From Beroe forskalii (Eukaryota > Ctenophora > Nuda > Beroida > Beroidae): 64,000 bases of DNA. The notes beneath the pieces were generated by a model, which worked only from the letters and a program-made list of their open reading frames with translations, did no database searches and was not told where the DNA came from. The position numbers and the translations under genes were made by a program. Each line of letters opens with the position of its first letter. Within the stretch, counting starts at the first letter, position 1. The stretch covers positions 62,001 through 126,000 of the forward strand of contig WFMF01000050.1 in assembly GCA_011033025.1 (NCBI GenBank), in the 5' to 3' direction. Below, in pieces: positions 1 to 64,000 of this stretch.

Positions 1-499
1 TAGTATCAAGAGATAGTCATCAGTCCAATATTTGTGTTATAGCATTTATTCCTCATATTCCTAATGGGCCATCAAATCATTTATTTTTCAGCAACTCACT
101 TTCTAGCTATTACCATACACCCAATAATCAACACATTAATTTGACTGGAGTTGGGCACCTCCATATTGAAAACTGCATCCTGCGAAATGAACTAGGTAAT
201 TGTAATCTAAGACTTATCCAAAAGGTTTATCTTCAATTTATCAATTCAAGTATGTAGAGACCTGATGATTTAACTTTTAACAGCATCTGGGATGCTATAG
301 ACATTTATAATTGGTTTTGATATCAAGTGATTGTTATGCCTACGTGAAGAGGCATGATAGTATTATATTCAAGTATTTACTATTGCCAGATTTAATAATA
401 ATAATAATAAACAATCTGGTTAATCAAAAACACATTCAGAGTCATCCATGTAATACAAAGCACCAATATTCAGATAACCAACCAGATTCATGTTAATAC
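1..499. other. Unassigned AT-rich flank
   Basis: No convincing coding signal on either strand. The only structure is a short ATA run near 391-411. The satellite array begins just after this stretch. Confidence 0.5.
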
Positions 500-1296
500 T
501 TTTTTTTAACCAAGTCTGGAATTGATGAATTCAGCTATGTCCCCTCCCCTCCCTGGCTGTTGAAGTCTGGAACGGATGAATTCAGCTAAGTCCCCCTCCC
601 TTAAGCAGCTGTTGAAGTCTGGAACGGATGAATTCAGCTAAGTCCCTCCTCCCCTCCCTTTAGCTGTTGAAGTCTGAAATGGATGAATTCAGCTATGTCC
701 CCTCCCCTCCCTATAGCTGTTGAAGTCTGAAATGGATGAATTCAGCTATGTCCCCTCCCCTCCCTATAGCTGTTGAAGTCTGGAACGGATGAATTCAGCT
801 AAGTCCCCACTCCCCTCCCTTTAGCTGTTGAAGTCTGGAATGGATGAATTCAGCTATGTCCCCTCCCACTCTATAGCTGTTGAAGTCTGGAACGGATGAA
901 TTCAGCAAGTCCCCCCTCTCCCCACTCCCTTTAGCAATGTTTGAAGTCCCTGGAACGGATGAATTCAGCTAAGTCCCCTCCCTCCTTTAGCTGTTGAAGT
1001 CTGAAATGGATGAATTCAGCTATGTCCCCTCCCCTCCCTATAGCTGTTGAAGTCTGGAACAGATGAATTCAGCTAAGTCCCCCTCCCTTTAGCAGCTGTG
1101 AAGTCCTGAACCAGGATGAATTCAGCTAAGTCCCCCTCCCTCCCTTTAGCAGCTGTTGAAGTCTGAACGGATGAATTCAGCAAAGTCCCCTCCCCTCCCT
1201 TTAGCAGCTGTTGAAGTCTGGAACGGATGAATTCAGCTAAGCCCCCCCTCCCCTCCCTTTAGCTGTTGAAGTCTGGAATGGATGAATTCAGCTATG
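500..1296 (+). repeat. 53-57 bp satellite, block A
   Basis: About 14 tandem copies of a unit that always contains GTTGAAGTCTGGAA, GGATGAATTCAGC and a C-rich tract of the type CCCCTCCCCTCCCT. Unit length varies mainly in the C tract. Units fall into classes: AATGG..GCTATG, AACGG..GCTAAG and AACGG..GCAAAG. The same unit makes up blocks B (7531-12393) and C (28076-28786). Block A and block B are separated only by a LINE copy, so they were probably one array. Confidence 0.95.
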
Positions 1297-1790
1297 AAAA
1301 AACAATTTTTTTTTAAACAATTCTAATTTTATTGAATTTACAACACACACACACATAATATACGTTAATACTCTTACTATAATTTTGTAACCCCATTTAG
1401 AGAATTGTGAGTATGGACAAATAGGTTTAGATAATATGCGAGTGGATTATAAATCTTCACGACATGCCAAGTGACGAAAGTAACTGATATGGGTAAGAGA
1501 ATGATAAGTCACCAGAAGCTTCTGTCGTCATATGTGTAGAAAAGGGTTAGACTAAAATTAATTCGCATTGCCATCTATACTTTTTATGAATAATTATGCA
1601 CTTTCGCTGTAGCTATAGTGGTAATTGCGAGCCTTGCTGATGTAATATCTGCTGGTATATCATCGTAACGTAGCGTGGCAGTGAAAATGTTTATTGTATA
1701 CTAGATAAGTCTGGATAATTGTAGCGGCGCGCTGCCCTAAATATTGTTTAAACCATCGTGTGATTTGTTGTCGAACTACCCGAGATTTAC

Positions 1791-2588
1791 TTACACCTTA
1801 GTTTCTTGTTTCTCTTTAAATTTAACACTCGGAATATAAGGATCAGACTTCAGCAAAGTAAGGTAAGTTTGTAAAGACTTATTAGCTGGTATCCACTCAA
1901 CCTCGTCCCCATACGCCTGCATTTGCAGAAGAAAACGTTTAAGTCTATTTTTAAGACAATCTATGTTTTTAGCTGACACTATTTCACCACAATTTTTGGA
2001 GTTATGACACATAGTATTCCATAAATACGGAGCACGATAACAAAAGTTAATCTTATAATGTTTTAAGGAAAAAAGCGGTTGATATGTCCTGTTGTTTCTA
2101 GATTCACTTTCACTCCCATCAATATGGAGTAGCGTACTTAAGTATCGTGGTTCTTTAGAAAAGATCATTTTAGAATAATTGAGAATGGTAGCATAGTTGA
2201 AAATGTTATGGACCGTTAAAATCTTATTCTCATAGAATACTTTTTTAGTGTGACCCTTGATAAAGTTAGATACTTTCTTAACTCCAAATAAATTCCTAAG
2301 TGCTTTTTTTTGTAAAACAAAGAGCTTGTTCAGGTCACTTTCATTGCCTCCCCAAACTGGAATAGCGTACGATAGTTGTGAGTTAACAATAGCATTATAA
2401 ATCGTCGCACTAAGTTTCTTAGGAATAACTTTTCTCATGTCATATAGCTGTCCAATGCTATTTCTAACCTTATTTTCAACGGTTCGAATATGTTTTTTCC
2501 ATGATAGTTTTTCGTCAATAATTACTCCTAGAAATTTAACCTTAGTAACGTTTTCCAATGGTATACCGCCAAAAGCAATTTGATTCAA
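1791..2588 (-). CDS. LINE ORF2 C-terminal part (RT thumb and distal region)
   Basis: 265 codons that continue the reverse transcriptase of the preceding ORF after a single-base frameshift near 2590. The start of this frame (GGIPLENVTKVKFLGVIID) is the RT segment that follows the palm in CR1/jockey-type LINEs. SQLSYAIPVWGG and LFVLQKKALRNLFGVKK are the usual thumb-region signatures, and YLWNTM lies in the distal part. There is no independent start codon logic, because the true protein would be continuous with the upstream RT. The stop TAA is at 1791. It is a broken part of one ORF2, not a separate gene. Confidence 0.8.
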   Translation of the reverse strand: MNQIAFGGIPLENVTKVKFLGVIIDEKLSWKKHIRTVENKVRNSIGQLYDMRKVIPKKLSATIYNAIVNSQLSYAIPVWGGNESDLNKLFVLQKKALRNLFGVKKVSNFIKGHTKKVFYENKILTVHNIFNYATILNYSKMIFSKEPRYLSTLLHIDGSESESRNNRTYQPLFSLKHYKINFCYRAPYLWNTMCHNSKNCGEIVSAKNIDCLKNRLKRFLLQMQAYGDEVEWIPANKSLQTYLTLLKSDPYIPSVKFKEKQETKV

Positions 2589-3830
2589 TGCGTTTTCGAG
2601 GAGGCTTGAAATGTATATACTTAGATTTTTGGATATTTATGTGCAGAAAGTTGGCTTCTAAGTACTTTTTCAGCTTACTAAAAATAACATTCACTTTTTT
2701 AATTACTTCATCAGGACATTTTCCATCAACAAATAAGTTAGTGTCATCAGCAAATTGAATGAATGTGGCTGAATCTGTACAATTAGCTATACACTTATTA
2801 CCAGAGCACGTACATTGGCTATAAGTCAGATCATTTATGTAAATTAAAAATAGTAACGGGCCAAGAACTGAGCCTTGTGGTACACCATCATGAATTTCAA
2901 GTAGATCAGACGTTACATCGCCATTAAACACACTCTGGTATCGGTTATTAAGATAGCTTTTCAGTAGATCATGAGCTATGCCTCTGATTCCATAATTCTC
3001 GAGTTTATCTAGGAGAATTGAGTGTTTTATAGTATCAAATGCTTTACTAAAGTCGAGAAATATTCCAAATACAGTATCATTATTATTAAGACTGTTGACT
3101 ATTTGAGTAATGGCTGTATTAAGGGCATGGATAGTTGAGTGACGTTTACGAAAACCAAACTGTTTGTTATAAAGTACATTATGTTTATCAAGGAATTCGA
3201 GTACCCTGCTATGAATAAGTTTCTCAAATATTTTTGAGAAAACTGGTAAGAGAGATATAGGCCGATAATTATTTATATCACTACGGTCGTCAGCTTTGTA
3301 GAGTGGTAGGACACGAGCAATTTTTAGCTCATCAGGAAAAACGCTCGAATACATACAATTATTGAATAAAACTGCTAGTGCTGATGATATATCTTGACGG
3401 AATAGTTTAAGAACCCTAGGTGATAAGTCAGACGATTTAGTCGGGCTAAGATCTCCTATTATTTTGTCTATTTCACAGCTTTCGATTTCCTTGAAGAAAA
3501 TGGTATCCTCAACACGGTCCTTCATGAACACCTTATAATCTTTAAAATCTGAAGCAGATTTAGAACTGTTGAGATTGTGTGCAACATTAACAAAATAGCG
3601 GTTGAATTTTTCGACAATAATCCTACGATCAGTTATCTGCTCTTGGTTATAGATTATACATTTTGGAAACGAAAGGGATTTCTTTTTATGCCTCATTTCG
3701 TTTATAATTTTCCAGTACTTTTTCATGTCACCATTACATTTTCTAAAACGCTCGATATAATAATTACTTTGTGCTTCTTTAATTAGACTAGTGAAAATTC
3801 TCCTGTAATCATAGTACTCAGCTTTATATT
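2542..3830 (-). CDS. LINE ORF2 reverse transcriptase core
   Basis: Reverse transcriptase fingers and palm. Visible motifs in order are ARVLPLYKADDRSDINNYRP, ISLLPVFSKIFEKLIHSR, FGFRKRHSTIHAL, GIFLDFSKAFDTIKH, GVPQGSVLGPLLFLIYINDL and the catalytic FADD box (FIQFADDTNLFVDG). These are the RT blocks of the CR1/jockey group. The first ATG in the frame is at 3726. Reading upstream gives an open, RT-linker-like sequence to about 3830, where a one-base frameshift separates it from the endonuclease frame. The C-terminal end runs out of frame near 2590, where the thumb continues in another frame. All three catalytic Asp residues are intact, so the loss of function comes from the frameshifts. Confidence 0.9.
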
Positions 3831-5438
3831 TTCGACTTTTGGATCGCCTCGTCTACGAGCTTTAATCCATTCGGTATGTAAACTATTTTTTACTTGACTG
3901 GATTTCGCCAGTCCAATAGATATCCAAGGCTTGTCAATAAAGTTACGTTTCGAAGATAGATCAACAGTCTGTAGAAAGCAGGTATTATAACGTGTAGTTA
4001 ATGCATGATAGTATTCATGAAATTGGCTTTCAGAGTCGCGAGCAGTTATATTTTCAACAGGATGAAATTTATTAGCAAACATTTCATTTAATTCACCTAA
4101 TTTGTGGCTGAATTTGTCAATTTTTTTAGAAGAAATATTATGAAATTTCGCTGAGTTTTGCTCTTCAGTTTGATCATTAAATAAGCACTCAGTATTAGTC
4201 GGTACCGATGCAAATATTGGCAGGTGGCAAGAGGTTGAAATATTCAAAATACCAGATTGAACATTATCAGAAATTATGTTCGTCCAAATTTGGTCAATTG
4301 AGCTGAATGATTTACCTTTAAAATGTGTAGGCTTATTGATAAGAGGAGAAAACCCCGCACACATAAACAAATTTACGTAATTCTGTATGTTGGTATCATC
4401 ATTTAGTTTAAGTGTGTCAAGGTTGAAATCTCCTAAGATAATGCTAGGTTGATCATCAATAAGAGTGAGAAGTTTTGAAAGCTCATCAATACATTTAGCT
4501 TCGTTAACTTGGCGACAGTATCTATAGATAACAATGAGATTGATGAGTCCAATATCACACTTTACCTTGCCACCTAAGCATTCAAAATATTCATTACGAA
4601 AGGTAAAACATTTCTCTTTTTTGAAGTTTATATTATTTCGGAAATATATGGACAGTCCAGAACCTTTATTTTTGTCGCTTATAGCGTATAAGTGTTCCGG
4701 AGTATATCCCTTGATGACAAAATCATTCATTACTCCAGCCTTAAGATTAGTTTCATTGAAACAGTAAAAATCGAACTTTTTCTTGAAGTTAATCATTTGG
4801 TTTTGGAATTCCTTGAAGTTAGACTGAAAGCCGTCGATATTGTTAAAAAATAGAGAGATCCCCTTCAGATTGTCATCAATTTGATCCGAATTAATATATT
4901 TACAATTGTTCAGAACTTTTTTAGCAACATTAACATTTTCACAGAAGTGTTCTACGTCATCATCAAAGAAATTTAGCCTGTCGTTGTCGAGTGAAACGTC
5001 GTTGTATGGCTGAATAACGTCATTAGCAAAATCGGCATTCATGTCGGTGCTTGAATCACTAAGATATGGCAACGTATAGCAACTCGAACAGCAAGAGTTT
5101 GATTTTAGAAGGCACGAGTTATGGCAAATATTGTTACACATTGAGCAGTAAGAAACTTGGTGTCTGGTGTTACTTATAATTTTCTTACATGAATTACAGT
5201 TACTTGTGTCTACTGAGGCATCACCAAAATCAAACGCATTCAATGGCAGCATCGATTCAATACACTTAGGGCAGTACCAGTTATCGTAATGCTGTAGTTC
5301 TAGGGCCGTGTCGTTGTCTATGCCTAGACAACTGGCATGATAGACATGGTTGGTAAGATTGCAAACTAGGATAATTTGATGCGTGTAAATTCCTTTACAG
5401 CAAAGCTCACAATTCTCTCTTGGTGGGGTTCTGTGCAT
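3783..5438 (-). CDS. LINE ORF2 N-terminal part: PHD-type zinc fingers plus apurinic-like endonuclease
   Basis: 551 residues. Residues about 10-62 form a PHD-like finger (CELCCKG, HASC, WYCPKC). A second Cys cluster follows at about 80-120 (CNSCKK, CSMCNNICHNSC, CCSSC). From about residue 195 the exonuclease/endonuclease fold is visible: LFFNNIDGFQSN, CFNETNL, GSGLSIYFRN, VIYRYCR, ILGDFNLD, SSIDQIWTN and SCHLPIFAS. The last box has Cys where most family members have the Asp of SDH. The endonuclease nicks target DNA to prime reverse transcription, and the PHD-type module may bind chromatin or nucleic acid. The frame ends at 3783 where a frameshift near 3830 breaks the join to the RT. Confidence 0.85.
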   Translation of the reverse strand: MHRTPPRENCELCCKGIYTHQIILVCNLTNHVYHASCLGIDNDTALELQHYDNWYCPKCIESMLPLNAFDFGDASVDTSNCNSCKKIISNTRHQVSYCSMCNNICHNSCLLKSNSCCSSCYTLPYLSDSSTDMNADFANDVIQPYNDVSLDNDRLNFFDDDVEHFCENVNVAKKVLNNCKYINSDQIDDNLKGISLFFNNIDGFQSNFKEFQNQMINFKKKFDFYCFNETNLKAGVMNDFVIKGYTPEHLYAISDKNKGSGLSIYFRNNINFKKEKCFTFRNEYFECLGGKVKCDIGLINLIVIYRYCRQVNEAKCIDELSKLLTLIDDQPSIILGDFNLDTLKLNDDTNIQNYVNLFMCAGFSPLINKPTHFKGKSFSSIDQIWTNIISDNVQSGILNISTSCHLPIFASVPTNTECLFNDQTEEQNSAKFHNISSKKIDKFSHKLGELNEMFANKFHPVENITARDSESQFHEYYHALTTRYNTCFLQTVDLSSKRNFIDKPWISIGLAKSSQVKNSLHTEWIKARRRGDPKVENIKLSTMITGEFSLV

Positions 5439-5570
5439 TTACAAGTATTAAATTGTTATAACACCCTGCACCCAATATGATATATAGTCAAACATTTATA
5501 TAAGCACTCCTTATGATAACTGGAAATAAAGTTTAAAATGTCAAAACACGAATTTCAAAATCGGCAAAGT

Positions 5571-6209
5571 TTACACAATTTTCCTGAAAGTTGCAGAAAT
5601 TCTTGGTGAAAAATCGTCATTTGCTACAGGTTCTCCTGGGACACCGTGCAAAAATAAACCCTGACTAAGTTTAGAGAAAAGCAGAACTTGCCCGTCCTAC
5701 AGTATCACAGAACACAAAGAAGTACCACTAGATAGGCACCTAAAAAACAAACGGCGCGGGTAGCCAAGAGAAATAGTTAAAATAAAGGAGTCATCAGCTA
5801 TACTAGATTCGTCGTCAGAGTGGAAGGGTATAAAACACGACTTATTGGGGTAATAGTTAATGAGACACGAGTTAAGGCCTAGATAAGGGAACAATTGGTT
5901 GACAAACTCAAGCATTTCAGCTATGAACGGATTCGATTGAAAATTAGCGGGATAGTGGAGGACGTCTCCGTATCTGTAAGGTAGAGAGCCAAACAGCTGT
6001 GTTGCTCTACCAGATTTAAATCTTTTGTCAAATTTGAGGGACTGTAGCAGAGTTGAAAAATCAAAAGTCGGTCGGAAAGTCACATCCGGGAGCAAGCAGA
6101 TGATTTTTTCCGGCGAAATAGAAAAATCAGCAGGATTTCCGCGGATTACTTCACTGCAGTCCTCCAGATTGACGTCCTCTAGAACATAACGAGGCATTAA
6201 ATTCGTCAA
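5571..6209 (-). CDS. AlkB-like Fe(II)/2-oxoglutarate dioxygenase ORF inside the LINE, one in-frame TAG
   Basis: Starts ATG at 6209 and runs 170 codons to a TAG at 5697-5699. The same frame then continues 41 more codons to TAA at 5571, completing the domain. Landmarks: FGSLPYRYG (about 73-81), NSCLINYYP (113-121), the metal ligands H130 and D132 in PFHSDDES, ISLGYPRR (146-153), then after the stop the distal ligand H188 in FLHGVP, and R203/R209 in RISATFRK, which bind 2-oxoglutarate. This is the ALKBH2/3 and viral AlkB pattern, in proteins that oxidatively remove methyl groups from 1-meA/3-meC in DNA or RNA. It lies between ORF1 (gap about 456 bp) and ORF2 (gap about 132 bp) on the same strand. 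Function in the element is inferred. The stop is either a disabling mutation or a readthrough site. Confidence 0.85.
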
Positions 6210-6537
6210 AATTACATCAATTCTATCTTAGTATGCAATTTTAACTAACAAGGGAGTTGAAATGATGACATAGCATATAAGCATATACAACATACAAAAT
6301 ACTATCATAGGAGAACATGGGCGCGATTATGCACAGTGTAAATGTCAAACATTATGTATTCTGATGTATTAATGTATTAATTTTATTATGTATCATAAGA
6401 ACATCCAAAATAAATTCAATTAAATTATGAATTGATAAGGAATGATCTGTACTATATCTTTATTCATCTACATCACAGATAGTACAGAATATTAACCTGA
6501 TCCTATATTCTGTATTTACTCATCAAACATTGCACAG

Positions 6538-6612
6538 TAACTTTTCTCCTAGTACGCTATTGATTATTGATAAGTAACTTTGCTCCTAGTACGCTATGAT
6601 TATTGATAAGGT
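6538..6612. repeat. Two-copy tandem repeat in LINE inter-ORF region
   Basis: Two adjacent copies of a 36-37 bp sequence containing CTCCTAGTACGCTAT and GATTATTGATAAG, lying between ORF1 and the AlkB ORF of the LINE. Confidence 0.75.
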
Positions 6613-6665
6613 ATTCACTTATATTTATAGCACACGGTACAATAACTTCCCAGTTCACGCTATGA

Positions 6666-7508
6666 TCAATTAACTACGCGGCAATCTGGAAACTTAGCCA
6701 TGATATGATTCGCAAAATCCTCCCAACAATGAATGCCGTTGAAGTAATCCCCCGATGCCAACTTCACAGCAAAGCCAGAGGTCGGACTCTGGTAGGTCAC
6801 CCATTTCGGCTTTAGGTTGACGTTCTTGATGTGGCCGTATGTCTTGCCATCTGCTGGGTTCGCGTTCAGGAACTCATAAATAGAACCTTTGAGGTCAGCG
6901 TAGTGTTTTTTCAGTGATTGGTAAACCTTTACCTCCCGTGGCCGTTTGTTGGCTGTATCGTAGTTGCGATATTTGCGTAAGACTGTGTCTTTCTTGTTGA
7001 TACGGCAAAAACGAACGGTCACAGATGGAGGTATGGTCTTACCTCTAACAGTCCTGTTGTCCCTCGAATTCGGGTGGACCGCTGAGAGGTCTGAGGCAAC
7101 AACTGCTTCCCCTGATTGAGATAGGATGTTCGCCACCTTGGTGCAGAGGTCATTCTCCGTCTCTTCGTCAGCTTTCGGAAGACCAACGACGGTAACCGTA
7201 TCACGACGAGAGTACTGCTCCGTCTTTACGACTGTAGCCGTCAAGTCATCAACAGTGTCCCTTACGTTCCGGTTCCTTACGATCATCTCTTCTCTCAACT
7301 GGGCTTGCTCGACCTTCAACTCCTTAACCTGACTGTTCAGCAAACACAGATATGACTTCACACCTTTCTCGAACTCCGAGTTGGCACTCAGTCCGTCAAG
7401 CATCCCTTGCATCGTGTCAAGAGTTGACGCAACGCTGTCAATACGGTTTCCGAGTGTACCACTTGCAGCAACCTGCGACGAAGCGTTTCCGGAGCGTGTA
7501 TTTACCAT
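6666..7508 (-). CDS. LINE ORF1: coiled-coil/RRM-like nucleic acid-binding protein
   Basis: 280 intact codons, ATG at 7508, 23 nt from the element's 5' end. Residues about 20-95 are a heptad-rich helical region (LDTMQGMLDGL, QVKELKVEQAQLREEM). Residues about 95-190 have the RRM-like pattern of L1/CR1-type ORF1 proteins (VVKTEQYSRRDTVTVVGLP, PSVTVRFCRINKKDTVLRKY), and a basic C-terminal domain follows (YQSLKKHYADLKGSIYEFLN). Such proteins form multimers that package the element RNA. No CCHC knuckle is visible. It is the only fully intact ORF of the element and is on the same strand as the AlkB ORF and ORF2. Confidence 0.8.
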   Translation of the reverse strand: MVNTRSGNASSQVAASGTLGNRIDSVASTLDTMQGMLDGLSANSEFEKGVKSYLCLLNSQVKELKVEQAQLREEMIVRNRNVRDTVDDLTATVVKTEQYSRRDTVTVVGLPKADEETENDLCTKVANILSQSGEAVVASDLSAVHPNSRDNRTVRGKTIPPSVTVRFCRINKKDTVLRKYRNYDTANKRPREVKVYQSLKKHYADLKGSIYEFLNANPADGKTYGHIKNVNLKPKWVTYQSPTSGFAVKLASGDYFNGIHCWEDFANHIMAKFPDCRVVN

Positions 7509-7530
7509 ATCGGGTGCAGGGTATAATTAG

Positions 7531-10500
7531 ATGAATTCAGCTAAGTCTCCCTGTTTAGCTGTTGAAGTCTGGAATGGATGAATTCAGCTATGTCCCCTCC
7601 CCTCCCTATAGCTGTTGAAGTCTGGAACGGATGAATTCAGCAAAGTCCCCTCCCCTCCCTTTAGCAGCTGTTGAAGTCTGGAACGGATGAATTCAGCTAA
7701 GTCCCCTCCCCTCCCTTTAGCTGTTGAAGTCTGGAATGGATGAATTCAGCTATGTCCCCCTCCCCTCCCTTTAGCTGTTGAAGTCTGGAATGGATGAATT
7801 CAGCTAAGTCCCCCTCCCTTTAGCAGCTGTTGAAGTCTGGAACGGATGAATTCAGCAAAGTCCCCCTCCCCCTCCCTTTAGCAGCTGTTGAAGTCTGGAA
7901 CGGATGAATTCAGCTAAGTCCCCCCCCTCCCTTTATAGCTGTTGAAGTCTGGAACGGATGAATTCAGTTAGTCCCCCCCTCCCCTCCCTTTAGCTGTTGA
8001 AGTCTGGAATGGATGAATTCAGCTATGTCCCCTCCCCTCCCTATAGCTGTTGAAGTCTGGAACGGATGAATTCAGCTAAGTCCTCCCCCTCCTTTTTAGC
8101 TGTTGAAGTCTGGAACCAGCTAAGTCCCCCCCTCCCCTAGCAGCTGTTGAAGTCTGGAACGGATGAATTCAGCTAAGTCCCCCTCCCCTCCCTTTAGCTG
8201 TTGAAGTCTGGAATGGATGAATTCAGCTAAGTCCCCTCCCCTCCCTTTAGCTGTTGAAGTCTGGAACGGATGAATTCAGCTAAGTCCCCCTCCCCCTCCC
8301 TTTAGCTGTTGAAGTCTGGAACGGATGAATTCAGCTAAGTCCCCTCCCCTCCCTTTAGCAGCTGTTGAAGTCTGGAATGGATGGATGAATTCCAGCTGTT
8401 GAAGTCCCCTAAGTCCCCTCCCTTTAGCTGTTGAAGTCTGGAATGGATGAATTCAGCTATGTCCCCTCCCCTCCCTATAGCTGTTGAAGTCTGGAACGGA
8501 TGAATTCAGCAAGTCCCCTCCCTCCCTTTAGCAGCTGTTGAAGTCTGGAACGGATGAATTCAGCTAAGTCCCCCTCCCCTCCCTTTAGCTGTTGAAGTCT
8601 GGAACGGATGAATTCAGCTAAGTCCCCCCTCCCCTCCCTTTAGCTGTTGAAGTCTGGAATGGATGAATTCAGCTATGTCCCCTCCCCCTCCCTTTAGCTG
8701 TTGAAGTCTGGAACGGATGAATTCAGCTAAGTCCCCCTCCCCTCCCTTTAGCAGCTGTTGAAGTCTGGAACGGATGAATTCAGCTAAGTCCCCCTCCCCT
8801 CCCTTTAGCTGTTGAAGTCTGGAATGGATGAATTCAGCTAAGTCCCCCTCCCCTCCCTTTAGCAGCTGTTGAAGTCTGGAATGGATGAATTCAGCGAAGT
8901 CCCCTCCCTATAGCTGTTGAAGTCTGGAACGGATGAATTCAGCTAAGTCCCCCCTCCCTTTAGCTGTTGAAGTCTGGAACGGATGAATTCAGCTATGTCC
9001 CCCCTCCCTTTAGCTGTTGAAGTCTGGAACGGATGAATTCAGCAAAGTCCCCCCCCCCTCCCTTTAGCAGCTGTTGAAGTCTGGAACGGATGAATTCAGC
9101 TATGTCCCCTCCCCTCCCTATAGCTGTTGAAGTCTGGAATGGATGTCTCCCCTCCCCCTCCTCCCTTTTTAGCTGTTGAAGTCTGGAATGGATGAATTCA
9201 GCTATGTCCCCCCCCCTCCCTATAGCTGTTGAAGTCTGGAATGGATGAATTCAGCTAAGTCCCCCCTCCCCTCCCTTTAGCTGTTGAAGTCTGGAATGGA
9301 TGAATTCAGCTAAGTCCCCCTCCCCTCCCTTTAGCAGCTGTTGAAGTCTGGAATGGATGAATTCAGCTAAGTCCCCCTCCCTTTAGCTGTTGAAGTCTGG
9401 AACGGATGAATTCAGCTATGTCCCCTCCCCTCCCTCCCTTTAGCTGTTGAAGTCTGGAATGGATGAATTCAGCTAAGTCCCCCCCTCCCTTTAGCTGTTG
9501 AAGTCTGAACGGCCTCCCTTTAGCTGTTGAAGTCTGGAATGGATGAATTCAGTCTATGTCCCTAAGTCCCCCTCCCTAGCAGCTGTTGAAGTCTGGAATG
9601 GATGAATTCAGCTAAGTCCCCCTCCCTCCCTTTAGCTGTTGAAGTCTGGAATGGATGAATTCAGCAAGTCCCCCCCTCCCTTTTAGCAGCTGTTGAAGTC
9701 TGGAACGGATGAATTCAGCTAGTCCCCCCCCCTCCTTTAGCAGCTGTTGAAGTCTGGAACGGATGAATTCAGCTAAGTTGTCTCCCCTCCCCTCCCTTGG
9801 ATGAATTTTAGCTCCCTTTTGTTGAAGTCTGGAATGGATGAATTCAGCAAAGTCCCCTCCCCCATTCTGCTGCAGCTGTTGAAGTCTGAACTGGGATGGA
9901 TGAATTCAGCTAAGTCCCCCTCCCCTCCTTTTTAGCTGTTGAAGTCTGGAATGGATGAATTCAGCTAGTCCCCTCCCCTCCCTTTATAGCTGTTGAAGTC
10001 TGGAATGGATGAATTCAGCTAAGTCCCCTCCCTCCCTTTAGCAGCTGTTGAAGTCTGGAACGGATGAATTCAGCTAAGTCCCCCCCCCCCCCCCTCCTTT
10101 GAAGTTGGAACGGATGAATTCAGCTGTTGAAGTCTGGAATGGATGAATTCAGCTATGTCCCCTCCCCTCCCTTTAGCTGTTGAAGTCTGGAATGGATGAA
10201 TTCAGCAAAGTCCCCCTCCCCTCCTGTTGAAGTCTGTTGAAGTCTGGAACGGATGAATTCAGCAAAGTCCCCCTCCCCCTCCCTTTAGCAGCTGTTGAAG
10301 TCTGGAACGGATGAATTCAGCTAAGTCCCCCCTCCCCTCCCTTTAGCTGTTGAAGTCTGGAATGGATGAATTCAGCTATGTCCCCCCCTCCCTATAGCTG
10401 TTGAAGTCTGGAACGGATGAATTCAGCAAAGTCCCCTCCCCCTCCCTTTAGCAGCTGTTGAAGTCTGGAACGGATGAATTCAGCTAAGTCCCCCTCCCCT

Positions 10501-12393
10501 CCCTTTAGCTGTTGAAGTCTGGAATGGATGAATTCAGCTATGTCCCCTCCCCTCCCTATAGCTGTTGAAGTCTGGAACGGATGAATTCAGCAAAGTCCCC
10601 CCTCCCCTCCCTTTAGCAGCTGTTGAAGTCTGGAATGGATGAATTCAGCAAAGTCCCCCTCCCCCTCCCCCTCCCTTTAGCAGCTGTTGAAGTCTGGAAC
10701 GGATGAATTCAGCTAAGTCCCCCCTCCCCTCCCTTTAGCTGTTGAAGTCTGGAATGGATGAATTCAGCTATGTCCCCTCCCCTCCCTATAGCTGTTGAAG
10801 TCTGGAACGGATGAATTCAGCTAAGTCCCCCCCTCCCCTTTAGCAGCTGTTGAAGTCTGGAACGGATGAATTCAGCTAAGTCCCCCTCCCCTCCCTTTAG
10901 CTGTTGAAGTCTGGAACGGATGAATTCAGCTAAGTCCCCCCTCCCCTCCCTTTAGCTGTTGAAGTCTGAACGGATGAAGTCCCCTCCCCTCCCTTTAGCA
11001 GCTGTTGAAGTCTGGAATGGATGAATTCAGCTAAAGTCCCCCTCCCCTCCCTTTAGCTGTTGAAGTCTGGAATGGATGAATTCAGCTATGTCCCCCTCCC
11101 CTCCCTATAGCTGTTGAAGTCTGGAACGGATGAATTCAGCAAAGTCCCCCTCCCCCTCCCTTTAGCAGCTGTTGAAGTCTGGAACGGATGAATTCAGCTA
11201 AGTCCCCCTCCCCTCCCTTTAGCTGTTGAAGTCTGTTGAAGTCTGGAATGGATGAATTCAGCTAAGTCCCCCTCCCCTCCCTTTAGCTGTTGAAGTCTGG
11301 AACGGATGAATTCAGCTGTTGAAGTCTGGAACGGATGAATTCAGCTAAGTCCCCCCTCCCCTCCCTTTAGCAGCTGTTGAAGTCTGGAACGGATGAATTC
11401 AGCAAAGTCCCCCTCCCCTCCCTTTAGCAGCTGTTGAAGTCTGGAACGGATGAATTCAGCTAAGTCCCCCCTCCCCTCCCTTTAGCTGTTGAAGTCTGGA
11501 ATGGATGAATTCAGCTATGTCCCCTCCCCTCCCTATAGCTGTTGAAGTCTGGAACGGATGAATTCAGCTAAGTCCCCCTCCCCTCCCTTTAGCAGCTGTT
11601 GAAGTCTGGAACGGATGAATTCAGCTAAGTCCCCCTCCCCTCCCTTTAGCAGCTGTTGAAGTCTGGAACGGATGAATTCAGCTAAGTCCCCCCTCCCTTT
11701 AGCTGTTGAAGTCTGGAACGGATGAATTCAGCTAAGTCCCCCTCCCCTCCCTATAGCTGTTGAAGTCTGGAATGGATGAATTCAGCTAAGTCCCCTCCCC
11801 TCCCTTTAGCAGCTGTTGAAGTCTGGAACGGATGAATTCAGCTAAGTCCCCCTCCCCTCCCTTTAGCTGTTGAAGTCTGGAACGGATGAATTGTTGAAGT
11901 CTGGAACGGATGAATTCAGCAAAGTCCCCCTCCCTCCCTTTAGCAGCTGTTGAAGTCTGGAACGGATGAATTCAGCAAAGTCCCCACTCCCTTTAGCTGT
12001 TGAAGTCTGGAATGGATGAATTCAGCTAAGTCCCCCTCCCCTCCCTTTAGCTGTTGAAGTCTGGAATGGATGAATTCAGCTATGTCCCCTCCCCTCCCTA
12101 TAGCTGTTGAAGTCTGGAATGGATGAATTCAGCAAAGTCCCCCCCCCCCCCCCTTAGCTGTTGAAGTCTGGAACGGATGAATTCAGCAAAGTCCCCCTCC
12201 CCCTCCCTTTAGCAGCTGTTGAAGTCTGGAACGGATGAATTCAGCTAAGTCCCCCTCCCCTCCCTTTAGCTGTTGAAGTCTGGAATGGATGAATTCAGCT
12301 ATGTCCCCTCCCCTCCCTATAGCTGTTGAAGTCTGGAACGGATGAATTCAGCAAAGTCCCCCTCCCCCTCCCTTTAGCAGCTGTTGAAGTCTG
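7531..12393 (+). repeat. 53-57 bp satellite, block B (about 4.9 kb)
   Basis: About 85-90 tandem copies of the block A unit. Every typical unit has an EcoRI word (GAATTC) and a C-rich tract. A higher-order order of three unit types (..GCTATGTCCCC..CTATAGCTG, then ..GCAAAGTCCCC..TTTAGCAGCTG, then ..GCTAAGTCCCC..TTTAGCTG) recurs many times, clearly between about 10.3 and 12.4 kb, giving a repeat of about 160 bp. Scattered truncated or fused units (for example near 8380-8420, 9500-9560 and 10090-10130) point to unequal exchange. Confidence 0.95.
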
Positions 12394-12921
12394 GAAGCAG
12401 AAAAAGAGGAGACTGTGCAGAGCAAAGACAAAGAGCTGAAGGAAATGAGGAAGACCGTGACCAAAGAAATGAAGAGCTGGGCCGACGTCGTCAGCAAGAA
12501 TGTGAAGAGCACTGAAATCACTCCCAGCGTGATAAAAGAGGCGGTGAAATCTGCTGTTGAAGAGGACAGAGGAGAGGAGGACAGGTCTCACAACGTCATG
12601 GTGTACGGGTTGGAGGAAAGAGATCGCGGGAACGAGCAAAATCTTCAGCTTCGTACTTTGTTAAAGGAGCTGGATTCTTGCATTGACTTGGATAAAGTCA
12701 CGTATGCAAGGATTGGAGCGGTCAAGGAGGGCAGCGTGAGACCCGTCCGGGTAACGTTTGAGAAGAAGGACTTTGTACCTTGGGTTCTTTCACGAAGCCG
12801 GGTACTCAAGGACAGTGATCAATTCCCTCTGTGTTTCTGGGACCTGACCGCAGTGGGAGGAGCGACAAGCTCACAGGAAACTGGTGGAGAGATGAAAAAG
12901 ACGTCTGGAGATCCTCGATAG
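12394..12921 (+). pseudogene. ORF1 fragment of another LINE, fused to the satellite edge
   Basis: An open frame begins exactly where the satellite stops (after ..GTCTGGAA at about 12393) and runs to TAG at 12921. It is rich in Lys/Glu helix (KELKEMRKTVTKEMKSWADV), then shows an RRM-like ORF1 core: HNVMVYGLEERDRGNEQN, KVTYARIGAVKEGSVRPVRV and VLSRSRVLKDSDQF. After about codon 146 the frame loses family character, suggesting a frameshift near 12830. There is no ATG at the 5' end; the first in-frame start-like codon is GTG at 12415. It is therefore a 5'-truncated remnant. It differs from the ORF1 at 6666-7508, so it comes from another LINE family. No ORF2 follows on this strand. Confidence 0.65.
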
Positions 12922-13630
12922 GGTATTCTTCATCAGACAGGGTTCTGTCTGTTCAAAACCACGACATACAGACGATCAGGACTGATGCGTTAGCAGGCGG
13001 TTTTATTTAATTTTTGTTTTTTGGTGTGGCGTTGCACTTTGATTAAGTTTTGAGCAAGTCTGCTATTTGCTATTTATGGATACACGTGCAGATAGCCGCA
13101 TTTTGAAAAGACGCACCTTTTGTCTTAATCCTTGGATCGAGTAGCTGGATCGCCCTCTGAGGAAGGGTAGGGGCACATGAATAACTTTAAGCGGCACGTT
13201 GCATACACTGGACTATTGAACTGCCAATAATTTGAGCTCAAATCCAATAATAGAACTTTCCAAGAGGCAGAGTTTGACATATTATATTGATTGTATTTCA
13301 ACTTGAATAGTTATGAATGAAGGTTTTAAACTTGATTTTAACTTAAAATAATTTCTGAAATTATTTTGTTTACAGCAATGTACCATTGATAAAGCCATTG
13401 TGAAACTTACGTCAGTAGCTTGATACTTCTGTGAGTCAACTTTAGAGGCCGTGTCTTTGCTAATTTCATCCAGAGTTAGACGTAGGTTCTTTTCTATGTA
13501 CTCTGAATAACGAGGTTTTGAATGTGGCGTAAATCTGCTAATGATCTTTTTAATTTAAGAATTTCGGGTTTATGATCAAAATTCTTCGATCGGCTGTTGG
13601 GAATATTGTAAATTTGATACAAGAAACCTA
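12922..13630. other. Unassigned sequence between LINE remnants
   Basis: No ORF, TIR or tandem array that I can support. It may be 3' sequence of the truncated LINE whose ORF1 fragment lies immediately upstream. Confidence 0.4.
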
Positions 13631-13970
13631 CAGGATTAAACAGGATTAAACAGGATTAAACAAAAATAGTCCAAAGAAGCCCTAACACTTCTGTTTGGAC
13701 GGAATATACATGACATTGAATCTGAAATAATATATTAAAATTGAAATCTCGAATTAAAAAGTAACTTTAATAATTTAAATAGTGAGAAAAGGCTAATACA
13801 CGAAAAGTCCAGTCAATAGCCAAATACATTAAACTACGAAAAAATTTAAATAGAAAAGATGAAAGACCCAACATGCCCAAAAACACACAAACCCTACCAA
13901 TGAAGAGAACAACAAAATCAGTGACACGCACATACACACACACCAACACGCACACACACACAAACCCACA
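13631..13970 (-). mobile_element. LINE 3'-end fragment with (GGATTAAACA) tail repeats
   Basis: Begins with three to four copies of the decamer AGGATTAAAC at about 13633-13662. On the minus strand this is a 3'-terminal microsatellite tail as seen in CR1/L2-type elements. The adjoining sequence (AGCCCTAACACTTCTGTTTGGACGG) resembles that after the same decamer tail at 44450-44520 (GAGCACTAACACTCCCGTTAGGAC). A CA-rich microsatellite (13925-13965) closes the segment. It is either the 3' UTR of the LINE at 14030-17860 or a separate insertion. Confidence 0.5.
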
Positions 13971-14159
13971 TTGATTGATTGAAAGCCCCCGTGGGGGATT
14001 GCCGCTTTTACGGGCGAAAAAACGAATCATATAATTAAACTTTATTGAATTGAAAAATAACACACATAATACAAATTAAAATTCCCCGCTGGTCATAGTC
14101 GTGGTTAATCCTACAACCTGCAAAACTTTCATTTATGAAAATTCCGGCTGGATTTCCTA

Positions 14160-14898
14160 AGGCCGGCTATGTTATAAAGGGGAAAATTACAACTTTGCCA
14201 TTCAGTTGGTTCGCCTTCATTCTGAATTTTTAACAGATTACCTTTAACATGATTTTTGTAAGACTTAGTGGTCAGGAAACTAACAGGGGGTAGAGAGTCT
14301 TCAATATCACAACTTAGGAAAAGAAGAGGACCTTTGAAAAAAGTGACCTTCTATAAAAATGGTTATCATAGGATTTTAACCAATTTTCGCAAGAGACGTG
14401 TGTTGAACCTGGAATGGGGCTATCTTTTGAGAGAGTAGAGGCAACTGATTTGGGAATTTCAGAAGGAAAGTGTCGGACTTTGCGCAGAAATAGGAATGCA
14501 TTGAGTGCTACGATTCCATGAATTGTCAAAATTCCGAAGTCAGCGAAATGGGGTTTGGTATGGCCAGGGTTTCTCCATCCCTGTATCTATAGTTTATAAA
14601 ACCGGGAACAACAGCTCGTAGTCCTTTCTTTTGTTTCCTAAAGAGAGTATCGATATTTGATTTGGCCGAAAAACCCCATACCAGAGAGCAAAAGTTTAGA
14701 TGAGACTGGACAAAGCTATGATATATTTGTAGCCTAGCTGTAAGGGGTAGGTATTTTTAATTTTATACATGACTCCCACATAACGGGACATTTTGCTAGC
14801 AATAGTTTGTACATGCTTTGACCAATTTAACGACTCGTCAATAACTACACCGAGAAAGCGGGCTTCTTTTACAAATTTAATGGGTGTTTTAGAAATTA
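14160..14898 (-). pseudogene. RT thumb and distal region of the second LINE, multiply frameshifted
   Basis: Downstream of the 841-codon EN-RT frame, homologous protein sequence continues in other frames: IKFVKEARFLGVVIDESLNW (about 14830-14885), then HSFVQSHLNFCSLVWG and TLFRKQKKGLRAVVPGF (about 14600-14740), then ILTIHGIVALNAFLFLRKVR (about 14460-14535) and on to about 14160. Frame changes fall near 14910, 14750, 14560 and 14345. The order matches the intact-frame C-terminus of the first LINE. It is an old inactive copy. Confidence 0.7.
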
Positions 14899-17424
14899 TT
14901 AGCGGCGAAGGTAGTTGTAAATTTTGGATCTGGAGAAGATCATATACTTTGTTTTCTTAAGATTTAATACAAGTCCATTAGACTCTACCCACTGAACAAG
15001 GCTCGAGACAAGCCTGTTTAGCTGATCATTAATCGATTCTATTGTATCTGCAGTAAGTATAATGTTGGCATCGTCAGCATATAGTATAAACCTGGCAAAG
15101 TCTGCAACCTCGGGTATATCATTTATATATACTATAAATAGGAGAGGTCCTAGAATGCTTCCTTGTGGTACTCCGTATCTAACATCCCTTAAATCAGAAT
15201 TTCCACCGTTGACAGAGACAAATTGTTTTCTGCCGCTGAGATATGATTCAATCCACTTGAGAGGGGTTCCACGGACGCCATAATGGGATAGTTTATCAAG
15301 TAGTTTGGAGTGCTCCACTAGATCAAATGCTTTGGAGAAATCTATGAGCAGTAGGAGAGAGATTTGGCGTTTAGAGAGCGATTCAAGTATTATGTTTTGG
15401 GCACTTAGAAGGGCATGTTCACAGGATCGACCTGGGCGAAATCCATATTGCATCTCGTTTAGTGAGCAGTTTGAATCTAAGAAATTAAGCAAACGGTTAT
15501 GCATAAGTTTTTCAAAAATTTTGGAGAAAGAGGAAAGCAAGGAAATTGGCCTGTAATTAGATACACTAGATTTTGAGCCCTCTTTGTGGATTGGAATCAC
15601 TCTCGCGGTTTTCATTTGCTCAGGAAAAACACCTTCCTGGAAAGATTTGTTAACAATCAAAGCAAGTACATCTGTAAATTTATGTGAATTATTCGCAATT
15701 TTCAATGCATCTATCTTTAAGTCTCTGGTAGCCTTGTTCTTGAAACCGTTTATTGTTTTATGTATATCGGCTGCGCGAACTGATTCAAGATACATAGAAC
15801 GACTGACAGAACCCTTGAGAAATTGCTGATGATTAAGCACTGTATTATTCACGTTGCTCTTCAGATCAGATGCTATGTTAGAAAAATAGTCATTGAAAGA
15901 GTTGGCCATATCATTAGGTATGTTAATCGTGTCGCCCTTTTTGTTGATAAGCTTGTTGATATGCGTTGTTTTATTATTACGGTTTAAGAGACTGTTGATC
16001 ATTTGCCATTGCTTTCTGGAGTTATCCCTATGCTTATCGAAAAAATCCTTGCGATATTTAATTTTAGCTAGTTCGATATGCTTGTCACAGAAAACTTTCA
16101 ATCTATCGTATGTTCTCTTACTTATGGGAGATGGCCTCTTAACAAATTCGTGGTAAGCGTTCTGTCTACGCGCGCAGGCATCTTCAAGCCATGGCAAAAT
16201 CCATGGTTTAGGGTTCTGCCTTTCGTTAGTACGTCGCACTCGCTTAGATTTAATGGGGTAAGCAGAATTATAGTGTTGAGTGTATATGGCTTCGAATTTG
16301 CTGTATGCCGTTTGGGTGTCCATGTCAGATGTTATTGCCTCCCACTTTTCGTTACTAATTAACTTATCAAATGCCTCGTTATTGGCTTCGTTGAATAATC
16401 GAGAGTCAGAATTCTTGTCTGAACAAGAAGTCAGACTCTTGATTCTACCTATAGCCGTGCTAGTTCCAAGCGAGCATGTGGTGTGCGTGGCGAGATGATC
16501 GGATAGATCAGTGGTAAATATATTACAGCTCAGTGTCCTATCAATATTGCTCGTATAAACATGGTCAATGAGTGTGGCAGAATGGTCAGTTATTCTGGTT
16601 GGGCGCGATACAATTTGAGCGAAACCATGATTATGGGCTGTATCAACCAAGTTTTGGCAGTTAACGTCGTCATCATGTTTAATTAGATCTTGATTAAAAT
16701 CTCCAGCAATGAACTTGATTTTGTTAGCAAATCGTGTAGCATTCAACGACTTTAGTATGTTATCGTACAACTTATTAAAATTATCAGCATTTTTGGAAGG
16801 TGATCGGTAGACATTACCTAGTATGACAGTTCTAGGTTGGCCTTTACATTCAAGAATTTTAACGAACTGAAATTCGCCACTCCCACTATAATCGCTTTCT
16901 GATGTATCATACGGTGTAAAAGGTTTAATATTTTCTTCGTCACATATTCTTGTGTTAACGTAAATAGCTAGTCCTCCTCCTTTCCCTGACTTACGAATAG
17001 GATCTTGGATAACTGGTAAGTGAAAACCTGGAATTTTCAAATCGTTAAGTCCGTTAGGAAGCGCAGTTGTAACACAGTTGGTTTCGTTCAAAAGGAGCAC
17101 GTCAAACTTTTCGAAAAAAGTGATTTCTTCGCGCATTCTCTCAACCTTATTTGACAAGGAGCGGATGTTAAGTGAAAAAATACTTAGTTCGGTATCCCTA
17201 CTGAGTGATACTACGGATGGTTGTTTGTAGCTACATTTGACAAGCAGTTCTGCCACCTCGTTGAAGGCCTGGTTAATGTTTTGCTCGTCGTCTAAAACAT
17301 TTCCTATTCTCTGTGTAAGATGAGAGCTACAATAAGGGTTGTAGATTTTGTTATTGTTCAAATTCGGATCTCCTAGCAGTTCATAAGTACAGGCATGGAA
17401 CCTGGAATGATTTCCTCGCAGCAT
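14899..17424 (-). CDS. LINE ORF2: endonuclease-reverse transcriptase (841 codons)
   Basis: A long open frame with an endonuclease in residues about 80-330 (IFSLNIRSLSNKVERMREEI, LLLNETNC, GKGGGLAIYVN, VILGNVYRSPSKN, FIAGDFNQDL, ATLIDHVYTS, DLSDHLATH) and a reverse transcriptase from about 570 (ARVIPIHKEGSKSSVSNYRP, YGFRPGRSCEHAL, LLLIDFSKAFDLVEH, GVPQGSILGPLLFIVYINDI, RFILYADDANI). The EN metal and catalytic boxes, including the SDH motif, and the RT YADD box are intact. The natural N-terminus is not its first ATG: the zinc-cluster frame at 17373-17603 overlaps it and should be continuous through a frameshift near 17400. At the C-terminus the frame breaks near 14910. The product would nick DNA and copy the element RNA. 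Confidence 0.9.
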   Translation of the reverse strand: MLRGNHSRFHACTYELLGDPNLNNNKIYNPYCSSHLTQRIGNVLDDEQNINQAFNEVAELLVKCSYKQPSVVSLSRDTELSIFSLNIRSLSNKVERMREEITFFEKFDVLLLNETNCVTTALPNGLNDLKIPGFHLPVIQDPIRKSGKGGGLAIYVNTRICDEENIKPFTPYDTSESDYSGSGEFQFVKILECKGQPRTVILGNVYRSPSKNADNFNKLYDNILKSLNATRFANKIKFIAGDFNQDLIKHDDDVNCQNLVDTAHNHGFAQIVSRPTRITDHSATLIDHVYTSNIDRTLSCNIFTTDLSDHLATHTTCSLGTSTAIGRIKSLTSCSDKNSDSRLFNEANNEAFDKLISNEKWEAITSDMDTQTAYSKFEAIYTQHYNSAYPIKSKRVRRTNERQNPKPWILPWLEDACARRQNAYHEFVKRPSPISKRTYDRLKVFCDKHIELAKIKYRKDFFDKHRDNSRKQWQMINSLLNRNNKTTHINKLINKKGDTINIPNDMANSFNDYFSNIASDLKSNVNNTVLNHQQFLKGSVSRSMYLESVRAADIHKTINGFKNKATRDLKIDALKIANNSHKFTDVLALIVNKSFQEGVFPEQMKTARVIPIHKEGSKSSVSNYRPISLLSSFSKIFEKLMHNRLLNFLDSNCSLNEMQYGFRPGRSCEHALLSAQNIILESLSKRQISLLLLIDFSKAFDLVEHSKLLDKLSHYGVRGTPLKWIESYLSGRKQFVSVNGGNSDLRDVRYGVPQGSILGPLLFIVYINDIPEVADFARFILYADDANIILTADTIESINDQLNRLVSSLVQWVESNGLVLNLKKTKYMIFSRSKIYNYLRR

Positions 17425-17603
17425 CTAGTGCACCCTAGTCTGTTATTCCAGCATTTAGCATGTACCTGGTTGAGACAGAAGTCACATGTGCGGACATTCC
17501 TTATTGAATACGAGTAACCTGTACAAGCAAAACATTTAACCTTGAATTTTTCCAATAGCATTACCTGTCTGTCTTTTTGATCGCTTAGGTGCCGAGCAAC
17601 CAT
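17373..17603 (-). CDS. Second zinc cluster of LINE ORF2 (frameshifted from EN-RT)
   Basis: 76 codons from an ATG at 17603 that directly follows the TAA closing the PHD ORF. It contains CFACTGYSYS, CDFCLNQVHAKCW and GCTRCCEE, a Cys/His cluster with the spacing of a small RING/PHD-like zinc module. The first LINE has an equivalent second cluster downstream of its PHD finger in one frame. Here it must be joined to the endonuclease frame by a one-base shift near 17400. Confidence 0.65.
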   Translation of the reverse strand: MVARHLSDQKDRQVMLLEKFKVKCFACTGYSYSIRNVRTCDFCLNQVHAKCWNNRLGCTRCCEEIIPGSMPVLMNC

Positions 17604-17811
17604 TTACTGGCAAAATTTTGTAATACATTCCCCACACGTCCATGGGATCCTAAGGTAAGTGATATGAATAGCATCTGCTTTGGTGAGTTTTTCACACGAT
17701 AGGTGCATTAATCTGTCACACACCGTACATGTAAGCCTTGGTTGTGTTTTGGGGATTTTAATTGTACATTTTTCGCATTTCGGTCGTCTTATGGTAGAAT
17801 TTACCATAAAA
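17604..17811 (-). CDS. PHD-type finger ORF at the 5' end of the second LINE
   Basis: The frame is open from 17870, but the first plausible start for the domain is the ATG at about 17811. The sequence shows CEKCTIKI, CTVCDRLMHLSCEKL and WTCGECI, the C4HC3 pattern of a PHD finger. It ends in TAA at 17604-17606, and the next ORF begins with ATG at the following base, in the same frame. PHD fingers at this place occur in some CR1/jockey-type elements. The arrangement is either a nonsense mutation in one long ORF2 or a stop-start junction. Confidence 0.7.
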
Positions 17812-17870
17812 AATGTATGGGTGTAATTAAGTGATATTAAAATATTAATCAAACGGTTGAATGCACTCAC

Positions 17871-18065
17871 AAATCAGCACTGCGTCAAGAACTATTAAGT
17901 CCTGCGTGACACTCAGTCGCTGATCAGGAATACTCTTTAATCAGATTAGTAATCGAGAGTAAATCTAGTTGTTCAGAGAAATAGTGTAACTTTATTTATA
18001 TTAACGTGTGTCGAACCGATATCAATATTCACAGCCTCCGAGTGACACAAATTAGTGCACTCATA
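17871..18065. other. Short gap between LINE and TTAA-bounded element
   Basis: No feature recognised. It probably holds the 5' leader of the minus-strand LINE and host flank. Confidence 0.4.
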
Positions 18066-19019
18066 TTAACCCTGCTAAATCCGACCTTTTTGCCTGCATC
18101 GAGATCCCGACCCGAGGTGGAAACAACCTCGCCCTATCTAGACACAATAATTAATTTACGAACAGATCTGCAGACTGCTTCTCGGCAAATGCGCAATTCC
18201 GTTTTATTAATTACCTCCCCTTCCAAGCCTTCTAATTTGCTGATGATAGATGTAAATGTGTAAGCGGGAATTACCAAAATGTGTGTACATCTATTAGATA
18301 AACAATGTAGTAGGTCAGCACAGTGTACACTGGATAGCGTTCTGTGAAACTCTAAACTTGCTTTAGGTAGGTACAAAGTTGACTGTAGAGTGTAGGGGGG
18401 GGGGGATGAAGCCCAAAAAAAACCAAGCCCCACCCTACTCTTCCGATTCTTGGGCTAGGTTTTTTTTGGTTTTTTTAGGTTTTTTTTGGTTTTTTTTGGG
18501 TTACATTTTATTAATTTCTAGCACCTTTCCAAACGATTTTTAGGTTAAAATTCGATTGTTTTATGATGTCTACCACAGGAGCTTGGTATGTAGCCTAAAC
18601 GACCTATAATTGTGTAAGTTACTGAATATAGTTGAATATTTTCACTCATCTAATCGTTCTGAAATTGGTCCTTAACTCCTTACACTGGAGTCTGGTGGGT
18701 ACTTTTTCCAGGTCAGGTCCAATCGAGCTTAGCCTAAGGGGTCATATTACTGTTCTAGGACATAAATGTTTATCAAAAGCTGTTTGAACATGGTCCTATT
18801 ATAGAGTTATGAGCTTATCTGAGCTTCTTGTCAATTGTATTTTATGTACATACTTAGGCTGATCCTCAGCTTTATTGCTCCTGCTTTATTGAGTCCTGGA
18901 AGACCTTTTTGGGCCTAACATTCCTCCCTGCTGAACCAAGACAATCATATCCTAACACTACCTGACTGAGTGACCCTAACCCCTGGGGATACTTTACAGA
19001 ACCTTTTCTGGCCCTTAAT

Positions 19020-19990
19020 TTTGAGCATACTAACGGGTGATGACTAATTATCTGGAATTATTTCAATGTATTCTTGTGGGAAAATCGAGATCATGTTAGA
19101 GCTCAAATATAATTATTCTGGAAATAAAAAGTCTGCTGATTCAGAATAACATCATGAGAAAATTTGAAAACCCTGTTTTCCCATGCTACGGGCCGATTAG
19201 TTTGAGAAGATACAAAAAAATCTTGCACAAAATCTCAATGACAATAATTTTCTCCAAAAGTGTTATTTAAGCCTTACTATGGGATGATTCTGAGCAGGAG
19301 GGTCTCAAGAGTGACTGCAGTAAGTAGCATCACTAACTTATCCAGTGGTGACCCTATGGAACCTAAAACGTGTTTAAAATCGTCAATTTTAGGATAATGT
19401 CACTTTCATAAAACTGCGATTTTGGGTAATTGTTAATCGAAAATTCTGCATACAAATGAATGGAAATGGTCCAAAGACATGAGTTATGTTTAATGGGGTC
19501 CATGCCATCAAATCTGAGTGTTCAGACCACCTAGGTCCTGTTCTAAGACTTTCTTAAGGCCTGGTGTAGCAAAAAAACACACACCTTTTTCCAGAAATTT
19601 GGCGTGATTTAAGCTCTAAAATCCAAGAATTTTCTTGATATTCAACGAAAAATGCATGTAGAGGTCTTCATTAGTGTCTCAGCTAACGAAGTTCATATAA
19701 ATAAACCTAGATGGCAACTAATGGGAATGCTCTTGTATGCAATTTTCCAATCATATGTCAGGAAGTCAATCTTTGAATTTGTGCAAGATTTTTTTGTACC
19801 CTCTCAAACTAATCGGCCCGCAGCATGGGAAAACAGGGCCTTCAAATCCTCTCATGATGTTATTCTGAATCACCAGACTCCTTAGGTCCAGAACAAGCAC
19901 ATCTGAGCTCTAACATGATCTCGATTTGCCCACAAGAATACATTGCAATAATTCCAGATAAATAGCCATCACCCGTTATAACTAAAGGCA
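19020..19990. repeat. Large imperfect palindrome (about 1 kb)
   Basis: Left arm words reappear inverted on the right: GGGTGATGACTAATTATCTG (19035) with CAGATAAATAGCCATCACCC (about 19955-19976); GAATAACATCATGAGAAAAT (19143) with CTCATGATGTTATTC (19851); GGGCCGATTAGTTTGAGA (19190) with CTCAAACTAATCGGCCC (19803); and TCTTGCACAAA (19221) with a matching inverse near 19780. The inner arms pair as far as about 19430/19750. The centre is near 19590. The arms have diverged roughly 15-25 percent by eye, so this is an old fold-back. Confidence 0.75.
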
Positions 19991-20063
19991 TATACATCGC
20001 AACATTATTACCAGAAGGTGCAGCGCTAGCCCTGTATGGAGCCCTACGGTTTTCAGTTCCTTG

Positions 20064-20162
20064 TTTAATGAGCCATGCAGCTAGGACATCCACCACATTC
20101 AGCCAGGCAATAGTCTTGCCTGGCTGAATGTGGTGGATGTCCTAGCTGCATGGCTCATTAAA
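20064..20162. repeat. Perfect 47 bp inverted repeat with 5 nt loop
   Basis: The left arm 20064-20110 (starting TTTAATGAGCCATGCAGC, ending GCCAGGCAA) is the exact reverse complement of 20116-20162. The spacer is TAGTC. The identity is complete, unlike the older palindrome beside it. Confidence 0.95.
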
Positions 20163-20199
20163 GACATGTAGGTTCTCTCCACTCCAGCATGGACATAAG

Positions 20200-20981
20200 C
20201 AGGGGCGTAGCCAGGGGGGAGGCGACACAGGCGGTCGCCTCCCCCTTTTCAGATGAGTAGAAAAAATAACTTCAGGTTGCCCAATTTTGTAAATCTGCTT
20301 TTCAACGCAGAAAATATATTTCATTTAAATTTAATTAACTACTAGTACTAGGTTCTCAATTTAGTTCGTCCAATGATGAGTGAAGTTTGTTTAAATAAGT
20401 GAGAGCAAAACAGTTCTGTTTCTTACATTTCTCTGGGGCGAAACTAGTATTGCAAAATCATATCACTGCTCGGTGAGTTAAATATATAGGTTCCAACTTA
20501 AAAGAGGTTGAGGTGTAACTCATTCTGTTGATAAGCAAAATCATATGACGATCTATCAATGTGATTTGATTATCATTTGAAAGATTGAAACATCACATTT
20601 TATTAGCTGGGATTATTAGTAAACATAGATGGTAAATCTGGGACTTAATCCGGTGAAATGCCCATCACCCATATAATATCTCATTCACAGTCTAATCAGT
20701 TCAAGATGCTTTTTTCGGCTATTTATTCGGTTATCAGTTAGTTTAATATTATGAATTGGAAAAATTTTCAACATTCACAAGCTATTATCTACCAAAACAT
20801 AATTTTGACTTCCAATTCTGTGTATATAACTTAACAATCAAATTCTTTATTTTGCTGCCTATTTCGCTGGAAAATGCTCAAAAACACCTTGTTTTTTCGC
20901 GCCGGCACTGTCAAGACTTCTCTGCTCGCGCTCCGCGCCAGCAGCAGCCTCCCCCTTTTCAAAATCCTGGCTACGCCCCTG
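20200..20981. mobile_element. hAT-type MITE with 8 bp target-site duplication
   Basis: The termini are CAGGGGCGTAGCCAGG at 20200-20215 and its exact reverse complement CCTGGCTACGCCCCTG at 20966-20981. The flanks are identical 8 bp GACATAAG copies at 20192-20199 and 20982-20989, the target duplication size of hAT transposons. CAGGGGCG-type ends are typical of hAT MITEs. The 782 bp interior has no transposase frame. Confidence 0.92.
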
Positions 20982-22389
20982 GACATAAGTTGCATATTAT
21001 ATACCGCCAGCACACAGGAAATATTTCTTTTTGCTTTGGAGGGTATGTGAATCAAGGGCGAAACTGCACTTGGCAAACCCTTACCAACCCCAGAGAAAAT
21101 TTGACTGACCTTTTCCTGATACCTATTTGACGTTTCACTTACCCCTAGCAAGAAGTTAAAACCTGAGTGACCTTCTTGCCTCTTCTGACTGCAATAGTGG
21201 TCCCTTCATGACCATTGGCTGACTTCATGCTGAACCTTGGCTGTCCCTTAATAACAACTGAATGAGTGATTATCTGATGTCTTGATTGTCCTCACTCAAC
21301 TTCTTCCTCAAAGCCTTTTGATCCCATAGTAGCATGGCGACCCGTTGCTTAACCTTGTCTAACTCCTGGCTCCTTCTGACCATTACAGTACCTTGATATT
21401 GGACAATCATAAGTGACTGTCTCCCTGGCGACCCTTGGCTATCCTTTGAAATGGTGACTTTTCCAAAACACCTTGTTGATCTCAGATGACACTAGTCTGA
21501 ACTTTATCAGCCATGAGCAAACCAGTGAGCCCTAAGAAACCCCCCTGGTTCACTAGCACTTGGCAGTTTGCAGGGCCCCTATGTCCTTATTTCAGCACTG
21601 AGTGGCCCCCTGGCCTGGTGATTCAAGTCTGACCACTATTAACCCCTGCTGATCATGCTGGCTGACCTCGGCAACTCTTGAGCAGTGCTTTGCTGATAGT
21701 TCACCAAAACAATGCCTTAATGTACTGATTATGTCATATAAAACACCACAAATCACCCAAAACATCGATAAAACTAACGAATATTGTTTGAAACTATAGT
21801 AATATCAATAACAACACATTAATAGCATCAACAATCCATATTGGCATGAAAAAGTCAAAATTTTTGAAAAAAACCTAACCCAAAAAAAACCAAAAAATAC
21901 CAAAAAAAACCAAAAATACAAAGAACCCAAAAAACCAAAAAAACCAAGGCCCACCCTACTTTTCCGATTCTTGGGCTAGGTTTTTTTTGGTTTTTTTTGG
22001 TTTTTTTTGGGCTTCATCCCCCCCTGTAGGGACCCATAATTAAGATACTCAATAATAATATGACATAAGTTATGATAATAAATTATGTGCATAGGTAGGA
22101 GTATTGTGGTCGACGTTTTGTCAAAACTATCAATTCTTCACTGGAAGTTCTGTTCCAACATTAATACCTATACCACGTCACAAAGTGATGTCATTTTAGA
22201 TCAAAATGAAGCTAGAACAATGAAGCGAAATTCTGTGATAACCGTGTTGATCAATTCTTCAATTAAGTAAGGCGTTCTGTCTCTCGTGTTTTGTTCATTA
22301 TTTTGCTCATAAAAGACTGTTAATCTCGCAAACACGATATTAGGTGTCAACTATTTTTCCTCATAGATATAGATTATAGAGTCAATCAC

Positions 22390-24205
22390 CTGTTCTCACT
22401 ATTCCCACCAGTGTCACACACCTGTTCTCACTGTTCCCACCAGTGTCACGTACATGTTCTCACTATTCCCACCAGTGTCACACACCTGTTCTCACTATTC
22501 ACACCAGTGTCACACACCTGTTCTCATTATTTCCATCAGTGTCACGTACCTGTTATCACAGTATCACTATTCCCACCAGTGTCACGCACCAGTTCTCACT
22601 ATTCCCACCAGTGTCACACACCTGTTCTCACTATTCCCACCAGTGTCACACACCTGTTCTCACCATTTCCACCAGTGTCACACATCTGTTCTCACTATTC
22701 CCACCAGTGTCACACACCTGTTCTCACTATTCCCACCAGTGTCACGCACCTGTTCTCACTATTCCCACCAGTGCCACACTCCTGTTCTCACTATTACCAC
22801 CAGTGTCACACACCTATTCTCACTATTCCCACCAGTGTCACACACCTGTTCTCACCATTTCCACCAGTGTCACACATCTGTTCTCACTATTCCCACCAGT
22901 GTCACACACCTGTTCTCACTATTCCCACCAGTGTCACACATCTGTTCTCACTATTCCCACCAGTGTCACACACCTGTTCTCACTATTCCCACCAGTGTCA
23001 CACACCTGTTCTCACTATTCCCACCAGTGTCACGCACCTGTTCTCACTATTCCCACCAGGCCAGTGTCACACACCTGTTCTCACTATTCCCACCAGTGTC
23101 ACGTACCTGTCATCACTATTCCCACCAGTGTCACACACCTGTTCTCAATATTCCCACCAGTGTCACGCACCAGTTCTCACTATTCCCACCAGTGTCACAC
23201 ACCTGTTCTCACTATTCCCACCAGTGCCACACACCTGTTCTCACTATTCCCACCAGTGTCACACACCTATTCTCACTATTCCCACCAGTGTCACGTACCT
23301 GTTATCACTATTCACACCAGTGTCACACACCTATTCTCACTATTCCCACCAGTGTCACGTACCTGTTATCACTATTCTCACCAGTGTTACACACCTGTTC
23401 TCAATATTCCCACAAGTGTCACACGCCTGTTCTCACTATTCCCACCAGTGTCACACACCTGTTCTCACTATTCCCACCAGTGTCACACACCTGTTCTCAC
23501 TATTTCCACCAGTTTCACACACCTGTTCTCACTATTCCCACCAGTTTCACGCACCTGTTCTCAATATTTCCACCAGTGTCACACACACCTGTTCTCAATA
23601 TTCCCACCAGTGTCACATAACTGTTCTCACTATTCTCACCATTGTCACGCACCTGTTATCACTATTCCCACCAGTGTCACACACCTGTTCTCAATATTCC
23701 CACCAGTGTCACGCACCAGTTCTCACTATTCCCACCAGTGTCACACACCTGTTCTCACTATTCCCACCAGTGGCACACACACTTGTTCTCACTATTCCCA
23801 CCGGTGTCACACACCTGTTCTCGATATTCCCACCGGTGTCACGCACCTGTTTTCACTATTCCCACCAGTGTCACGCACCTGTTATCACAGTATCACTATT
23901 CCCACCAGTGTCACGCAACAGTTCTCACTATTCCCACCAGTGTCACACTCCTGTTCTCACTATTCCCACCAGTGTCACGCACCTGTTCTCACTATTCCCA
24001 CCAGTGTCACACACCTGTTCTCACTATTCCCACCAGTGTCACACACCTGATCTCACTATTCCCACCAGTGTTACACACCTGTTCTCAATATTCCCACCAG
24101 TGTCACACAACTGTTCTCAATATCCCCGACAGTGTCACGCACCTGTTCTCACTATTCCCACTATTGTCACATACCTGTTCTCACTTTTCCCACCTGTTTC
24201 ACCAG
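22390..24205. repeat. 32 bp minisatellite (about 56 copies)
   Basis: The unit is about CACCTGTTCTCACTATTCCC plus ACCAGTGTCACA. Since 32 is not a multiple of 3 and no rotation has a stop on the plus strand, all three plus frames stay open for hundreds of codons with the same SHYSHQCHTPVLTIPTSVTH-like text. The frames have no start context, introns or homology, so I do not call a gene. Variant units (GTATCACTATTC inserts at 22560 and 23886) recur about 1.3 kb apart, showing longer segmental duplication within the array. Confidence 0.95.
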
Positions 24206-25559
24206 TGATATTTTCAAACATGAGGAAATATCTTGGATTATGATATGAATCAACTATTCAATAACTAGCCCTATCGTGCACAATTGATTGTCGCACACTG
24301 ATCCACTTGCACTGAACCATAATAAAGTAATAAGTTATCTATCTTCACTCGACCATAACCTCATAACAAGTTTTGATGTGCTACGGTGCATAACGGGTTT
24401 TTCAGGTGCACTGTAAAAGGTAGGCTAGTGGTGCATGATAAACCATATGTTGATAGTTCAATAAACGATGGACGACGATAAATATCATTCTATTTCCAGA
24501 AATATCTTTCAATTTAATATTTTTGTTTTTGATAAATACCTATTAGAAAATGGTCATAAAATATCCTGCTTTCAATTTCCTGAATAAATGGGGATTACCG
24601 GTTGCAAGGTCCACCCATGGATGTTTGTGTAAGCTGTATGTGAGAGTTGCGGTGTATTACACACAAACCTATGATATATGATACGTGCTGCGATCATATT
24701 ATCTACAATTGCAACCTACATACGTGACAATCACAATCCCGCGTTTACGGATATATTACAGTAGCGGAACGCCTCCTTGCAAGTAAACTAATTAGCGTGT
24801 CTGGGAGGGCGAGGTTGATTCCACCTCGGGTCGGGTTCTGGATGCAGAAAACCACTATATCAGCCAAGTTTTTCTGATCATGTTTAAAAACCACTAAATT
24901 TCTAATTGTTTTTCAGATAGTAGTTAAATAATAGTTACATGGTCTTAAAGCAGATAAAATTCTGCTAAAATACATGTGTGTCAATAATTCAGACGGTAAG
25001 TAAAAGCTAAGTTATTGCCAATTGAAGAGGAGGGCGAGGCGGAATCAACCTCGTGCCAGTTTTAGCAGGGTTAACATACTGTAGATAATATGTCGTGACA
25101 TATCGCGTACTATGGTAAGGATTTCATTTGTCTAGCTGTGTACTTAATTATTTCATTATATACTAGCTCATAAGTTACTAAAATAGACGCTGAACAAAGT
25201 ATGAATATTAGCCTGTCATTACGCTTGTTATCTTACCTACTACCAACACAAAGGAAATTCATGTAATTATAGATTAAGCTGTTAATGCTGGGGGATAATC
25301 AGTATGTGGGAAAAGTGGCAGTGAAAACTAAGATATCAATAATTATCCTACGCGTGTGGGTGTAGACACAAGACGGGTTATTCCAAGCTCAGATCATTAT
25401 TTGCAATTCGTTGTGTGATTCGCAGCACTCCATGCACTGTGAGGCAAGCGGGTCGCATAAGTTTCGAAGTTAAATTTGACCTTAATTATTAACCTGCTGT
25501 TTCATTGCGTACCTGTTTGTTGTGAGTAAGGGGAAGAGGGCGGAAAAAAGACGGGTATG
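24206..25559. other. Unassigned DNA, including the right end of the TTAA-bounded element
   Basis: No coding signal. 24790-25070 contains the subterminal palindromic blocks and terminus described for the piggyBac-like element. 25075-25559 has no recognised feature. Confidence 0.4.
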
Positions 25560-25930
25560 CCGACGAGCAGCTGGGGAATCAGTAACTTGTTTAAAAATGC
25601 TTAAACTGCGTAAAGAATCTATCAAACTCATAAACATGTGCTCAACATGCTTATCATGCTTATCTGTGATCAAAAACGATTAAGAGTGCTTGTAATGCTT
25701 TGAAAATTGTTTACAATGCTAAAAGATTTTTTAAATGCTAAGAAAGATGCTTAAAAATGCTTTCAGGTGCTTCAAATGCATATAAAATGCTTGAATGCAT
25801 AATAGCCATGCTTCTCAACAGTAAAGTGTAGATATTATACGTGCTTAAAAATTGCTTAGGAGGACTTCAAGTGTTTTAAAGTGCTTAATACATTACACTT
25901 AAATTTATAGTCATGCTTTTGGGTGCACAC
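25560..25930. repeat. Degenerate ATGCTT-rich repeat
   Basis: More than 20 scattered copies of ATGCTT or GTGCTT at irregular 8-25 bp spacing (for example AAAATGCTTAAACTG, TGCTTATCATGCTTATC, AAGATGCTTAAAAATGCTTT). It reads as a decayed short tandem repeat next to the 3' side of the AlkB-SGNH ORF. Confidence 0.6.
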
Positions 25931-26026
25931 ATTTTTACATTGGATATAAAATTTCCGTTGTTGGTAAATTTCATGATGACAGACAATATTCAAACATTAT
26001 GTACCTAGACATTTATATTTTAGACC

Positions 26027-27643
26027 TCATCGCACGTTCCAATCAATAAAACGTTGTCTCAGGGGCCATTTAAAGTCTCTCAAACGACCAGTAGGCCGTC
26101 TTCCATTAGTCAAACAAGAAGTGTACTCCACAGCCAATACCAGATGATCAGTAACTAACTTTCTCGCTTGCCACGTAATGTGGATACCTCTGCGGTCTTC
26201 TTTATCAATTACTCCCTCCAGACGCTCACTGATTCTATCGTTCAGTAGAATGGAATGTGAGTCAAAAGCTAGGTTACGTATGCTCTGAGCTAGTTCGTAC
26301 ATGTAAGCGTTAAACTCATTGATTTCATGGTTCAACCAATCATACTTGGTATGTGCGTGTAGAACGCTATTAAACATGAATTTTGTTCTGGGGTATTTTT
26401 CGCAGGTGCGACGTAGCCGTTCACACACCATATCCGCGAGGGTTCTAGCTGTAAAACCATAGCACGACAAGTCGTTGATGCCTGCTGAGATTATGACTGT
26501 GTTGCAGATTTCGAATTCAGGCTCAAAATTAAAGATGTCAACAAGGCGTTTATTTGATTTTTTGATGCATCGTAGGTTGGTTACTTTGTTAAAGATCGAG
26601 GTTGGGGCTGCAGACAGGATTGAGTCTGTTAGCAGCAAACAGCGCTCATGCGTACCCGCGGGGATGGAGTTAGGGGACTTGTACTCTTCAGGGCGTGTGA
26701 TTGGAGGTGCGGGGGTGCGCTTAGGTACAACTGCCCTGAGCTTGCGGAATCCTAAAGAAATGCGCATGTTGCTACAGTCCTGGGGCAGCATGCCGTGTTT
26801 CCAAGTGCTCTGTGAGTCTCTCGACATGCTGTAGACACTGCCATGTTTGATGTTCACAACCGTCTCATTGAGAAGGCCTACCTGGTTTTGTAGCGTGAGG
26901 TACCTGTCATTTCCTACTGAGATCGTATAGATTGTACTGCCTTCGACAATTTGCTCTTCGTCATCATTATGAAGCGGTATTTGAGATTGACCATCCGGGT
27001 AATAGGTAACTAGACAGGTATAGTCGTCATACGAAAAATCGGGTTCAACGCTTTTCATACGATTAAGGATGAGTTCAAACAATTCGTTATCAGGGTATGG
27101 AGCTGGCTCGTGTTTCACACGACCATATGAATATCCAATAGATCCGAAATAGGCAGTTTTTCGGCTATAGGATTCTGATGTATTGAAATCAACGGCAGCG
27201 TAGATGTCCTCAGGTACTAAATCAGTAAACAAATCTTCAAACACACGACATACCGTTTCATCTACTTGTGGGGGCTCACTCACTGCTACTGGAGGGGCAA
27301 TGTCGTGGTTGTCTTCCTCCTCTGGTGCTGTGACTGGGGGACGTTCTTTCAGCTTCGTCAGGGTCTCTACTGCGGCTTCGGCTCGTTTCACCAGGTATGA
27401 AAAGGACGAAATGGTTTCAGTAACATTGTCAATAGTTTCACATAGATCATGACCGACACGTTCATTCAATACGGCTTTGATAGCGTTAAAATAACCCTTT
27501 TTTGTGCTAGCAGTGGTCGTTATGTTCATATATTTTATTTCAAATTCAAGCTGATCTTCAGACAATAGGGGTAAAATGTCCAAACAAGTCTTTGGAGAAA
27601 ATGTAAAGTGTGGAATGTCCAACTCACCGCCAATAGAGGCCAC
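26027..27643 (-). CDS. AlkB-like dioxygenase fused to SGNH/GDSL-type hydrolase (retroelement-type ORF)
   Basis: About 538 codons to TAG at 26027. The frame's first codon here is GTG (27643) and it is open further upstream to about 27735, so this is not the true start. Residues 1-130: helical and acidic/proline-rich. Residues about 130-310: AlkB fold with YFGSIGYSYG, CLVTYYPDGQSQIPLHNDDE (metal ligands His and Asp), ISVGNDRYL, KHGMLPQ (distal His) and RISLGFRKL (2-oxoglutarate-binding Arg). Residues about 333-510: SGNH hydrolase with the Ser block LLLTDSIL, the Asn block ISAGINDLS and the His block RRGIHITWQARKL. SGNH esterase domains are known in ORF1 proteins of CR1-type LINEs; the AlkB part is unexpected. 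No RT follows downstream. It could be a LINE ORF1 remnant or a captured gene. Confidence 0.85.
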   Translation of the reverse strand: MASIGGELDIPHFTFSPKTCLDILPLLSEDQLEFEIKYMNITTTASTKKGYFNAIKAVLNERVGHDLCETIDNVTETISSFSYLVKRAEAAVETLTKLKERPPVTAPEEEDNHDIAPPVAVSEPPQVDETVCRVFEDLFTDLVPEDIYAAVDFNTSESYSRKTAYFGSIGYSYGRVKHEPAPYPDNELFELILNRMKSVEPDFSYDDYTCLVTYYPDGQSQIPLHNDDEEQIVEGSTIYTISVGNDRYLTLQNQVGLLNETVVNIKHGSVYSMSRDSQSTWKHGMLPQDCSNMRISLGFRKLRAVVPKRTPAPPITRPEEYKSPNSIPAGTHERCLLLTDSILSAAPTSIFNKVTNLRCIKKSNKRLVDIFNFEPEFEICNTVIISAGINDLSCYGFTARTLADMVCERLRRTCEKYPRTKFMFNSVLHAHTKYDWLNHEINEFNAYMYELAQSIRNLAFDSHSILLNDRISERLEGVIDKEDRRGIHITWQARKLVTDHLVLAVEYTSCLTNGRRPTGRLRDFKWPLRQRFIDWNVR

Positions 27644-27933
27644 CCCTCCGCGGGGAGGCAGAGTGGGGGGTGTAGTGCTGATCTGGCTCGCAGGTGTGAC
27701 ACTGCTCCCCAGATCGGACGACCCACCCCTGAGTCAGAAATAATGCCCTCATTTAAAGTATCAAGCGACGGTTTATGCGACAACAAGCGATCAGGTGGGC
27801 AAGAATGCCTCCGTCCCCAGTCACAGCAGCTGCAGGAATGGCCAGCGTTTCTACTAGAACTAGGTGGTGGGTTTTTAGCGCCTGTTGCTTTGGGTGGCGG
27901 TTGCGAAGATCTAGAAGCCTTAGGTTTCGTCAT
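27644..27933 (-). CDS. Proline/serine-rich N-terminal segment of the AlkB-SGNH ORF (other frame)
   Basis: An ATG at 27933 opens a frame reading KPKASRSSQPPPKATG and a Cys/His patch (HSCSCCDWGRRHSC), then DTLNEGIISDSG near 27735. At that point the frame carrying AlkB-SGNH becomes open (SSDLGSSVTPASQIS), so a single-base frameshift near 27720-27735 most likely separates the two halves of one protein. From 27720 onward this frame looks non-coding. The predicted protein would be about 640 residues. Confidence 0.55.
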
Positions 27934-28075
27934 AATACGTAAATGTATAGCTCGTCACAAAGCAAATCAGTAAGATATGAATACACGATGTGTGCACACG
28001 GTTGGCTGATAAGCTAATTGTTAGCAGTTGAGCTGCACAACATAATATGAAAAGATAAAGTCACACTGAAAAGAT

Positions 28076-28786
28076 AAAGGGAGGGGAGGGGACATAGCTG
28101 AATTCATCCATTCCAGACTTCAACAGCTAAAGGGAGGGGAGGGGGATTTAGCTGAATTCATCCGTTCCAGACTTCAACAGCTGCTAAAGGGAGGGGGACT
28201 TTGCTGAATTCATCCGTTCCAGACTTCAACAGCTGGTAAAGGGAGGGGAGGGGGGACTTACCTGAATTCATCAGTTCCAGACTTCAACAGCTATAGGGAG
28301 GGGAGGGGACATAGCTGAATTCATCCATTCCAGACTTCAACAGCTAAAGGGAGGGGAGGGGGGACTTAGCTGAATTCATCCGTTCCAGACTTCAACAGCT
28401 GCTAAAGGGAGGGGGACTTTGCTGAATTCATCCGTTCCAGACTTCAACAGCTATAGGGAGGGAGGGGACATAGCTGAATTCATCCATTCCAGACTTCAAC
28501 AGCTAAAGGGAGGGAGGGGGACTTAGCTGAATTCATCCGTTCCAGACTTCAACAGCTGCTAAAGGGAGGGGGAGGGGAGGGGACTTTGCTGAATTCATCC
28601 GTTCCAGACTTCAACAGGTATAGGGAGGGGCGGGGACATAGCTGAATTCATCCATTCCAGACTTCAACAGCTAAAGGGAGGGGAGGGGGACTTAGCTGAA
28701 TTCATCCGTTCCAGACTTCAACAGCTGCTAAAGGGAGGGGGAGGGGGACTTTGCTGAATTCATCCATTCCAGACTTCAACAGCTCT
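28076..28786 (-). repeat. 53-57 bp satellite, block C (inverted relative to A and B)
   Basis: About 13 copies of the reverse complement of the block A/B unit (AGCTGAATTCATCC, TTCCAGACTTCAACAGCT, and a G-rich tract of the GGGAGGGGAGGGG type). The same three unit types recur in the same higher-order order. It lies about 140 bp upstream of the ATG at 27933, in the same orientation relative to that ORF as block B has to the ORF1 fragment at 12394. Confidence 0.95.
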
Positions 28787-29365
28787 TCTTATGAGACTAG
28801 TCATCTTTGATCCTCGTCACCACTGAACCCGGTCACATCAATAGCACGCTGGTACGAGAATGACGTCGTCGCATCAAAATATATCAACCGCAATATCCCG
28901 TGAAAATTGTGGTTGTTTTATGTGATCACGCATCAGAATGTGTGAAGCCGAGTTGGCTTTTTCGAGACTATGGTACAATAGCAACAAAATTTTTACAAAA
29001 CTGCGGCCAAGTATCGAGCTAGAAGCAGATCAGACTTGTAGATTTAATGCGATGTAAGTGTCCAAAACCTATTGCTATAATTAAGTGTTTCTGAGTGTCG
29101 CCAAATCAACTATCCCCAACCCTCTAACCTTAAACCAGTCATCCGACAACCGACTGATACATACCAGTGACTGTTATATAAAGCTTACTCGGCTCACCAG
29201 TCTGCCGCCATCGTCTGTATCCTGGCTCACCCATGCTCAACCACTCGCCTTTGGCTCGATCGAGCTCGCACTGGTGTAATGTTTTTGTCGTCGCGCGCGA
29301 ACACCATATTGTTCTGAAATGGGTTGTCTGCGCGCGTTGGACGATTACGAAAACCTGTTTCAACC
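28787..29365. other. Unassigned DNA
   Basis: No coding or repeat structure that I can support. Confidence 0.4.
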
Positions 29366-29610
29366 TATCTGTGAGGCAGCCTCAAAATCAGATTTGAGGC
29401 AGCCTCAGTTAACCTACCCCAATTAGGCTGCCTCAAATGGCCTTAACCTACCCTGTGAGGCTGCCTAAATCGCTCATTTTAGGCAGCCTCAGGCCATTGA
29501 GGCAGCCTAAATTTTTTAGGGGGTGCTCCCCCCAGAAAAGGTCACGTGACATGTCACATGACCTGAAAACGTGTCACATGACCTGAAATATCACGTGGTG
29601 TGTCACATGT
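29366..29610. repeat. Clustered AGGCAGCCT inverted words and CACGTG/TCACATGACC words
   Basis: Between 29370 and 29512 the word GAGGCAGCCT or its inverse AGGCTGCCT occurs about eight times in both orientations. From 29530 to 29610 TCACGTGAC, GTCACATGACC (twice) and TCACGTGGTGTGTCACATG follow. Similar CACGTG words lie at 31864-31922 near the right TIR of the neighbouring transposon. The cluster can form several hairpins. Confidence 0.7.
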
Positions 29611-30350
29611 TTACTAAAATGTCAATAATTGGATGTGAATCATGGGCGACAACTGCTCCCCTTATTATCAAAACATTTTTTGGCAACAAGCGCCAACCAT
29701 TTCTGGCAACTTTATCAATCAAATCCAGAATTATCTGAATTTAAACTATAATTTTATATCCAATTGAAGATAAAATCAATGCAGTGTAAACCAATAAATA
29801 AACATGAACCACAAAGCAAATTTTGGTTACCGTCGGGCATCAACATAAAAAAAATCCTTTCACGTTTTATACATGGTACTCGTGCTTGGTGCTTGGTGTG
29901 TATGGATAAACTTGGCCTGATGATCTCCAGCCTACAGCATTCTGGTTCCCCTTTACACGCAAATGTTAAGGAGAGCTCTCTCTTCGTCATTGGAATCGGA
30001 GAAGGGCTAATTGCCTTTACACGATTGGATACGAGGATCTGATACATGCATACTTATTGACCTGTGGTGACCTCGGATTGGAAACAAGACCGGCATTTTG
30101 CCGATGAATACCAATCAGACTCAGCCGAACTAGTTCATGCCGATACTTTGTAATAAATTTTGGTGTAATGAGGATTAATGAGTTAATTCTCAACACTAAA
30201 TCGAAAAATCATCGCTGTCTATTGTTATGAAAACAATCGGCGGAGAATTTAAGAAATATAAGTCAATTCTGTCTGGCGAGAGGTGTAGGAACGTAGGTAT
30301 AAAAAGTTATTCTATGAACTTACGATCAGCCCACTATTGATATTGAGTTA

Positions 30351-30950
30351 TTGCTGTTGAGTTTACAAGATTACAATTGTATGATTCCTCCTCCTGTACC
30401 TCCTACTGTCTCTTGTCCTGCTACCCCTCCTACCATCCCTTGTCCTGCTACCCCTCCTCCTATCCCTTGTCCTGCTACCCCTCCTACCATCCCTTGTCCT
30501 GCCACCCCTCCTACCATCCCTTGTCCTGCTACCCCTCCTCCTATCCCTTGTCCTGCTACCCCTCCTACCATCCCTTGTCCTGCTACCCCTCCTACCATCC
30601 CTTGTCCTGCTACCCCTCCTACCATCCCTTGTCCTGCTACCCCTCCTACCATCCCTTGTCCTGCCACCCCTCCTCCTATCCCTTGTCCTGCCACCGCTCT
30701 TAACGTCCCATGTCCTGCTGCTACCCCTCCTCCTTCAATTCTAACGCCCATTAGGTTTGAACGGTTCATCACAGGTCAGCGCAACAACCGCCAGCTTCTT
30801 GACACTGATGGATATACCTACAACTACCTGAAAGATAAGAGCAGTGCCACATCTACTTGTTGGCGATGCTCAAAACAACGGTCGCTGAAGTGTCCTTCAA
30901 GGGTGCACCTCGGGTTAGACGAAAATCCAGACTCCCTTGCGACGAGGTGA
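30351..30950 (+). CDS. Proline-rich repeat plus FLYWCH-type zinc finger (transposon-derived, broken)
   Basis: Residues about 17-125 are nine-residue repeats [18 protein letters not shown] encoded by a 27 bp minisatellite (30405-30715), which stays in frame. A FLYWCH finger follows: [19 protein letters not shown], then [18 protein letters not shown], with its closing HNHP found in another frame near 30955-30965. The text after it (SDESLRRIVQRSRAKACGSA, about 31110-31170) matches the linker that follows FLYWCH in MULE-associated proteins. Frameshifts therefore lie near 30945. FLYWCH fingers bind DNA in these transposases. The proline-rich expansion is unusual and could be upstream non-coding minisatellite. 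Confidence 0.6.
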
Positions 30951-31157
30951 GAAGCCCCACAATCATCCCCTGATCCCAGGCTAGGAGAGAGGCATGATGT
31001 GATCTCATCCCTGAAGCGGGAAAGCGGCGGACCAACCCCTGTCAGCAACCCAAAATCTCGTTACTGAAGCTCAGAAGTCTTCCTCATCTGAGCTCAATCC
31101 CTTGCTTCCCAGTGATGAGTCACTCCGACGGATAGTGCAACGCAGTAGAGCTAAGGC

Positions 31158-31616
31158 TTGTGGATCGGCAGATGCATCATGAAGCTAAGCAAGTATCCTA
31201 CTTTACTTAGAGTTGTTAACTATTTCGAGATAACATACTTAGGACTTTCCAGTATTGACAATGATAAGAGGAGTGAGCCTCGATTCCCAATGGTGTTTTG
31301 GAATCACTATGACACCATCATGGTTGACTTTGATTACCCTCGGACTAGTAACATGGTGGAGGGCTTCCACCGTGGGTTTAGGACGAGGGTGAACAGAGCC
31401 AAGCCCTCTGTTCAGGAGTACTTCCGTGGCATTTCTGAACAACAAGTCGCAACAGACTTCCATCTAGACAGATTGGCTGTGGGGATTTCGCCTGCAAAGA
31501 AGCGAAAAACCCGCAACCAAGAACTCTATGAAATCTGTAGCGCTTTTGATAAGTATGAATGTATTCTGGAATATTTATTTGAAGTTGCTAAGTATTTTGG
31601 ACATGACATTGCGTAA
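31158..31616 (+). pseudogene. C-terminal fragment of MULE-type transposase
   Basis: The first in-frame ATG is at 31158. YFEITYLGLS, FPMVFWNHYDTIMVDFDYPR and TSNMVEGFHRGFRTRVNRAK match the region after the DDE core of MULE transposases that are coupled to FLYWCH fingers, including the usual RT(N/S)N.VEG.H.F box. The core with the first two catalytic Asp residues is absent between 30965 and 31158. It ends with TAA at 31616. A helix and an NLS-like KKRKTR follow. It is a relic. Confidence 0.7.
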
Positions 31617-31968
31617 GCTGCCGCATTAGTTTACGAATAACATTTTGATTTCTTGTTTCTAATTTATTTCATTTTAATTTTGATTTTGGTGATTTATATT
31701 ATAGAAATTACGTGATTGCAATGAATATTACCAACATTTTATAACCCTTACAATATGTGTTTTCCTAAGATATACCAAGGTCTCTGCCATGACAGCAGGT
31801 ATCCTCATCACCTAATGACTAATGAGTTAGTTCTAATATTTCAATCAACTCATCCATCTTGCCACGTGATATATCACGTGATAATGTGTACCACGTGACC
31901 ATGTCACGTGGTATGTCACATGATCAGTAGGGGGAGCAGTTGTCGGTCAGCGTGAAAATTCCCAGAAA

Positions 31969-32208
31969 ATGGTAATTAACCTTAAAATTGTCATGATCAT
32001 TGGGTCTCAGTTGGTGTGCTGGGTATCGTATATCAGTACGATTATAGTGTTTGATTTCATTCTCAAACAACCGGCATCCCCATTTGTATTTGAAGTGTTT
32101 GCATTGATAGTGATACCAATGAATAGCTTACTGAATTCTGTGTTTTATGGTGAGATTTGCAAGGCTCCACTGATGAAGATGTATGGACTATGGAAAAAGC
32201 TGCAGTGA
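31969..32208 (+). pseudogene. GPCR TM6-TM7 fragment (LGR/GRL101-like)
   Basis: 79 codons ending TGA. TM6 is IVMIIGSQLVCWVSYIST and TM7 is FALIVIPMNSLLNSVFY, the rhodopsin-like NSxxN..Y box with Ser in place of the usual Pro. A short basic tail follows. The closest match in the window is the GPCR at the right edge, with its DFVCWVPFITICF and NSVINPLLY. The frame meets a stop about 24 bases upstream of the MULE-like right TIR edge. No upstream exons (TM1-TM5) were found, so it is an orphan exon or a pseudogene perhaps broken by the transposon. Confidence 0.65.
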
Positions 32209-32770
32209 AATGAACTTCAAGGAAACTTCAAGTTCAAGGAAACTTCCCAAATATAGCCAAGATTAATTTCAAATGCTGATGCTTGTTACGTAAGAGGTAA
32301 GCTGGACTTATTCAAATGTAAAAAAGAAATTAAGAATTTCAAGGTCTTCAACAATTGAGACATGTCCATTGTCCAAGCAAAACAAAATATGAAGTACAGT
32401 ATTGTTTTATAGTTGTATTTTCTTGATACTTTGATTATAAAGGAAGGATCCTGGGACAATAATATACTGAAAAAGTAAAGAAAAAGTAAAATATAGAAAC
32501 ATGCAAATAATCAAAGGGCCCTGAACTTCAGCAGACAGTTACATTATGAAAAGGAATAATATCTTAATTTGTGTTTATTTCGTGCTTTTTGCCACATTTT
32601 TTTCAAAATTTGTTTCATTGAGGTTTTCTCAAATTCTACTGAGATGTTTTAAACAATTATCGCCATACATATTATATTGGCTATCAAAACATCAATAAAA
32701 TTTGGTTCATGTTAGAATGGCAAGCTACAACATAGCACACCAACTATCATGTGGGGGTCCAACGGCCACT
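32209..32770. other. Unassigned AT-rich DNA
   Basis: No coding or structured repeat seen. It could be 3' UTR of the GPCR remnant. Confidence 0.4.
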
Positions 32771-32779
32771 GGCCATATT

Positions 32780-33490
32780 TGGTGAAAAATTTTGGTGAAA
32801 GGGTCACAAGAGCTGTGAATTTGTCCATTGGATCCATCATTTCAAATGGAGATGTCAATGGACGTTCATTGGACATCCAATGGGCTTCGATTGAACATGA
32901 TGTCCATCGGTAAAATTGTTCAATGGTGTTCAATGGATCCAATGGATATTCAATGAATCCATCTGAGTGTATCCAAAGGACACAATCACCAAACATGGTT
33001 TGGTAGATGGACACCAGTCTGGTTTTTGGAGATGATCCATGGACGATCCATTGCACTCATTGGGATCCATCGGTCCATTGTGTCCATTGGATCCAATGGA
33101 CCCAATTTGTCCATTGGACACAATGGATTCATTGAACAAAATGGATCCAATGGACACAATGTCCGATATTGAGTCCACTGGATCCAATGGACACAATGGA
33201 TACATTGAACAAAAAACGAGACTGGTGTCCATCTACCAAACCATGTTTGGTGATTGTGTCCCTTGGATACACTCAGATGGATTTATTGGATATCCATTGG
33301 ATCCATTGAAAATGTCCATTGAACATCAAAAATGGACCCAATGGATCCATTGAACATCATTGGAAAATTTTACCGATGGAGATCATGTTCAATGGATGTC
33401 CATTGGATGTCCAATGGACGTCCATTGTACATGTCCATTGGACATGATGGATCCAATGGACAAAATCACAATCTTGTGACCCTTTTACCG
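32780..33490. repeat. Fold-back element built of ATGGATCCATTGGAC-like words
   Basis: The outer ends pair as GGTGAAAGGGTCACAAG (about 32790) with CTTGTGACCCTTTTACC (about 33471). Inner words also pair: ACCAAACATGGTTTGGTAGA (32989) with TCTACCAAACCATGTTTGGT (33233), and GATGGACACCAGTCT with AGACTGGTGTCCATC. Both arms and the centre (33040-33200) are filled with TCCATTGGATCCAATGGACA palindromes. ORFs across it are low-complexity by-products. Confidence 0.85.
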
Positions 33491-35458
33491 AAGTTTTAAG
33501 GCAAATGACTTAAAATTCAGACTGATTGGGGACAAAGAGTGTTTTTGCGGGTGAATCCCCAACAGTCTTACTTTAGACTCCTGCATGGTTATTGTCCAGA
33601 ATGCTTGCGAAGTTCATGTTAGCTTTCATTTTTCACGAGTTGACGATTGCTTTCATCCGTGAAACTCGAGAATTGTAGCTCTTCGAATAGAATAATAATT
33701 CAAGTTCTGTTTATTAATTAATTAGGTATAGTTATTAGTTATCGAACAGAGCACAAGAAATAGGCGTTGGTATAGTAATGACATCACCTTGTAACGAAGT
33801 GATCGATTGATAAATTGCTGACGTTTCATTGCCTACTTTTCACACGTTGCCTTGAAACATGTTCAATATAAATCCAGCTTGACGCACCGAACAGAATCAT
33901 CACATGGTTTACAACTTTACAATAAACATCACATTGCGATCATTATTCTACTTTTGACGAGTCCTAGCAGGCCTATTCCGCTCAACAGATTTCGTATTTA
34001 ATTCGGCAGTGACGGAATGGATTCGGTTGGATCCATGCTTGGCATGGGAATCCATTTTATGTGATGGTCCCTGGTCCAACTGGTGCATGGAATTGACAGT
34101 TTAGGGTCTAAAAAACTTCGAGTCCATCATAATATGATACGATCTCTATCAAAAATTGTCATAGACCTGTCAGTTGTCGAAGTCGGCAAGAATGTGGAAA
34201 GTTCATACTTAATTCTTCTTTAATTTAAAGCCTAAAATTGCTTTTTTTTCCGAGTAGCTAAGAAGAAGCAAATTGCGATAATTTTACTGTATAAATTGGC
34301 TTCATGCTAAGAATGTAATGATGAAACTGTTCGATTGATAGAGAACTATGATTGTTCTCTCTTTATTTGTTTCGTAAAACAAAATAACAGAGTGACAAGC
34401 AGTGCTGGCTGGTCTTTTGACGGAAGTAAGCAGCTGTAAAGAAGAGCGGAATTGAATTGAGCTGATACAGCACACAGAATGCTTCACCAAGTGCCACCGT
34501 ACACATTTAAATTTAAAAGCAATTCAATATGTCATTGTCACTATTGTTGCCTTTGACTTTGATTTGACGTCAACGGACATAATATTAAGTTTTTATTCGT
34601 CTGATTCTATGAACGTTTTGTGGTTTTAAAGTCTTGAAATGCCAGTTGAAATCAAAGAAATGTTGAGAAAATATGACGTTACACTTTAACCCAATAGATA
34701 TCAAAGTTCATTATTTGAATTTCACGGATCTGGAAGGAGCATTTTTTGCTATGCTTAAATCCCAGTCTTTTCAAAATGGCGGCGTAAACAATAAATTCAT
34801 GTGGAGGAGTCCAAGTTTTCGTGGCATTTAAAATTGTTTTAGTAAACAAACACAGTTCGTATCTACCGTGCCACCAGGGCACCGGTGAAAAGATGCACAG
34901 AAACTGTAAAACTAAACATATCACATTTAGCTTCAGCCTGATTGTATGCTCTATTGCTCCGATTTCCTTCCTTTTTCATTTCAACAAGTTGAAAAGTTCA
35001 AGCGAACTCTGTTTTGTTTTGAAAAGCTATGATGCGGCCCTTTATAATTCAGTTTAATTGTAATGCTTTGATCCGTGGAATTGAATGAATTATGCTTGCT
35101 TGGACCCATATATGATCACTCAAAAGCACCCTTATAAAAGTAAATTTTAGGCTATGAATATTTCAGCTTTCAGCAATATGTTCATAACGGTGAAGTCTGG
35201 AGCTGACAAAGAAAATTATTCAACCTGAATTGCCAAGTTGACGCCATTCTCAGGAGCATTACTGCTAGGTGCCCCTTTCAAAGTCAATAACGGTCAGCTT
35301 CAAGAATCAAATGATATCTTTGACTCATTTTTTGATCATCTATAATATACATCTAAAAAGAAATAGCTTGGAAGTAAACAAATGTTGTCATCAACGATTC
35401 AACGATATAACTCATTCTCTTGACTTCTTGACTTCTAATCGAAATGTATTGATTTCAG
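33491..35458. other. Unassigned DNA, possibly upstream introns of the following gene
   Basis: No exon could be supported. Upstream exons of the gene at 35459-36352 must lie here or further left. Confidence 0.35.
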
Positions 35459-36352
35459 GTGAAGAATGTATTCTAGATCTTATGGATATAGAAGATGGGA
35501 AGACCACTGGGATATCCTCAAAGAAGGGGACAGCCATGGGATCAGAATGCCTTTCTGTGAGTGCTAATATTTATCATATATTGACATAAAAATATTTTCA
35601 TTGAAGTGCTAATATTTATCATATATTGACATAAAAATATTTTCATTGAAATAATTTTGTCAAAATTGACATAATAAGATAATAGTCTTTATGAATCGAT
35701 AAGAAACCTTGTGCAAACTTCCGCATTTTATTTTTCCTCAGCACAATTATCAGGCACACTGATGTGGAAAACAAAAAGGCCTAAACTCTACTCTTCAGGA
35801 AAGAGGTCTCTATGTGTTGGTTCTGGTTAAAACTGATCCGAAGGGCAGGAAGTATTACGAACCTCTCCTGGATAACGTTGGTATGTACTCAAGCACAGTA
35901 ATAAACTGCCTTATGTGTCTTTTCTAATCTAGACTGGAAGAGGAAAAACTAGACGGGATGATTGGACTCCGTATGGATGAGGATATCATCTATACGACAA
36001 ATGTTTCAAATTCAAACATTCAAATAATCAATGATTATCACCTAGCGGAACTACAAGGTAATTAATATAAGAAATCATTGACCTCACATCCCCACCAGAC
36101 GCACTGTTCCCTGACCTGAAAGAACTGTTTGGAATAGAAGCAATAGACCGCCCCAAGAGGACCATCAACCGGTCTGCCACCAGGAAGAAATCTGCCAAGC
36201 TGAGGAAACTGCTCTCCAGCGCCAGTGGGGCAGGGGCAGACCCCGCAACAGCCTCCAACCAGGCGGCCATGAACCTGATGGCAGGCATGAGGGCCAGGGC
36301 CAAGATGCGAAACATGGGGCCAAAACTCGCGTTCAACTTCAAGAGGGGATAA
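35459..36352 (+). CDS. 3' exons of an unidentified multi-exon gene
   Basis: Four exons with matching phases: 35459-35556 (acceptor TTTCAG, donor GTGAGT), 35799-35880 (CTCTTCAG, GTATGT), about 35940-36056 (acceptor GGAAG after a pyrimidine tract; GTAATT) and 36099-36352 (CCCACCAG to TAA). They encode an acidic stretch (ILDLMDIEDGK), a strand-rich segment (GLYVLVLVKTDPKGRKYYEP), DGMIGLRMDEDIIYTT, and a basic C-terminus (DRPKRTINRSATRKKSAKLR, MAGMRARAKMRNM) ending FNFKRG. The last exon is notably GC-richer than its surroundings, as expected for real coding sequence. I do not recognise the family. The third exon's acceptor is the weakest call: the better-looking CTAG seven bases earlier would break the frame. 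The start of the gene is not found. Confidence 0.55.
35561..35650. repeat. Exact 45 bp tandem duplication in an intron
   Basis: 35561-35605 and 35606-35650 are identical (GTGCTAATATTTATCATATA and onward). It starts just inside the splice donor of the upstream exon; the second copy does not recreate a GTGAGT donor. Confidence 0.95.
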
Positions 36353-38990
36353 CTTGGGGGTGGTTTGCAAATGAAACCATGGAAACCATGGAACATTTGA
36401 CATCGAGTTCCATACTTTAAATGTGAAAAGCAGTGTTTATGAGTGTTCATGACATGCATCCATTCAGTTGATGTTGCAAAGTAGCACTATGACCAAGTCA
36501 ATTGAATCCTGATCGAGACTGTGAACATATTCTGTAAAATTAGAAAGGAGCGATGAAAGTTTTACCGCATGTACTGAAGAATCGAGTGATGACGCAATTG
36601 TTCCTATCAAATGCTAATTCTATTATAGAAAAAAAACTGATAAGCTCAATAAGTCAATTCGTGAGAATGAAATTATATAACCTCTGAGGACATGAATGCT
36701 CTTATCAACACATCAACGGGTACAAATGAAAGGATTGTGACACAAAATACTAAAATAGGTACAATGCTGATAAAAAAAGACAACAAATTTTAAACAGCAA
36801 AATATTCTTATATTGCAGCTCATGGTAAAGATAAGAAGTAAAATTCATAATTGAGTAACTGCAATCGTTGTATTCAAATTCGTTTTATGTGTACAATTTA
36901 CAAGTTGCAGCTTTGAATGCTTTCGTCCTTATTTGTGTCAGATGAGTTATCTAATTGTTCAATCAAAATTTATAAATATTGAAAATTTCGTGGTACAGAA
37001 ATATCAGTTAACTATTCTATAAAAAACTAAGCTTCCATTCCATTAAATTAATTATGCTCATAATTAAAGGATTTGATAAGGGTCAGAGATAATCTTGACC
37101 TCGATTGTCCTGAGATAAATGTCATGGGAACGCAAAATCAAGTAGTGTTCTAAAATATTCGTATTTTATAAAGTATAATATCGATTTAATTCGATAAAAT
37201 TACTTATAGCAGGACATCTGGGAGAACCAAGTCGCGGCTAAATCTAATGGGCCTTTTCAAAAGGTGCTTTTCTTAAAATTTAACGGTGACTGCAGTTCGA
37301 AATGCAGTTTGTGCGGCGTGCACGCATGTTAATGTTATTTTATCTTTAAACGTCTTCTATATAAGTATACCTACGCTGCTCGAAACTTTTCAAGCCGTGC
37401 ACACAAGAGACGCCAAAAGTGCAGTTCGAACTGCCCCTGTTAAAGACCCATGATGACCAGATTTAGGGTAGATGTCTGCATTCCTGCATGTCAATTGGAA
37501 CTCAATGTTGTTGTTTATCTGATAAGTTTATCTGACTAGTTCCTACCCGTGATGACGTGGCGAGATTTGTTTGTCTAAACATGCAGGTATAACGTCGATG
37601 ACCGGGTGACGTGTTTGTTTAGTCACTTCTATTCCTCGAATACGCAACGCGATTCTCTTGTCTACTTCGTACTTAAAAGTGAGTTCCAATTAACATTAAG
37701 TAGCTAAGTAGGAGTGCCGATGGTATGCTTTATGATCTCTGTCCAGAGTCCTCCTGAGTGCTGAGGAGCAGGGTGAAGTTTGCACGTGCAGATTCAGCTG
37801 ATAGCATCATGCCTGATGACATGATAATAGTGTTTTAGGTATTCCCCTAAGTTTGTATAATTGTATATTGTTCCTTAGGGAGCAAGTTTAAAACTTTCAA
37901 AATCAGAAGCTTTCGAAAATCATCTTATTATCGGTGTATATTGTTTCACCTCATGTATTGTACAGGGCACCTTTTATTCTCCTATTTGGCTAGCTGATAA
38001 GGTAATTGTAGACCTTCCGGCGATGAGTAATTGTCTAAGCATGTCTCTAGCCGTGTTACCCTAAGAGCCTATAACCAGATAACCTTATCCCGTAAGTAGA
38101 CATATAAGCCTCAGTTAGTATGCTATCATTGATAGTAATTAAATAATTATCAAATGATCGTGATAGATTACGACCTAGTAGTAGTTATGGTACGGCTACT
38201 GCCGTCTTGGGGTGATCCTCTGTACCTCAGTATCTTACTGTACTGTAGTACCTATTCTATCGGTGATGCTTTGCAGCCACATTTCACCGCTCTGGCCCTT
38301 GTCCTACCCTTACTCCTGTTTTCTCTTTGTACCCTCAATCCACGGGACCTAAAGTAAAGTATCCCTTTGTTCCCACCAGAACTGCTGGTACTATATGAAC
38401 CTTTTGCACCTTAAGTATTGCATGGCGACCCGTGGGGTTTGATCCATATCTGGTTACTCACTTACTCAGTAACTTGAAAGCCGACATGGTATGCTCTATC
38501 AGCTTTCTTATAATCTAAACTGAAAATATTCTGCAGAATGAAATCTAAAGCGCCATGAACTGTTTCCTCTCATGATTAGGTTAGTGGGTTTGTAATGCCC
38601 CATGTGAGCTGATCAGATTAGTCCGGTGAGTTTGTCCTTATTGTCAGCTCACCACTCATCTTCAGAGACGTCTGCGCTTGGTCGCACATTACAGTGCTAT
38701 AACTGCAGTGATATCATTTCAGCATTTCCATGCGAGTCAGAGCTCATAGCAAGGTCAGTTGTCAGTTGTCACATGTCAGTTGACAACATCTTGACCACCA
38801 GCTGGATCTCACGGCTATAACAAGTGGAAGTGGAAGTTCTCCAGTTATATACGGTATCATATGTCACTATATTTTGATGTAGCAGCTGTTGGATTGCGTT
38901 TTAGAGCCAAATCATTTACATGATAAGGTCATTTTCTTGATTTGCAGTGATTTAATGTACAGTCTGGTGGTTCTGACGGCAGCCCTACGT
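36353..38990. other. Intergenic DNA without supported genes
   Basis: ORFs here lack homology or splice logic. An imperfect inverted pair lies near 37290-37325 and 37390-37432 (CTGCAGTTCGAAATGCAG versus GTGCAGTTCGAACTGC), probably a small MITE. Confidence 0.4.
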
Positions 38991-38994
38991 CTTG

Positions 38995-39225
38995 CATCCT
39001 GATGTCATCAACTCACCATGGTAAACCCTGATAATGACGTCATGAATAGTTTTATCTCTCCGCATTCCAAGGACTGAGTAACTCGAAACCGGATTATCTG
39101 ACGCCACGTGCTGTTGTAAATATGAAACCAGCCTTACTCATCGTAAAGTCAATGCCCGGTTGAAGGCAGGTGAGAGTGACGTCATTATCAGCGGTTACCA
39201 TGGTGAACTGATGACGTGTGACAGC
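38995..39225. repeat. Inverted repeat carrying TGACGTCA palindromes
   Basis: The left arm CATCAACTCACCATGGTAAA..GATAATGACGTCA (39006-39040) pairs with TGACGTCATTATC..GGTTACCATGGTGAACTGATG (39177-39214). A further half copy (GGTGACGTCATCAACTCACCA) is at 39786-39806. TGACGTCA is the CRE octamer, but here it is part of a repeat family, so regulation is not implied. Confidence 0.75.
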
Positions 39226-40970
39226 TCATCTTACCACACGCCTTTTAAATGCCTTGAGTAATTATTATATAGCGTGAGCTAAAGTGAAATACAACCCATT
39301 CCCGCGTACACCCGTCTCTTGTTTGTTCTGTAGCTTTATAGGAAGTGGTTTGCATGACCTTCATACGCAGTGCCGGCTTTCACTGTGCGCTTCACTGTTA
39401 AAGACGTTCTTTTCTTTCGAGCAGCTATTGTGTCCGAGCTATTGTGTTCGAGCTATTGTTTCCGAACAGAGCTATTGTGTCAAATGTTGGTTAATATACA
39501 AAGTGTGTTTCTAAACACAATTCCAGATTTGCCATTATACGTTACAGTGAACGCTGCTTTCGCTGAAAGCTTCAAAAGCGAAAGCAGTACCATAGCGGCG
39601 CTTTTGGTTTTACTTTTGCTTTAATGAGTATTTCCTGTTTCAAATTTCATTTTCTTTCGAATGGTTGGAAGTATTCGTGGAAGGTTGCAATAGATGATAA
39701 GGCTCTAGTAACTACACCGACACGCGAGGACAACAGAGTGCAGCTTCATATTATTGGCACTGTGCCAGCAGACAGCGATGGCGTGGTGACGTCATCAACT
39801 CACCACAGTTGACCTCTCATAACCACATCTAAAGGCACTATTTCCCACCGTAACTTCAGTGCAACACTAGGTGTTCGGTGAGGTTTGACGGGGCATAATA
39901 TGCTGCTTTTCTCTTCACTTGGCACAATGGCACGTAGCCAGGTTTCCGTGCAAAGGGGTCGGCGAGTAACATTTGAAACCGGTCGAACGTTTCATTGTGC
40001 TTATTTAATTAATCAAACTATCAAAAGCTCTAATCTTTATCTCTGTCCGGATCAAGGGAGAGGCATCTCCCCTGGATACACCTGGCTGCCCTTAACCTAG
40101 TTATAGGGAGTAACGTTTTACCTTTTAGTAGAATTAATCATGCTTCTGAATCGGAGTGTCTTACTAATTAGTGCAATTAGCGCCTCAGTATAGTGCTTGT
40201 GAGATCAAGGCACTGAGATGACATTGGAATTCAACACATATATTATAGCAGATAGCTATATAGGTCAGCGAATATCTCAGAGTCCAGTGCCGAGTCCTGT
40301 ACATTTTTGCGTGTACAAAAGTATAAGGAGTAATATAACCGGTTCTAAAGCTTCATGCTTCATATGTATACTGGCTTATTTCCTGGCTTATATGATCTGA
40401 TATATAACACGCTAACTTTTGCAGCAGTCTTATTTCTCGAATAGTTTAATATTTTTGTTGTTTTTAAAAATGTGATGACACCCTCGCTGTATGACGTATC
40501 AAGTTATAAATTCGATTCTATCTCATCGATTTTCAATATTTCTGCAGCCTTTAAAATATGAATTTTCGCATGTACTATTGTGACCAACACAGTTGCATGT
40601 TTTTGAGTAATATAAAGCTATGTAATCGACAAGAGCTTCTTTGTTATTACTATTCTTCTTGATTGTTTCGTTGCCATACTTACTCGATATAAGTTCACCA
40701 TGGATTCCATTCCAATCAATAGCTGCTTATTGCTAATTACTTTTCATTGTTTCCATTAATTACAAAGAGGGCTATTAGCTCATTAAGACACACTTACATA
40801 ATCATATTTTTCGCCTTGTTTAAAGGTTAGGTTAATTAAAAGCAGTTGAACTCAAAATTTTCGGCTCGATTTTCCCATTTCCTACTACGATTTGAATACA
40901 TCAATTGAAGTTATAACTTAATTTTCATGGATCTGAAAATCACGAACATAATTTCCACGGACAAATGTCT
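39226..40970. other. Intergenic DNA upstream of the tetraspanin
   Basis: No supported gene. 40970-41040 holds a short repeat of AAAACACACAGCTAACA words directly before the tetraspanin start, which may be leader or promoter sequence. Confidence 0.4.
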
Positions 40971-41050
40971 AAAACACACAGCTAACAAAACACACAGCGC
41001 CACTGCTAAAACACACAGCTAACAAACACACACACAGTACACAGCTTACG

Positions 41051-43465
41051 ATGGGTTGTTGCGATGGTTGTCTGCGGTTCATCCTCTTCATCATTAACTT
41101 CGTGGTGTTGCTGGCTGGGGCAGCCCTGCTGGTGGTAGGGGGTATCTTCTACACCAAGAAGTTCGACCTCTTCCCTGAGTTGGAAAACTACTCGTGAGTA
41201 AATATATTATACAATCTATAAGAAATTTATAAATACCTTCTTATCAGCCCCATTAATTCGAGATATTATACAATTTATGAGAAATTTAATACTTTAATTC
41301 TTATCAGCCCCATTGGCCATCATAAATCTAACTGGCCTGTTTAACTGGCCTTTATTTAAAATTGAAAAGAAAATTTGGTCCTTAAGGGGGCTGAGGGTCT
41401 GAGACCTGGGGTCGATTTCATATTCATAACGGTATTTCACCCTAAATAACATTATTTCCCCCTCAGAAACGACATCTCACCCTCAGTGACAACATTTCAT
41501 CCTCAGAGACAACATTTCACCTTCAGTAAGAACATTTCTCAGTAAAAACATTTCACCTTCAGTGACAACATTTCACCTCAGTGAAAACATTTCACCCTCA
41601 GTGACAACACTTCACTTCAGTAACAACATTCCACTCTCGCAGTTACGACATTTCACCTCAGGTACGGAATTCCAGTTCCACCTCAGTAACAACATTCTGC
41701 ACCTTAGTAACAACACTTCACCCCCGCAGTAACAACACTTCACCCTCGCTAGTAACAACAGTCCACCCTCACTAACAACATTTCACTCTCGCAGTTACGA
41801 CATTTCACCTCAGTAACATTTCACCCTCGCAGTTACATTTCGCCCCCGCAGTAACAACATTTCACCCCCGCAGTTACGACATGAACGACGTCCTGATCGC
41901 GATGATGGTGGTAGGGGCTGTGGTCCTCGTTGTTGGTATGATCGGGTGCTGCGGTGCCTGCACCGGGAAGAGTGGACTGCTCAACTTCTACTTCATTATC
42001 ATACTCCTGGTGGTGCTGGCAGAGATTGCTATCATCATTGTAGGTAGGTGTTACTACTTCATTATCATACTCCTGGTGGTGCTGGCAGAGATAGCTATCA
42101 TCATTGTAGGTAGGTGTTACTACTTCATTATCATACTCCTGGTGGTGCTGGCAGAGATTGCTATCATCATTGTAGGTAGGTGTTACTACTTCATTATCAT
42201 TCTACTGGTGGTGCTGGCAGAGATTGCTATCATCATTGTAGGTAGGTGTTACTGAGATGTGGGCCAACTGATAAGCTGAGGTGCGAATTTGTCCGGCAGC
42301 TTTTTCTTTTGATTTTTACTCCAGAAGAACATGAAATGTTGGTCTTTCAGGTAAAATATATTAACACCATTAACCGTTGTCAAGGAAATGGTATCTTGAA
42401 ATGAAGCGTGATCTTTCCGTGGGGTCCATTTTTGACAATCCTCAGATTCAGCGTGAATTCTAAACTTCCAATCCCCAGGCTTTGTGAAGAAAGACTCGTT
42501 GGTGGAAGAGTCGGAGAAGGCTGCCGACACACTCTTCAGCGGATACAAAACCAGATACATCGATCCCAAGACTGCGGATGCTATCACGGACGCTGAGGCC
42601 CTTGCTGTGAACAGCGCTCAGTTCATGTTCAGCTGCTGCGGGTAGGCGTGCTTCTGATTTGATCAGTACCATTTGTGCAGTTATAGGCCGGTGAGTGATA
42701 AAAACGAACCCTGAAGGGGCGAGCTTTTATCACAAACCGTTAATACGTAATAATGCTGAAACCACTATTATTTGAATTCGACAAATAGGTTTGAATAAGT
42801 TTTGTTGCGAAAACCAAGTGGATGCAATCAGGCAATCACCCTTATTCCAAAGGTTCTAGAATTACCACGATCAGGGGCGCTATAATGTCATCTCTCAAAT
42901 AAAATGGAGCCTTTCAAAAATCAACTTCTTCAGAGTAAGTCCATGGAGTCCAAATTAATTATGGTCTCTAGTGTAATAGTGTATTTGAACAAGAATTTCT
43001 CACAATTTTAATGACGTTTCCCCAAATAACATTTTTCCGTGCAGGCTGACAGACGGACCTACCTATTGGAAGACTGCATCCAACACTGAAGTGCCCCCGG
43101 GATGTTGCAGTGACTGGGATGGCACCATGAACGATGTGAGTATCTGCATTGAAGTGTTTCCGGGAAACACTTCAATATTTATTTGAAGATCACACTTATA
43201 CTTATATTATTAAATGAGATATCCACACTGACCTAATTAATCACAATTTTGGCAACTATTTCACAAAATTTTACAACAATTGCAGGGAGCCCTCACTACT
43301 TGCGCCACCGGAAAAGAATACGAAACAGGATGCACAGAGGCTTTTGAGAACTTTGTCGACGACTTCGGGATTGTCGTGATCATTGTTATTGTGGCAGTGA
43401 TTCTCTTCCAGATTCTTTGCCTGGTTGCTGCGTGTTACAGCAAGAAGAAGGACATCGTCGCTTAA
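41051..43465 (+). CDS. Tetraspanin (5 coding exons, about 248 aa)
   Basis: Exons with matching phases: 41051-41193, 41874-42043 (first of four possible donors), 42479-42641, 43045-43135 and 43286-43465. TM1 is FILFIINFVVLLAGAALLVV, preceded by the typical MGCC start. TM2 is VLIAMMVVGAVVLVVGMIGC and TM3 is FYFIIILLVVLAEIAIIIV. The large extracellular loop carries the diagnostic CCG (MFSCCGLTDG), PPGCCSD and two further Cys residues (ALTTC, YETGC). TM4 is IVVIIVIVAVILFQILCLV, then a short basic tail. Tetraspanins organise membrane protein microdomains. Length and layout are normal if the first donor is used. The TM3 coding segment and its donor are tandemly repeated four times, so longer isoforms are possible on paper. 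The paralog type is not assignable. Confidence 0.93.
41425..41880. repeat. Intron 1 minisatellite containing copies of the exon 2 acceptor
   Basis: Degenerate units of about 20 bp (AACATTTCACCCTCAGTGAC and variants) run up to exon 2. Several units read CGCAGTTACGACATTTCAC (41638, 41793), matching the true acceptor and exon start CGCAGTTACGACATGAACGA (41871). Confidence 0.85.
41989..42252 (+). repeat. Four tandem 66 bp copies of the TM3 exon end plus splice donor
   Basis: Copies 41989-42054, 42055-42120, 42121-42186 and 42187-42252. Each encodes 22 in-frame residues (YFIIILLVVLAEIAIIIV then GRCY) and ends with a GTAG|GTAGGT donor. Copies differ by only a few bases (ATAGCT in copy 2, TTCTACTGG in copy 4). 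A TGA follows copy 4. Confidence 0.95.
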
Positions 43466-44440
43466 ATCAAAATATACGGCCGATTGTTCCCGTCCCTTTT
43501 TTGAGCCATTTTTTCAAAAACGTACAAAAAGGGTTCGCTGTGTTCTCTTTACCGCACACCTATCAGTATGAGGAGTGGTGCCATCAGTTAAGCATTCCAT
43601 GATACAACTACAAGGGCGTCCACTCTCAACAAAATATTTTCTTGCTTTCTTGTGTGCAAAATATCCAATCTATGAATCGAACACGTGTACTTTTATCTTC
43701 TATATTTTAGATGTTTTTTATTTAAGCATAATTATCGTTATCTATCATCATGTTAATTATATGAGAATTACTAATTTTTCATGAGTATTCAATTTTCTGA
43801 AATATTTTGAATAATCTAATGGATGCGACATGAGCAAATTTAAAGTAGACTTTTAGAAATAGTTAACTTATTTCTCTGATCCATGATGAAAACATACAGA
43901 TCGAATTCTCATTTTTGTATTCCGATTCATATGTATACTATGATCTAGTTTATTATAATTAATTAACCATGAATCCGTTGTCCTTAATTTTTCCACATTA
44001 TTTTTGAATCCTTTTCCAAGAAGCTGCAACCAGAAAAAATTTATCAATAGATAAGTCCCAATTTATTGTATGATCCATATGATTGCTATGTATTTTTATC
44101 TACTAACCACAGTATAGAATTGCTGTACCCTGATCAGTCCAGGTCTCTAGAGTTAGTAGGCAAAAAATGATTAAAAAGAATGATTTAAAATCATGCTCAT
44201 AACATGCTCATAGAATTATGCAAGCTTCATACTGGAATGAATAAGAAATGTTCAATGATGTTAATAATAATAATTTAAGGCCTAAAAACCAACAAGTGCT
44301 CTGGGATAACAAGGGGTCATGAGCGAAAACATGAGGTATTTAACTCACGAGGGTGTCAACGACCGCCAGATATGTGTCTGAAGGGTATCAGTATAATACA
44401 TCAGTTTAAGGTCAGATGAGTTTGATCTGTCACGGGCACA
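43466..44440. other. Tetraspanin 3' flank, no further gene seen
   Basis: AT-rich and probably 3' UTR for the first few hundred bases. No other feature. Confidence 0.4.
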
Positions 44441-44447
44441 CGTCATG

Positions 44448-44720
44448 GATTAAACAGGATTAAACAGGATTTAACATAAAATATGTCCATGGGAGCACTA
44501 ACACTCCCGTTAGGACAGAATATTTACAATAAATAGTTAAATATATTCGCATTCGACTCAAATAGGAAATATATAAAAATGAATAGATAAAGAAGAATAA
44601 TGAAAGGTTGCACAAACTAGCAAAACTTAATTTAAGTGCAAGGCTAAAAGCAAGATAAGGGCCAAAAATCAAGTAAACTAACAAAATTCAAAAAGGTCAA
44701 GTCCAATGAGAATACCTAGT
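44448..44720 (-). mobile_element. LINE 3'-end fragment with GGATTAAACA tail
   Basis: GGATTAAACAGGATTAAACA followed by GCACTAACACTCCCGTTAGG repeats the arrangement at 13633-13720. On the minus strand this is a 3' UTR ending in a decamer tail. No RT remains, so it is a severely 5'-truncated copy. Confidence 0.5.
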
Positions 44721-44839
44721 TAAAAAGAGTTCCCCATGACATATCAAAAACGCCAAATTACATCATGATCATCACCAAAATTTATAACTATAATACAGTT
44801 CACAACAAGTTAAAAATAAACACTTACCTGTTAAGTGAT

Positions 44840-45125
44840 ACGACAGACTGCTGTCAGTGATAAGTAAGACTGGTTTCAGTTATCCAGCGGATTAGTGTCA
44901 GTAATACGTCTGGCTGGTTTCATTGATATTTGATAAAATATCTGACTGGTGTCTGTGATATGCTGTGCCACTGTCACACTGCGGTGCCAGAGTTGTGTCA
45001 TTTAGTGATACATCAGGATAGTGTCAACTATACATCAAATAGGTATCTGTGGTTCGTCGGACTGGTGTTGGTGATAGGTCAGAATGGTACCAGTTACATG
45101 CTAGACTGGTGGCACTGATCCGTAA
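44840..45125. repeat. Degenerate about 24 bp repeat (GTGTCAGTGATACGTCNGACTG)
   Basis: About a dozen diverged units share AGACTGGT/GTCAGTGATA words (GACTGCTGTCAGTGATAAG, GGATTAGTGTCAGTAATACG, GACTGGTGTTGGTGATAGG). It is an old minisatellite. Confidence 0.65.
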
Positions 45126-45586
45126 AGTTGGTGAAAGTTGAAACCAGTCTGAACCTGAGAGTTCTTTTTATGAAATTTTTCAATTTTACAAGCATTTTTC
45201 AACGCAGACATATTGCCATTTTATCTAGATAAAAATATGTATTTTATCTAGATAAACCGATAATTTATTTTGACTAATTATCGGAGATAATATCGGTTTC
45301 GATTATTGGACTGGAAAGCCTATTTTGCATGAAACTTGCCATATATGGTAATAATGTGCAAACAAGCAGCTAAAATGCCTCTAAAATTCAATTTTTAAGA
45401 ATTTGATATGAATTTTGATATGAATTTTTCAGTGCTTATCAGTTAATTAGATTATGTTTTCTGGCTCAACTTTTTCCGTGGAGCAATATATTGAATATGT
45501 CTGCTTGATGCGCAAGTTTCATACTTTCAAATTTTATATTGCAGTCATCTTATTAACTTCTTGATTTATTTTCCACCGATTTCATC
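45126..45586. other. Unassigned AT-rich DNA
   Basis: No feature beyond two short ATCTAGATAAA palindromic words near 45224-45256. Confidence 0.4.
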
Positions 45587-45772
45587 ATGGTTCGAAAAAT
45601 TGCATGTGTTCGCTGTGATCGAGTTATGGCATATAGACACTACAGAAAACATCTTGAAACCTGTGGTGGAGAAGGACGTTTCTGCCCAATCTGCCAGCAA
45701 CACATCAACCAAGAGGGGCAGCTTTTAACCGACCACTTGCTCGATTGCCAGCGAAAATGGTTTGTTTTGTGA
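45587..45772 (+). CDS. Small Cys/His zinc-finger-like ORF
   Basis: 61 codons from an ATG with favourable context (ATCATGGTT). Two Cys2-His/Cys units are visible: CVRCDRVMAYRHYRKHLETC and CPICQQHINQEGQLLTDHLL ending in DC. The even spacing suggests a genuine zinc-binding pair rather than chance. It ends QRKWFVL before TGA; the sequence AAAATG|GTTTGT could alternatively be a weak splice donor, making this a first exon. No partner exon was identified. It may be a stray transposon-derived finger, since a BED/hAT remnant lies 250 bp away on the other strand. Confidence 0.4.
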   Translation: MVRKIACVRCDRVMAYRHYRKHLETCGGEGRFCPICQQHINQEGQLLTDHLLDCQRKWFVL

Positions 45773-46024
45773 TTTCCTTGTTTGTTCCATGATTTTATTT
45801 CTGCTCATATACATTCAACATTTCTTTGCGATGTTTCAAATTTCTATGCAGTGTACATCTTTTGCAATCATTTTGAATTAACATCCAGGTTTTCTTGTGA
45901 GGACCAAAAGGATAAAATTTATAGAACGACCTGGGCAAATTTGACTTGATATAAGCGAGTTGATATAAGTGAGTACTTGAAATTCTCAGGTTGAGTTGCA
46001 AAAATGCGATATCTTCTACAATTT

Positions 46025-46440
46025 TCAATATTTTTCGGTAATGTTGATACACATGTATCTGCGATTCTTCCCAGTGTACTCATCAAAGGTGAGAGAGAAT
46101 CGTTCCCCTTTCTGTTTCTCAGCTTGCAGGGTAGCTTTAACATCAGCTTTAGCTTGTTTGTAGAAATCAAAATCTTTGGCTTTCACTGTATTGTGGGAGG
46201 AATAGGGGACAAACCCTTTCATCTGCATGAATGCTCTGATAAGCTCTGAAGAAGCTGCTTGATTGAATGAGAATCCATCCAAACAGATAACCTCTGCATA
46301 CCACTCCTCCTGCATCTTCTTCTTCACGAAAGCTGCCGTTATGGGCACTTGAAAGGAGCTTTCTTTGGTGGGGTTGGTGCATCCATTTTCATGTGATTAG
46401 GGTGCTTGTTCTTCACGTGGTACCAATTGATCAGGAACGG
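46025..46440 (-). pseudogene. BED-finger hAT-type transposase fragment
   Basis: Read on the minus strand, a BED-finger end (WYHVKNKHPNHM, about 46390-46430) is followed after a frameshift near 46345 by TAAFVKKKMQEEWYAEVICL, DGFSFNQAASSELIRAFMQM, and FSLTFDEYTGKNRRYMCINI. DGLPF..ES.FIR and FSLT.DEWTS..NRRY boxes are characteristic of hAT/ZBED transposases, where the Asp of DEW/DEY is a catalytic residue. The frame ends at 46025. The C-terminal catalytic part and dimerisation region are missing. Confidence 0.7.
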
Positions 46441-46640
46441 TCGCGTGATTAAGATAAGGAGAAAAAAGGTCACACGGTGATCAAGATAATGAGCCAGGGA
46501 TGGGCAATACAGGTCACATGATCAATAAGCTAATAATGCACATAATTATGCGTCATCAGGTCACTTTTGGTCTATATTCACAAGTTTATAGTTACCCATG
46601 TCGCAATTTGAATTAATTTCTAAATTTCTATTAGGTGACA

Positions 46641-49600
46641 ATGAGAGGTTTCCTTCTCCTTGCCGTCACGCTGCTCGCTATCACACGAATCAGGTATAGG
46701 TTCAAAGTGGGAGATCTGAAATTCTCATAGATCATACTTAAATGTGAAATTCGTTGAAAATTCTCGGAAAAAGTTGGCTTTGGGCAATTCAAAGAGAATA
46801 TTACTTTAAATCCTCTCATTAACAGGCTATTGAATGGACTAACAGACGCTGTTTTTCATTAATATCTCATCCTGTTTTCAGGGCCATACAAAATGAGGAA
46901 GTATGGGAAGCCATCATGTATGGCTATGTCGTAGACTACAACTCCCCAGCCTACCTCGGACGTGGTGACAAGATCTTCAGCATCCCGGAGGCTGACCACG
47001 ACAGATACGTTGCCATCAGCGCCAACCCGATTATGTCTACCGACGTGGTCTACTCGAACAGTCAGTCAACTGCAGCGATGAACTTTGCGTTCTCGGCGGG
47101 GATTCAAGGGAGCTACGGTGCCTTCTCCCTGGCAGCCAGCATGGGGGTCAGCTCCTCCTCTGATACCAATATCAAGACGGTCAGGGTGGACTCAATCATA
47201 AACTCCCTAAAATACGAAGTGTCCGCCATAGATCAGTTCAGGACCTACCCCGAAAAGTTCCTGTCTTTGAATTTCAGAGAGTCCGTGATGGACTTGACCG
47301 TGCAGGAGATCGAGAGACTCATCGGAAGTTTTTACGCCCGGCGACTGGATCTCGGAGGTAATGTATGTTTGTTTGTAAACCCACGGTGAGGCTGGCCAAA
47401 ATAAATGTGCCAAAATATAATCATTATTATTATACTATAAACGCTAAGACGCGAAAAACAAAAAATGGAACATGCCAACCAATGTATAGACCAGTAAAAT
47501 TAAAGGACGCTGCAGCTTTTTTTTCTCATTTCAGGAGAAGTAAAGAAGTCCTACGTTATGCAAGCCTCGTCCAGAGACACCCGGCAGTCGATCTTAGCAG
47601 AGCTGACGGCATTATACGGTTCGTATGGCAACGATTTTAAACGATTTTCAAACGCCCTTTTTATAAACTACCCATTGTCTGATTTTCATAAAACTTGACA
47701 ATATATCGTGCACTTAGATGACCTTAAGTGAACTCACAATAAGAGTTTATCAATGTATAAAGCTCATTTCATCCCAATTTTAGGGACATTTCAATGTTTT
47801 CACCTTCGTCTCTTTGCGTCTCTACTATGTGACCGGGAAGGGGATCCATTCAATACAATACAATACAATACATTACAATACAATACAATACAATACAATA
47901 CAATACAATACAATACAATACAATACAATACAATACAATACAATACAATACAATACAATACAATACAATACAATACAATACAATACAATACAATACAATA
48001 CAATACAATACAATACAATACAATACAATACAATACAATACAATACAATACAATACAATACAATACAATACAATACAATACAATACACAATACAATACAA
48101 TACAATACAATACAATACAATACAATACAATACAATACAATACAATACAATACAATACAATACAATACAATACAATACAATACAATACAATACAATACAA
48201 TACAATACAATACAATACAATACAGGTCGCAGCTTGATGGGAGGATTAGAGGAAAAAAGGCAGTTCAACTTCAACAACTAACTTCATTGAACTATGATAA
48301 TGACGTCATCTTAACCGCCATTTTCCCATAGGTGGCAACATGATGGGAGGCTCAGTGTCGACTGCCGCCTCCTACGGGTACCGGGAGTCTTACTCCGAAG
48401 CTGAGATGAGTGCTCGGTGGTACGTTAAGGGGGGTGACACGACCAAGTGGCTGAAGAAGGACTTCAGTGTGGAGTCACTAGATGCTGAGGTGGCTGAGGT
48501 TCAGGCGGCGTGGAGCGAAACGATAAACGATCAGAATCTTCATGGGTTCAATTTCGAGCTGGGGTACATGTGGGATCTGGTGAAGGAGGTGGATATGGCT
48601 AAGGGGCTGGAGTATCAGGCCTATCTGGAGAACAAGTGGAAAATACAAGCATCCGAATTTACTCCTAAAGAGTTTCTAGGTAAGGAATAAATATCCAAGA
48701 TAGAAACAATCTTCCTCAAGCGTACACATGGTGATTGACAAATGACAACTGTGTCTCCATTATGATCGAACCTTTTTATTTTCTTTTTTGCTGACCATGA
48801 GTTATTGTCAACTAATATGATACTATGACATCGATAGTTAGTATATAGTATATAGAAGTATACAGTATTTTACAGAACCATTTTACAGAAGTACCGTATT
48901 TTACAGAAGAAGTACAGTATTTTACAGAAGTAGAAGTATACAGTATTTACAGTATACATTAACTAAACTTATACCCTCCTTTTTAATTCCTTGTTTGCCG
49001 CAGCCTCCGATGGACCCGCTCTCATTGAGGCTTTCCGCATCAAGGTCTCAGACCGGGACCACGCCGGCTCCAGTGGAAACATAAAGATGGGAGTCCGACA
49101 GGGAGGCAGAACATCTTGCCAAACTGTCAGAAACCTCTTTGAAAGACCCAAGAGGAACTGGCGATACGCCAGGACCAACGCAGAGAAGTTCGGTACATGC
49201 AGGTTCACCGAGTTCGATCCGAGGGAGACCATCGAGATCCAGCTGCTTTCTGACTCAGGTGACGATATAATCAGTAAAAGGCTTAGTTGATCTGTAGTTC
49301 TGTAACTTAAGAGAAACAGGATAAATTATAGGCTTATACACGTATTACGGGCCGAACTCTCGTCCTTCCTACAGATTTACCTAAATACAAAGTAAAACAA
49401 TTAAGCGTAACATCTGTTGATATATAGACATCTGTTGATATTTAGAGAAACTTCCGTAGGATATGCAGACTATGCATTACATAATATATTCTGAACTATT
49501 GTCCCTTAATTAATAGTCTCGAATTTGGTAAAATATCTAAATTCTGCCAATTATTGGACTTAATTTACTACCAGGAAAATACCAGCTGAAGAGTGAAGAC

Positions 49601-49788
49601 ATATTTTGCATATCATGTTCTCAAACCTAGCTTCGTTATAAGGTTATACTGTATGACTCTCAGGCGATGATGCCTACATTGACAGTGCTGGTATCAAGAT
49701 AGACGGAGAATGGAGGGACTGGGTAGACCATCACGTGAAAGTGAACAGGCACGGAACTGGGAGCGAATGGAGGGTCGTTCACACTTAA
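46641..49788 (+). CDS. Secreted MACPF (perforin-like) protein, six exons, about 446 aa
   Basis: Exons with consistent phases: 46641-46693 (signal peptide, MRGFLLLAVTLLAITRI), 46882-47357, 47535-47618 (weak donor GTTCGT), 48332-48679, 49004-49258 and 49664-49788 (TAA). The MACPF core is seen as the helical-cluster segment rich in Ser/Ala/Gly (exon 2), the signature FYARRLDLGG with the split Gly-Gly at an exon junction, and a second Ser/Gly-rich cluster in exon 4 (MGGSVSTAASYGYRE). Exons 5-6 add a C-terminal beta-rich domain of about 125 residues (EAFRIKVSDRDHAG, ETIEIQLLSD, EWRVVHT) that looks like a PLAT/C2-type sandwich, though I cannot assign it. MACPF proteins oligomerise into membrane pores in immunity, venom or development. 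The target is not predictable. Confidence 0.8.
47851..48224. repeat. (CAATA)n microsatellite, about 74 copies
   Basis: An almost pure pentanucleotide run with two interruptions (CATTA near 47871 and CACAATA near 48086). It lies in an intron of the MACPF gene. Long ORFs on both strands are artefacts of the repeat. Confidence 0.98.
48830..48960. repeat. Degenerate TACAGAAGTA/ACAGTATTT repeat in MACPF intron
   Basis: Repeated AGTATACAGTATTTTACAGAAG words immediately before the acceptor region of the 49004 exon. Confidence 0.7.
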
Positions 49789-51350
49789 CGTAAGTCGTAA
49801 ATATATTTGGGGTCGTATGAAAGTATATCAATGACCCCCTACTGCCCGCCTGCTGACCCCCCCCCCCCCCCCCGCTGACCCCCTACGAACCCCTGCTGAC
49901 CCCCTGGTGAACCCCTGCTGACCCCCTACTGACCCCATGGAATGTATTTAGATGATTAACCTTTTATTGGGGATTCCTTTATGGCAAATCTTTGGGTTTT
50001 TGGATCACTCCAAGATCTCAACGTATTAGAATAGGTCTGTTTTGTATTGTGAAATAGAAATATACCGCGTGTCTAAAAAAGTGAACAAGTGGAGCTCTAT
50101 AACTTTTGTTGGGTTAATTGGAGTTATGATGGCATTTTGGTACGTCATATTGACATAGGTAAATAGGTTTAGACCCTTCAGATAGGGTTTAGATCATGAT
50201 TATAAGTCTTTGCACCAATTTGAAGAGCAATTTAACTCCAAAAACGGCTGAGTTATCAACGAAAAACTCATCTTCAGTTCCAACAATCATTTATCATGGA
50301 AGTTTCCATGTTAATCTGAAAATGCCCAAAACTGTGAAATTTTCGCTAGAATAAAATGCGGGATATTTTGGGCAAAATAAATACCAATGATGCCCAACCG
50401 CATGCGTGCAATAAATTATGAACTTTTCTAGTAAATTCCATACTTTTTCAGTTGGCCAGACAACGGGATTCGAATGGTTGGAGTTGGACATGTTTGGACT
50501 TAGTGAGTAAGAATAGAACCCTCATCTTTGGGATGGGATTTTCGAAAGAGAACTGTGGTATCGTGATATTCTTAGTTATTCAAAAATGAATGCCTTAATA
50601 TGGACTGACATAATTTTTCAGATCGATTTTTGATGATTAAAATTTTAAAATTAATTGTAAGGATGAATATTAGTTTTCCTTTCTGAATTCAATAAAATAA
50701 TTGCTTTTTAAGAGCAAATAATTGGGGGTTGGGAATGAGAGGGGGAATGCAGGGGTGGAAGGGGATTCATTTCACCTTACAATACATTTCACTTTGCAAT
50801 AAATTTCACTTTAGTTCTGCATCCATAGAAGTGATTTGTAATTTCAAAGAAAATGTATAACACGGCATTTACTAATTGACACACTGATATTGCCAATTAT
50901 AGGTTGAAGATTATAATCAATTAGAAATCAATTAGAACTCCAGACTCCCCAAATGTCGTTATTTTCCAAGCTTTTGCTCCAAGTCCACTTTACACTGCAA
51001 TAGATAATTGTCAATTAATAGGTCCCGATAAGGCAGGTTCGAAGAGCTGTGATCGATGAAGGTCGCAATTATGAATGATGAATCCAAAGTCTTATCTATA
51101 AAGGTGTATGGGTATATGACAAACATGAATAAATTCTGAATATGAAGGAGACTGGAAATGACGGGGACTGAAATGAAGGAGACTGGAAATGAACCATATT
51201 CTGTGAAAACAGACAGTGATGTCAAAGTAATGGGAACCAATCATTTACAATTCATCACTGCAACAAAGAGTCAAAGAGCTATATATAAATTCCGAGGTGG
51301 GATGAGTGGCTTACACTCTAATGAGTGATGAAGGGACTCCTTTACAGGGC
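49789..51350. other. Region between convergent MACPF and Cys-rich genes
   Basis: 49808-49940 holds a GTCGTATGAAAGTATATCAATGACC end plus CTGACCCCCTA repeats and a poly-C run (about 49857-49873). This is a half copy of the palindrome at 51358-51508. No exon of either gene could be confirmed here, although the last exon of the minus-strand Cys-rich gene should lie in or beyond this stretch. Confidence 0.4.
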
Positions 51351-51357
51351 CTCTAAT

Positions 51358-51508
51358 TGGTCGTATGAAAGTATACCAATGACCCCCTACTGACCCCCTG
51401 ATGACCCCCTACTGAACCCCTGTAGAGGGTCAGTAGGGGTTCAGTAGGGGTTCAGTAGGAGGTCGGCAGGGGTCAGTAGGGGGTCATTGGTATACTTTCA
51501 TATGACCG
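51358..51508. repeat. 150 bp palindromic MITE (GTCGTATGAAAGTATACCAA termini)
   Basis: The left end TCGTATGAAAGTATACCAAT (51361) pairs with ATTGGTATACTTTCATATGA (51485). Between them are CCCCCTACTGA repeats in one orientation and then TCAGTAGGGG repeats in the other. A half copy lies at 49808-49940. Confidence 0.85.
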
Positions 51509-51804
51509 CCTAATAACACTATCTGATTGGGTAAGGAGAAAGGACGGAGAGGCAAGCGTGAGTTCCAATATCAAAATATTACTGTGGTAACATGCTCACA
51601 ACATGTAATGAGACTGGTGGTCTGGTGGATCTGATGAAAAGTTTTTAGACATACAGCACAGAACAACGGACAATGGGCATGAGTTGCTTTTTCAAAGAAA
51701 AAATGGTTGTGCAAATCACTGGCCGAAAACAGAAAATTTGTTAATCATGGAGATTGCAAATGTGCATATTGAAATATTAATTAGAGGATGCGCGCTTAAA
51801 GTAA

Positions 51805-51935
51805 CAGTGCCTCAGGTGACCAGGTGTCTCGAACTTTTGAGCTGCGGCTGGGTACTTTTTGCCAGCGCCTTGAAAAGTACTGGTGCAATATATACGTCGC
51901 GTCTCAAAAGTTCGAGACACCACGGTATCAGTATT
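51805..51935. repeat. Small inverted-repeat element (GGTGTCTCGAACTTTTGAG)
   Basis: GGTGTCTCGAACTTTTGAG (51823) is inverted as CTCAAAAGTTCGAGACACC (51903). A relative with the same right end (CCTCAAAAGGTCGAGACACC) is at 52575-52594. Confidence 0.8.
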
Positions 51936-52059
51936 GCAACTGCACGATGCAACCCCCTGGATAAATTCGATCAACGTGGAAACATCAATGTATAAGATCC
52001 ACACAAAAAAATATAGAAAAACCGGATGAATATAAATTGCGATATTCTAAAGCACTTAC

Positions 52060-55000
52060 TGAGGACTTTGGCGGCACACTTGGTGTTGGCAGTTCCATCT
52101 CCCTCGACCCCGAATGAGGTGTACTTCCAGCAACCCTTGCTATCGCTGGTAGACTCCGGGGTTTTCCAGGCGAATGCGGCACATTCTGGGTCAGCATCGC
52201 AGTCCTCCATACAGTCCCGGTTACTTTGGTACTTTCTGCCGGCATTATTCCCGGGGGAGGCGCCGCCCCGACATGCCCCATCCGTTACTCGGTAGTTTGC
52301 TGAGGGGTAAGGAAATTAAAAACATGAACTTATTAAGGGTGCCATCTGACAATTCTTAATATAATCTCACGTAGTCTTAAGTCTTACCCCGCAACGTGTC
52401 CCAACCTTCAAGGCACGGCATGTTTCGCTGCACTTTGGCGCTCCTTTGCAGCGCGTGATAGTGCACAAAGCAATAATTGCTCACTATGCAAAACATAATG
52501 GAGCACATTGTGCGCTAATTGTGCGCACCGTAAAATAGTTATACCAACTGTTAAATAGTACCAACGCACGCTGCGCCTCAAAAGGTCGAGACACCACGGT
52601 AAAGTGTCGTCTGTATAACTTATAATCTTATGAGGACCTTACTCTCGATATAACTCATGAGGACCTACCGATAGTTTTGGAGTAACAAGTACATTGCTCG
52701 GTAATATCTGGGTCTCCCGTCGCGAATGGTGAGGTGTATGTCCAGCACTTGTCTTCATGCACGGAGCTGAGGAAGATTGATGTGAATGATACACATTACA
52801 CAATTACACAACACTACCCAAGACCCCTCCCAGTCTTGTTTTAGCGACCGTGTAAGTTGCATTATACCCCTCCCAGTCTTGTTTTAGCGACCGCGTGTAA
52901 GTTGCATTATACCTCTCCCAAGCTTGTTTTAGCGACCGTGTAAGTTGCATTATACCCCTCCCAGTCTTGTTTTAGCGACCGTGTAAGTTGCATTATACCT
53001 CTCCCAAGCTTGTTTTAGCGACCGTGTAAGTTGCATTATACCCCTCCCAGTCTTGTTTTAGCGACCGTGTAAGTTGCATTATACCCCTCCCAGTCTTGTT
53101 TTAGCGACCGTGTAAGTTGCATTATACCCCTCCCAGTCTTGTTTTAGCGACCGTGTAAGTTGCATTATACCTCTCCCAAGCTTGTTTTAGCGACCGTGTA
53201 AGTTGCATTATACCTCTCCCAAGCTTGTTTTAGCGACCGTGTAAGTTGCATTATACCTCTCCCAAGCTTGTTTTAGCGACCGTGTAAGTTTGGTTATACT
53301 GTCTCCACTGTCTTAACTGTCCTAAAAAGCTTGAAATGAGCTGTGGGTCAAAACCGGATAGGTCCCTCAGGTTGCACTGGACGTGATAAAAGCTCTATAA
53401 TATCTATGGTTTTCTCCAGCTCAGTTGATTTTCTCACCTGAAAGCAAATCCGTAGCACTCGGGATCGGCAGAACATCTAGCCTCGCAGTCGGTAGTGGAC
53501 CTAAGGTGGCGATCTCTTCCTGCCGGCTGATCATCCTCTCCAGGTTTTAAGCCACCCCGACACGGGCCAACGCTCTGAGTATAGCTCGCAGAGACTGAAA
53601 ATATAATGGGATAGCGTGATACCCGAACTAATTCGCGTATTTGAGCATCATTCAAAACGTACCGCAGAAGCAGTACTCACTAGACCCACAGCAGTGTAAG
53701 GAGGTCAATGACGCTCCAATGATAGGGATAATCCAATAAAAGTTTCTAACCATGAAAGAATGAAGGTTGTGGGGTGAAAGAGAAAACGCTTAAATAGATA
53801 TTGATAAGTAAATACACATGCAAGGCTGGACCAGCTCAGAGAGAAAGGGGGGATAGAACACAGAGGTCAGTGAAAATGGAATATATAATTTCTCTTACAT
53901 TTCTTCATGAAGCAGCGCTTGCTGCCGTTCCCATCGCCAGTAGCTCCCACTGAAGTATACATCCAGCACTCCTTCTCATCTTGGTAGACGTTCTTAAACG
54001 GAACTGTGTACGAAAACCCGGAGCAGTTAGGGTCTTCCAGACATTTAGACTCGCAAATCAGATGGACATGTCTTGTTTGACCGGCGTTGTTATCTGGCGT
54101 GGCTCCACCACGGCAGAACCCAACGGTTTCTTCGAAATCATCTGGACAGAAGTTATGTTAACTTAATAAACGTGTATAGATACTATGAAATTCCCGAACT
54201 TTTCTAATGTTATACTATCAAATCTGACTGAATCATAGAACCGTGATTATCACTATAGTTATTCATCGGTGTATATAAGTATACACACATAGATAGACAC
54301 CGACATTATAAGTTTGAGTTATAGGATATAGTCTATAGATTCCTAGATTTCAATGGATCACCAAAAACACACCAGTAATGTAAAACACTCACCAGTTCGT
54401 TCACAGAGAGTCCCATAAGCAAAGCTAGCTCTCCCTGTCGGGTGATCATTGAAGCAGACTTCACTACTGGAAGGATTCCAATGCTTCTCATCTACAGCAC
54501 ATCCCTTAGGGGTGTGGTCACCCCAGTTGCTGCATTCTTCATTGTAATTAGCGATGTTGGTTATCTTAGAAGCAGACCTGCAGTCAGCGGAGTTTGTTAT
54601 TTTCCTGCTGTTTGGTGGGCAGTGGTTGGTGCCTAGCCATCCTGGGGAGAGGTGGGTTGACAAGTGAGTGGGTGCTAGTGTATCTAGTTGGAATCTAATT
54701 AAACCTTGGTGATATGAGAGATTAAAAGTTACCCCCAATCGCATTACATATTGGAATGAAATTGGAATGAACTTTGGTTGGGTTATTGGGATGTTGACGT
54801 TTCATTTGTCTTGAAATAAATTCTAATCAAGCATCGACCGGGATCCCCCGGAATCGAAATGAAGCATTCAAGCATTCAGTTGCAACTATTGCAATGCAAC
54901 TGAATGCTTCATAAGTGGTTGAGTAAATGACTGTAAACTATTCGCAACACTGACCTCGAACGTAGCGGTCTCGCGGGGTCCACTCTCCTGTGAAAATAAT

Positions 55001-57397
55001 CCATTATAAGATTATAATTTCATCTTGTGCAAGAAATTGACGAAAATAATTCCTATCACCCGAAGTTTAATCTTCGAGTTGTAACACTAGTCAAAGACTC
55101 TCTTCTGGATGGCATGGTGGCTCAACTCAAGGGATGTGTGCCTGTGTGACTCAAAGATCTATTAACTTAGTAAGATTTGTTTGTACAAATCAATGGTGCG
55201 CTCCAGACTGGAATACTGCTGTCCTGTCTGGAACCCTACCAAGATCTCAGACATCCAAAAGTTAGACAATGTCCAACGATGCTTCATCCGTAAGATAGCT
55301 GGACTCAAAGACATGAGCTATATTGGGACCGTCTCAGGAAGCTCAATTTGATGTCACTCCAACGGCGAAGAGAAAGATACTGCATCATCCAAGTTTGGAA
55401 AATCGCCAACGGCCATGCCCCTTATGATGTTGAGATGCAATTCAAGCACCATCCTCGGCTTGGGATTAAGGCACTCATCCCACAGATAAACACCAAGGCC
55501 CAGCTTTCTATACGTAGTAATTACGATAGTTCATTTGGTGTTAGAGCAGCTCAGCTATGGAACATCTTGCCACCTGATGTCTCCCAACTGAATCTTCTTG
55601 AAAGCTTCAAGATCGGTTTAGGCAAGTTCCTTGAGCAGTACCCGGATACACCTCCTGTTCCGGGGTACACTGCTGTGAACAACAACTCATTGCTGAGCTG
55701 GAAGGAGACGCGCACGACGCAGATGTCCTGAGCACGCCCAGTCAAACTCACCAAAACGTACCAAAACGTACGTGTTTTATCAGAAATTGATAGTACTTTA
55801 GCTCTAAATGTTCCACCGAAACATTCATCAACCACCTTAATCGCGAAAGCCGAGGCGTATGGTCTGTGGAGTTTGTTCAAAAAAATCATCAACACAATTT
55901 ATTTTAGTTTTTATTGCAACAATGACTACTGATTTCTGCAGCTGCTACATTCAGCTTTTATCTAATGAACAATTTCATGATTAACATTTACCTTCGATCT
56001 TGTAAACATTCATGGCCCAATGTCCTCCAATGCCGTTGATACAACTGCTTTCTCCATGCTTATCATAGTCCAAGTTATCCTCGTTTGAGAAGAAACACTC
56101 AGTCCAGGACTCTATTCCGAACCACTTGTATCCTTTGGTTCGTGCGTAAGCCTCGCACACCTATTTATTAAATGGGCAGGAATTTATAAAAATCTTATAA
56201 TATAATGCGAAAGAAAGCAAATGAGTGAAAAAGTTATTATGATTAATGATGATCACAGTGTGATTCCAAAGCTTCAGAATTAAATATTGTTTTTTCGTAT
56301 TTTTCTACCTCTTTTAAACTTTACAACACTACATTATACAATCAAATTTGATATTTGATAATTATGAAATAGGTATTTATTAAAACTCTGCTTCTCACTG
56401 CTCAAGAGCTGTTTTTATCCATCAATTTGATTTGTTTTCTACCTCTTGCTATAGTATAGTGCTCGGAATTTTACCCTAATAATCTTGGTATCATCATCAG
56501 TATACATGTCCATGTTGCCTTCTACCCGGTTAGCCATAATCCTATCGGAGCCCTTGTCTCTGAAGCAACCCATGTGCCGTCTCTGGAAATCTGAAATGTT
56601 TTTAAAATTCAATTGTTGATTAAATTCCATTTTAATTGCAATTGAAATTTAATAAAAATCAAACTTGATTCCAGTCTTCCATTCTTTGAAAAATGATAAA
56701 AACCGATACAAAAAAGCGCCTGCTATGAGACTTACAGTCGTTTCCAGCACGACAGGTCATGATATAGACATCCAATGCCCAATTACCCCCGACCCCGTCC
56801 TCACAGTTCACCATGTCACTGCTCCTGGAGCTCGGGTAGAAGTTGTAAGTAGCAGTCTGTTCCTTCGTTCCGGTGAAACATTCCTTAGTACTGCCTCCCT
56901 CAATAGCAAAGGTTCTCCAGCCGTGCATCATCGCAAAGGCTTTGCAGAGATCAACCATCTTGCCTTTGTCGGACGACTTGAACCGTATGCCTCCCTTTAT
57001 TGCCCTGTCGTCTTCAGAGTCGCCACCGTCTCCATAGCAACCCAATGGGCTGATATCGCACGGCCCTGAAATTGTAAGGGATTTTTAATGATTTTTACGA
57101 TTTTTAACGATTTTTCACAAAGTCGTAAAAAAAAGTAAAAATGCTTTTCTTGACAGGAATTAATATTTAAGTCATCATAGGAGGCATATAATTTAACCTG
57201 AATAAGAAGGGTAGAATAGTTTCTAGTCAAGATGGCTTTTTACAAAGATTTGTAAAATGTTCGAGTCATCGAATCGGATAAATCTGAGGAATACACCTAC
57301 CCTGGGCGAAAGTGAAGGGAGAACTGACTAAAGAGACTGCAGCCCGGAATTGAAGTGCCAGGAGCAGTAGAGCCACTGTTGCCCCACTTCTCAACAT
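52060..57397 (-). CDS. Secreted multi-domain Cys-rich protein (WSC-like and apple/PAN-like modules), ten exons seen
   Basis: Phase-consistent exons in gene order: 57301-57397 (signal peptide MLRSGATVALLLLALQFRAA), 56736-57065, 56475-56590, 55992-56160, 54955-54987, 54393-54641, 53899-54141, 53438-53594, 52669-52766 and 52060-52299. At least 577 residues. Two N-terminal modules share GCY/GCF-x-D, a Gly-aromatic helix (HGWRTFAIE, KGYKWFGIE), EC-F and a closing GGxWAxxVY (exon 2; exons 3-4), resembling WSC-type domains. A different Cys-rich segment follows (CPPNSRKITNSADC). Then come three modules with CRGG, a C-x3-C-x4-xPxC-x-xFAF/FSY core and CWxYTS (exons 7, 8-9, 10), like apple/PAN domains. 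Such proteins bind glycans or proteins extracellularly. The terminal exon with the stop codon was not found. Most introns are phase 1, allowing module shuffling. Confidence 0.75.
52395..52610. mobile_element. Putative small MITE in intron, sharing its end with 51805-51935
   Basis: CAACGTGTCCCAACCTTCAA (52391) pairs imperfectly with the right end GCGCCTCAAAAGGTCGAGAC (about 52573-52592). The right end CTCAAAAGGTCGAGACACCACGGTA is nearly the same as that of the element at 51903-51930. Confidence 0.5.
52823..53290. repeat. 43 bp intronic minisatellite (about 11 copies)
   Basis: The unit is GTGTAAGTTGCATTATACCC plus CTCCCAGTCTTGTTTTAGCGACC. Two variants alternate: CCCCTCCCAGTCTTG and CCTCTCCCAAGCTTG. 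It lies between the 52669-52766 and 53438-53594 exons. Confidence 0.95.
55188..55731 (+). pseudogene. 5'-truncated LINE reverse transcriptase C-terminus in an intron
   Basis: Plus-strand frames read MVRSRLEYCCPVWNPTKISD, then QRCFIRKIAGLKDM, and after a frameshift near 55320 LNLMSLQRRRERYCIIQVWK and FGVRAAQLWNILPPDV. This is the RT distal region of a CR1/jockey-type LINE, of a family different from the two minus-strand elements. It is inserted in the intron between exons 55992-56160 and 54955-54987, antisense to the host gene. Confidence 0.8.
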
Positions 57398-57457
57398 TTC
57401 AAGTGTTTGTATTATAAGCTGTGGAGAGTTGGTTAGTTTGATTTATAATCACCCTCT

Positions 57458-57580
57458 TTGCTCCGTGGGGACAACTCCAATACTTCAATAAACCCGGAAA
57501 ATCAAACCCCATTTTATCTTGCTCCGTGGGGACAACTCCAATAACTCAATAATACCGGAAGATTAAACACCATTTTGACT
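57458..57580. repeat. Two-copy 61 bp tandem repeat upstream of the Cys-rich gene
   Basis: TTGCTCCGTGGGGACAACTC recurs with a 61 bp period, each followed by CCAATA.CTCAATAA and CCGGAA. It lies 60 bp upstream of the minus-strand start codon, in the promoter or leader. Confidence 0.85.
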
Positions 57581-59330
57581 TTATTTGGAAGTTTGGCAGG
57601 CCAAGAGGTTTAAATTTAAATTTATCGGGTACAATTTAAAATTATACTAAATTCTATCGATAACGCATAATGTGCAGATCACTTGGTGCACCGAGGGTTC
57701 GATATAAAGATGCGCAAATTTCTATATAATTGTGAATTCCACGAACGTACACCAAATTTTGGCGCATTCATAGAACCCTCCGTCAATTGAACGACCTAAA
57801 CACTAAAATTCTCAAACGTAAACATATGCCAAATTATTTCCTCAATTGAAGAAATTGAAGGTACCATTTCGGATAAACGTCAAAATGACCAGAAATAGGG
57901 CACCAATCATTACAGAAAAGTTCCAAATTTTTGAGACAAAAATCGTACCATTTTGAAAATGGCCCAAAACTCACCAGTACCATTTCAGAAATTCCCCAAA
58001 ATTTGTACTATTTCGGTTTTCAAAAAAGAACAAAAACAGAAAAATACTTTTTTCATGAAATTTAGTTAAACCTCCATAAATTTCCAGAAAATTGAACCAG
58101 TAGTTATTAAGTATTCTACTAACTTTTATATCCTATTGGGGTTTATTGGGGTAGCCCCTTTGTAAATTGTTACCATTTTGAACCAATCAAGGAAAGTTCA
58201 TTATTAAACAGCAAAAGTATCTGCAGTGAAGCAGTGATGCTCAAAATTTAACATATCCACAATCGGCGATGGATCATCGCCTACAAACAGAGTTCATGAG
58301 AAATCATAGGAATCCCAGACAATATTTCCTTGGAGCAGGCCGTGGCTTATAAAGCCGGAGAGATACTAAGAGCAGATTTCTAATGGTATGAGGGGCATTG
58401 TTATCAGTTTAACCACCAGCTGCCGCTACTAGCTACTCGTGAGAAGAAGGCGAGGCAAGTGAGTCATCAACTGAACACTTTAAGATGTGAAGATGAAATT
58501 ATCATTCCTTCATTCTTAATCGCTCATAGCGATACTTCATATAGGTGCGAGAATACAAGAGGACAAAAACTTATAGAAATGGACAAAAACTTATAGAAAT
58601 CTGCTCTTTGTTAATGAAATAGAGCAAAAATCACGTATAATTCTATGAAAGACAATAAATTAACATGAGTACATGAACAGCTGAATCGCTCATATTAATC
58701 TCCTTTGTTCAACGAATAAAAATGTAACTTCTATAATTGCTAAAGAAAAGTCCGAGCTGAATCAGTTTCATCGTTAACTATTACTGAAAATAAGAATAAG
58801 CTCGGAGAGGTATGTGACATCGTACTATAATCGTGTTTGACTTGAATGAGGTCCATGCGACCACCAATAGGTAAAAGAAGTTCGATTTTATATAAAACAT
58901 TAACTGTCTCTACACAGTTAACATCTGGGTAAGAAATGGATGGTTTTGTTGATAATGGATTTTGCTGAGCCGTTTCAGCAGAAATACTGCAATAAGTTCA
59001 ACGTGAGCAGGCAAAATGGAAAATAACGGTAAAAACTTAAGGATTTTCATCTATTCAATAAATTATTGAATTAATTCCATAAATTTTTGAATTAATTCAA
59101 TAAACTATTGAATTAATAAATATAGAAATTTTTTCAATCAATGTGATTAGAGAAAATTTATGTCGTACCGATAATAAAAATCTTGCATCGCGGTCATACT
59201 CAATACTGTATCAAATAATTTCCAAAATCAAAAATAAAAGTTTTAACAATCACCAATCTAACAAGTTAAAGTCACGAGGGATATTTATGTAGTCGACTGC
59301 GCGAAATTTGGGGATTATCTCTGTATATTT
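57581..59330. other. Intergenic DNA upstream of the Cys-rich gene
   Basis: No supported gene. A 20 bp tandem pair (GGACAAAAACTTATAGAAAT) is at about 58561-58600. AT-rich with no other clear structure. Confidence 0.4.
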
Positions 59331-59344
59331 CTTGTATTTCTATG

Positions 59345-59940
59345 GTGTTTTATATACGCCATGTTCTACTGAGAAAACTTTTTTCAGTAAACTGTTTTTC
59401 AAAGAACTGATCCTCCGAAAATCCTGCCCCTCAAAAACAAAATTTTCGGAAAACGGTTTTTTGAAAAACTCAAAATTATTTAATATGTTTTTCAACAAAT
59501 TATTTTTCTCGATTTTTTTAAAAATCGCTCTTTTTTGAGCGGATCGTGTTTCTCTTAATTTGACGCCAACTTTCATTTTTTTCACAAGTGTTACGAGATC
59601 TGAGAACGCCTCTGCAATTTCCACACGACCGAGATTTGTACGAACATGACATTGATTTATAGATATGTTGGCGTAAAAGAGACATGAGTCGCACTAAAAA
59701 TATTTTTTCTTGATCATATGTTTTTAACAAATTGTTTTTAAAATCACATTTTTTCAAATAAACAAACTTTCAAAAAAGAATTGCAAAAATAATTTGTTAA
59801 AAACATAATTTTAGGAAAAAAGAGTTTTTCAAAGAACCGTTTTCCGAAAATTTTGTTTTTGAAAAACATGATTCCCGGAAAACCAGTTCTTTGAAAAACA
59901 GTTTACTGAGAAAATTTTTCTCAATAGAACATGGCGTTTA
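59345..59940. repeat. Fold-back element, arms about 150 bp
   Basis: The left arm starts CGCCATGTTCTACTGAGAAA (59357) and the right arm ends TTCTCAATAGAACATGGCG (59919). Inner words pair as CAGTAAACTGTTTTTCAAAG with CTTTGAAAAACAGTTTACTG, and AAAATTTTCGGAAAACGGTT with AACCGTTTTCCGAAAATTTT. ORFs across it are by-products. Confidence 0.85.
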
Positions 59941-62900
59941 TAATACACAATACATTTCCAACATTTCGTCTAGACCAGAATAATCATCCCATTAAATAAT
60001 CGTGCAACTCTATTTATAGTGCAAAATTTGGGGATTTTTCGTGAAAATTACCACATTTCGAACACCAAAATATTAGCCACTGCACATTTAATACTTATAA
60101 ATACCCCTCGTAAGGTTATCAACTTTATGAGTTCAAGAATCAAGGCAAATGCACCGCACTTAAATTACTCCAAGTTCAAATGATGTAGTTCAATTGTCTT
60201 AATAAGTTCGTCAGTATTCTTTAAAAGTCTTGAAAACCACCCATATTTATTTTAACTGTAAGTAATTAATCGGAAGGGTCACAGGCCATAGCACAACTCT
60301 TCATGCAGGATTAGAGCACTTAACAGTAAGTCTCAAAATAACAATAAGGTTATTATACTCATCTGTCCACCGTTCGCAGATTTTCACAGCACGTTCGAGA
60401 TCGGGAAGCCGCCTTCAACAAGTGATCAGGCAGAGAGCGTTTCTCATCCTGGACTCATTGCCTGAGTGTGGCGACCAATACCGTGTAGACGTAGTCACAC
60501 TGAAATATATAATGTAGATTGTAGATTGTAGAGGTGAAATATATAACCATACGGGACATATTTAAAAGTACGAAATATGGGGATTTTCGGAAGAAAAACA
60601 TATTTTATTAGCCCCTAAATTTCAATCCCCAGAACTTTATCGGCCGTTGACAGAGCCTCGTGAGAATTCAGCGCCACTCTGTTGCCAGCTGCTTTGCGGA
60701 TGGCATCAGCGGGTCAGACAACGTCCAACAGGTAGGCAGTGTAAAAATATATTAATTGGATTGACATAATATGGGCGTTAGAGTTGGGCATATATTCAAA
60801 CCATTCAATGCCCACACTGAATTAGTAAATGGTCAACCATGATGGTAATCTTGAATCAATCATAGAATCGGGGTGCGCCGCGCAGTATGCAACACATCCT
60901 GTAATCTGATTGGTCAGAGTAAAACAGATGCTGCAAGCTGATTGGACAGTGTGCAGTGTGCAACTAACCTTGACATCTCCCCCATCCACTAAGATGGTAA
61001 TCCTGAACTCTGTGCCGTCTGGAACGTCTCTCGGAATGTCGTACTGCAACCGGATAAACTTACTCCGGTTCTTACGAACGTCTGGGTTGTTAAATGAGTG
61101 AAAAATAATCGTCAAAAAGTACGGCGTATTGGTTCCCGGAGGAAAATACACCGCGTATTTTTCCAAAAGTACGTGAGAAGAAATGGAATACGTGAAAAAG
61201 TACGCGCGCAGTGCGCTACCGAATGAAATGTTGATATTGTATTACCGTCAACATTTTGGGTGCGCGCGACGTTTTTGCACACATGTCAATAGACATTAAT
61301 CACAAGAGTTGAACGATGCATTTTAACTCCCAAAAATACGGCATTTTTCAGGAAAAAATACGCATCGTATTTTTGCCGTAGTTTTTAAAAATACGTATTT
61401 GACAACCTTGCCGAACGTTACTTGGAATTTAAGGTAAGTAATAATGGGAAATTTTTCAAAATGAACCGGGAAATGTGTTTCATAAAATATGAGTTAATTT
61501 TCGAAATATTCGCATTTTATATGAAAATCTCCTACATGTACAATAATACTAAATAATACTAAATTTTATATTTATAACAAATCCGCCGTTTTTGTAATCT
61601 TGATCAATCTTTCAGGATAATACCATTTAAATCGTTTTAAACCTGTCCTGAGACTACTATAGTACTTATAGTTATGATAACCACCAACCCCGTTGGATGG
61701 TTGGTCAAGAAAAGGCGCCCTTGGTTTGGATGTGGCGGGTGGCCAGTCAATTTTCTTTCCAAATTGGTTTCTAGTAGTCACATCCAACACCACGGGGGGT
61801 TACTTTGCCAACCATCCAATGGTTTTTGTGGCAATATCTCAATAGCTGTACCAATGCAGTTGGAACCAACTTAACTCGCCTTAATGCTGTTCGAACCCAC
61901 ATGACTCGCCCTAACACAGTTTGAACCCACGAAACCTCCCCTCACGCAGTTTGAGCCAACATATACTTTAACCTATTCCAACCCACTTTGCAATATGGCT
62001 ACGGTGGCCTTCTCGAGATTTCAAATTTGACTTTCGACACATTTTAAGATTTGATTAAACATCATCCCCTGAACGGTGCAGCACCTCCGTTTTTAAAAAA
62101 AGGCTCTATTTCACCAACTGAATCTGCAAACAGATTTTGAGTAATAATACAATTCAACTTTATTGGCCATGAATAAGTAAATAAAACATCACCAAAATAT
62201 GTATGTACACACATTTAATTTAATCGATTGACTTTTCATACTTTTATCAATCCTGCCTAAAGGGCAATTTCATCCCTAAACCGAATTTCAACATCAAGAA
62301 AAGCAATATACCTTATTAGTACAATATACCTTATCAGTACACTTAAAAACTGCAATGCTTCGTAAGAGATATTTTGATGAGCTCGCGCTGATTTTAAAAT
62401 TGTGCTGTCATGATTTTTGTTCAATTAAAAAATTGTTTCAGTAACAATATGAACCTTCTTGGAAACTTGGAAACAAGCGTTACCTTATAACGCTAATAAT
62501 AGCAAAAGTCACACTTGTTCATCGAAAGACTTAACGATAAATAAACGTTAGCAAATTACTTGAGGACTGTAAACTTGAATGCCGCAACAGCTGCATCTGC
62601 CCTCGATCTTAAATAAACGGGCTCCGGGAAAAGATCTTGGAAGATTTAAAGTCATCTTTCAATGCTCAGAAGTCCAATTACCGTCGGATTAAATGGAAGC
62701 TTGTCGAAACTTAGTTGAAACTTCGTCATCTGCTTGTCGGAACCTGATTAAAAGTCTGCGTTCTCCAGTTTCAAAAGACTTCAAAATCCATAGTTTTAAG
62801 AACTTTTTTCGAGTTTTCATATTCCTTCAAGCACATGGGCAATGTGACATGGCACATATCATATCAAATTATATCAGATAAGGAAATAGTTTTTGGGCTA

Positions 62901-62968
62901 GATCCCCTTTTCTAGTCCATTTTGCAGTTTGCTAATACCTAGGAAGTGTACTAGGTTGTACTTATTTT
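59941..62968. other. Intergenic DNA, possible small repeats, no supported gene
   Basis: 61670-61825 contains an imperfect inverted pair (CCCGTTGGATGGTTGG and CCAACCATCCAATGG). 61855-61975 has five diverged units of GAACCCACATGACTCGCCCT type. ATACAATTCAACTTTATTGG at 62148 resembles a LINE 3' UTR start. Nothing coding is supported. Confidence 0.4.
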
Positions 62969-64000
62969 TCAAAGTCCGGTTTGAACGGTTTTTGTAGGCA
63001 AATTTTCTTCATCACGAGTAATTTCGACATCTCGGGGAATTTCTTTTTTAATTCTCGACATCTTGAACACCCATCGAAGATCCCCTCGAGGCTTGCAATC
63101 TGCTAAGATGGTTTTCAGTACTCCCAGTGTTTTCACAATGGTTGAGTCATCGTCATAAAGCAGTGGGTTGATCACCGAGTTAAAGGGGAGAAATATGATG
63201 GAGAATGTGATGTACAAAGACCTGGCATCAATTACATCAGCATGGTGAAGGAAGCATATGGTAATGAATGGAACCCAACACACGAAGTCTGTCATGATCA
63301 GGGCTATGATTCGTCGCTGCATCTTCTTATTCCTCTGCCTAACTTTCTGGCCCATTGGACCATCAGACTTAGCAAGTAACTTGGAGCTCTTGAAAGCAGC
63401 AACACCAATGATTGTATAGCACACCGATATGGCGATGAAGCAGCATATGTTGATGGCGAGGAGGACTAAAACATAGATCCGCTGCGGGTCATCCTTCTCA
63501 ACGAAATACTTGAACAAACAAACTCCATCATTTCCATAGAAATGGACTTTTCTTTGAAACCCAGTTTTCAGGTTATAGTCGTGTGAGAATAATGGGTACA
63601 TCATCTCATTGATCAGTTTCCAACTCAGAACTTCATCTTTCATCCTTCCATAGAATGCACTGAGAGCATTGGTGTTCATCCTTTTGTCAACCATGCCGAT
63701 GAAGAGGCCAATAGAATCATGATAAGCTAGACCATTCACGAAGTAATCCTCAAGATCTGCTAGCAGGGGGATTAGAGATATGGTCAGAGCTATGACAATG
63801 AAGAAAACACTCTTTATGCTGAGAAAAACTTTTAGGCCAACTGAAGCTTCTTTTTGATTTAAATACTTATTGCTGATCCTAATACCATAAACCCTGTGAA
63901 TACTCAGGGATGTCATGGAAAAGACTGATAATTGAGAACCAAATGTATTCAAACATCCCAATATTGCACATTTCAAGCTTGTTAGCCATGAAAACTGGTG
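62969..64000 (-). CDS. Rhodopsin-family GPCR, LGR/GRL101-like, C-terminal part (runs off window)
   Basis: An uninterrupted minus-strand frame enters from the window edge and ends TGA at 62969. It starts at the extracellular side of TM3 (FSWLTSLKCAILGCLNTFGS, with the conserved TM3 Cys). The DRY position reads HRVYG. TM4 (SVFFIVIALTISLIPLLA), a long second extracellular loop with the partner Cys (GNDGVCLFKYF), TM5 (VLVLLAINICCFIAISVCYT), TM6 (IIALIMTDFVCWVPFITICF) and TM7 with NPLLY follow, then a basic cytoplasmic tail. The MTDF-CW TM6 motif and CxF before TM5 are typical of relaxin-receptor/GRL101-type LGRs with N-terminal leucine-rich repeats, which would lie outside the window. The apparent first start at 63976 (TTG) is not real. 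Confidence 0.88.
   Translation of the reverse strand, partial: HQFSWLTSLKCAILGCLNTFGSQLSVFSMTSLSIHRVYGIRISNKYLNQKEASVGLKVFLSIKSVFFIVIALTISLIPLLADLEDYFVNGLAYHDSIGLFIGMVDKRMNTNALSAFYGRMKDEVLSWKLINEMMYPLFSHDYNLKTGFQRKVHFYGNDGVCLFKYFVEKDDPQRIYVLVLLAINICCFIAISVCYTIIGVAAFKSSKLLAKSDGPMGQKVRQRNKKMQRRIIALIMTDFVCWVPFITICFLHHADVIDARSLYITFSIIFLPFNSVINPLLYDDDSTIVKTLGVLKTILADCKPRGDLRWVFKMSRIKKEIPRDVEITRDEENLPTKTVQTGL

Follow-up and report, generated by a model that had tools for sequence, protein, structure and literature searches.

The LINE retrotransposons of the ctenophore Beroe forskalii include many families that encode an AlkB-like dioxygenase, either as a separate frame between ORF1 and ORF2 or fused within ORF1. 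This module has diversified together with the reverse transcriptase (RT), under strong purifying selection and with its catalytic residues kept. The AlkB-bearing LINEs form a group that is large and old and has been active recently, in this member of the Ctenophora, a phylum often regarded as the sister group of the rest of the animals. The window analysed here (64,000 nucleotides of contig WFMF01000050.1) contains the following features:

1295..7529, minus strand (reading from 7529 to 1295): whole LINE copy, with satellite on both sides and its ORFs on the minus strand
6666..7508, minus strand: ORF1, 280 amino acids, weakly LINE-1 ORF1p-like (ORF listing; weak profile match)
5571..6191, minus strand: AlkB frame, its ATG at 6191 and its TAA at 5571 (PF13532, motif positions, homologues in the same genome)
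3783..5438, minus strand: start of ORF2, with PHD-type zinc fingers and an APE-type endonuclease, 551 amino acids (Pfam)
2542..3726, minus strand: RT, in an open frame differing from the endonuclease frame (RVT_1, E 2.6e-32; FADDT motif)
1791..2588, minus strand: C-terminal portion of ORF2, in the third of its open frames (ORF listing; relatives)
26030..27733, minus strand: second AlkB ORF, ahead of an SGNH-hydrolase-like domain (PF13532, E 2.4e-14)
512-1294, 7556-12396, and 28075-28784: satellite with a 53-55-bp unit, adjoining both AlkB elements

The LINE copy reads ORF1, AlkB, PHD-endonuclease, and RT on the minus strand. The initial annotation had proposed an AlkB-like coding frame at 5571-6209, on the same strand as two LINE ORFs and between them. 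A 213-codon frame is present there, with a match to PF13532 from the 164 residues before a stop alone (E 1e-9; 39.3 bits, cut-off 31.2), and it lies between ORF1 (7508-6666) upstream and the PHD-endonuclease and RT (5438 to 1791) downstream. The shared strand was right for all of the ORFs, but it had not been named; it is the minus strand. The catalytic residues listed (H130, D132, H188, R203, and R209) are all at those positions of the frame. The description of an open 212-residue ORF does not hold, as an in-frame TAG interrupts it at residue 171 (window 5699-5697). Since ORF2 is also broken, split into three open frames, this copy is a dead member of a kind with intact copies elsewhere. Within the ORF2 start, the Exo_endo_phos match is barely above its Pfam cut-off, and those to PHD and C1 are below theirs. 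No Pfam match to LINE-1 ORF1p was found for ORF1, and a profile of four ORF1s of this kind matches LINE-1 ORF1P chains weakly (E 0.019-0.02).

As had been claimed, satellite flanks the element on both sides: the copy is embedded in a 53-bp satellite array, and TAGCTGAATTCATC is present at both junctions (7543-7530 and 1294-1281) as a 14-bp duplication. The duplication is suggestive and not independent evidence, because the same words recur all through the array. Between ORF1 and AlkB, a 37-bp unit is present in two copies (6536-6610), which could be a 5' UTR leftover or an internal start. Neither an Rfam scan (at the gathering threshold) nor a tRNA scan of the window found anything. On the far side of the satellite is a 177-codon ORF (12388-12918, plus strand) that by eye resembles the ORF1 of another LINE and has no Pfam match. 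An open 841-codon endonuclease-RT (EN-RT) frame of yet another LINE is present at 14902-17424 (minus strand), with no AlkB upstream among the AlkB matches listed.

All 11 of the other AlkB ORFs submitted exceed the PF13532 cut-off (54.5-78 bits). The HxD...H iron ligands and the last arginine are kept in 26 of 26 AlkB stretches and in 20 of 20 rows of a separate alignment; the first of the C-end arginines is kept in 25 of the 26 (with histidine in the remaining one) and is nearly invariant in the other alignment. The residue following HxD is D in 15 of the 26 stretches and N in the other 11, and substrates may therefore differ among families. The fold was also recovered as that of AlkB, with the double-stranded beta-helix of solved AlkB proteins. 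Profile and fold comparisons both place human ALKBH2 and ALKBH3, rather than other ALKBH proteins, FTO, or AlkB, as the nearest solved structures (about 20-26% identity in structural alignments), and the structures matched include ones with 3mC DNA. The NCBIfam AlkB models give matches well short of their cut-offs, and none to the window piece. By sequence and fold comparison, the module is assigned as an ALKBH2/3-like 2-oxoglutarate/Fe(II) dioxygenase.

The assembly containing the window (216 Mb, 1134 contigs, here C-numbered) includes, on contig C1134 (13,339 bases), a 120-residue stretch of cox1 that, translated with TGA as Trp, is identical to COX1 of Beroe forskalii; a match of this length supports the genus Beroe more firmly than the species. 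The assembly was searched for relatives of the window AlkB piece, which has at least 148 matches with E of 1e-3 or below among the 150 candidates scored, out of 186. By a count from the table, 141 of the 148 matches listed have no internal stop. In 20 AlkB places examined with about 10 kb each (L-numbered loci), an endonuclease or RT match is present downstream on the same strand in 15, and at one further place (L038) the downstream DNA resembles the ORF2 of L048. At the other four, neither follows on that strand; RT is on the opposite strand in L033 and L037, and none was found in L043 and L049. At L038 (C370:206300-216200), two AlkB stretches are present on the same strand, about 1.4 kb apart.

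The nearest other full family, L031, has ORF1, AlkB, and PHD-endonuclease arranged as in the window copy (RT 79% and AlkB 57% identical), and its AlkB frame is open over 211 codons. A second copy of this family, L050, is 99.3-99.6% identical where alignable. Its AlkB is reduced to residues 97-209, split over two frames adjacent to the PHD-endonuclease, and an ORF1 match lies about 6.4 kb further upstream; thus, of two near-identical copies, one has a whole AlkB. DNA searches also recovered copies that retain just the 3' end of the window element, over 638 bases at 98% identity and over 240 bases at 99%; such remnants are a hallmark of LINE insertion and point to recent activity. The expectation that other copies would carry AlkB between ORF1 and ORF2 therefore holds for L031, but L050 is partial and a diverged relative on contig C55 lacks the module. 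In C55, which has 41% identity to the window copy in ORF1, 43% in the PHD-endonuclease, and 52% in the RT (with eight stops), no AlkB is present in the sequence of the interval between ORF1 and ORF2. By eye, this interval (L062, C55:185400-186350) contains a repeated stretch in its frames. No AlkB match was found near ORF2 on C802 and C1080 (RT 59%) with two AlkB queries, and on C254 ORF1 runs directly into the RT, an arrangement that is a deletion. These relatives imply that loss of the module is possible, or else that it was acquired on more than one occasion.

The order of genes was compared by coordinates across the assembly, using 161 AlkB places (the 148 listed and 13 new ones from a second query), 106 rows matching the window RT (the best 105 of 2637 candidates scored), and 78 of 83 endonuclease rows, the five omitted being second pieces of places already included. 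A single element can contribute more than one row, as L050 does with two endonuclease rows. Among the matches listed, 32 of the 106 RT rows have AlkB on the same strand no more than 6.5 kb upstream, compared with two upstream on the other strand, two downstream on the same strand, and none downstream on the other. For the endonuclease, AlkB is upstream on the same strand within 4.5 kb in 39 of 78 rows among the matches listed, one is upstream on the other strand, and there are none downstream on either strand. Among the same matches, 74 RT rows and 39 endonuclease rows are without AlkB upstream; truncation of copies, together with AlkB places beyond the matches listed, accounts for some part of these. 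Conversely, a window-like RT or endonuclease is downstream of at least 51 of the 161 AlkB places among the matches listed. The remaining places are of the L048 type or have an RT outside the matches listed, and some may have none. Matches to the L048 ORF2 comprise 54 rows, and in 16 of these the match begins at query residue 6 or before, so that the ORF2 start is retained. By eye, AlkB is no more than about 2 kb upstream in 12 of the 16; on C594 it is 5 kb away, and on C324, C1, and C337 there is none nearby among the AlkB matches listed. ORF1-like places number 15 (20 rows). By eye, nine of them are followed on the same strand by AlkB at a distance of 228-726 bases, one has it about 6.4 kb downstream, and five have none among the matches listed.

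Two architectures are present. In the window copy, L031, L032, L034, and L044, AlkB is a separate ORF with an ORF1-like match upstream. In the fused type (L035, L036, L039, L040, L045, L046, L048, and window 26030-27733), AlkB is contained in a frame of 477-657 codons, ahead of a domain with SGNH-hydrolase motifs, and in several members EN-RT is directly downstream; in L048 both ORFs are open (557 and 913 codons). An alignment of 38 fused ORFs, eight from the Beroe genome and 30 from a protein database, has invariant AlkB residues H210, D212, H270, and R281, with R287 in at least 90%. In the second domain S352 and N410 are invariant, and D526 and H529 are kept in at least 90%. In the AlphaFold model of the L048 ORF1, residues 6-29 form a helix and AlkB spans about 119-290, followed by a low-confidence linker and, from about 344, the second domain. 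The Pfam match of this domain to Lipase_GDSL_2 is below the cut-off, or absent in two of the seven fused ORFs submitted, and all 50 Foldseek matches listed for a fused-type ORF1 are AlkB. Its motifs and the sub-threshold Pfam matches suggest that the second domain is SGNH-hydrolase-like. The fused ORF of the window has a similar sub-threshold Lipase_GDSL_2 match (E 0.0042) and satellite immediately upstream (28075-28784). No RT was found downstream as far as 24250, and it is an ORF1-only or truncated element.

Selection on the module was estimated as dN/dS (NG86) for the nearest 60 of the 325 pairs among 26 AlkB stretches. The purifying selection anticipated across copies was found, with values far below 1: among these 60, all ten pairs with dS of 0.12-1.1 have dN/dS of 0.09-0.17, the pairs falling in a few families and not being independent (L014/L012 0.10, L014/L016 0.14, L014/L013 0.16, L014/L018 0.17; L008/L010 0.12, L007/L008 0.13, L007/L010 0.12; L022/L020 0.13, L026/L020 0.09, L022/L026 0.09). 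Values are 0.24-0.35 in three pairs with dS of 0.09-0.10, and 0.30-0.52 in three with dS of 0.026-0.035 and few changes; this range at dS below 0.11 fits recent dead copies, as expected. The linker adjoining AlkB serves as an internal control. In comparisons of L036, L039, and L048, dN/dS is 0.08-0.12 in AlkB, 0.08-0.11 in the SGNH part, and 0.06-0.07 in EN-RT, against 0.20-0.38 in the N-terminal part and 0.46-0.81 in the linker. In the close pair L045/L047, AlkB has a value of 0.40 on seven changes and the N-terminal part 0.65. Between the window copy and L031, synonymous differences are 0.80, near saturation, and nonsynonymous differences 0.29.

With the corrections given above, the observation in the initial annotation is confirmed and its interpretation is supported; its functional part, in which AlkB would protect the RNA template or remove regulatory marks, is a prediction from sequence. 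The presence, order, conservation, selection, and fold of the module were computed; we infer its translation, location, substrate, and benefit. We give a probability of roughly 0.5 to the reading that AlkB is a LINE coding module that removes m1A/m3C-type methyl groups from the element's own RNA template or cDNA. ALKBH2 and ALKBH3 are cellular repair enzymes in humans, the substrates of ALKBH3 are single-stranded DNA and RNA with m1A and m3C, and such methyl groups, located on the base-pairing face, block reverse transcriptases. AlkB would be made from the element RNA along with ORF1p and ORF2p, would act within or near the element ribonucleoprotein, and would strip Watson-Crick-face methyl groups (m1A, m3C type) from the element's own template RNA or from its single-stranded cDNA, thereby keeping target-primed reverse transcription from being halted. 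In the fused families, joining to ORF1p would hold the enzyme on the template. Template care is the simplest reading because the enzyme is element-encoded, of the ALKBH3 kind, and often joined to ORF1p. More tentatively, and short of being likely, ctenophore LINEs as a whole might be template-repairing elements, in which an ancient self-encoded ALKBH3-like enzyme, often in ORF1p beside a hydrolase, demethylates their own RNA (m1A/m3C) for complete reverse transcription, RNA methylation being a host defence that is countered in this way.

Other functions are less probable. AlkB could erase regulatory m6A on element transcripts and thereby evade epitranscriptomic silencing by the host, as has been proposed for orchid Ty3/gypsy elements, the AlkB of which demethylates m6A in vitro (PMC9289625). 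However, the closest solved structures to the Beroe module are ALKBH2 and ALKBH3, not ALKBH5 or FTO, and ALKBH5 matches the LINE AlkB profile at E 0.0055 at best; we regard this explanation as unlikely. Action on DNA, as repair or demethylation of the target site, cDNA, or chromatin at insertion (ALKBH2-like or on N6-methyladenine), is improbable as well. It would agree with ALKBH2 on double-stranded DNA, which equals ALKBH3 in fold nearness. The PHD-like finger of ORF2 might also bind chromatin, PHD being a reader of histone marks (PMC4120745). Against this, many families have AlkB in ORF1, presumed to be the RNA-packaging protein, and the motif of the LINE module is HSDDE, the same as in ALKBH3, not the HRDDE of ALKBH2. 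We consider it quite improbable that AlkB is a host alkylation-repair or stress gene, or a non-catalytic domain for folding or oligomerisation of ORF1p; the fused type may need a domain for folding, yet the iron ligands and last arginine are kept throughout both alignments, AlkB is a separate ORF in other families, and dN/dS is low. A chance arrangement, with a host ALKBH gene or one insertion between the LINE ORFs in the window copy alone, was rejected as exceedingly improbable, given that the L031 family member and many other families share AlkB ahead of endonuclease/RT.

A template-demethylating module of this kind would have parallels elsewhere. In flexivirus-type plant RNA viruses AlkB is a domain of the viral replicase, so that these viruses and the Beroe LINEs both have AlkB in a parasite replicating via RNA. 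Phalaenopsis Ty3/gypsy (Tat/Ogre-like) elements are reported to carry an ALKBH5-like ORF with in vitro demethylase activity on m6A (PMC9289625) and are thus, like the Beroe LINEs, retrotransposons with an extra AlkB ORF. Those are plant LTR elements with an ALKBH5-like enzyme, whereas the Beroe elements are animal non-LTR elements with an ALKBH2/3-like enzyme, which is present in many divergent families and also inside ORF1. This orchid case is the only retrotransposon with AlkB in the literature searched, a part of the open-access record, with Repbase, bioRxiv, and most subscription journals outside it; AlkB in a LINE was not found there. In CR1/L2/Jockey-group LINEs, ORF1 is classified into types I-V, and in L2 subgroup 5 an L1-like ORF1 precedes an ORF2 that probably begins with a PHD (PMC4120745), a layout much like that of the window family minus AlkB. 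In the available text of that study, AlkB is absent from all five ORF1 types and the word occurs 0 times. ORF1p of ZfL2-1 and other type IV LINEs is reported to consist of a coiled coil, a poorly conserved linker, and a C-terminal SGNH hydrolase (esterase) (PMC3905857). The SGNH(-like) domain at the ORF1 C end is common to these and the Beroe fused families, but in the latter AlkB is located between the N-terminal helix and the hydrolase-like domain. Within these sources, what is new is a LINE with AlkB, a domain outside the described ORF1 types; retrotransposon AlkB as such is known (PMC9289625).

LINEs are described by a short list of domains, to which the Beroe set adds a nucleic-acid demethylase domain, retained over long divergence and in two architectures by diversified animal LINEs. 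If the template reading is true, base methylation of RNA (or cDNA) would be a direct factor in LINE mobility, with a parallel to AlkB in plant RNA viruses and, separately, in one plant LTR retrotransposon (PMC9289625). The Beroe LINEs would then offer a natural demethylase-on-template system open to testing.

Two scans of viral contigs for AlkB-LINE contigs found no relative. A scan of prokaryote genomes returned 11 loci, all labelled bacterial and eight of them cyanobacterial, none of which was taken as LINE evidence. Our guess is that the metagenomic AlkB relatives come from other ctenophores. One AlkB relative (P0015), 55% identical to L031, is named as a Tenacibaculum MAG protein; the longest contig is 6042 bases, and it is possibly a eukaryote LINE contig mis-binned in a bacterial genome.
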